A DNA stretch of 32,256 nucleotides from an uncultured Alphaproteobacteria bacterium. GTDB taxonomy: Bacteria > Pseudomonadota > Alphaproteobacteria > Rhodobacterales > Rhodobacteraceae. Shown here one piece after another: positions 1-32,256 of this stretch (positions within the stretch are counted from its first letter, which is position 1; the number at the start of each line of letters is the position of its first letter). Made by a program: the position numbers and the translations under genes. The stretch spans positions 1 to 32,256 of the forward strand of contig CACIAQ010000021.1 in the NCBI GenBank assembly GCA_902584635.1, in the 5' to 3' direction. A model generated the notes under the pieces. It worked only from the letters and a program-made list of their open reading frames with translations. It was not told the DNA's origin and ran no database searches.

Positions 1-113
1 GTGGTGGTTTTTATAGAAACGGAAGCTCCGGGGGTAAAGACCCTACTTACTGCCGATTGGGAAACTCCAGCAAGCTCGGCTACGTCAGCAGATGTTACTT
101 TTGAGTTCTTCAT
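1..113 (-). CDS. LacI-family transcriptional regulator, N-terminal part only (runs off the window)
   Basis: Reading the minus strand from the ATG at 113 gives 37 codons with no stop before the window edge. The peptide contains a typical LacI DNA-binding helix-turn-helix: residues 7-20 include DVAELAGVSQSAVSRV, where the second helix contacts the operator. The ligand-binding domain lies outside the window. Its ATG overlaps the stop of the upstream SDR gene as ATGA (4 bp), so it is the distal gene of the ABC/dehydrogenase operon and probably translationally coupled. A GGAGG lies about 14 bases before the start, which is a rather long spacing. By family habit it would sense the operon's substrate or an intermediate and repress the operon; the LacI-like operator at 7678-7693 is the obvious target. 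The family call is strong; the effector is unknown. Confidence 0.88.
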   Translation of the reverse strand, partial: MKNSKVTSADVAELAGVSQSAVSRVFTPGASVSIKTT

Positions 114-874
114 TCTGCTGTCCAGCCTCCATCAATTACGAGAGAGCTGCCAGTAATTAATGCAGATGCATCAGAAGCTAAGAAAACTACTGCTCCCATA
201 ATATCTTCAACTTTTCCAACTCGATCCAATTTAATTTTACTTTTAATCCAAGAGAGTTTTTTTGGGTCATCAAAGGTGGGTTTAGTCAAATCAGTTAGTA
301 TAAAAGTCGGACATATTGTGTTGACTCTTATGTTAGAGCCACCTAATTCAATGGCAATCGATTTAGTAAATCCTTCTACAGCATGTTTAGAAGCGCTGTA
401 TACGGCACGCTCTTGCCCTCCAACCAGTCCCATTTGTGATGAAATATTAATTAATGAACCACTTTTATTTGCCGACATTAACCTTCTTGCTACCGCCATA
501 GTAAGAAAATAGGCACCTTTCAAATTAACGGTCATTACATCATCAAAATCAGCTTCCTTAGTTTCAACAGAAAGAGAATGCTTAGCAATTCCTGCTGAGT
601 TTACTAAAATATCAAAAGGATCTAAACGGTTTATAGTTTGAAGTATTCTATCAGTCTTTGAAACATCTAACTCGACTAACTCGGTAGAAATTCCCTTATC
701 TTTTAAAGAGGCGCTTAGTTCTTCTAATTTCTGTGACCTTCTTGCAGCAATTGTTATAGAAGCTCCATATTCAGCAAGAGCGACTGCGCATCCTAAACCA
801 ATTCCCGAAGAGGCGCCTGCAATAAGAGCACGTTTGTTTTTTAACGAAAATGAGGGTGTGCTAGGTAAATTCAT
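110..874 (-). CDS. SDR-family NAD(P)-dependent oxidoreductase
   Basis: A 254-residue classical short-chain dehydrogenase. It shows the Rossmann glycine motif at residues 20-26 (GASSGIG), the NSAG variant of NNAG at 92-95, catalytic Ser145/146, and the YxxxK pair Tyr159/Lys163. The C-terminus has the usual IDGGW segment. Such enzymes oxidise or reduce an alcohol/carbonyl on sugars, polyols and related metabolites in the cytoplasm. Its ATG overlaps the stop of the SnoaL-like gene upstream as ATGA, and its own stop overlaps the LacI-type start, so it sits deep inside one polycistron. By context it likely performs one oxidation step on the compound imported by the ABC system. The exact substrate cannot be read from the sequence; glucose- or gluconate-dehydrogenase-like activities and HpsO/HpsP-like activity are all possible. 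Confidence 0.9.
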   Translation of the reverse strand: MNLPSTPSFSLKNKRALIAGASSGIGLGCAVALAEYGASITIAARRSQKLEELSASLKDKGISTELVELDVSKTDRILQTINRLDPFDILVNSAGIAKHSLSVETKEADFDDVMTVNLKGAYFLTMAVARRLMSANKSGSLINISSQMGLVGGQERAVYSASKHAVEGFTKSIAIELGGSNIRVNTICPTFILTDLTKPTFDDPKKLSWIKSKIKLDRVGKVEDIMGAVVFLASDASALITGSSLVIDGGWTAE

Positions 875-1938
875 TGGTAGTTGTCATCTATGTTAATATC
901 GCTATGTGATCTCGATTTATTTAATTCCCTAAGCCTTTGAAAAACATTTATTCCAATCTGATCATACATATCCAAAAGATCAACTAAAACCCAGTTCTCC
1001 CTTATTAAACCATCCTCTCCTAACTTCCAAAAGTCGAGACTACGTAAAAATATTTCTTTATTAACTGGCGCAATTCCCAACCATCCGTCGAAATTTAATT
1101 GCATATGCATATTTGGCCAGCCGGTTTCACATACATATAACCCCTCTGCAATCCAATATGTATCGGCTTTCCATTTCGAATGGAAGTCTGACTTGTCATC
1201 TACCGTTCGATCTGGCATTGCATTTAGAAAAGGTATTTGATGCCAGTTTCTAAACCCTGAAATTCCTCTGCAAGTTCCAATTCCGGCAGGACCATACCAA
1301 TTGAACTGAGGATGCCAATATTTTTCAAGTTTCATTGCTGTTGGGTTTGGGTCAGACGGGTGCTTACACAAATCTGTAAGCATATTTTTAATTTTCAACA
1401 TACTTGTGTTTCCGTTGCCTCTGGCATATAAACCATCACCAGATATTGGACCAGGAGTGCAAATAAACCTCCCCAGCTGTGGTGCCATCGGCCATGAGTT
1501 TGATTGCATCATTAGCTCTGGTAAGTCCCATATTGCTTGAATCTCAACTATCTTTTCTTTATCAAATCTGTAAAACTCATGAAATCGCATGTGAGCAAGT
1601 TGTCCCGTCGGTAAAATATCTAAAAAAGAAGATACAAAGGTTCCAAAATAGTTTCCCATACAGGCAACCCAGTCAGTTCCTTCTGGAGTTTCACCCGCTA
1701 AAATTATGAGATCTCTTCTTTCAAGATTTGGGAATGCTCTCAAAAGAGGCTTATACGTAGTACCGAAATAATTTTCTGTTCCTTTTATCGTTCCAAAAGG
1801 AAAACACATCTTAATTTGACATTGTGGAACTAGTATTTTTTCAAGTTCTCTTTTTACAGACTGACCTGAAAAATTCCTCATAGCAGATAAAAGAGGAGAT
1901 ATATGATCTTTAAGTTTTTCAGATTTACTGACGCTCAT
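871..1938 (-). CDS. Two-domain SnoaL/NTF2-like protein (copy A)
   Basis: A 355-residue protein that appears to be two NTF2/SnoaL-like domains in tandem, roughly residues 20-145 and 185-340. The second carries the WH-x4-WYGPAGIG segment (residues 208-221) common in SnoaL-like polyketide-cyclase-type proteins. A PGPxSxDGL linker motif lies at about 162-170. There is no signal peptide, so it is probably cytoplasmic. It starts by a one-base TAATG overlap with the dehydrogenase stop and ends in ATGA overlap with the SDR, so it is tightly coupled to the catabolic operon. A collinear paralogue sits at 7816-8820. SnoaL-fold proteins include cyclases, isomerases, dehydratases and non-enzymatic binders; I infer an isomerase, lyase or hydration step but the reaction is unknown. 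Confidence 0.75.
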   Translation of the reverse strand: MSVSKSEKLKDHISPLLSAMRNFSGQSVKRELEKILVPQCQIKMCFPFGTIKGTENYFGTTYKPLLRAFPNLERRDLIILAGETPEGTDWVACMGNYFGTFVSSFLDILPTGQLAHMRFHEFYRFDKEKIVEIQAIWDLPELMMQSNSWPMAPQLGRFICTPGPISGDGLYARGNGNTSMLKIKNMLTDLCKHPSDPNPTAMKLEKYWHPQFNWYGPAGIGTCRGISGFRNWHQIPFLNAMPDRTVDDKSDFHSKWKADTYWIAEGLYVCETGWPNMHMQLNFDGWLGIAPVNKEIFLRSLDFWKLGEDGLIRENWVLVDLLDMYDQIGINVFQRLRELNKSRSHSDINIDDNYQ

Positions 1939-3248
1939 TAATCTGCTGAACCCCCATAAGGAATATTTTTCCCTCCAAAGCGCCTAACCCTCAAGTTACA
2001 CTGTTCTGCATGCCCAATAAACCCTTCAAGAACGCATAGACGCGACCCATACTCACCAATTTTTGTAGCAGCTTCATCAGTCAGAATTTTTTGATAGCTA
2101 TGAGTTTTCAAAAATTTACCCACCCATAAGCCCCCAGTATATCTACCTGCTTTTTTTGTAGGAAGGGTATGATTGGTGCCAATCACTTTATCTCCGTTCG
2201 CTACATTCGTTCTTTGACCTAAGAACAAAGCACCGTAGGAATGCATATGCTCTAAATACCAATCGTCTCTATCAGTCATTACTTGTACATGTTCATAAGC
2301 CATTTCGTTTGCAACAGACAACATCTCTTGGTGAGTGTCACATAGCACTATATCACCATAGTCCCTCCAGCTGGCACTAGCAGTATCAGATGTTGGTAAA
2401 ATTTTTAAAAGTCTTTCAATTTCTTTAATGGTTTCGTTTGCTAAGCTCTCTGAATTAGTTATCAAGCAAGCTGGGGAATTATAGCCATGTTCTGCCTGGC
2501 CAAGAAGATCGGTAGCACACATTTCAGCATCAACAGTTTCGTCTGCGATAATCATTGTTTCAGTGGGTCCAGCAAAAAGATCAATTCCCACCCGACCAAA
2601 TAACTGGCGTTTTGCTTCAGCCACAAATGCATTTCCAGGTCCAACCAGCATATCGACTGACTTAATCGTTTCAGTGCCGATAGCCATTGCTGCGACAGCT
2701 TGAATACCACCTAGCACGTATATTTCGTTGGATCCTCCCATTTTCATTGCTGCAACGATTGCCGGATGAGGTTCTCCATTTACAGGCGGCGCGGATGAGA
2801 TAATACGTGGTACGCCTGCAACTGAAGCTGTTAAAACTGACATATGTGCAGAGGCAACCATTGGAAACTTGCCTCCAGGAACATAACACCCTACTGATTG
2901 CACTGGGATATTTTTATGACCTAAAACTACTCCTGGCAAAGTTTCGACCTCTACATCACTTATACTATTCATCTGCTCTTTCGCAAACCTTCTAATCTGA
3001 TTTTGAGCAAATTTGATATCTTCCATGTCACGCGTAGAAACTTTTTGCATTGCGGCGTCAATTTCGGATTCTGTTAGCAAAAAGTTTGGTCGATCAAAGT
3101 TATCAAACTTTTTTGAAAGCTCACGAACAGCTTCATCTCCTTTCACTTCAACTTCTTTCAATGTTTTTTCGACCACAGTCCTTACGTTAAAATCTTCTTC
3201 AAGCTTTTCACCTTCTGATTTACTGTTTTTAATTTTTCTAACCGCCAT
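1938..3248 (-). CDS. Histidinol-dehydrogenase-like zinc dehydrogenase, HpsN (sulfopropanediol 3-dehydrogenase) type
   Basis: A 436-residue HisD-superfamily enzyme. HisD-type residues are retained: Gln251 and His254 (QxxH), Glu319-His320 as the acid/base pair, Asp353, and His413, matching the zinc and catalytic set. HisD proteins oxidise an alcohol through an aldehyde to a carboxylate with two NAD+. In this position, away from his genes and inside a CUT1 ABC operon, it belongs with the catabolic HisD-like group that includes HpsN, which acts on 2,3-dihydroxypropane-1-sulfonate. The start chosen is the ATG at 3248, with an AGAGG ribosome-binding site about 8 bases upstream; an open frame extends 15 codons further but has no better signal. 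There are no sulfonate lyase or sulfolactate genes nearby, so the substrate may be a different polyol or amino alcohol. Family confidence is high, substrate confidence low. Confidence 0.85.
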
Positions 3249-3310
3249 TTTTAAAACCTCTACTTTTAAAATTAATAAAAAAATTTTCTTCAACTATTTC
3301 TTCTCAAAAT

Positions 3311-4192
3311 TTATCCCTTAACTGCTCCAGCAGTCAGTCCACTTACAATCTGCCTTTGAAAAAACATGACCATAAGAAATAAGGGTGCAGTAGTCGAAAC
3401 AACTGCAGCTACTGCAAACATTACATTTCCCTCAGTTTGTGTAGTTCCCATAAAACTGGCTATCTTGGGCACCATGGTTTGGTTGTTTTGTGATAAGAGC
3501 ATAGATGTTATAGCAAAATCATTGTAAGCCAATAAAAAGCTAAATAGTCCTGTTGTAATAACACCAGGCCACATCACAGGTATAATAACGTGCCTAAAAG
3601 CCTGAAACTGCGTGCATCCGTCGACTTTTGCGCTTTCATCTAATTCTTTTGGGATTTTTTGAAAAAAACTATGCAACATCCATAATGTAAAAGGTTGATT
3701 GATGGCGACCAAGACTATAACAGTGGTTGCTAAATGTCCCCACAAATTCCACTCATAAAATGGTAGCAAATAACCAGCTACTAACGTTATCGGAGGCATA
3801 GCTCTAAAAATAAGAGCAGTTATCAACAGCCAAAAGGTATACTTGTAAGATGATCTTGAAAGCGCATACCCGCCTAGAGTCCCGATTGTTAAAGATGTCC
3901 CTACTACAAAGAAGCATACTAGAGTTGTATTTATGACCGCCTGCCAAAAGTTCTCTTGCACCCAAGCTCCATAATAACCATCTCCTGTAAAGGCCCCACC
4001 TTTCTCAGCAATAGTACGTGGTGCAAACAGAGCGTTCATCCAATCTGCTTTTGAAAAGAAATCGGCTTCTATCTTAAAAGATCCCCAAAGAGTCCAAATG
4101 AACGGAAAAGCTGCAATAATTAGCCAAAAAACAATAAATATCGATATGGAAACTTTAAGCGAGATAGGAAGTTTAAGAGAGTGATTTATCAT
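3311..4192 (-). CDS. CUT1-type ABC transporter permease (MalG-like)
   Basis: A 293-residue inner-membrane permease with about six hydrophobic segments and a cytoplasmic EAA loop around DESAKVDGCTQFQAFRHVIIP, the site that docks on the ATPase. Size and layout match MalG/UgpE-type subunits of sugar and polyol importers. It starts four bases inside the end of the partner permease (ATGA overlap), so the two are translationally coupled and probably form the heterodimeric pore. A 62-base gap separates it from the HisD-like gene, which has its own ribosome-binding site. Family assignment is firm; transported substrate is not determined by this subunit's sequence. Confidence 0.93.
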   Translation of the reverse strand: MINHSLKLPISLKVSISIFIVFWLIIAAFPFIWTLWGSFKIEADFFSKADWMNALFAPRTIAEKGGAFTGDGYYGAWVQENFWQAVINTTLVCFFVVGTSLTIGTLGGYALSRSSYKYTFWLLITALIFRAMPPITLVAGYLLPFYEWNLWGHLATTVIVLVAINQPFTLWMLHSFFQKIPKELDESAKVDGCTQFQAFRHVIIPVMWPGVITTGLFSFLLAYNDFAITSMLLSQNNQTMVPKIASFMGTTQTEGNVMFAVAAVVSTTAPLFLMVMFFQRQIVSGLTAGAVKG

Positions 4193-5220
4193 TTTGCACT
4201 CTTTTCGTTGAAATCACGCCAAGTTCTAATCAAAACAGGAAATAATAGAATAGAGACACCTATTATTGTTAAAACTGAAGATGTTGCTGCAGACGACAGC
4301 AATCTAGTTTCTCCTCCTAAGTCATTGAAAATAAACCATGAAAGAGATTGTGCATGTGCTTCGGCACTAAAGCCAACTATAGGTTCAAAGACTCTAAAAT
4401 TATCCATTAATTGCATCAATGCTACAAAAGTAATAAGCGGCATTAGATGAGGTATCACTACATACCAAACTTGTTGTAACCTTGACGCACCATCAATTTT
4501 AGCGCTTTCTATAGTGTCCATCGGTAAGGTTTGTAATCCTGCATAAAAGACAACGAATGAAAAAGGAGCAGCATGCCAAACGCCATAAACTATCAACATA
4601 ACCCAAGTTAGACCGGTAGATGCCTTTAGAGATAAATCAGGGTCTTCAAATACATATTGCAGTGCTTCACCAATTATTCCTCTACTGTCTATCATCCAAA
4701 ATAAGACAAGAGACCCTATCAAAGGAGAGACAATCATTGGAAGAAGGGAGAAAAAGATAGTTAAACCCTTTAAATTCTGATGAAGGGAATTCACAGCCAG
4801 TGCAATAATAAAACCAAAAACGAGCATTAACGGTGTCACTGTGAATGTGAATGTCAAGGTAAAAGCCATAGCTCTATAAAAAGGTAGGTTCCCAATATTA
4901 TTTTTAAATTCTGCGAAATTATTGGACTCTACCCATATTTCTTTTATTTCGTTTACCGCAAGATGGCCTCTGTCCTTGTAAATTTCTAAACCAACAAACT
5001 TTCCTAATGGTTCGGATTTCCTTAAATCTCTTGTTGCATCTTGATCAATTGTCGTTTCTTGCTTGCAACCAAAAGGATCACAGTTTTCTGTAACGATAAT
5101 TACAGCATCATGAGGGGTAAATAATGACTGAATGACAATTGAAAAAATTGGCAAAGCAATAAAAAGTAGCATTGCAGATGCTGTAGGCAAAAAGAACCAA
5201 AAAAAAGTTTTATGTTTCAT
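4189..5220 (-). CDS. CUT1-type ABC transporter permease (MalF-like) with a periplasmic insert
   Basis: A 343-residue inner-membrane permease. The start is placed at the ATG at 5220; a longer open frame reaches back over the hairpin and into the binding-protein gene and is not credible. TM1 lies at about residues 7-30. It is followed by a roughly 80-residue periplasmic segment containing two cysteines in CDPFGC, then the usual five-helix core with an EAA loop around IESAKIDGASRLQQVWYVVIP. The periplasmic insert is reminiscent of the MalF P2 loop and may contact the binding protein; the Cys pair could form a disulfide. It pairs with the permease that overlaps its end. A hairpin and T-run lie just before the gene and may lower its expression relative to the binding protein. 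Confidence 0.92.
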   Translation of the reverse strand: MKHKTFFWFFLPTASAMLLFIALPIFSIVIQSLFTPHDAVIIVTENCDPFGCKQETTIDQDATRDLRKSEPLGKFVGLEIYKDRGHLAVNEIKEIWVESNNFAEFKNNIGNLPFYRAMAFTLTFTFTVTPLMLVFGFIIALAVNSLHQNLKGLTIFFSLLPMIVSPLIGSLVLFWMIDSRGIIGEALQYVFEDPDLSLKASTGLTWVMLIVYGVWHAAPFSFVVFYAGLQTLPMDTIESAKIDGASRLQQVWYVVIPHLMPLITFVALMQLMDNFRVFEPIVGFSAEAHAQSLSWFIFNDLGGETRLLSSAATSSVLTIIGVSILLFPVLIRTWRDFNEKSAK

Positions 5221-5238
5221 TAAATAAACTCTGGAACC

Positions 5239-5273
5239 AAAAAATATCAGGGAAGCATTAAGCTTCCCTGATA
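5239..5273 (-). terminator. Hairpin plus T-run between binding-protein and permease genes (leaky terminator or 3'-end stabiliser)
   Basis: On the minus strand a perfect 12-bp stem (TATCAGGGAAGC with its complement, 5262-5273 and 5245-5256) closes a 5-base loop and is followed at once by six T residues (5244-5239). It begins 12 bases after the stop of the binding-protein gene and ends about 20 bases before the permease ATG. This has the form of an intrinsic terminator. Because the downstream genes have no other clear promoter, partial termination or protection of the upstream mRNA end is the likely role, a familiar way to make more binding protein than permease. Confidence 0.8.
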
Positions 5274-5284
5274 CAAGATCGCAT

Positions 5285-6526
5285 TTAGTTAAGGAAACCC
5301 TTCTCTTTTGCGGCTGCAGTGTAAGCAGCTTCAACGTCTGCAAGAGTAGTGGCTGCATCTTCTTTACCTTGCATAAAGTCTACAATTTCACTACCAAGAG
5401 CTGAGTGTAGAAGTCCTTGATAAGGTAGCATAGGATATGGAATTGCATTCATTCTTGCTGCAGCAGCAACGCCTACATTTGCTGGACCAGGCTTAAAGCC
5501 TTCGATCAGCCAAACAGCTAATGGCATCATTTTATCGTCTAATCTTTTAGGATTAATACCATTCATCATTGCTATAAACGTCGCTTCAGCTTCTGCATCT
5601 GAGATGTTTTTAGCTACAGTCCAACCGTCCCACCAAAGTGTTGTTGCAGGAGTTGATCCTCCTCCAACAGTCATAGGATCTCCTAGTGTAGTTGTTTTTA
5701 CTACTGTTGGAGTTGACTGCTCAGGATCCATTAAAGGACCCATTCTTGATCCCCACATATTCATCATAGCTACATTACCAGCTTTCCACTCAGCTGAGGT
5801 CGCGTTTGAATCATGAGTCAAGAAATCTGGATTCATGTATGCGGAAAGAGCTTTTAACATCTCAAGTGTAGCTACTCCCTTTGCATTATTAATTGATACT
5901 TCAGCTGAACCCGGCTTAAAAAATTCACCTCCATGACCAATATACATATTTGTGAATTCCTGAGCTAAATTCCAGCCAGCTTTATAGGCACCTCCTAAAG
6001 GATAATCCATTAAACCTTTATCTTTTATGATTTTTGCTCCGGAAAGCATTTCTTCATAGGTTTTTGGAGCCGATATGCCAGCTTTTTCTAAAATATCTGA
6101 ACGATAAACCAAATGTTGTGCATTTGCCATAAAAGCAACGGCCATAACTTTACCATTAATTGTGATAAGCTGGTTTTTCTTAAGGCCTTTTCCGTGTTTT
6201 GAAACGAGATCATCTAATGGTCTAATCACATCATTATTCATTAACGCAACTATTGATGAATTGGCTATAATAGCGGAAGTATACTCCGCTGGATTACCAC
6301 TCATACCAGCAACATTTATTTTTTGATGATCAGCTGTCAAGTTAGCTTTAACTTCTGATCCCTTACATACCTTTGCACCATCGGCAACTGCGTGGATTGC
6401 TGGAAACTCGTTACCTACAATGCTAACCCTTGCTGATATTTTACATCCGTGACCATCAGCATAAATAGGGGCAGCAAAAACGGCTATAGCACTTGCTACA
6501 GCCAACCGCATAATATTTTTAATCAT
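5285..6526 (-). CDS. Extracellular solute-binding protein of a CUT1-type ABC importer
   Basis: A 413-residue periplasmic binding protein of solute-binding family 1. Residues 1-23 form a Sec signal peptide (positively charged start, hydrophobic core, cleavage likely after IYA). The mature part has the family's alternating fold with a WDGWTVAKN segment near residue 300. A GGAG ribosome-binding site lies about 8 bases before the ATG. It is the second gene of the operon after the ATPase and precedes both permeases, with a hairpin directly after its stop. It would capture the substrate in the periplasm and deliver it to the permease pair. Sugars, sugar alcohols and glycerol-3-phosphate derivatives are typical ligands for the family; the actual ligand is unknown. 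Confidence 0.93.
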   Translation of the reverse strand: MIKNIMRLAVASAIAVFAAPIYADGHGCKISARVSIVGNEFPAIHAVADGAKVCKGSEVKANLTADHQKINVAGMSGNPAEYTSAIIANSSIVALMNNDVIRPLDDLVSKHGKGLKKNQLITINGKVMAVAFMANAQHLVYRSDILEKAGISAPKTYEEMLSGAKIIKDKGLMDYPLGGAYKAGWNLAQEFTNMYIGHGGEFFKPGSAEVSINNAKGVATLEMLKALSAYMNPDFLTHDSNATSAEWKAGNVAMMNMWGSRMGPLMDPEQSTPTVVKTTTLGDPMTVGGGSTPATTLWWDGWTVAKNISDAEAEATFIAMMNGINPKRLDDKMMPLAVWLIEGFKPGPANVGVAAAARMNAIPYPMLPYQGLLHSALGSEIVDFMQGKEDAATTLADVEAAYTAAAKEKGFLN

Positions 6527-6581
6527 AATAAAACTCCATGATAGTTTTGTGCTTCATATTAAAAGCACTAGGTTTGTCTCG

Positions 6582-6595
6582 ATTTCTCGAGAAAT
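6582..6595. repeat. Perfect 14-bp palindrome upstream of the binding-protein gene
   Basis: ATTTCTCGAGAAAT reads the same on both strands and is centred on CG. It lies in the 80-base gap between the ATPase stop (6607) and the binding-protein start (6526), about 56 bases before that ATG. It could be a second regulator site for an internal promoter, but its half-site does not match the operator at 7678-7693, so the role is open. Confidence 0.4.
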
Positions 6596-6606
6596 TATGG
6601 GAAAAA

Positions 6607-7656
6607 TTATCTCCCAAGTCGATCCCCCGTTTTATGATCAAACAGGTGACATTTCTTTGACGGAATATGAATTGAAACATAATCCTCAATATTCGCTCTG
6701 TAATCTTTTTCCGTTTTTATGCTTACCAATGATTGCCCAATTTTAACAGTAACCATAGTCGCATCACCTAAGATTTCTAATGTGTAAATTGGCGCATTTA
6801 TTTGACCACCACATTTCACAACGCTAGCGTCTTCGGCTCTGAAACCTAATGTGACTTTTGAGTTTTTAACATTCAATCCACTTACCGAGGTCAAATCAGC
6901 AGTGAATTTTTTATTAATAACCTCTCCGTCAATTAAATTCATGGCAGGAGAGCCTATAAAGCTTGCTACAAAAGCGTTAGCGGGGTTATCATATATTTCC
7001 GTAGGACTACCTACCTGCTGAATAATCCCCTCTTTCATAACAACCACTCTGTCTGCAAGTGTCATAGCCTCAACTTGATCATGCGTCACATAGACAGTTG
7101 TGACCTCAAGTTCATGGCTAAGGTTTTTTATTTGAGCGCGTGTAGATACTCTTAACTTGGCATCGAGATTTGATAAAGGTTCATCCATTAAAAATACGTT
7201 TGGCTCTCTTACAATAGCGCGTGCTAAAGCTACCCTCTGCCTCTGACCCCCTGATAATTCAGCAGGCTTACGATGAAGAAAATTGTCTAATTCCACCATT
7301 TTTACGGCACGCATAACTTTTTCATTATGCGTAGATTTATCTATACCCCTGACCTTAAGAGGAAACCTTATGTTTTCGTACACATTCATGTTTGGGTAAA
7401 GCGCATAACTCTGAAACACCATCGCGACATCACGATCCTTTGGCTCAAGGTCATTTATTTTTTTGCCATCTACTAAGATATCACCGTTGGTTGCGTCTTC
7501 CAAGCCAGCAATCATTCTCATAGTTGTTGTTTTTCCACAGCCCGATGGCCCTAATAGTACTAGAAATTCTTTATCAGCTATTATTAAATTAAAATCATCT
7601 ACCGCCGTGAAATTACCCCAACGTTTGGTAAGTTTTTTAAGTTGAATTTCAGCCAT
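6607..7656 (-). CDS. ABC transporter ATPase, MalK/UgpC type
   Basis: A 349-residue ATPase with the full motif set: Walker A GPSGCGKTT near residues 37-45, Q-loop VFQSYALYP, signature LSGGQRQRVALARA, Walker B VFLMDEP with the adjacent D-loop SNLD, and the switch histidine in VYVTHDQ. The C-terminal 110 residues form the OB-type regulatory region of CUT1 ATPases. It energises uptake through the two permeases downstream. It is the first gene of the operon. A GGAA lies 6 bases before the ATG, and the LacI-like operator lies 22 bases upstream of the gene. CUT1 ATPases are sometimes shared between importers, so this one could serve others. Confidence 0.95.
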   Translation of the reverse strand: MAEIQLKKLTKRWGNFTAVDDFNLIIADKEFLVLLGPSGCGKTTTMRMIAGLEDATNGDILVDGKKINDLEPKDRDVAMVFQSYALYPNMNVYENIRFPLKVRGIDKSTHNEKVMRAVKMVELDNFLHRKPAELSGGQRQRVALARAIVREPNVFLMDEPLSNLDAKLRVSTRAQIKNLSHELEVTTVYVTHDQVEAMTLADRVVVMKEGIIQQVGSPTEIYDNPANAFVASFIGSPAMNLIDGEVINKKFTADLTSVSGLNVKNSKVTLGFRAEDASVVKCGGQINAPIYTLEILGDATMVTVKIGQSLVSIKTEKDYRANIEDYVSIHIPSKKCHLFDHKTGDRLGR

Positions 7657-7677
7657 TTAAGTTCCAAAATAAACTTA

Positions 7678-7693
7678 TTGCATACGTTTGCAA
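7678..7693. promoter_or_regulatory. Probable LacI-family operator
   Basis: TTGCATACGTTTGCAA is symmetric at 14 of 16 positions around a central CG, the usual layout of LacI-family operators. It lies 22 bases before the ATPase ATG in the divergent region, and a minus-strand TATAAT lies just upstream at 7716-7711. That puts the site at about +10 to +26 of the transcript, suited to repression. The operon ends with a LacI-type gene, which is the likely binder. Whether it also affects the divergent plus-strand gene is unknown. Confidence 0.72.
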
Positions 7694-7710
7694 GTAGATA
7701 TTAAAATGTT

Positions 7711-7716
7711 ATTATA
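7711..7716 (-). promoter_or_regulatory. Candidate -10 box of the ABC operon promoter
   Basis: The minus strand reads TATAAT exactly, 55 bases before the ATPase start and just upstream of the operator. No good -35 hexamer is found at 16-18 bases; only weak matches such as ATACTT occur. A start site near 7704 is inferred. Confidence 0.45.
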
Positions 7717-7815
7717 TAAATTCAGATTCTAGCAAGTATTTTTGTAATTTGCTTTAACCTGACATAATAAGGACCATAAGAAGCCCATAACAATGATTAA
7801 TTAAAGAAGAAGTAG

Positions 7816-8820
7816 GTGAGTTTTCTAACTGAAAAAAACTTAGTGCTTGAGTTTTATAAGGCATTACAAACGTCCGACATAGAAGATACAAAAAAAGTTT
7901 TTTTGAAATATTGTTCAAAAGACCTTATCTGGCGTGGTTTTCATCCTTTTAATAAAATAAATGGTTCCGGTTCTGTATGTGAGCTTTTCTGGAACCCTTT
8001 GAAATCCAGTTTGTCTAAACTTACAAGAAGAATGGATATTTTTTTTGCGGGAAATAATACTATTTCGGGTAACGAAGGTATTTGGGTAGCGTCAATGGGC
8101 CACTTGATGGGTATATTTGATAAACCATGGCTAAAAATATCACCAAATAAAAAACTGACTTTTCTGCGATATGCAGAATTCAACAAAATTGTTTCAAATA
8201 AAATCGAGGAAACAGCAATGTTTTTTGATATTCCCCACTTTATGTCTCAAGCAGGGGTAAACCCTTTCCATTATCAAACAGGGGCTAACCTTGTTCAACC
8301 CGGTCCGTCATCACATGATGGTTTATTATTTGACGATCAAGATGCGGCAGAAACTATTAAAACTAAAAAAGCTATTGAAGATATGATCGATGATCTAAAG
8401 GTTTGGAAATCAACTGATAGGGTTTCATTAATAAGGGAGCTTAAAAAAAGCTGGCACCAAGATATGTTATGGTGGGGTCCATCAGGCATAGGAGCAACTT
8501 ATACAATAGAAAGATATGCCGAGCAACACTGCAGACCATTCAGAGAAAGTTTTAAGGAACGCCAGTTTAATGGGCATATTTGTAGAATAACAGAAGGATT
8601 TTTTGGAGGATTTTTTGGTTGGCCAAATCTTTCGTTGGTCCATTCAGGAGGATTTATGGGGATGCCATCCACAGGGAAAAGAGGCGATATGCGAGTAATT
8701 GACATTTACAGGAGAGAAGGAAAGAAGCTTAAGGAAAACTGGGTATTCATAGATCTCCTTCATTTTTGGAAGATGCAGGATATCGACATATTGGACAGGA
8801 CAACGAAAATATCACCTTGA
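7816..8820 (+). CDS. Two-domain SnoaL/NTF2-like protein (copy B)
   Basis: A 334-residue protein starting at GTG, with an AAGAAG stretch a few bases before it; the next in-frame ATG lies about 70 codons inside, so GTG is preferred. It is collinear with copy A at 871-1938. Both have WVA(C/S)MG at residue 90, a PGPxSxDGL linker (163-170 here), a WH-x5-WWGPSGIG stretch (213-226) in the second domain, and an ENWV(L/F)(V/I)DLL segment near the end. It is divergent from the ABC operon across the operator region and is followed by the RraA-like gene after 31 bases. The two copies may form a heteromer or act on successive intermediates. No function can be assigned from the sequence beyond the fold family. 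Confidence 0.75.
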   Translation: MSFLTEKNLVLEFYKALQTSDIEDTKKVFLKYCSKDLIWRGFHPFNKINGSGSVCELFWNPLKSSLSKLTRRMDIFFAGNNTISGNEGIWVASMGHLMGIFDKPWLKISPNKKLTFLRYAEFNKIVSNKIEETAMFFDIPHFMSQAGVNPFHYQTGANLVQPGPSSHDGLLFDDQDAAETIKTKKAIEDMIDDLKVWKSTDRVSLIRELKKSWHQDMLWWGPSGIGATYTIERYAEQHCRPFRESFKERQFNGHICRITEGFFGGFFGWPNLSLVHSGGFMGMPSTGKRGDMRVIDIYRREGKKLKENWVFIDLLHFWKMQDIDILDRTTKISP

Positions 8821-8851
8821 TGGCAGCAGAAAATTGAGTAAAGAATAGATA

Positions 8852-9547
8852 ATGAATATTGATCAACTTATTAAAACAACTTCTAAATACGATACGCCAA
8901 CAATGTGTAATGCTATGGATGTTATATTAGGCACCAGATCCGCTATAGGATTTACTAAAAGCTCGATGGTTACAGCACAAAATTCTACCCAGCCCATTGC
9001 TGGTTTTGCAAAAACGGCTAAAATACGGGCCTCTTCACCCCCACTCATGGCTCAAAAAGAAATTAACAATATCCGTATGGAATATTACGAGTACATCGTC
9101 AAAAATGAAAAAAACCCTGTAGTCGTTATAGAAGATACGGACTTTCCCAACTGTGTTGGAGCTTTTTGGGGGGAGCTTAATGTTGCTGTACATAAGGGAT
9201 TGAAAATTAAAGGAACTGTTACTAATGGACTGCTAAGAGATTTAGGAATGCTGGATTCTGGGTATCAAGTTATTGCGGGAAGCATAGGGCCTAGTCACGC
9301 CTTTGTACACATTACTGAGTTAGACACACCTGTAAATATATTGGGATTAGAAATAAAGCCTGGAGACTTTATACATGCTGACCTGCATGGTGCTATGACA
9401 GTACCGAAAAAGTATTTGGATGCACTACCTCATGCGTTGGACCTTGTTGTAAAGAAAGAGGTACCAATTTTGGAGGCGGCTAGACAAAAAGATTTTAATA
9501 TTGAGAAATTAAAAAAGGCATTCCAGGCATCATGGGATATCAAATAA
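8852..9547 (+). CDS. RraA-family protein (HMG aldolase / oxaloacetate decarboxylase-like)
   Basis: A 231-residue protein of the RraA / 4-hydroxy-4-methyl-2-oxoglutarate aldolase family. The key segment GTVTNGLLRDLG (residues 121-132) supplies the conserved Arg129-Asp130 pair. WGELNVA at about 106-112 is the conserved GE loop that helps bind metal and substrate. The C-terminal part keeps the PVNxxGxxxxPGD pattern. Members cleave or decarboxylate 2-oxo acids with a divalent metal; a subset (RraA proper) inhibits RNase E instead. Placed between a SnoaL protein and a HAD-like protein, and beside an importer and dehydrogenases, a catabolic aldolase or decarboxylase giving pyruvate is the more likely role. 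The start codon is ATG, with a weak GAGTAAAGA before it. Confidence 0.82.
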   Translation: MNIDQLIKTTSKYDTPTMCNAMDVILGTRSAIGFTKSSMVTAQNSTQPIAGFAKTAKIRASSPPLMAQKEINNIRMEYYEYIVKNEKNPVVVIEDTDFPNCVGAFWGELNVAVHKGLKIKGTVTNGLLRDLGMLDSGYQVIAGSIGPSHAFVHITELDTPVNILGLEIKPGDFIHADLHGAMTVPKKYLDALPHALDLVVKKEVPILEAARQKDFNIEKLKKAFQASWDIK

Positions 9548-9584
9548 AAATGTTAAGGGCTACAAAATTTAGTGGAGGTATGGA

Positions 9585-10238
9585 GTGAATAAAAACTTAA
9601 AAGCAGTCTTATTTGGGTCTATAGGAACAGTTGCTGAAACATCTGAGATACAAAGACGGAGTTATAATTTAGCTTTTAAAAGATTAAACATTGACTGTTA
9701 CTGGAACGTTGCAAACTATTGCGAGATGCTTAAAGTCCCCGGCGGCAAAGATAGAATAAGAAATTTCACAATACCAGACATAGCAGAAGACTTGGTTGAT
9801 AAAATTCACAATCTAAAAGAAGAGATCTATGCAGAACTTATTGAGCAAGAAGATATATCACGGATTGAGTTTGTTGAAGTATTTCACCATAGCAAAGCAA
9901 GTGATTTAAAAGTTGGTTTAATAACAACTACTTCGCAGACAAATATAAAGTCGTTATCTAAAGCACTTGAAGATAAAGTAAACTTTAATGACTTTGATAT
10001 AATCACTACATCTAAAGACTGCTTACGTCCAAAACCAAATCCCGAAATTTATCGAAACGCGCTCAAAAAAATTGGGGTTAGTCCATGCGAGGCCATTGCG
10101 ATAGAAGATACTCAAGTAAATCTCGGGGCATCAATAGCGGCAGACATCAACAGTATCCTATATCCTGGAGAATATTCAAACTACACGAAGGAAGTAAAGC
10201 CGAGCTTTAATCTAATGGAAGAAATATTTAAAATTTAG
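9585..10238 (+). CDS. HAD-superfamily protein lacking the catalytic aspartates
   Basis: A 217-residue protein of the CbbY/beta-phosphoglucomutase-like HAD type. It starts at GTG with a clear GGAGGT upstream; the nearby ATG is out of frame. Motif I should read DxDGT but here is GSIGT: Gly11 replaces the nucleophile and Ile13 the acid/base Asp. The rest is present: a hhhTTTS motif II near residues 114-117, Lys150 in RPKPNPEIY for motif III, and Glu174-Asp175 for motif IV. With no nucleophile, ordinary phosphatase or mutase activity is not expected. I recall FGSIGT-type proteins from Rhodobacterales, so this looks like a stable family and not decay. It may bind a phosphorylated ligand or regulate a partner. 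It follows the RraA-like gene by 37 bases, probably in one operon. Confidence 0.78.
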   Translation: MNKNLKAVLFGSIGTVAETSEIQRRSYNLAFKRLNIDCYWNVANYCEMLKVPGGKDRIRNFTIPDIAEDLVDKIHNLKEEIYAELIEQEDISRIEFVEVFHHSKASDLKVGLITTTSQTNIKSLSKALEDKVNFNDFDIITTSKDCLRPKPNPEIYRNALKKIGVSPCEAIAIEDTQVNLGASIAADINSILYPGEYSNYTKEVKPSFNLMEEIFKI

Positions 10239-10241
10239 AAT

Positions 10242-11030
10242 TTATTTTTTCCAACTAGGGTCAAGCTTTTCCAGCAATCTCCAATAAGCTGGCCACTCAG
10301 GATGCCTCACTTCGGCTCCTCCTTGAGCAGCTCCACCTTCAAACTGTTTTCTAGTATGAACCATAACTTTTTTTGGAATTTTTATAATCTTACCACCAGA
10401 ACTCATTGCTCTTAGTTGTATTTCGGCATTCCTAATAAACACTTGGTGCCTAATAAACGCCCAAATAGCGCTTGGTCCAGCAGTAATTAAGCCATGATTT
10501 CTTAAAACTAATGTATGATTTGACTTACCAAGCGATTTAATAAGTCTTTTTTTTTCCGTGGCGTCCAGAACTATACCCTCAAAATCATGATAGCCTACCC
10601 TTTCATATAATTGGCAAGCCTCTTGAAACATAGGTATAACCTTTTCTTTTAGCGCAGCAATTGTTTGACTCATTGGTTCATGGGTATGCATAACACAATG
10701 AAGGTCTTTATTTCTTGCTTTATGTATAGCAGAATGAATATTATATCCAGCCTGATTTATGGGCCAATCATTAGGGTCTAGCTTATTTCCATCTAAATCA
10801 ATCTTAATTAAATTTGATGCACTAATTTCGTCGTATCTAAGGCCAAAGGGATTAATAAGAAAAGTATCAGTATCTGGAATTCTTAAGGTTATATGGTTAT
10901 ACACAACGCTTGTCCAACCATAGTAGTCAGTTAATCTATAGATAGCAGCTAAGTCAACTCTAGCTTTCCACTCATTTACTGACATTCCCTTTGGACATTT
11001 TGGGTATGAATTTTTAAATGCAATTTTCAC
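10242..11030 (-). CDS. Class II aldolase/adducin-family protein
   Basis: A 262-residue protein of the class II aldolase/adducin fold. Zinc-ligand histidines are visible: His115 and His117 (MHTHEP) and His179 (RNHG). The residue four before His99, where fuculose-phosphate-type aldolases carry the catalytic Glu, is Gly95 here, as in several adducin-like branches, so a classical aldol cleavage is uncertain. Epimerase, decarboxylase or lyase activity on a sugar-acid derivative is possible. The start is GTG at 11030; an ATG at 10985 (MSVNEW) would give 247 residues and fits where many relatives begin. The gene meets the HAD-like gene tail to tail with 3 bases between stops. It shares the catabolic neighbourhood but reads from its own promoter in the gap before the MATE gene. 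Confidence 0.8.
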   Translation of the reverse strand: MKIAFKNSYPKCPKGMSVNEWKARVDLAAIYRLTDYYGWTSVVYNHITLRIPDTDTFLINPFGLRYDEISASNLIKIDLDGNKLDPNDWPINQAGYNIHSAIHKARNKDLHCVMHTHEPMSQTIAALKEKVIPMFQEACQLYERVGYHDFEGIVLDATEKKRLIKSLGKSNHTLVLRNHGLITAGPSAIWAFIRHQVFIRNAEIQLRAMSSGGKIIKIPKKVMVHTRKQFEGGAAQGGAEVRHPEWPAYWRLLEKLDPSWKK

Positions 11031-11151
11031 TTTGTATTCAAGCCAAAAATTAGTTAATTACAGGTAATATTCTTTAAGTTTATATTTATAATATCAATAA
11101 ATCAATTATAACAAATTCTGCGTTTATTTGAATAACTTCAAGGAATATAGA

Positions 11152-12522
11152 TTGATAAACAAGTCGGAATTGCTCAGTGCGCATATTGGATCAATAGTTT
11201 TTAAACTAGCTATTCCGAACATGCTTACAATGTCTATGTGGATTATTACTTTCCTTATAGAGGGCTTCTACATTGGACAACTTGGGGTGATACCCCTAGG
11301 CGGCTTGGCCTTGGGCTTTCCCATGCTCTTTTTGCTCTTAATGCTATCAGCAGGAACAATAGGTGGTGCTGTTACCGGGTTAGTGGCTCAAAAGCTTGGT
11401 GCTAATGATGTTCAGGCAGCGGAAGAGATTGCATTAAGTGGTCTAATACTTACATTTGGTCTAGGTATACTGTTTGCCATTATTTTCTTAGTATTCGGAG
11501 AGATGATTTATGTAAGCCTTGGGGCTAGCAAAGAAGTTTTAGAAGAAGTTTTGAAATACTCTGACGTTCTCTTTGCTGGGTCATTTACTATCTGGGTTGC
11601 AAATGGCATGGCTGGCGTAGTGAGAGCAACAGGCAACATGTTCATTGCCGCACTTTTCTTAGGTATTGGGTCATTGGTTCAAATAATATTGGGAGCAGTA
11701 TTAATATTTGGCATAGGCCCTGTTCAAAGCATGGGTATTGCGGGATCATCACTTTCCATTGTTATAGGAAATGGGATAGCTGCCTTTTGTTTGCTATTTT
11801 GGCTTATACACAAAAGTAACGTATTAAAACTAAAGATATCAATCCGGTTTTTTAATCCTAATAGTATTATATCTATTGTTAAATTAGGATCTCTAGCGTC
11901 AATAAATGCATTTTGCACTTGGGGGTCAGTCGTTGTGATAACCTCGCACATGACAAATTTTGGCGTTCAGACACTCGCAGGCTATGGTGTTGGGGCTCGT
12001 TTGGAATTTCTTATTATTCCAATTGTTTTTGGCTTTGGAGCAGCATCAACTGCTTTAATAGGAATAAATATTGGTGCCAATAAATTAAAGAGAGCTTTAA
12101 ACATTGGATGGGTTGCTACTCTTTATAGTGCTTTAGCAGCTGGTTTAATTGGGTTCGGTGCCTATTTCTACCCTAGTTTTTGGTCTAATGCATTTACATC
12201 TGACCAGAATGCTCAGGAAGTATGCAAAACTTACTTAGAAATTGTTGGTCCTTTCTATATCTTTTTTGCTAGTGGGTTATCTTTATATTTTGCATCTCAG
12301 GGTGCAGGAAGAGTTCTCTGGCCTGCTATTGCAGCAATTATTCGTTTTTTAATCGTTATAATAGGCAGTATTATTGTTTCAAGATACGCTACAGATTCAA
12401 TTAATCATTACTTTTCTCTTATATCTATTGCATTTCTCGTTCAAGCACTAATAACAGCTGGAGCAATATATCTTGGCGCATGGAATAGAAAAATAATACC
12501 TAAAGAAGAGACTATAAAATGA
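11152..12522 (+). CDS. MATE-family multidrug/metabolite efflux transporter
   Basis: A 456-residue inner-membrane protein with about twelve hydrophobic helices in two related halves, of the length expected for MATE proteins that expel cationic compounds using Na+ or H+ gradients. There is no ATG before residue 24. The frame is open from TTG at 11128, but the TTG at 11152 has AAGGAA six bases upstream while 11128 has none, so I chose 11152. The gene diverges from the class II aldolase gene and is followed by miaA after 47 bases. Its link to either neighbour is unclear and substrate cannot be predicted. Confidence 0.88.
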   Translation: MINKSELLSAHIGSIVFKLAIPNMLTMSMWIITFLIEGFYIGQLGVIPLGGLALGFPMLFLLLMLSAGTIGGAVTGLVAQKLGANDVQAAEEIALSGLILTFGLGILFAIIFLVFGEMIYVSLGASKEVLEEVLKYSDVLFAGSFTIWVANGMAGVVRATGNMFIAALFLGIGSLVQIILGAVLIFGIGPVQSMGIAGSSLSIVIGNGIAAFCLLFWLIHKSNVLKLKISIRFFNPNSIISIVKLGSLASINAFCTWGSVVVITSHMTNFGVQTLAGYGVGARLEFLIIPIVFGFGAASTALIGINIGANKLKRALNIGWVATLYSALAAGLIGFGAYFYPSFWSNAFTSDQNAQEVCKTYLEIVGPFYIFFASGLSLYFASQGAGRVLWPAIAAIIRFLIVIIGSIIVSRYATDSINHYFSLISIAFLVQALITAGAIYLGAWNRKIIPKEETIK

Positions 12523-12569
12523 ATTATATATCTGTATTAAACTCATCAAATAATAGTTAGTTTGGATCT

Positions 12570-13481
12570 ATGCACAAATTTATTTGTATAAGTGGTTGTA
12601 CAGCCTCGGGGAAATCTTCTTTTGCCGTTGAGCTTTCTGATTATTTTGAAAACCCTGTTATAATCAATGCTGACGCTCTACAAGTGTATGATTGTTGGAA
12701 AATACTTACAGATCGCCCAACGGAAAAGAAAATAATACATGATCTTTATGGTCATGTTTCATGTAATGTTAATTATAGCGTTGGAGATTGGATCAAAGAT
12801 GTCAAAAATATTTTTGATCTATATTCAAACAACTCGAAAACGTTTATTTTTGTTGGTGGTACAGGACTATATTTTAACGCATTATTGAATGGTTTGTCAC
12901 AAATTCCTCAAATCCCAAAAGAGATCAGAGATTTCGCAAATTCATGTGACCTATCTTTTTTCTTAGAGAGTTTAAATATAAATGATCCAGATATTTTAGA
13001 GAAAATAGATACTAATAACAGACGAAGAGTTCAAAGAGCATGGGAAGTGCTAGAATTAACCGGCAAGAGTATATTATATTGGCAAAGCAAGAATACGTGC
13101 CCATTAATTTCTGCATCAAACGCAACTTTATTATTGGTTGAATTAGAACAAAAAGGTTTGGCTAATAGGATAAGTAATAGGGTCAATCATATGTTGGAGT
13201 GTGGTGTTATAAAAGAAGTAGCGCAGGTCTATAAAACTTGTTGGGATAAAAAATTACCTTTTGCAAAAGCAATAGGCGCAGAAGATATAGTTACTTACTT
13301 AAATGGGGAAATAAGTTTTGAAAAACTATTCCAAAATATTGTCCTTAAGACACGCCAATTTGCAAAAAGACAAAGAACTTGGCAAAGAAACTATATGAAA
13401 GACTGGAGCCCCATTAATACTCTTGAATTGAATAGGTTAGATATCAAAAAAATAGTTAAAAAAGTAAAAGCAAACAATTAA
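12570..13481 (+). CDS. miaA: tRNA dimethylallyltransferase
   Basis: A 303-residue enzyme that adds a dimethylallyl group to N6 of A37 in tRNAs reading UNN codons. Seen in the sequence: P-loop GCTASGKSS (residues 9-17), the DALQVY segment carrying the general-base Asp of the family, FVGGTGLYFNALLNGL, RRRVQRAWEVLELTGKS, and a C-terminal AIGAEDIV region followed by RQFAKRQRTW. Length is typical. The start is ATG with a weak GGA before it. It is followed by purB on the same strand. Confidence 0.95.
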   Translation: MHKFICISGCTASGKSSFAVELSDYFENPVIINADALQVYDCWKILTDRPTEKKIIHDLYGHVSCNVNYSVGDWIKDVKNIFDLYSNNSKTFIFVGGTGLYFNALLNGLSQIPQIPKEIRDFANSCDLSFFLESLNINDPDILEKIDTNNRRRVQRAWEVLELTGKSILYWQSKNTCPLISASNATLLLVELEQKGLANRISNRVNHMLECGVIKEVAQVYKTCWDKKLPFAKAIGAEDIVTYLNGEISFEKLFQNIVLKTRQFAKRQRTWQRNYMKDWSPINTLELNRLDIKKIVKKVKANN

Positions 13482-13543
13482 TTCGTTGCACTCTACATTA
13501 ATAAATAATAACTATTATTAGTGCCCCAATGATATTTTGAGAG

Positions 13544-14851
13544 ATGATAAAGCGTTACTCTAGGCCAGAAATGATAAAAGTATGGTCACAGCAAGAAAAG
13601 TATAAAATTTGGTTTGAAATCGAAGCATATGCTTGCGAAGCAATGGAAAGTATAAGCCTTATTCCTAAGGGAACAACGAAAAATGTGTTAAAGGCTAGCG
13701 GTATCAATTATGATATTGATGAAATTGATGCTATTGAAAAAATAACAAAGCACGACGTAATTGCTTTTCTTACCTATCTTTCAAAGCTTGTTGGAGAGAG
13801 CTCACGATTTGTGCACCAAGGTTTAACGTCTTCTGATGTGCTTGACACATGTTTCAACATACAATTAGTTAACGCATCTAACTATCTTGAAAAAGGCTTA
13901 CAAGACTTGTTAGATGTTATAAAGGTAAGAGCTTTCGAACATAAAAATACTATTTGTATAGGGCGCAGTCATGGGATATTTGCAGAACCAACAACTTTTG
14001 GTTTAAAACTCGCGCAGGCTTACGCTGAGATGAAAAGAAATATTTTGAGATTACAGAATGCTAAGATAGAAATTTCAACTGGCGCACTATCTGGCGCTGT
14101 TGGAACTTTTGCGAACATTGATCCGAGGGTGGAGGCAATGGTTTGTAAAAAACTTAATCTCAATGCGGAAATAATATCAACCCAAATCATTCCTAGAGAT
14201 AGACATGCAATGTTTTTTTCTGTGTTGGCAATTGTAGCCTCCTCTATCGAAAGAATTGCAACGGAGATTAGACATTTGAGTAGATCTGAAGTACTTGAGG
14301 CAGAAGAGAACTTTTCGGAAGGTCAAAAAGGTTCAAGTGCTATGCCACATAAGAGAAACCCAGTACTTACAGAAAACCTCACTGGTTTAGCAAGATTAGT
14401 TAGGATGGCCGTAATCCCCGCACTTGAAAATATTACGCTTTGGCATGAAAGAGATATTTCTCATAGCTCGGTAGAAAGAAATATTGGTCCAGATACGACT
14501 ATAACGTTAGATTTTGCCATCACACGTCTTACAAAAGTTATAAAGGATTTGCGTGTTTATCCAGAAAATATGAAAAGGAATATGGAAAAATCTAAAGGCC
14601 TTTACAATTCACAGCAGTTATTACTTATGTTGACCCAGAAAGGAGTTAGCCGTGAGGATGCTTATGCTAACGTACAGAAAGTTGCAATGAAGGTTTGGAA
14701 CTCAGAAAATTTGGACTTCATAGAAGAAGCTCAAAGAGATAGTTTTATAAAGTCACATATAAACGAAAATGAGCTATTGGAGATTTCTAAAGTAGAGTAT
14801 CATACGAAATTTGTTGACACTTTATTTAAGAGAGTTTTTGGCACCAAATAA
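13544..14851 (+). CDS. purB: Adenylosuccinate lyase
   Basis: A 435-residue fumarase/aspartase-superfamily enzyme that releases fumarate from SAICAR and from adenylosuccinate in purine synthesis. The superfamily signature SSAMPHKRNP is at residues 264-273 with the catalytic serine in its flexible loop. TSSDVLDT near residue 88 and GRSHGIFAEPTTFG (His143) form the rest of the active site. Length is normal. A GAGAG lies before the ATG. It heads a tight purine gene run: its TAA shares one base with the purC ATG. Confidence 0.96.
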   Translation: MIKRYSRPEMIKVWSQQEKYKIWFEIEAYACEAMESISLIPKGTTKNVLKASGINYDIDEIDAIEKITKHDVIAFLTYLSKLVGESSRFVHQGLTSSDVLDTCFNIQLVNASNYLEKGLQDLLDVIKVRAFEHKNTICIGRSHGIFAEPTTFGLKLAQAYAEMKRNILRLQNAKIEISTGALSGAVGTFANIDPRVEAMVCKKLNLNAEIISTQIIPRDRHAMFFSVLAIVASSIERIATEIRHLSRSEVLEAEENFSEGQKGSSAMPHKRNPVLTENLTGLARLVRMAVIPALENITLWHERDISHSSVERNIGPDTTITLDFAITRLTKVIKDLRVYPENMKRNMEKSKGLYNSQQLLLMLTQKGVSREDAYANVQKVAMKVWNSENLDFIEEAQRDSFIKSHINENELLEISKVEYHTKFVDTLFKRVFGTK

Positions 14852-15603
14852 TGACTATCAAAAAAAAGAAAAAACTTTATGAAGGCAAGGCGAAGATTTT
14901 GTACTCTACAGGTGATTCCTGTAGCTTAATCCAGCATTTCAAGGATGAAGCAACCGCCTTTAATGCAAAAAAAAAGGAGGTCATCGAAGGTAAGGGAGTT
15001 TTAAACAATTTTTTGTCAGAATTTTTTATGCAAAAACTTAATTCTGTTAATGTTCCAACCCACTTTATTAGTAGATTAAATATGCGCGAGCAATTGGTAG
15101 AAAAGTGTGACATCATACCTTTAGAAGTAGTCGTGCGAAATATTGCAGCTGGCTCCTTATCAAAAAGATTGGGCATAGAGGAAGGTAAACGCCTACCTAG
15201 ACCATTAGTGGAGTTTTACTACAAGGATGACAGTCTAAATGATCCATTGGTTACTGAAAGTCAAATAAGTACTTTTGAGTGGGCTACAGAAACAGAACTA
15301 GGAGAGATATTTGAGATAGCTTTGAGAACAAATGACTTTCTATGTGGCCTGCTTTCTGCAGTTAATCTGATACTTGTAGACTTCAAGATTGAAATCGGCA
15401 GAAGCTTCAGATCAGAGGGCGAAAAACTCATTATTGCTGATGAAATAAGTCCTGATACCTGTCGTCTATGGGACTCAAAAACAAAAAAACGCCTCGATAA
15501 AGATGTTTTTAGATTGAATGAAGGTAGTATTTCAATTGCATACACTGAAGTAGCAGATAGATTTGATTTATTACCAAAAAATATGAGAAGAATCGTACAA
15601 TGA
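14851..15603 (+). CDS. purC: Phosphoribosylaminoimidazole-succinocarboxamide (SAICAR) synthase
   Basis: A 250-residue ATP-dependent ligase joining CAIR and aspartate. Diagnostic segments are YEGKAKILYS at residues 10-19, VVVRNIAAGSLSKRLG in the middle, and DEISPDTCRLWD near residue 205. The gene begins one base inside the purB stop (TAATG) and ends in a 4-base ATGA overlap with purS, so the three are translated as a coupled unit. Its product is the substrate of PurB, encoded just upstream. Confidence 0.96.
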   Translation: MTIKKKKKLYEGKAKILYSTGDSCSLIQHFKDEATAFNAKKKEVIEGKGVLNNFLSEFFMQKLNSVNVPTHFISRLNMREQLVEKCDIIPLEVVVRNIAAGSLSKRLGIEEGKRLPRPLVEFYYKDDSLNDPLVTESQISTFEWATETELGEIFEIALRTNDFLCGLLSAVNLILVDFKIEIGRSFRSEGEKLIIADEISPDTCRLWDSKTKKRLDKDVFRLNEGSISIAYTEVADRFDLLPKNMRRIVQ

Positions 15604-15866
15604 CCGTTAATGAAAAAGTTTTCAAATTTAAAGTTGAGGTTATTCTTAAAAAAGGTGTTCTTGACCCTCAAGGAGAGGCTATTAAGCAGTCTATTAATAT
15701 CAATAATCTAGGAAATATTTTGGATGTAAAACAAGGAAAACTTTTTGAATTAACGGCATCTTCAAAAAATAGGGAGCACGCAGTTGAGGAACTAGAAAAA
15801 ATCTGCTCAGATTTGCTTACTAACTCCGTAATTGAAGAATTCAAATATTATGAGGTTTCAGAATAA
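15600..15866 (+). CDS. purS: FGAM synthase small subunit PurS
   Basis: An 88-residue protein matching the small PurS subunit, which dimerises and links PurQ and the short PurL in the three-part FGAM synthase. The sequence has the pattern KVEVILKKGVLDPQGEAIKQS at the start and DVKQGKLFEL in the middle. It overlaps purC by 4 bases and shares its last base with the likely purQ start. purL is not in the window. Confidence 0.93.
   Translation: MTVNEKVFKFKVEVILKKGVLDPQGEAIKQSININNLGNILDVKQGKLFELTASSKNREHAVEELEKICSDLLTNSVIEEFKYYEVSE
15851..15856 (+). promoter_or_regulatory. Ribosome-binding site that places the purQ start at an ATA codon
   Basis: TGAGGT inside the end of purS is the only Shine-Dalgarno-like stretch near. 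It lies 6 bases before the ATA at 15863 and 9 before the ATA at 15866, both good spacings, whereas the first ATG in the purQ frame is 75 bases away. Confidence 0.55.
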
Positions 15867-16534
15867 TAAAGTGTGGGGTCATAGTTTTTCCTGGTTCTAA
15901 TTGTGACAAAGATTGTCAAAGAGCTCTTGAAATGTTTCCTGAATTCGATGTCAAAATGATCTGGCATAAAGAGACAACCCTTCCAAAAGTTGACCTCGTT
16001 GTACTTCCTGGAGGATTCTCCTATGGTGACTATCTTAGATGCGGAGCGATAGCGGCAAAATCTCCTATTATGAAAGCTGTTAAAAACTTTTATGAGATTG
16101 GGGGATTTATTATTGGAATTTGCAATGGGTTTCAAATCTTAACAGAGACAAAGATATTACCGGGAGCATTAATACCAAATACTAATCAAAAATTTATTTG
16201 TAAGGACCAAGATTTGGTTGTGGAAAACAATAAAACATTTTTTACCTCTAATTTTGAGCACAATAGAACTATTTCAATTCCTATAGCGCATCATGACGGT
16301 CAGTATTTTCTAAATGACTCAGAAATTGAGGAATTAGAACAAAATGAAGGAATTGTTTTTAAGTATAGAGACAATCCAAATGGTTCAATCAAAGATATCG
16401 CTGGGGTTTGCTCAAAAAATAAACGTGTGATCGGAATGATGCCACATCCAGAAAGAGCAGTTGATAAAGATTTAGGAAGCGTATCGGGATTAACGATGTT
16501 TGAGTCACTAATAACAAATTTCTTAAAGAAATAA
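15866..16534 (+). CDS. purQ: FGAM synthase glutaminase subunit PurQ, with an apparent ATA start
   Basis: A class I glutamine amidotransferase of 222 residues that releases ammonia for FGAM synthesis with PurS and PurL. The catalytic Cys86 lies in GICNGFQ, and His194/Glu196 in MPHPERA complete the triad. The N-terminal strand and loop KCGVIVFPGSNCD are essential to the fold and lie upstream of the first ATG (15932). In that frame no ATG, GTG or TTG occurs between the upstream stop (15851) and 15932. The codon exactly where an ATG would give the TAATG overlap seen at purB-purC is ATA (15866), with another ATA at 15863. Either the gene truly starts at AUA, or the base is an ATG-to-ATA change or read error. 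Identity is certain; the start is the open question. Confidence 0.9.
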   Translation: MKCGVIVFPGSNCDKDCQRALEMFPEFDVKMIWHKETTLPKVDLVVLPGGFSYGDYLRCGAIAAKSPIMKAVKNFYEIGGFIIGICNGFQILTETKILPGALIPNTNQKFICKDQDLVVENNKTFFTSNFEHNRTISIPIAHHDGQYFLNDSEIEELEQNEGIVFKYRDNPNGSIKDIAGVCSKNKRVIGMMPHPERAVDKDLGSVSGLTMFESLITNFLKK

Positions 16535-16560
16535 CTACTTTTTTCTTTTTATTCAATGGC

Positions 16561-17271
16561 CTAAGCTTTTAATTGATTATGCTTTCTTTTCATCATGTCT
16601 TTAGCTGTTTCAACAGCAACAGCGGCATCTCTACAATAAGCGTCAGCGCCAATTGATTTGCTAAATTCCTCGTTCAAAGGCGCCCCACCAACTAAAACCA
16701 TGTACTTATCTCTTAATCCTTTCTCAACTAAAGTATCAATTACCACCTTCATATATGGCATAGTTGTTGTCAATAGTGCAGACATACCCAAAAAGTCTGG
16801 CTCCTCTTCCTCCAGCGCTGTTAAGTAGTTTTCAACGGGATTATTTATTCCTAAGTCTCTAACCTCAAAACCTGCACCTTCCATCATCATGATTACAAGG
16901 TTTTTTCCAATATCGTGTATATCACCCTTCACTGTGCCAATCACAAGCTTTCCTAAACGCGGCGCTCCTGTTTCTGCTAACAGTGGCTTAAGAATCGCCA
17001 TTCCTGCCTTCATAGCATTGGCTGATAATAAAACCTCCGGTACGAACAATATACCATCTCGAAAGTCCTCTCCAACTATCCGCATGCCTTCTACTAATGC
17101 TTTAGTTAAAACATCATAAGGTTGCCATTTCCTCCCCAAAAGGATGTTCACACCTTCAACGATCTCATCATTAAGACCGTCATATAAATCATCGTGCATT
17201 TGGAGAACAAGCTCATCGTCATTTAGCTCACTAAGAACAATGTCTTCGTCAATTTCTTCTTCATCAGACAT
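16561..17271 (-). CDS. Corrinoid (cobalamin-binding) methyltransfer protein, MtbC/MetH-like
   Basis: A 236-residue protein with a helical cap domain (about residues 20-100) and a Rossmann B12-binding domain with the base-off motif GDIHDIGKN, where His119 is the lower axial ligand. The first 20 residues are strongly acidic. A strong GGAGGT lies 6 bases before the ATG. Such proteins carry a methyl group between a donor methyltransferase and an acceptor. Rhodobacterales such as Phaeobacter have methionine synthase split into separate homocysteine, B12, pterin and reactivation parts, and this could be the B12 part. A methylamine-type (MtbC/MttC) role is the alternative; no methyltransferase gene is next to it. 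It is the last gene of the gst-like, rnd, sufE run, 21 bases after sufE. Confidence 0.85.
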   Translation of the reverse strand: MSDEEEIDEDIVLSELNDDELVLQMHDDLYDGLNDEIVEGVNILLGRKWQPYDVLTKALVEGMRIVGEDFRDGILFVPEVLLSANAMKAGMAILKPLLAETGAPRLGKLVIGTVKGDIHDIGKNLVIMMMEGAGFEVRDLGINNPVENYLTALEEEEPDFLGMSALLTTTMPYMKVVIDTLVEKGLRDKYMVLVGGAPLNEEFSKSIGADAYCRDAAVAVETAKDMMKRKHNQLKA

Positions 17272-17292
17272 ACCAAACCTCCACTAAGAGAC

Positions 17293-17706
17293 TCAACTTC
17301 TTTTAGTGTTCACGAAAATTTTAATTTGGTCAATCATAGATTTTAACCCATTTGATCTTTGTGAGGAGAGGTGTGCATTTAAGCCTAATTTCTCAAACTC
17401 TGCCCTTGGATCAACGGCTTGTGCTTCGACAAGTGATTTGCCTTGATATAGGCTTAAAAGAATAGCGATTAAGCCCTTAACTATTAGAGCATCAGAGTCT
17501 CCCTCTATACTAAATACTTTATAATTGTTAGCTTTGTTCCATGTCATGTCTAGCCAGACCTGACTTGCGCAACCATTTACCTTATTTTTGTCTGTTTTCT
17601 TTTCATCTGGAAGGGAGACCTGCTTTCCCAAATCGATTATATATCCGTATCTATCTTCCCACTCACTAAATAAATCGAGGTCTTCCTTAATTTGATCAAA
17701 ATTCAT
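17293..17706 (-). CDS. sufE: Cysteine desulfurase sulfur acceptor, SufE family
   Basis: A 137-residue SufE-fold protein. The acceptor cysteine is Cys46 in VNGCASQVW, on the exposed loop that receives persulfide from SufS. The GKSLVEAQAVDP region and the C-terminal GLKSMIDQIK helix fit the family. It probably feeds Fe-S cluster assembly in the cytoplasm. It is 20 bases downstream of rnd and 21 upstream of the corrinoid gene. The other suf genes are not in the window; a CsdE-like role cannot be excluded. Confidence 0.93.
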   Translation of the reverse strand: MNFDQIKEDLDLFSEWEDRYGYIIDLGKQVSLPDEKKTDKNKVNGCASQVWLDMTWNKANNYKVFSIEGDSDALIVKGLIAILLSLYQGKSLVEAQAVDPRAEFEKLGLNAHLSSQRSNGLKSMIDQIKIFVNTKRS

Positions 17707-17726
17707 GTGTATATTCCTAAGTAACT

Positions 17727-18884
17727 TTAAACTGTTAAAAGATGTAGCCCATTATCATTGAACGTAAGAGATATTTCACCATTCTTTAGTTTCAATGCGT
17801 CTTCACCAAAAATTTTGAACCTCCATCCCTCTAAAGCTCTCACATTCGGATTTTCGTGTCGTGCAATCATTTCAATATCCTTTGAACTGGCAATTAATTT
17901 TGTTGCAACATTATGACAAGAGGCATTAAATTTAAGAAGAACTTTCAAAAGCTCAACGAGGGCTAACTGGCTCGAAGATAAAGGAATATGTTGATAGTCC
18001 TCGATAGGCTCGTCAGGTAAAGATTTAGAGCTTTTTATACACTCTAAAATACCTTTTGCAATCCATCCAGTTTTTAACGCCTTAGATGGTAATCTAGAGC
18101 GATAAAGATCTTGAAGTTCTTCTGGCCTCTGAGAAGCTATTTGAATTATTTCTTCATCTTTTAAAATATGACCTCTTGGCAAATCCCTTTTCTGAGCTTC
18201 ATTTTCCCTAAACGAAGAAATGCTCTTTATAATTTTAACAAAATCTTGATCTTTCCTTCGAAGCCTTATCTTTTTCCAAGACTGATCTGGATCAGTGGAA
18301 TATGTTTCAGGGTTTTTAAGAATATCAAATTCTTCTTTTACCCAAGAAAGCCTATTAGAGTTATTTATTTCATCTTTAAGCTTTTCATAAATAGTTCTTA
18401 AATAAGTTACATCTGTTAAGGCATAATTGATCTGCTTATCTGAAAGTGGTCTTTTTGACCAATCTGTAAACCTACTAGATTTATCTATTTTTTTCTCTGC
18501 AATTTGATTTACTAAAGTCTCATAAGCAACTTGATCACCAAAGCCACAAACCATAGCAGCGATTTGAGTATCGAATATAGGTTTTGGAAGTACACCTGTT
18601 TTATTGAAAAAGATCTCTAGATCCTGCCTTCCTGAATGCAGAACTTTTAAAACACTTTCATTTGATAAAAGGTCAAAAAATGGTTTAAGGGATAGTTTTT
18701 CTGATAGCGGATCTATTAACGCAAAACTGTTTTTACCTTTTTCAGGATAAGCAATTTGAATTACACATAGCTTAGCGTAATAAGTCTTATCACGCATAAA
18801 CTCCGTATCAATGGTTACATAGGGATAATTTGCTGCCGCTAAACAAAAAGCCTCAAGATCCTGAGTAGAATCAATTATTGACAC
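17727..18884 (-). CDS. rnd: Ribonuclease D
   Basis: A 385-residue 3'-5' exoribonuclease of the DEDDy group acting in tRNA 3'-end maturation. Metal ligands are visible: Asp26 and Glu28 (DTE), Asp88 (GRQDLE), and Asp158 with Tyr154 (YALTD). An HRDC domain follows at about residues 205-285, with a second helical region to the end, as in the E. coli enzyme. The start is GTG with an AAGGGA seven bases before it; that site overlaps the stop of the GST-like gene 10 bases upstream. Confidence 0.94.
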   Translation of the reverse strand: MSIIDSTQDLEAFCLAAANYPYVTIDTEFMRDKTYYAKLCVIQIAYPEKGKNSFALIDPLSEKLSLKPFFDLLSNESVLKVLHSGRQDLEIFFNKTGVLPKPIFDTQIAAMVCGFGDQVAYETLVNQIAEKKIDKSSRFTDWSKRPLSDKQINYALTDVTYLRTIYEKLKDEINNSNRLSWVKEEFDILKNPETYSTDPDQSWKKIRLRRKDQDFVKIIKSISSFRENEAQKRDLPRGHILKDEEIIQIASQRPEELQDLYRSRLPSKALKTGWIAKGILECIKSSKSLPDEPIEDYQHIPLSSSQLALVELLKVLLKFNASCHNVATKLIASSKDIEMIARHENPNVRALEGWRFKIFGEDALKLKNGEISLTFNDNGLHLLTV

Positions 18885-18894
18885 GTAATTCCCT

Positions 18895-19530
18895 TTATAG
18901 TTTTAATTGTGCGCTATCCCTCTTAGAAACTCTTTCATACCAATCCCTCAAACCGGTCATTAAATCAGGTATTGGCTCTCTGATTGCTCTCGTGAAATCA
19001 ACGGCAACAAACGCCCATATATCGGCTGCCGTAAACCTATCTGAGCACAAAAAGGATTTGCCACTTAATTGTTGGTTTAGTATTTCAAAGTATGATTTAA
19101 CCCTTTCTCTTCCCCTAATTGCTAATTCTGGAATTTGTTCATAATTTTTTGGACCGGTAATCGCTCTATTTTTCATAGCCTTAGAAGTGTTTCTTAAACA
19201 ATCTGCAATTGCTATAAATAAATTACTTTCAATGTCATTAATTAAGTTAATTATTTGTCCCCTTTCTTCGTTAGTGCTTCCAAGTAGATTTATTTCAGGG
19301 AACTCTTGCTCAAGATAAACACATATAGAAAGACTGTGATAAAAGATATTGTTTTCTTTGGAAACTAAGACAGGAACTGTATTTCGAGGATTTATTTTTG
19401 AAAACCAGTCCTCCATTTGTTCTGAATTTCTTAAATCAACGTTCTTAGTCTCGATGTTGATTTTTTTTTCTTTGATAAACATACGAACCCTGCGAGGGCT
19501 TGGAGCAGTATTACAATCAAAAAATATCAT
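18895..19530 (-). CDS. Glutathione S-transferase family protein
   Basis: A 211-residue cytoplasmic protein with an N-terminal thioredoxin-like domain (residues 1-80; NTVPVL gives the cis-proline that binds glutathione, and YHSLSICVYLEQ the Glu/Ser glutathione loop) and an all-helical C-terminal domain with AADIWAFVAVD. The bacterial GST-like family covers detoxification, dechlorination and isomerase roles; the function here is unknown. It is the first gene of the operon with rnd, sufE and the corrinoid gene and is divergent from the aldehyde dehydrogenase across 93 bases. Confidence 0.88.
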   Translation of the reverse strand: MIFFDCNTAPSPRRVRMFIKEKKINIETKNVDLRNSEQMEDWFSKINPRNTVPVLVSKENNIFYHSLSICVYLEQEFPEINLLGSTNEERGQIINLINDIESNLFIAIADCLRNTSKAMKNRAITGPKNYEQIPELAIRGRERVKSYFEILNQQLSGKSFLCSDRFTAADIWAFVAVDFTRAIREPIPDLMTGLRDWYERVSKRDSAQLKL

Positions 19531-19552
19531 CTTTTCCCTATAAAATTGATGA

Positions 19553-19580
19553 TTGGAAACTTATTTTTGTATTATATAAT
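19553..19580 (+). promoter_or_regulatory. Sigma70-type promoter of the aldehyde dehydrogenase gene
   Basis: TTGGAA at 19553-19558 and an exact TATAAT at 19575-19580 are separated by 16 bases. They precede the gene by about 44 bases, and an AAGAGGTG ribosome-binding site follows close to the ATG. Confidence 0.6.
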
Positions 19581-19623
19581 TAAAAATCAAATTTGTCTTG
19601 AATAGTTAATAAGAGGTGTTGCA

Positions 19624-21072
19624 ATGAAGGATTACTGGCAGAATTATATTGATGGAAAATTTATTGATGGTGGTGCGGGTGTATTTCAAGTAGACAACCC
19701 CGGTACAGGGGAGAAGTTAGCTGACCAAGCCATTGCAGATAATGCTGACGTCGATAAGGCTGTTTCTGCTGCTAAAAGGGTTCATGAAAGCGGATTTCTA
19801 ACAAATATGCGCCCAGTAGAACGTGCAAGAATGGTAAAAAAAATTGGTGCTTATCTATTAGAAAATTTAGAAGAAATTGCTCCATTATTGTCCATGGAAG
19901 CTGGTAAAACGCTTTTTGAAGCCAAATTTGAAGTAATAAATGCTGCTAGATACTTTGAATATTATGGGAATCAGGCCGAAACGCTAGAAGGCCGTTCAAT
20001 ACCTCTTGGATCAGCATACTATGATTTTACTTCCTATGAACCTTACGGTGTGTCTGCTCAAGTCATTCCTTGGAATTTCCCAATGGAAATGACAGCGAGA
20101 TCTTTGTCTACTGGTTTAACAACGGGGAATGCGTGTGTCATTAAATCTCCAGAACTTACACCGATAACTCAATATTTCTTTGCCAAAGCTGCAGAAGCGG
20201 CAGATTTTCCAGCTGGAACTGTAAATATTATTTGCGGGATAGGCGGAACTGCTGGTGAATATTTATGCTCTCATAAAAATATCAACCAAATAGCTTTTAC
20301 AGGCTCTGTTAAAACGGGATCTGCTATTGCAACGGCGGCCGCAAAAAATATAGTACCCACTGTATTAGAACTCGGTGGAAAATCAGCGGGAATTGTTTAT
20401 CAAGATGCTTCAATGACTAACTTAAGAGAAAACATCAGAAAAGGCATCTTTTTCAATGCAGGTCAAGTTTGCTCAGCAATGTCACGATTAGTAGTTCATG
20501 AGAAAATTTATGATGAGGTTGTTGGTTTGGCAGAAGACGTTGCAAAGAATATGTCTGTGGGAATAGGTATTGAAAGAGGCGAGTTTGCAAATAATATGGG
20601 CGCTATGATTTCCTTAAAACAACGAGATAGAGCGGTTTCAATCTGTGATGAAGCCCAAAAGCAAGGAGCAAAGGCTGTAACCGGTGCAAGAAAACTAAAT
20701 AATAAGGGATTTTTCTTAGAACCTACAGTTTTTGCAGATGTTGATCAGAATATGGAAATAGCTCAAACCGAAATATTTGGACCAGTGCTATCAATACTTA
20801 AATTTAAAGATGATGACGAAGCCATAAGTATCTCGAATGGAACCGAATACGGTCTCGTAGGCGGTGTATTTACTAAAGACCTTGACAGAGCTATGCATTG
20901 TGCACAAAAAGTCAGAGCAGGCCAATTTTTCGTAAATGAGTGGTTTGCTGGTGGTGTTGAAACACCGTTTGGGGGATATGGAAAGTCTGGATATGGAAGA
21001 GAAAAAGGACGAGAAGCGCTCCTAAATTATGTCCAAACAAAGAATATTGCGATAAAATTAGGGGCTAGTTAA
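19624..21072 (+). CDS. NAD(P)-dependent aldehyde dehydrogenase
   Basis: A 482-residue aldehyde dehydrogenase that converts an aldehyde to the carboxylate. The catalytic Cys283 is in NAGQVCSAMSR and the general base Glu249 in VLELGGKSAG. Other segments of the fold are PWNFPMEM for oxyanion binding, FTGSVKTGSAIA for the cofactor, and EIFGPVLS with PFGGYGKSGYGREKG near the end. Length is typical of the betaine/lactaldehyde/general ALDH group. There is a good upstream promoter and AAGAGGTG site. Substrate cannot be chosen from sequence; a phosphatase-like gene follows within 24 bases. Confidence 0.92.
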   Translation: MKDYWQNYIDGKFIDGGAGVFQVDNPGTGEKLADQAIADNADVDKAVSAAKRVHESGFLTNMRPVERARMVKKIGAYLLENLEEIAPLLSMEAGKTLFEAKFEVINAARYFEYYGNQAETLEGRSIPLGSAYYDFTSYEPYGVSAQVIPWNFPMEMTARSLSTGLTTGNACVIKSPELTPITQYFFAKAAEAADFPAGTVNIICGIGGTAGEYLCSHKNINQIAFTGSVKTGSAIATAAAKNIVPTVLELGGKSAGIVYQDASMTNLRENIRKGIFFNAGQVCSAMSRLVVHEKIYDEVVGLAEDVAKNMSVGIGIERGEFANNMGAMISLKQRDRAVSICDEAQKQGAKAVTGARKLNNKGFFLEPTVFADVDQNMEIAQTEIFGPVLSILKFKDDDEAISISNGTEYGLVGGVFTKDLDRAMHCAQKVRAGQFFVNEWFAGGVETPFGGYGKSGYGREKGREALLNYVQTKNIAIKLGAS

Positions 21073-21095
21073 ACACTGTTTTAAAGTATAAAGTG

Positions 21096-21596
21096 ATGTT
21101 CCCTGATAATATTCCCTTAAACCCTTTAACAAAAGGTCAACTATGGATATCTCATTATCCCGGCAGGAGAGACATCGGGAATAAGGCTATTCAAGCAGAG
21201 ATGGATTTATTAGAGCTTAAAAAAAGAAAAATAGATATTGTTGCATCACTTTTAGAGAGAAAAGAGTTAGCGGCATTACAGATTTCAAACCTTTTCGAAC
21301 TTATAAAGAAACATAACTTTTGTCACTACTATTTTCCTATCGAAGACAAGTCAGTACCAAAAAATAAAGTACAATTACATCGTTTTCTCGATAATTTGTG
21401 CGATGAAATCCAGAAAGATAAAAACATTTTTATACATTGTAATGCTGGACTTGGAAGATCTGGTCTTATAGCCGCTTTATTATGCAAAAAGCTTGGTATA
21501 GTAGAGGAGCCTATTTCCTTTATTCGGCAATATCGTCCTGGCGCCATAGAGACAAGAGAACAAGAAAAACTGATATCATCTCTTGATCTAATATAA
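21096..21596 (+). CDS. Dual-specificity/tyrosine-phosphatase-like protein
   Basis: A 166-residue cysteine-based phosphatase. The signature HCNAGLGRSG (Cys115 nucleophile, Arg121) fits Cx5R, and the Asp in FPIEDKSVP is the likely general acid, as in CDKN3-type enzymes. The final helix with ETREQEK is typical. The start is ATG at 21096; a GTG immediately before it adds one residue. No ribosome-binding site is strong. It may dephosphorylate protein or a small phosphate such as a nucleotide or inositol compound. It directly follows the aldehyde dehydrogenase gene. Confidence 0.82.
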   Translation: MFPDNIPLNPLTKGQLWISHYPGRRDIGNKAIQAEMDLLELKKRKIDIVASLLERKELAALQISNLFELIKKHNFCHYYFPIEDKSVPKNKVQLHRFLDNLCDEIQKDKNIFIHCNAGLGRSGLIAALLCKKLGIVEEPISFIRQYRPGAIETREQEKLISSLDLI

Positions 21597-21604
21597 AAAT
21601 TGTT

Positions 21605-21627
21605 GTTTTTTAATATAATTAAAAAAC
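21605..21627. repeat. AT-only-cored perfect inverted repeat (10-bp arms)
   Basis: GTTTTTTAAT, a 3-base ATA loop, and its exact complement. It lies between the phosphatase stop and the DUF350 start. It contains a TATAAT, so it could be part of a promoter for the DUF350 gene or a weak bidirectional terminator. With so few GC pairs I cannot choose. Confidence 0.4.
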
Positions 21628-21646
21628 TAAATGCATAGGAAAAAAT

Positions 21647-22069
21647 ATGGGTGATTTAGGTCTTATTTTTGGAGGGTTATTAAACGGGCTTCCCTTTCTT
21701 ATTAGCCATTTTGTAACGTCAGTTATCGTGCTCTTTATCGGTGTAATCATCTATCTATTCATTACGCCAATGAAAGAAATAGCTTTAATAAGACAAAAAA
21801 ATACTGCCGCCGCTATTAGTTTTTCTGGTGCTTTAATTGGTTTAGCTTTACCACTTGCAAGCTCTCTATCCGCTAGTGGATCCATCTATGAAATCATCGT
21901 TTGGGGGTTTGTAGCAATAATTATCCAGCTTTTTTGCTTCAAAGCCGTTGACATCTTAATAAACGATCTTCCAAAGAGAATTGAAAATGGTGAGATTTCT
22001 TCGTCTATTCTTTTATTTTCTATAAAAATATCAGTCGCGCTAGTAAATAGTGCTGCAATCTCTGGATAA
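21647..22069 (+). CDS. DUF350-family inner-membrane protein
   Basis: A 140-residue protein with four predicted membrane helices and the DUF350/YjfL layout: a conserved ITPMKEIALIRQKNTAAAISFSG block in the first half and a paired second block ending in NDLPKRIENGEISSS. The family's function is not established. The protease gene follows with only 2 bases between stop and start, so the two are probably translated together and linked in function. Confidence 0.85.
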   Translation: MGDLGLIFGGLLNGLPFLISHFVTSVIVLFIGVIIYLFITPMKEIALIRQKNTAAAISFSGALIGLALPLASSLSASGSIYEIIVWGFVAIIIQLFCFKAVDILINDLPKRIENGEISSSILLFSIKISVALVNSAAISG

Positions 22070-22071
22070 GC

Positions 22072-22944
22072 ATGAGATTCATTAGTAATGGATTTTATTT
22101 TTTAATTGCAATTATAGCGATACTATGGTCGTTCGCATCCTCATTCGAAAAAGACGGTTCATCAAGGCCTAAATCCGATAGCTTTTCAAACAAAAATATT
22201 ACATCAATTAAGACAATTAAGTATTCGAACAATATGAATACACCTACAAGTAATAAAAAAAATCTTCGATCTCTTCCAAAATTTACAATTCAATCAGAAA
22301 GTAAAATTCGCCGTCAAGGTGGTTCTGGAACAGCGTTTTATGTTGGTCGAGATATATGGGTTACTGCAAGGCATGTTATAAATCAATGCCCAAAAGTTAT
22401 GATGTCATTTGGAAAAAAACAAATGATAATAAAAGATATATATATCCATCCCAATTCAGATTTGGCAATTTTCAAGAATAAAGAAGATATAGATCTTCCC
22501 TATTTTGAAATCACTAGATATAAAGAAGAAGCTTTTTCTTCAGGATATCCTGCAGGAAATCCTGGTGATTTAGCATTAAATTATCTCGGACACGTAGGAT
22601 TAGAAAACAAGTCATATGGAGTTTTTGAAAGAGGTCTTGTTTATAGCATCAAAAACAGATCACCATTCAGTCTTAACTCAATTGGTGGCCTCAGTGGAGG
22701 GCCGGCTTTTTCTAAAGACAATAAATTAAGTGGAATACTAGTCGCTGAAAATGCTAGAAGAGCCCTTGCTATATTAGTAGAAAATAAGTCATTATTCGAG
22801 CTTTTAGAAGAAACAAATATGCTTGCAACTTCGATTGAAAGTAACAATAGTGTAAGTTTGATAACTACAAATAAAAATTTTTCATCAAATGGAAAAATAT
22901 TACGAAAACAAGGGGTTGTTCGCAAAATTTACTGTATATTTTAA
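22072..22944 (+). CDS. Trypsin-like serine protease, membrane-anchored or secreted
   Basis: A 290-residue protein with a hydrophobic N-terminal segment (about residues 7-22) that may be a signal peptide or anchor, then a variable stretch rich in Ser, Asn and Lys to about residue 75. A chymotrypsin-fold domain follows. The catalytic triad is readable as His101 (TARHV), Asp130 (NSDLAIF) and Ser208 (GGLSGGPA). There is no PDZ domain, unlike DegP. A periplasmic location is inferred from the hydrophobic start. It is coupled to the DUF350 gene. Substrate unknown. Confidence 0.85.
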   Translation: MRFISNGFYFLIAIIAILWSFASSFEKDGSSRPKSDSFSNKNITSIKTIKYSNNMNTPTSNKKNLRSLPKFTIQSESKIRRQGGSGTAFYVGRDIWVTARHVINQCPKVMMSFGKKQMIIKDIYIHPNSDLAIFKNKEDIDLPYFEITRYKEEAFSSGYPAGNPGDLALNYLGHVGLENKSYGVFERGLVYSIKNRSPFSLNSIGGLSGGPAFSKDNKLSGILVAENARRALAILVENKSLFELLEETNMLATSIESNNSVSLITTNKNFSSNGKILRKQGVVRKIYCIF

Positions 22945-22964
22945 ATCAATTATGGGGTTACTTA

Positions 22965-23726
22965 ATGATAGAAAAATTAGTAGAAATTAAAGTTTCTGGA
23001 AAACAAAAAATGCCTACATTTGTTGTGTACCCAAGCGATGATAATATATATCCTGTAGTTTTTCTGTTAATGGATGCTCCTGGTATTAGGCAGGAACTTC
23101 ACGACATGGCATCTAGAATAGCTGCTTGCGGTTACTTCGTACTATGTCCTAACCTATATTATAGAACAGCTAAGCCTTTTGAATGGAACAAACCAACTCT
23201 TAATTTTATCGAAGGTTACTCTCCCGAAGCCTCAAGAGAATTGATGTTTAAAAATATGGATAAACTTTCTAACGCCCTAGTTTTAGAAGACATAAATCAC
23301 ATGATCGAATTTTGTGAAAATCAAAATTGTGCCAAAAGTAGTTTTGTTGGATTGGTTGGATATTGCATGAGTGGACCCTTTGCATTTTATGCAGCTGGAA
23401 AATTACCAGAAAAAGTCGCAGCCGCGGCCTCTATACATGGCGTAAAGTTGGTAACAGAGAGTGAAGACTCGCCTCATCTATTTACCAATAGTGTAAAAGG
23501 TGAGCTATATTTTGGCTGTGCAGAAATAGATAGCTATGCTCCATTAGAAATGATCAATGCTCTGAAAAAACATCTTTCTGCAACTTCAGTTGACTACAAA
23601 ATTGAGATATTTCCAAAAACTCATCATGGGTTTGCATTTCCAAATAGAGGTCAACTTTATAATAGAAGGCATGCTGAAACCCACTGGTTTAGAATACTTG
23701 ATCTATTTTCTAGAAAGTTAAAATAG
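22965..23726 (+). CDS. Dienelactone hydrolase-family protein
   Basis: A 253-residue alpha/beta hydrolase of the dienelactone hydrolase type. The nucleophile is Cys134 in GYCMSG, the usual cysteine variant of the nucleophile elbow, and the rest of the triad is Asp189 (EID) and His221 (HHGF). Relatives hydrolyse lactones and simple esters, such as the dienelactone of chlorocatechol breakdown, but many have broad or unknown roles. It has its own ATG 20 bases after the protease stop and is followed by an SLC13 transporter after 9 bases. The context does not name the substrate. Confidence 0.85.
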   Translation: MIEKLVEIKVSGKQKMPTFVVYPSDDNIYPVVFLLMDAPGIRQELHDMASRIAACGYFVLCPNLYYRTAKPFEWNKPTLNFIEGYSPEASRELMFKNMDKLSNALVLEDINHMIEFCENQNCAKSSFVGLVGYCMSGPFAFYAAGKLPEKVAAAASIHGVKLVTESEDSPHLFTNSVKGELYFGCAEIDSYAPLEMINALKKHLSATSVDYKIEIFPKTHHGFAFPNRGQLYNRRHAETHWFRILDLFSRKLK

Positions 23727-23735
23727 GTTCTCTAG

Positions 23736-25514
23736 ATGAACTCCGAACAGATTTTATTAGTAGCAATTTTTTGTTTACTTTTCTTTTTGTTGCTTTGGGG
23801 AAAATTTCGTTATGATTTAGTTGCTTTTTCCATTCTCATAATATCTGTAGCTATTGGTGTTGTTCCGTACAATAATGCATTTGATGGTTTTGCTCACCCG
23901 GCAACTATTATCGTTGCATTAGTATTAGTTGTATCAAAAGGCTTGATTAACTCCGGAGCAATTTTTTTTATTGGCCAAAAAATATCTGCACTTGGGAAAA
24001 GTCTATGGGGACATATATCAATTATAGGTTTTATAGGAGCTATTCTCTCGGCTTTCATGAATAACGTTGCAGCGCTCGCACTCTTAATGCCCATAGACAT
24101 AAATAAAGCTAGAGCATCTAATTGGCCTCCAAGAAAGACTCTAATGCCCTTATCTTTCGCAACAATTCTTGGAGGCATGGCTACCCTGATAGGTACGCCT
24201 CCTAACATAATAATATCAAGCATTCGCTATGAGCAGACCGGTGAACCTTTTAAAATGTTTGACTTTTTTCCAGTAGGAGGAATAACCGCAATGATTGGGC
24301 TTGCATTTGTCGCCTTAATTGGCTGGCGTTTAATACCAAAGACCTCACAAAATGATGACGCAGGGAAAGAATTAATAGAGATAGCTTCATATGTATCAAA
24401 TTTAACAGTATCACAAAATTCACTTGTATTAGGAAAAAATCTTCATGAGATTTACGAGGTAGCAGAAAAATGTGATTCTGCAGTACTAGGTATAATAAGA
24501 AATTCGATAAGAATAGATAAAGGTAGTCGAAATTTAAAAATAGAGGAAAATGATCAACTTATAATAGATGCAACCCCAGAGTCTTTAGATGAATTTCGAT
24601 CGATACAAAAACTTGAATTCCCTTTTAAAAAAGATCGGATCTTAGCTGAATCTGATAATTATATTCCTATTGAAGTTGTCGTTACAGACACGTCTCGTTT
24701 ATTAAACACGTCTGCAATAAAAGTTGGATTGGCTTGGCGAAAAGCTACAGTGTTACTTGGAATATCAAGAAAAGGACGCCCCATAAGAAAACAAATTCGG
24801 AGAACAATAATAAGAGAAGGCGATATGCTTTTGATTCTTGTGCCTAAAGAGAGCTTTAATGAGGTAATTAATTGGATTGGGTGCCTCCCTCTCGCAGCAC
24901 GAGGCTTAAACATTACGGATACACGCAAGATGACCGCAGCTCTGAGTATTTTCTTTGTTGGCCTGATAGTCGCAAGCGTTGGCCTACTTAAGTTACCCAT
25001 TGTACTGGGCTTAGTTATAATATTATATTGCCTTACTAAAATAGTACCTCCTAGAGAGGTTTATTCTAGTGTGGAATGGCCCGTAATTATCCTTTTAGCC
25101 TCTGTTATACCTTTAGGAGCTGCTCTTGAAAGTAATGGCACAACAGAAATAATAGTCCAGATTTTAACAAAATATGCGTCATCAATGGAACCATGGTTGA
25201 TAATCGCAATAATTATGATTATTACCATGACACTATCGGATATCTTAAATAATACTGCTACGACTTTAGTTATTGCACCTATAAGCATACAATTAGCGCA
25301 AACACTAAATTTAAATACAGATACATTTCTTATGGCAGTCGCAGTATCAGCATCATGTGCTTTTCTAACTCCGATTGGACATAAAAATAATACCATAATC
25401 TTAGGGCCAGGAGGCTACAGATTTGGGGATTACTGGAGAATGGGTTTAGTTCTCGAAGTCCTTATTATTATAACAAGTATTCCACTACTATTGATATTTT
25501 GGCCTATCAATTAA
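23736..25514 (+). CDS. SLC13/DASS-family transporter with two RCK_C domains
   Basis: A 592-residue inner-membrane permease of the divalent anion:sodium symporter superfamily, here with two cytoplasmic RCK_C (TrkA-C) domains at about residues 210-290 and 300-385, a common bacterial arrangement. Signature regions MNNVAALALLMPI and IGTPPNIIIS in the first half, and LNNTATTLVIAP in the second, form the paired substrate sites. Typical substrates are sulfate, phosphate and dicarboxylates. It follows the dienelactone hydrolase gene closely. Its stop overlaps the stop of the convergent outer-membrane-protein gene by 8 bases. Confidence 0.87.
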   Translation: MNSEQILLVAIFCLLFFLLLWGKFRYDLVAFSILIISVAIGVVPYNNAFDGFAHPATIIVALVLVVSKGLINSGAIFFIGQKISALGKSLWGHISIIGFIGAILSAFMNNVAALALLMPIDINKARASNWPPRKTLMPLSFATILGGMATLIGTPPNIIISSIRYEQTGEPFKMFDFFPVGGITAMIGLAFVALIGWRLIPKTSQNDDAGKELIEIASYVSNLTVSQNSLVLGKNLHEIYEVAEKCDSAVLGIIRNSIRIDKGSRNLKIEENDQLIIDATPESLDEFRSIQKLEFPFKKDRILAESDNYIPIEVVVTDTSRLLNTSAIKVGLAWRKATVLLGISRKGRPIRKQIRRTIIREGDMLLILVPKESFNEVINWIGCLPLAARGLNITDTRKMTAALSIFFVGLIVASVGLLKLPIVLGLVIILYCLTKIVPPREVYSSVEWPVIILLASVIPLGAALESNGTTEIIVQILTKYASSMEPWLIIAIIMIITMTLSDILNNTATTLVIAPISIQLAQTLNLNTDTFLMAVAVSASCAFLTPIGHKNNTIILGPGGYRFGDYWRMGLVLEVLIIITSIPLLLIFWPIN

Positions 25515-26916
25515 AATAGTAATCTAGTGTAAGCTCTATCAAATCTTGATGCCTGTAGGGATATAATTGCTGAGTATTGTTATAGCTATCAAAGGAAATA
25601 AATTTGCTACCAATATTGATGCTGTCACTTAACTCATAAACCGCTGATACTGATGAAAAACTCCCATTATCTCCCAAAATATTTGCATGCTGCAAAGAAA
25701 TATCTAAAAGATCGTTATACAATCTCCAATCAAACCTTAAACTATATCCATATTCATTCTGCTTATTTGCTATTTGCGCACCGTGATCATGAATATATGT
25801 ACTAGCTAATTCAATATTTATGCTCAAATCCCTAAGACCAGAATAATCAGCGCCTAAAGAAAATTCGGACACCTCATTTTCAGACCAAGGGCCTATCAAA
25901 GGGTTGGAATAAGGAAATCTTTTTCCCTTTTTATGAGAGGTATCGAATTTTAGAACAAAGTCTGAAAGCGCAATATTACCGCTTAAACCCAAGAAAGCTA
26001 TTCTATCCTGCTGCGTGATAAGCGTAGTTACATTTCCTGACACAGAGGAACTCAATGTTGATAACTGCTTATTATTATATTCTCCTAAGGACAAATCCAA
26101 TTCAAAGCCCGATAAGAGGATTTTATTTCTTAAGGCGTAACTTATATTATATTGCACAGGAGAAACATCGGTAATTATTGACGCGCCTAAAAAAGCAGCT
26201 TCAGGATCAAATGCCGTTCCAAATCCTGCAACTTTATTTCTTTTTTCATCCAAAAAGACAATAATCTCTTGCTTTAACGAACCAATATTGTACCCAGCTA
26301 GTATAGAGGGAATATTTAATCTTATATCATCAAGATCCTGCAACCCAATAGTAGATAGATCTCTTGGATTAGTAATATCACTTGAAATTAGTAAGTTTGA
26401 CTCTCCTCTCGCAATTATTTGATTTCCAACTCTTAACCAAAGTCCATCGATTGGATAAAAGTCAATGTATAGATCTCTTAACTTAAAATCAGCAGCCGTA
26501 GGACCGTAAGAGTACTTAGAGCTTTCAAAATACCCCCAGTCCCAATTGACGTCACCAGAAAGTTTGAAGTTAATAACTTCAGCAAATTTTATATTTAACC
26601 CTAAATCGATTTTGCTATGTATTGCCTCAATCCCTGGAGCACTCCTGAAAAAAGGAACAGACGGAGATTCAAGGCCATAGTATAACTTTTGAGAGAAAAT
26701 AGCATCCCAATCAAAACTTTCACTGGTTTGTTTTTTTTTGATTGAAATATCAGAAAATTTTTCTTTAACAACATTCGTTGTAACAAGATCAAGTTCACTT
26801 TCTATTTCTTCGAAATCATCTCCACCAAAATCAGATAGGAAATCGTCATCTGATTGTGCATATACTGTTGAGTAAAGAAATATAATAAAAACAAGTAAAC
26901 TTACGAGCCTGAACAC
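25507..26916 (-). CDS. Outer-membrane beta-barrel protein of an RND/LolA-like trio
   Basis: A 469-residue protein with a signal peptide (residues 1-20, cleavage after VYA). A strongly acidic mature N-terminus follows (many Asp/Glu and a FGGDDFEEIESELD stretch at about 29-42). The rest is long and rich in alternating hydrophobic and aromatic residues, in amphipathic strands like DLYIDFYPIDGLWLRVGNQ, and ends LTLDYYFN, consistent with a beta-barrel closing strand. I do not recognise a named family; weak resemblance to alginate-export/DUF1302-type barrels is possible. It follows the LolA-like gene with 5 bases between stop and start. It may be the outer-membrane end of a trans-envelope path, an inference from context. 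Confidence 0.75.
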   Translation of the reverse strand: MFRLVSLLVFIIFLYSTVYAQSDDDFLSDFGGDDFEEIESELDLVTTNVVKEKFSDISIKKKQTSESFDWDAIFSQKLYYGLESPSVPFFRSAPGIEAIHSKIDLGLNIKFAEVINFKLSGDVNWDWGYFESSKYSYGPTAADFKLRDLYIDFYPIDGLWLRVGNQIIARGESNLLISSDITNPRDLSTIGLQDLDDIRLNIPSILAGYNIGSLKQEIIVFLDEKRNKVAGFGTAFDPEAAFLGASIITDVSPVQYNISYALRNKILLSGFELDLSLGEYNNKQLSTLSSSVSGNVTTLITQQDRIAFLGLSGNIALSDFVLKFDTSHKKGKRFPYSNPLIGPWSENEVSEFSLGADYSGLRDLSINIELASTYIHDHGAQIANKQNEYGYSLRFDWRLYNDLLDISLQHANILGDNGSFSSVSAVYELSDSINIGSKFISFDSYNNTQQLYPYRHQDLIELTLDYYFN

Positions 26917-26921
26917 GTTTA

Positions 26922-27728
26922 TTAATAGCCTCGCTGCATGGCCTCGGATTCAAACAAGCTATCATCTAATTTTTTATTAAACGATATTGTGTCAATAATG
27001 AAAATACTTGAATGCTCACGCTTTTTCTTTTTTGTGGTAGTCATCTGTTGTGTCTTTGCAATCCAGACACCATCAATATTTTTAATATCCTTTGCTGACC
27101 AGAGCTTAATTTTTTTCCCCTTTTTCACAAGTATTCTCCCTTTGACACCAAAGAATATATCTTTTCTAATCCAAGTAAGTGTTTTTAAGTAACCTGTTTC
27201 TTTTATTACATATTTTGATTTTGGTGTTGCCTCAATTATCCAGCAATCCGCGCCATCAACTACATCACTATCTTTGACAATTTTGTAAGTATAGTCTTCA
27301 ATTTCTACTCCATCTAAATCAGCATATGTAAAATCACTACCCATAAAAGAATTGGACCGATCCCCACCAGAAATCCTATTAGTTTTTTGAAGACTTGGGA
27401 GATACAACCACGAATCATTATCTTTTGACGGATCGTCCCAGTTGTAAGACAAATAGGAGGTATTCTTCACATCGGAAGGACTCAAGAAAAAAGAGATGCT
27501 TTTTGTTCCGGTTGAAACTTCTTTTGTAAAACCCTTTAGTTTTCTCTCTCTTTTTCTATTTTTCTTGTCGATCAAAACAAGAGTAGATGTCTGCTCTATA
27601 GTTTCTCCTGTATACCTTTGATCAACTTTTTTCATGATCTCGTAAGCGGTCATGGGCACAGATACATTTGGGAAAAGTAAGACAAGAAAAAACAAGAAGT
27701 ATTTTAGAAATATATTATTAAAGTTCAT
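26922..27728 (-). CDS. Outer-membrane lipoprotein-sorting (LolA-like, PF17131-type) periplasmic protein
   Basis: A 268-residue secreted protein. The start is placed at the ATG at 27728 with TTGAGAG upstream; an upstream extension in the same frame overlaps the end of the RND gene and lacks any signal peptide at its front. Residues 1-25 form a signal peptide. The mature part matches the LolA-like family often annotated as outer membrane lipoprotein-sorting protein: an opening EIMKKVDQRYTGET, DSWLYLPSLQKTNRISG and GSDFTYADLDG. Members bind lipid moieties in a half-barrel and act with MMPL/RND permeases. It lies between the RND gene and the barrel gene. Confidence 0.85.
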   Translation of the reverse strand: MNFNNIFLKYFLFFLVLLFPNVSVPMTAYEIMKKVDQRYTGETIEQTSTLVLIDKKNRKRERKLKGFTKEVSTGTKSISFFLSPSDVKNTSYLSYNWDDPSKDNDSWLYLPSLQKTNRISGGDRSNSFMGSDFTYADLDGVEIEDYTYKIVKDSDVVDGADCWIIEATPKSKYVIKETGYLKTLTWIRKDIFFGVKGRILVKKGKKIKLWSAKDIKNIDGVWIAKTQQMTTTKKKKREHSSIFIIDTISFNKKLDDSLFESEAMQRGY

Positions 27729-27748
27729 AAAATTAACACTCTCAAAGC

Positions 27749-30067
27749 TTAGGTGAGTTTTTCTTCTTTTTCGAATATAAAGAGTAGCGCAGGTATAAAC
27801 AATAGGCACCCTAACAACGCCAAAGTAAAAATCACAGTGGTGAGCCATCCAATATCAATCATCGGCACTAAACGTGCAAACAAAAAAGTGCTAAACCCAA
27901 TAACTAGCGCCAATGACGTAGTGATAATCGCTCTTCCTGACTCTGTCATAGCTCTGTTTATTGAGTGTTCTACGGAACTACCTAGAGATCTTGCTAACTT
28001 ATATCTACTAACGACATGAATGCAATCGTCAATCGCGATACCCATTGTCATAGCTCCTACTATTAATGATCCCAAATTCAAATCCTTACCCAACATTGCA
28101 AAACATCCACCAGCAAAAACTATCGGAACTACTGCTGGGAACACGGCAATCGCTCCATGTTTAATGGACCAAAAGATAATAAAAAGAACAACGCTTATAA
28201 AGGTTAATGAAAGCATGAATGATTGGCTAATCCCCATATCGGTGTACTCATTTTGAGCTTGAAACATCACCATTGGACCGGTAGGAGTAACGTTCAAGTC
28301 TGGAAAATCTTTATTTATTGTTTGCATCATATCATCCAGAAACTGATTATATTCACTAGCATCCATATTAATTGTCGGCAAAGTTATTCTTGTAAACCGC
28401 TCATCAAAATCTTTAATATCTGAGAGGTCATCATCAGGACCTGAGTTTTCGAACAATAACAAAAGCTGGCTAGTCATAGGTTTACTATCCGGTATTTTGT
28501 AAAACTCCTGTTTGTTGTCTGAAAACGCCTTCCTAATTTGCTTAAGTTGATCCAGATAACCGACTATTTTCCCTGACTTTTCTTGTTTTTCAAGATAAGC
28601 CTCGAGAGCGTCAAGTTTTGTGAGAAAGCTGGGCTCTTTAATCCCCTCTTCTAATTCAGAGTCTAGCATCATATCAATATTTGATGATCCTTTAAACTCT
28701 CTATCAAAATACCTCAAGTCTTCTGATATTTTGAGATCACCTTTAAAAAATTTAAAAATATTCGTATCAACTTTAATGTAGGTTGCGCTAAAAAAGCTTA
28801 CAGAGATGAATAGCAGTCCCACCACTAAAATACTAAATCTATTTTTGTAGGAAAAATTTGGAAGACTGGAGGTCACACGTGTAAGCCAATCATTGTCATA
28901 AGCTTTCTTCGTAGCTGGTGAGAGTCTGTTTAAAAACGATAAAGCAGCAGGCAACGAAGTCATTGAGAGAATAAAAATAATCATTGGTAGTATCGTTGCT
29001 AGCAACGAAAACTCACGCACAGGGGATAATTTTGTTATATACAGCGCAGCAAATCCAATTGAAGTGGTGAATTGCGTAAAGAATATAGGCTTAAAAAGGT
29101 TTTTTATTAATTCTTTAGATGCGTCTGAAGCTGTGTGCTTGGAAAGAGTTCTTAAGCTATAAAACTCAGACATAACGTGAACCGTGCACGCCATACCTAA
29201 CAACATTGTGATAGGAATTAAAGCTTGGTTTACTGGAGTTATATTATAGCCAAGATATGCTTGTAAACCGGTCATCATTGTGACTGCTGTACCAATAACG
29301 ACCCAGGGAGCCAAAATACCGGTCAAAGATCTAAAAACAATGCCTAAGACAATCATCATTATAGCAGCAACAGTAGGATTTAGCCAAGCGGCATCTGAGT
29401 TACTGATTACGGTGAAACGTTCATTTAAAACCGGTTGTCCTCCAAACTTTATATCATATCCCTTTTCCAAATATCCCATCTCACTTATAAAGTTACGTAA
29501 ATCCGTTACAACTTTAAGCTTGTGATCAAGTCCGTTAACAATATACTCCGTTCTTGCAATTATTCTGGTATGCCTAAAATCTTTGCTTATAAGGGTGTCG
29601 AGCGCTAGGTTTTCATCCTGCATGGCAATCCTAGCCGTGTCTAATTGATCTAAATTATCATCTAAATTCTCTATGTCCTCGAAAATATAGTCTGTAGCAA
29701 CAACCCCACCTCGATTATATGTCCTCTGATATCTGGCTAAACTATCAACCTTCTCAACCACCTCATGTTCTTCTAACATTGCATGAATTTCTTCAATCAT
29801 CTTTACAGTTTCAAGATTGAAAAGGTCTTTATCTTTTGGTCTCGCTTCTATACCGACAACTAGAGACTCAGTGCTTCCAAATAGATCTCTCATTTTATCA
29901 TGAGCTAAAAGCGTCGGATCGCCTTCAAGGAACCACATTTCATTTGAATTATTAACCCCTATAGGGTTTTTAGAGATAGAAAAAACTGACACTAAAATCA
30001 GTAAAACTGTTATTATAAGTATGAAAATTCTATTCTTAATTACTTGATTTGACCAAGCCTCTATCAT
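27749..30067 (-). CDS. MMPL/RND-type efflux permease
   Basis: A 772-residue inner-membrane protein with about twelve helices: TM1 at the start, a large periplasmic loop (about 30-220), five helices, a second loop, and five more. It is a half-length relative of AcrB in the MMPL/HpnN branch. The two halves are not equal. The second has GIAIDDCIHVVSRY with an Asp pair in the presumed proton path, while the first has GMACTVHVMSEFY without the Asp. The MMPL branch moves lipids and lipid-like cargo; with a LolA-like protein and a barrel protein next to it, lipid or lipoprotein export is a fair inference. An AGAGG lies 5 bases before the ATG. Confidence 0.9.
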   Translation of the reverse strand: MIEAWSNQVIKNRIFILIITVLLILVSVFSISKNPIGVNNSNEMWFLEGDPTLLAHDKMRDLFGSTESLVVGIEARPKDKDLFNLETVKMIEEIHAMLEEHEVVEKVDSLARYQRTYNRGGVVATDYIFEDIENLDDNLDQLDTARIAMQDENLALDTLISKDFRHTRIIARTEYIVNGLDHKLKVVTDLRNFISEMGYLEKGYDIKFGGQPVLNERFTVISNSDAAWLNPTVAAIMMIVLGIVFRSLTGILAPWVVIGTAVTMMTGLQAYLGYNITPVNQALIPITMLLGMACTVHVMSEFYSLRTLSKHTASDASKELIKNLFKPIFFTQFTTSIGFAALYITKLSPVREFSLLATILPMIIFILSMTSLPAALSFLNRLSPATKKAYDNDWLTRVTSSLPNFSYKNRFSILVVGLLFISVSFFSATYIKVDTNIFKFFKGDLKISEDLRYFDREFKGSSNIDMMLDSELEEGIKEPSFLTKLDALEAYLEKQEKSGKIVGYLDQLKQIRKAFSDNKQEFYKIPDSKPMTSQLLLLFENSGPDDDLSDIKDFDERFTRITLPTINMDASEYNQFLDDMMQTINKDFPDLNVTPTGPMVMFQAQNEYTDMGISQSFMLSLTFISVVLFIIFWSIKHGAIAVFPAVVPIVFAGGCFAMLGKDLNLGSLIVGAMTMGIAIDDCIHVVSRYKLARSLGSSVEHSINRAMTESGRAIITTSLALVIGFSTFLFARLVPMIDIGWLTTVIFTLALLGCLLFIPALLFIFEKEEKLT

Positions 30068-30122
30068 AAAACCTCTCTTCCGATGAACGTGAAATAATGC
30101 ATTGAGTTAGTTAATACAAGGC

Positions 30123-30135
30123 TTACGTTGCGTAA
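30123..30135. promoter_or_regulatory. Short inverted repeat in the RND/SDR divergent promoter region
   Basis: TTACG, a TTG spacer, and CGTAA lie in the 168-base gap between divergent genes. It overlaps a weak -35-like TTGCGT that, with TATTAA at 30152-30157, could drive the SDR gene. It resembles a small regulator site but matches no named family. No other feature is seen in this gap. Confidence 0.25.
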
Positions 30136-30235
30136 AATTTTATCTATTTAGTATTAATAGAAAAGGGGCTAAAATAATAATTATTGTATAAAAGAATGCC
30201 ATTGCTTGGATGGAAGATTTCTACAGGAAAGGTTT

Positions 30236-31078
30236 ATGCAAAATATATTTCTTACTGGAGGAACTGATGGGATTGGACTTTCCGCTGCGAGGTCCTTATT
30301 AGCGATGAACCATCGGCTTTTTATTACATATCGAAATAAAAATAAATTAGATGCTGTAAAATATGAACTTAAGTCATTTTGCGACGACAAACAGGTAAGT
30401 TTCTTAAGATGTGATTTGTCTGAGCCTGATGATATTAATGAAATTGTGAATGTATTTAGCAAATCTAAGATAAAACTAAATTGTCTGATCAATAACGCAG
30501 GAACTATTTTGTTTAAGAAATCGTATAATAGTGTGGGAATTGAAAAAGTCTTTGCAACAAACCATCTAGGTCCCTTTTATCTTACAAATAGGCTTCTTGA
30601 AAAAAATTTGATATGTGAAGGTGGCAGAATAATTAACGTAGGGAGTAGCGCTCATAAAACCGCAGTTCTAGATTTTAATAATTTAGACAGTAGCAATTCG
30701 AAAAGTTGGTACGAACGTTATTCAAGGTCTAAGTTATGTAATTTGTTATTTACACTAAAGTTATCAGAAAATCTTACCGAAAAAAATATATCTGTAAATT
30801 GTGTACATCCAGGAATCGTAAATACGAACATAGGTCAAGATCATAAAGGACTTTTACAGTTTATTATTAGGTTAGTTTTAAAATACAGAGGCATATCACC
30901 TGAGGAAGGCGCAGACACTCTTGTCTATTTAGCAACGAACGAGACCGTGCAAAACGTTTCTGGTAAGTATTACATAAAGAGAAGTGAATCAAACCCCTCA
31001 AAAGAGGCTTTAAAATCGGATATTGCAGACCGTTTATGGCAAGAAAGCACTAAATTAATAAATAGATGTTTGTCTTGA
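30236..31078 (+). CDS. SDR-family oxidoreductase, retinol-dehydrogenase type
   Basis: A 280-residue short-chain dehydrogenase. The start is the ATG at 30236 with AGGAAAGG right before it; a TTG 30 bases earlier has no signal. The cofactor motif TGGTDGIG is at residues 7-14, NNAG is at about 86-89, the catalytic serine is in VGSSAH and the pair is YSRSK. The NHLGPFYLT segment and HPGIVNTNIG near the end are typical of the retinol-dehydrogenase/WW-oxidoreductase-like branch. Bacterial members reduce or oxidise assorted aldehydes and ketones; the substrate is unknown. The lytic transglycosylase gene begins inside its last codons. Confidence 0.88.
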   Translation: MQNIFLTGGTDGIGLSAARSLLAMNHRLFITYRNKNKLDAVKYELKSFCDDKQVSFLRCDLSEPDDINEIVNVFSKSKIKLNCLINNAGTILFKKSYNSVGIEKVFATNHLGPFYLTNRLLEKNLICEGGRIINVGSSAHKTAVLDFNNLDSSNSKSWYERYSRSKLCNLLFTLKLSENLTEKNISVNCVHPGIVNTNIGQDHKGLLQFIIRLVLKYRGISPEEGADTLVYLATNETVQNVSGKYYIKRSESNPSKEALKSDIADRLWQESTKLINRCLS

Positions 31079-32217
31079 AAAACACTTTCAAAATTACTTT
31101 GTGTATAATTTTCATATCCTTACCGGCACCTATTTTTTCGCAGAGTACAAAAGTGTATGAATACTGGCTGGATAAGTTTTTGCTACCAAAACTCCAGCAA
31201 AAATTTAATAGCCATAAAATTATTGGTGAAATTGAAACGCATCTCAAAGACAACATAGGCTCTGTGATAAAATTAAAAAGGTTACTCAATAAAAACGAGC
31301 AGGCTGAGTTTTCTGATCCTGCAACGTATTTCAATAAAAAGCTAATTTTACAAAAAACCAAAGTAGGCAAAAAATATAAAAAAAGCCTTCAAAAAATATT
31401 AAAAAATATCGAAAATTTATATGAAGTAGATAGACATTTTTTGCTTGCTATATGGGCTAACGAGACATTTTTTGGAAGAGTAAGGCCAAGGCTAGACAGT
31501 CTTCAAGTACTATCTCTACTCAGCTTTTCATCATCAAATAGACTAGTTTACTTGAATGAGCTTATTTATCTAATTGATTTTGCAATAGAAAATGAAATAA
31601 ATATTAAATATTTAAAAGCTTCGAAAGCGGGTGCTCTTGGACAACCTCAGTTCCTACCTTCCACTCTTGTTAAATTCGCTGTAGATTATGATAATGACGG
31701 AAATAAAGACATATGGAACAGTCAGCCAGATATATTGGCTTCCATTGCAAACTATTTAAATCAGTTTGGATGGGATAATAACTTAGAATGGGGATATGAA
31801 GTTCAACTGTCAAACAGCATTAGTTGCTACCTAGAGGGACCAGATCATTCAAGAAGCTTGAGCCAGTGGAAAAAGCTAGGAGCATCAAGATTTAAAGGAG
31901 AAGAATTTCCTCAAGATGATCTTAATGAGTCATACAGTTTGATGTTTCCGGCTGGAATACACGGACCTATTTATTTATATGCTTTATCTGTTGGGTTCAT
32001 TGCAGACAAAATTAAATATAACAGCCACAACTTTTTTAAAAATTGGGAAGCAACCGAAAATTTAACAAAAAATGAAATAATAAGTATACAGGAAAAGCTA
32101 TCTAGAAAATATTACACAGGTGGCATAGACGGTCTAATCGGTTACAAAACAAGGCGCGCAATAGGCCTATACCAAAGAGACAATAACCTAAAACAAACTT
32201 GTTGGCCACCACTTTGA
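31066..32217 (+). CDS. Lytic murein transglycosylase, MltB/SLT_2 type, with C-terminal peptidoglycan-binding domain
   Basis: A 383-residue periplasmic enzyme cutting peptidoglycan with 1,6-anhydro ring formation. An N-terminal signal (residues 1-25, cleavage likely after IFS) precedes the catalytic domain, where Glu133 lies in WANETFFGR, the usual ETxFGR site. GALGQPQFLPSTLVKFAVDYD follows. A PG_binding_1 domain with GGIDGLIGYKTRRAIGLYQR closes the protein. The start at 31066 overlaps the SDR end by 13 bases; a TTG at 31075 is an alternative and no clear ribosome-binding site decides. No lipobox is seen, so it is probably soluble in the periplasm, unlike E. coli MltB. Confidence 0.92.
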   Translation: MFVLKNTFKITLCIIFISLPAPIFSQSTKVYEYWLDKFLLPKLQQKFNSHKIIGEIETHLKDNIGSVIKLKRLLNKNEQAEFSDPATYFNKKLILQKTKVGKKYKKSLQKILKNIENLYEVDRHFLLAIWANETFFGRVRPRLDSLQVLSLLSFSSSNRLVYLNELIYLIDFAIENEINIKYLKASKAGALGQPQFLPSTLVKFAVDYDNDGNKDIWNSQPDILASIANYLNQFGWDNNLEWGYEVQLSNSISCYLEGPDHSRSLSQWKKLGASRFKGEEFPQDDLNESYSLMFPAGIHGPIYLYALSVGFIADKIKYNSHNFFKNWEATENLTKNEIISIQEKLSRKYYTGGIDGLIGYKTRRAIGLYQRDNNLKQTCWPPL

Positions 32218-32256
32218 GTTATAAAAATATTTTAAGAGTTGGAGCAAATACCATAG

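What the first reader, a model, noticed from the sequence alone, without database searches (positions are those of the whole stretch)
1..11030. Possible undescribed catabolic system built around two SnoaL-like proteins and an HpsN-like dehydrogenase
Seen: an overlapping operon (ATPase, binding protein, two permeases, HisD-like, SnoaL-like, SDR, LacI) plus, across the divergent promoter, a second SnoaL-like gene, an RraA-like aldolase, a HAD-like protein and a class II aldolase-like gene. Known: CUT1 importers usually bring sugars, polyols or their derivatives; HisD-like enzymes can oxidise alcohol to acid; RraA enzymes cleave 2-oxo acids. Inferred: import, two oxidations, a SnoaL-mediated step, then cleavage to pyruvate or similar. 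I know of no described pathway with this gene set.
Basis: partly seen in the sequence, partly recalled or inferred. Interest (0 to 1): 0.72.

Follow-up and report, generated by a model that had tools for sequence, protein, structure and literature searches.

The report
Widespread marine nutrient-breakdown gene regulon
A set of about a dozen genes, sharing one DNA switch in many marine bacteria, looks like an undescribed pathway for importing and breaking down an algal compound that carries a methyl group, possibly a natural sunscreen.

Summary
It is a whole 32-kb contig ending inside the LacI gene. Two named contigs, 93-100% identical over these genes, continue past that end with LacI, a third SnoaL protein, a cupin, a core-MetE-like protein and an alpha/beta hydrolase. 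The set recurs: SnoaL relatives in 92 of 196 order genomes (75 at 1e-60 or better); in 42 full-length named loci MetE-like was seen in 37, SnoaL3 in 35, cupin in 34, HisD-like in 31, RraA in 17. A LacI-type palindrome, TTGCATACGTATGCAA, lies between the divergent arms: 27 of 33 regions, 0 of 6,600 shuffles. In the order sample 54 genomes have it, 53 with a SnoaL relative. The HisD-like enzyme lacks both the HpsN and the HisD motif in all 69 rows. Best reading: catabolism of an O-methylated, hydroxymethyl-bearing metabolite ending in pyruvate-aldolase cleavage. Mycosporine-like amino acids or gadusols fit on paper; the substrate is inference. The class II aldolase gene is probably not part. Three searches for the gene set listed no description.

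The parts
1..113 (-). LacI-family regulator, N-terminal fragment (gene cut by contig end)
   Evidence: translation; full-length LacI at this place in L058/L059
110..874 (-). short-chain dehydrogenase (SDR)
   Evidence: 96-98% identical in L058/L059
871..1938 (-). SnoaL1, tandem SnoaL/NTF2-like protein
   Evidence: PF07366; relatives in 92 of 196 order genomes, paralogues included; AF2 model pLDDT 82 with SnoaL folds as best matches
1938..3293 (-). HisD-superfamily dehydrogenase of a separate subfamily (probable start 3248)
   Evidence: PF00815 445 bits; motif GKFPM, catalytic and zinc residues kept
3311..4192 (-). ABC permease 2
   Evidence: PF00528
4189..5220 (-). ABC permease 1 (ORF opens at 5358; start near 5220 by comparison with L058)
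   Evidence: PF00528; L058 protein of 343 aa
5285..6526 (-). solute-binding protein of a CUT1-type importer
   Evidence: PF01547; distant solved relatives are named as sugar-binding or sulfoquinovosyl-binding
6607..7656 (-). MalK/UgpC-type ABC ATPase
   Evidence: PF00005 119.4 bits; MalK OB fold 26.9 against a cutoff of 27
7678..7693 (.). LacI-type operator TTGCATACGTTTGCAA in the divergent promoter, 22 bp from the ATPase start and 123 bp from the SnoaL2 start
   Evidence: the only exact site in the own assembly
7816..8820 (+). SnoaL2, tandem SnoaL-like protein
   Evidence: PF07366; in 23 of 42 full-length related loci
8852..9547 (+). RraA-like (class II pyruvate aldolase fold) protein
   Evidence: PF03737; RraA in 17 of 42 loci; a relative behind an operator-like site in L173
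9585..10238 (+). CbbY-like HAD protein without the DxD nucleophile motif
   Evidence: relatives have an operator site just upstream in 4 loci
10242..11030 (-). class II aldolase-family gene, probably not part of the system
   Evidence: with the cluster in 2 of 80 loci only

Best explanation
The window holds part of a LacI-controlled catabolic regulon for an O-methylated, hydroxymethyl-bearing, probably carbocyclic phytoplankton metabolite. Shown by sequence: an importer, three or more SnoaL proteins, a HisD-superfamily enzyme, an SDR, a cupin, a core-MetE-like protein with a zinc site, an alpha/beta hydrolase and often an RraA (or HpaI) aldolase are linked by neighbourhood and by a conserved operator. 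Inferred mechanism: (1) uptake by the ABC importer; (2) SnoaL proteins strip or isomerise the substrate by acid-base chemistry; (3) the HisD-like enzyme oxidises a primary alcohol next to a hydroxyl to a carboxylate with NAD; (4) the MetE-like protein takes the O-methyl group, probably to homocysteine; (5) cupin and hydrolase open the ring; (6) RraA or HpaI cleaves a 4-hydroxy-2-oxo acid to pyruvate and a second acid. The best single candidate is a mycosporine-like amino acid (MAA) or gadusol: by formula, 4-deoxygadusol after CH2OH oxidation, O-demethylation and addition of O2 equals 4-carboxy-4-hydroxy-2-oxoadipate, which equals pyruvate plus oxaloacetate. My confidence is about 0.9 that this is one catabolic regulon, about 0.42 for the general chemistry, and about 0.27 for MAAs or gadusol as substrate.
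For: Neighbourhood conservation. Operator: 27 of 33 divergent regions; 72 sites against 0 for the reversed pattern in 196 genomes (sites totalled); Fisher p 1.8e-21 for operator with a SnoaL relative; class-wide, 4 of 5 exact sites lie at versions of this cluster in other families, reversed control 0. In trans it precedes HisD+SDR (L172), and an operator-like site lies between an amidohydrolase and RraA (L173). An HpaI aldolase is seen and RraA is not in 4 loci. MetE-like zinc-site residues are kept and align with solved MetE-type proteins; a 46% relative outside the cluster lies beside an aminomethyltransferase-family gene, MetF, purU and LigAB. The cupin model is a bicupin nearest MncA, quercetinase and oxalate decarboxylase. 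In L070 an L-serine dehydratase and a glycine-transporter-domain gene sit beside an operator variant. Mass balance. A review reports the suggestion that Vibrio harveyi hydrolyses shinorine and porphyra-334 to mycosporine-glycine (passages); a V. pelagius plasmid shows importer and four SnoaL genes but no HisD, cupin or MetE-like gene in the 28 kb viewed.
Against: No substrate, expression or activity was measured. The MAA idea came from matching gene families to a structure by hand (its chemistry is recalled), and mass balance is a weak test. Neither RraA nor HpaI was seen in 23 of 42 full-length loci, and HisD-like not in 11 of 42, though stretches end 10 kb from SnoaL1. The Paracoccus copy lists no MetE-like gene. 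The cupin has Arg where the second-motif His usually binds metal, so dioxygenase activity is doubtful. RraA is far below the CHA-aldolase model (29.7 bits against 304.5). Other MetE-like relatives (Rhodococcus, two haloarchaea) lie in settings that do not suggest demethylation. O-demethylation by a MetE-like protein alone has no precedent I know of (recalled). No amino-acid gene appeared at the Rhodobacterales operator sites that I inspected; serine dehydratase is one locus. A glucokinase-like ORF (my reading) borders the cluster in L058, L059 and L065, which would fit a sugar. Soil and freshwater genera also carry the genes.
Confidence: 0.42

Rival explanations
1. The substrate is an O-methylated sugar, sugar acid or cyclitol (for example a methyl-inositol) or another polyol; SnoaL proteins act as dehydratases or isomerases and the aldolase acts on a 2-keto-3-deoxy acid.
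For: CUT1-type importer with distant sugar-binding relatives; LacI nearest ribose-repressor models, below cutoff; the HpaI-type gene is nearest 2-dehydro-3-deoxyglucarate aldolase models, below cutoff; amidohydrolase nearest a fuconolactonase model, below cutoff; a glucokinase-like ORF at the edge in 3 loci.
Against: No kinase, sugar isomerase or sugar-acid dehydratase appeared among the recurring members that I labelled or grouped, apart from that edge ORF; cupin, PcaD-like hydrolase and several SnoaL proteins are unusual for sugar pathways (recalled).
Confidence: 0.28
2. The substrate is a methoxylated aromatic or other ring compound of lignin type.
For: PcaD-like hydrolase, RraA/HpaI aldolases; a MetE-like relative beside LigAB and an aminomethyltransferase-family gene.
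Against: No ring-hydroxylating or extradiol dioxygenase appeared among the recurring members; a HisD-type oxidation and a CUT1-type importer do not fit; most of the named loci are marine by title.
Confidence: 0.1
3. The substrate is a C3 sulfonate such as DHPS and the HisD-like gene is an HpsN.
For: Closest solved relatives are sulfopropanediol/R-DHPS dehydrogenases, 368.6 bits against 277.1 for the best HisD.
Against: The HpsN motif G-R-Y-A/S-H, whose His126 contacts the sulfonate (PMC11382572, passages), is absent in 69 of 69 rows. Sulfonate-cleaving genes were not searched for.
Confidence: 0.05
4. Several independent functions share one regulator, so no single pathway exists.
For: Partial modules occur: importer plus SnoaL genes only (own contig C3, L053; Vibrio, L034), and SnoaL1 without HisD, MetE-like or cupin in 3 of 42 loci.
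Against: The same operator ties parts together even when they lie apart.
Confidence: 0.1

Closest known systems
DHPS catabolism with HpsN (hpsRNOUPsuyAB)
   Same: HisD-superfamily dehydrogenase in a catabolic cluster; same zinc and catalytic residues
   Different: HpsN-specific His126 motif absent; importer, SnoaL, cupin and MetE-like genes are not in the gene set named in PMC11382572 (passages)
Protocatechuate 4,5-cleavage lower pathway (LigI, LigJ, LigK; recalled)
   Same: Amidohydrolase_2-family and RraA-fold proteins; CHA as possible shared intermediate
   Different: RraA here is far below LigK models; LigAB did not appear among the recurring members
Core-MetE / MetE-II methionine synthases
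   Same: Single catalytic domain of about 375 aa with His-Cys-Glu-Cys site
   Different: Linked to a catabolic regulon. PMC12478193 (passages) calls the function of core-MetE homologues in aerobic marine bacteria questionable; PMC12366255 (passages) proposes one as a second methionine synthase in P. inhibens. Whether those are this protein was not tested
SnoaL polyketide cyclases and tandem NTF2 epoxide hydrolases (IdmH, SnoaL2, Lsd19, MonBI)
   Same: SnoaL-type fold; tandem architecture
   Different: Catabolic context; no NCBIfam family for the window's SnoaL proteins, and the small Ruegeria SnoaL scores 45.7 against 200 for the methyl ester cyclase model
CbbY (structures 4uar-4uau; phosphatase function recalled)
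   Same: Closest solved relative of the HAD gene, E 9.1e-29
   Different: Nucleophile motif DxD replaced by FGSIGT in every row aligned

Membership tests
HpsN (DHPS 3-dehydrogenase) | Motif G-R-Y-A/S-H ending in His126 | tested here: not met
   GKFPM in 64 of 69 rows, GKYPL 3, GKYPM 1, GRYPL 1; no His at the last place (motif from PMC11382572 passages)
HpsN (DHPS 3-dehydrogenase) | Activity on R-DHPS | not testable with these tools
   needs enzyme assay
HisD (histidinol dehydrogenase) | Motif G-S-A-P-L | tested here: not met
   0 of 69 rows
HisD superfamily | Zinc ligands and catalytic Glu-His | tested here: met
   E334, H335, D368, Q266, H269, H428 (window numbering) in 69 of 69 rows
SnoaL-like (PF07366) | Pfam gathering score | tested here: met
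   SnoaL1 62.5, SnoaL2 36.2 against 28.4 bits
Core-MetE methionine synthase | His-Cys-Glu-Cys zinc site | tested here: met
   H242, C244, E276, C342 at 95% or more in 52 sequences, aligned with the same residues of 3rpd
Core-MetE methionine synthase | NCBIfam equivalog cutoff for methionine synthase | tested here: not met
   best 100.1 bits against 406
CHA aldolase (LigK/PcmE) | TIGR02798 cutoff | tested here: not met
   29.7 against 304.5 bits for the Ruegeria RraA; not listed for the window RraA
CHA aldolase (LigK/PcmE) | Arg-Asp active-site pair (recalled) | tested here: met
   R128-D129 at 95% or more in 28 sequences
CbbY-type HAD phosphatase | DxD motif I | tested here: not met
   FGSIGT in all 28 aligned rows, which include the window protein twice
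LacI-regulated operon | Conserved palindromic operator in the divergent promoter | tested here: met
LacI-regulated operon | Protein-DNA binding and induction | not testable with these tools
   needs gel shift and reporter
MAA or gadusol catabolism | Growth on, or binding of, the substrate | not testable with these tools
   no assay possible

The most novel reading that the evidence does not exclude
This is a bacterial pathway for mineralising mycosporine-like amino acids or gadusols, the sunscreens of marine algae and corals, present in roseobacters, Pelagibacteraceae and other marine bacteria. SnoaL paralogues release the amino acids, a HisD-like enzyme oxidises the ring hydroxymethyl group, a MetE-like enzyme salvages the O-methyl group, and an RraA or HpaI aldolase yields pyruvate.
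Probability: 0.27. Interest if true: 0.88.

Novelty: new variant of a known kind. Interest (0 to 1): 0.68.

Why it matters
About half of the sampled order carries a SnoaL relative (92 of 196 at E 0.001, 75 at 1e-60 or better), and the cluster reaches records named as Pelagibacteraceae and many uncultured Alphaproteobacteria, so the unknown substrate is probably common in seawater. The operator and the gene list turn 'which compound?' into direct tests: binding-protein screening, LacI effector screening and knock-outs in culturable roseobacters. If the substrate is an MAA it would give a route by which algal sunscreens re-enter the carbon and nitrogen cycles.

Tried and rejected
Rejected: DHPS/HpsN (motif test). 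Epoxyalkane:CoM transferase as the identity of the MetE-like protein: the Xanthobacter enzyme is 24.5% identical, no closer than methionine synthases in the same list (50 of 268 records listed, spread over the ranking). The class II aldolase as a member: 2 of 80 loci. A block beside the cluster in 18-19 loci of one lineage, which I read as taurine-type genes (only its alanine dehydrogenase was family-tested), was set aside as one shared synteny. Regulon search for amino-acid genes in Rhodobacterales: eight of the regions with sites were fetched. Six were chosen because they lay away from listed SnoaL matches: three are at cluster-type genes (G044, G050, G060) and three at genes I could not link (G009, G108, G167). 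In the 20-genome search (31 sites at one mismatch or less in 18 genomes, reversed control 1) two sites without the CG centre were unrelated. The other sites were not each inspected. MetE-like and cupin in the own assembly: none, but it is 77.5% complete. The cupin's structure did not decide between dioxygenase, decarboxylase and isomerase.

Literature: ten searches in an open-licence PMC library without preprints; judged from titles and abstract starts only. For the gene set: 0 papers; 0; 15 of 18 listed; 10 of 32. For MAA breakdown: 25 of 1,447; 25 of 117; 12 of 49; 15 of 931. Others: 2 of 3; 8 of 606. None listed describes this cluster or a genetic pathway of MAA breakdown. Most hits were not listed, so this is weak evidence of absence.

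Limits of counts: one search kept the best 80 of at least 561 confirmed loci, chosen by likeness to SnoaL1. One search's 92 includes genomes whose best match is probably a SnoaL paralogue. One search uses identity thresholds of my choice and a crude ORF layout, so presences are lower bounds. One search's printed output was cut in the middle and supplied the counts. One search's 69 rows include the window and Ruegeria proteins and duplicate loci; its L133 43% row is probably not a cluster gene. One search merged 39 regions to 33, used a consensus drawn from the same regions, and shuffled single bases only. The order-wide operator test includes genomes from which the pattern was drawn; the class-wide test is more independent.


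Full report
1. What is there. The window is the whole of contig C21 of a 2.0-Mb, 92-contig, 77.5% complete genome assembly. On the minus strand, from right to left: an ABC ATPase, a binding protein, two permeases, a HisD-family enzyme, a tandem SnoaL protein (SnoaL1), an SDR, and the first 37 codons of a LacI regulator before the contig ends. On the plus strand, across a divergent promoter: a second SnoaL protein (SnoaL2, 27% identical to SnoaL1), an RraA-like protein and a HAD-like protein. The class II aldolase-like gene follows on the minus strand.

2. The rest of the system. Two named contigs, L058 and L059 (isolates AG-904-M20 and AG-426-E23, by their names probably single-cell genomes), match these genes at 93-100% protein identity and continue beyond the contig end: LacI, SnoaL3, a cupin, a core-MetE-like protein (called MetE2 here) and an alpha/beta hydrolase (Pfam for L058). 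They came from a scan of named genome contigs that confirmed at least 561 relatives of SnoaL1, of which the best 80 were kept. Among the 42 of these with at least 20.9 kb in hand, MetE2 was seen in 37, LacI in 36, SnoaL3 and the binding protein in 35, the cupin in 34, the HisD-like enzyme and the SDR in 31, the hydrolase in 25, SnoaL2 in 23, RraA in 17 and the HAD gene in 15; 3 of 42 show no HisD, MetE2 or cupin, and 23 of 42 show neither RraA nor HpaI. The class II aldolase gene was seen in 2 of 80, both the window's own lineage, so I leave it out. In an order-wide sample 92 of 196 genomes have a SnoaL match at E 0.001, 75 of them at 1e-60 or better; in a phylum-wide sample 17 of 398 have one at 1e-60, 15 of them in the same family, own genome included. 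Annotated plasmids of Ruegeria and Octadecabacter show the cluster with ester cyclases, hisD, cupin, cobalamin-independent methionine synthase II and RraA; a Paracoccus plasmid shows it without a listed methionine synthase gene. One of the 42 loci is titled Pelagibacteraceae (L117).

3. One regulon. Thirty-nine divergent intergenic regions between the two arms (33 after removing near-duplicates) contain a palindrome close to TTGCATACGTATGCAA at two or fewer mismatches in 27 of 33, against none in 6,600 shuffled regions; the six others include L034, L036, L045 and L074. The window's copy, TTGCATACGTTTGCAA at 7678-7693, is the only exact match in the own assembly; at two mismatches one more site appears, and one for the reversed control. 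In 196 genomes of the order the pattern TTGCAWWCGWWTGCAA gives 72 sites in 54 genomes and the reversed pattern gives none; 53 of the 54 also have a SnoaL match (odds ratio 140, p = 1.8e-21). Some of these genomes supplied the pattern, so this is not fully independent. In 385 genomes of the class an exact pattern gave five sites, control none; four lie at versions of this cluster in other families, the fifth before another ABC operon. The operator also reaches genes elsewhere: a HisD-like gene with an SDR on another contig (L172), an operator-like site (one mismatch, in a genome whose reversed control also gave one hit) between an amidohydrolase and RraA where I saw no RraA in the main cluster (L173, L110), and HisD-like and LacI genes in L189. 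HAD genes have an operator starting 29-75 bp before the ORF in L060, L062, L063 and L064. In L184 and L185 an operator precedes a chemoreceptor gene next to the cluster (Pfam for L184 only). So the two arms are very probably co-regulated by the local LacI protein. That LacI binds this site is inference.

4. What the parts say about mechanism. (a) HisD-like. The closest solved structures are sulfopropanediol dehydrogenases (368.6 bits) rather than HisD (277.1 bits). PMC11382572 (passages read) gives G-R-Y-A/S-H as the HpsN motif, with His126 contacting the sulfonate, and G-S-A-P-L for HisD. The 69 rows examined (window, Ruegeria reference and duplicates included) have neither: GKFPM 64, GKYPL 3, GKYPM 1, GRYPL 1, with the catalytic and zinc residues kept. 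So it should be an alcohol-to-acid dehydrogenase with a different substrate. (b) MetE2 keeps the His-Cys-Glu-Cys site in 52 sequences but scores far below methionine synthase models. One relative outside the cluster (46%) sits in Novosphingobium pentaromativorans beside an aminomethyltransferase-family gene, methylenetetrahydrofolate reductase, purU and LigAB, which I read as methoxy-aromatic demethylation; the relatives in Rhodococcus, Halobaculum and Haloterrigena lie in other settings. (c) The cupin has HxHxTxE but an Arg in place of the second-motif His; its model (pLDDT 91) is a bicupin closest to MncA, quercetin dioxygenases and oxalate decarboxylases, TM about 0.45-0.55. (d) SnoaL1's model (pLDDT 82) matches polyketide cyclases (IdmH, AclR, SnoaL2) and tandem epoxide hydrolases (Lsd19, MonBI). 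(e) RraA keeps the Arg-Asp pair. In four loci an HpaI-family aldolase is seen and RraA is not (L066, L070, L182, L183; Pfam for L070 and L182). Two unrelated pyruvate-aldolase folds in one cluster type argue that the last step cleaves a 4-hydroxy-2-oxo acid. (f) The HAD gene is nearest CbbY but has FGSIGT where the nucleophile motif should be in all 28 aligned rows, so it is unlikely to work as a normal HAD phosphatase.

5. Most likely function. Together these suggest uptake of a small polar compound with a primary alcohol next to a hydroxyl and an O-methyl group, acid-base processing by SnoaL proteins, oxidation, demethylation, ring or chain opening, and aldolase cleavage. Mycosporine-like amino acids and gadusols have these groups (structures recalled). 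On paper 4-deoxygadusol, after CH2OH to COOH, loss of the methyl and addition of O2, has the formula of 4-carboxy-4-hydroxy-2-oxoadipate, equal to pyruvate plus oxaloacetate. Two further hints: in L070 an L-serine dehydratase (619.5 bits against a cutoff of 345.1) begins 19 bp from an operator variant, followed by a glycine-transporter-domain gene, and shinorine carries serine and glycine (recalled); [quoted passage not shown] These hints are single cases. A glucokinase-like ORF at the cluster's edge in L058, L059 and L065 and the sugar-type importer speak for a sugar instead. I give MAAs or gadusol 0.27, methylated sugars or cyclitols 0.28, aromatics 0.1 and sulfonates 0.05.

6. Novelty. The protein families are known; the set, the operator and the HisD subfamily I could not find described in the searches listed under Tried and rejected. 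Two recent papers (PMC12478193 and PMC12366255, passages read) mention core-MetE homologues in roseobacters without a settled role; whether those are MetE2 was not tested. I file it as a new variant of a known kind: a catabolic regulon of ordinary logic with an unknown substrate and several unusual enzymes.

Noticed in passing
9585-10238: CbbY-like HAD family that has lost both motif-I aspartates (FGSIGT), seen in 26 of 80 related loci, with an operator just upstream in four; function unknown.
   Followed up: partly
window 1938-3293 / own assembly: The only HisD-family match in the own assembly is this gene; no ordinary histidinol dehydrogenase was reported, but the assembly is 77.5% complete.
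   Followed up: no
L053 6790-12126 (own contig C3): A second importer (binding protein and two permeases) followed directly by SnoaL1- and SnoaL3-like genes, with no HisD-like gene in the 20 kb viewed.
   Followed up: partly
L093, L096, L109, L116 and others (18-19 loci): In one lineage the cluster is followed by genes that look like an EamA exporter, Pta, a Tpa-like aminotransferase and alanine dehydrogenase (only the last family-tested): a taurine-type block by my reading.
   Followed up: no
L184 9526-11544, L185 9699-11948: A methyl-accepting chemotaxis protein gene lies behind an operator site just upstream of the cluster, hinting at chemotaxis to the substrate.
   Followed up: partly
L070 6847-8840: L-serine dehydratase and a glycine-transporter-domain gene inserted in the cluster beside an operator variant.
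   Followed up: partly
L048, L051, L056, L076, L078, L082, L105, L149: A GMC-family (choline dehydrogenase-like) oxidoreductase gene lies in these eight cluster loci, perhaps an extra alcohol oxidase.
   Followed up: partly
L068, L073, L086, L101, L142: These loci have an SSS symporter gene near the SnoaL genes where others have the ABC importer; L068 also has a TonB receptor.
   Followed up: partly
L058 16664-17665, L059 16665-17672, L065: A glucokinase-like ORF (my reading of its start) and further ABC- or glycosidase-like ORFs follow the hydrolase gene; they may be a separate sugar cluster.
   Followed up: no
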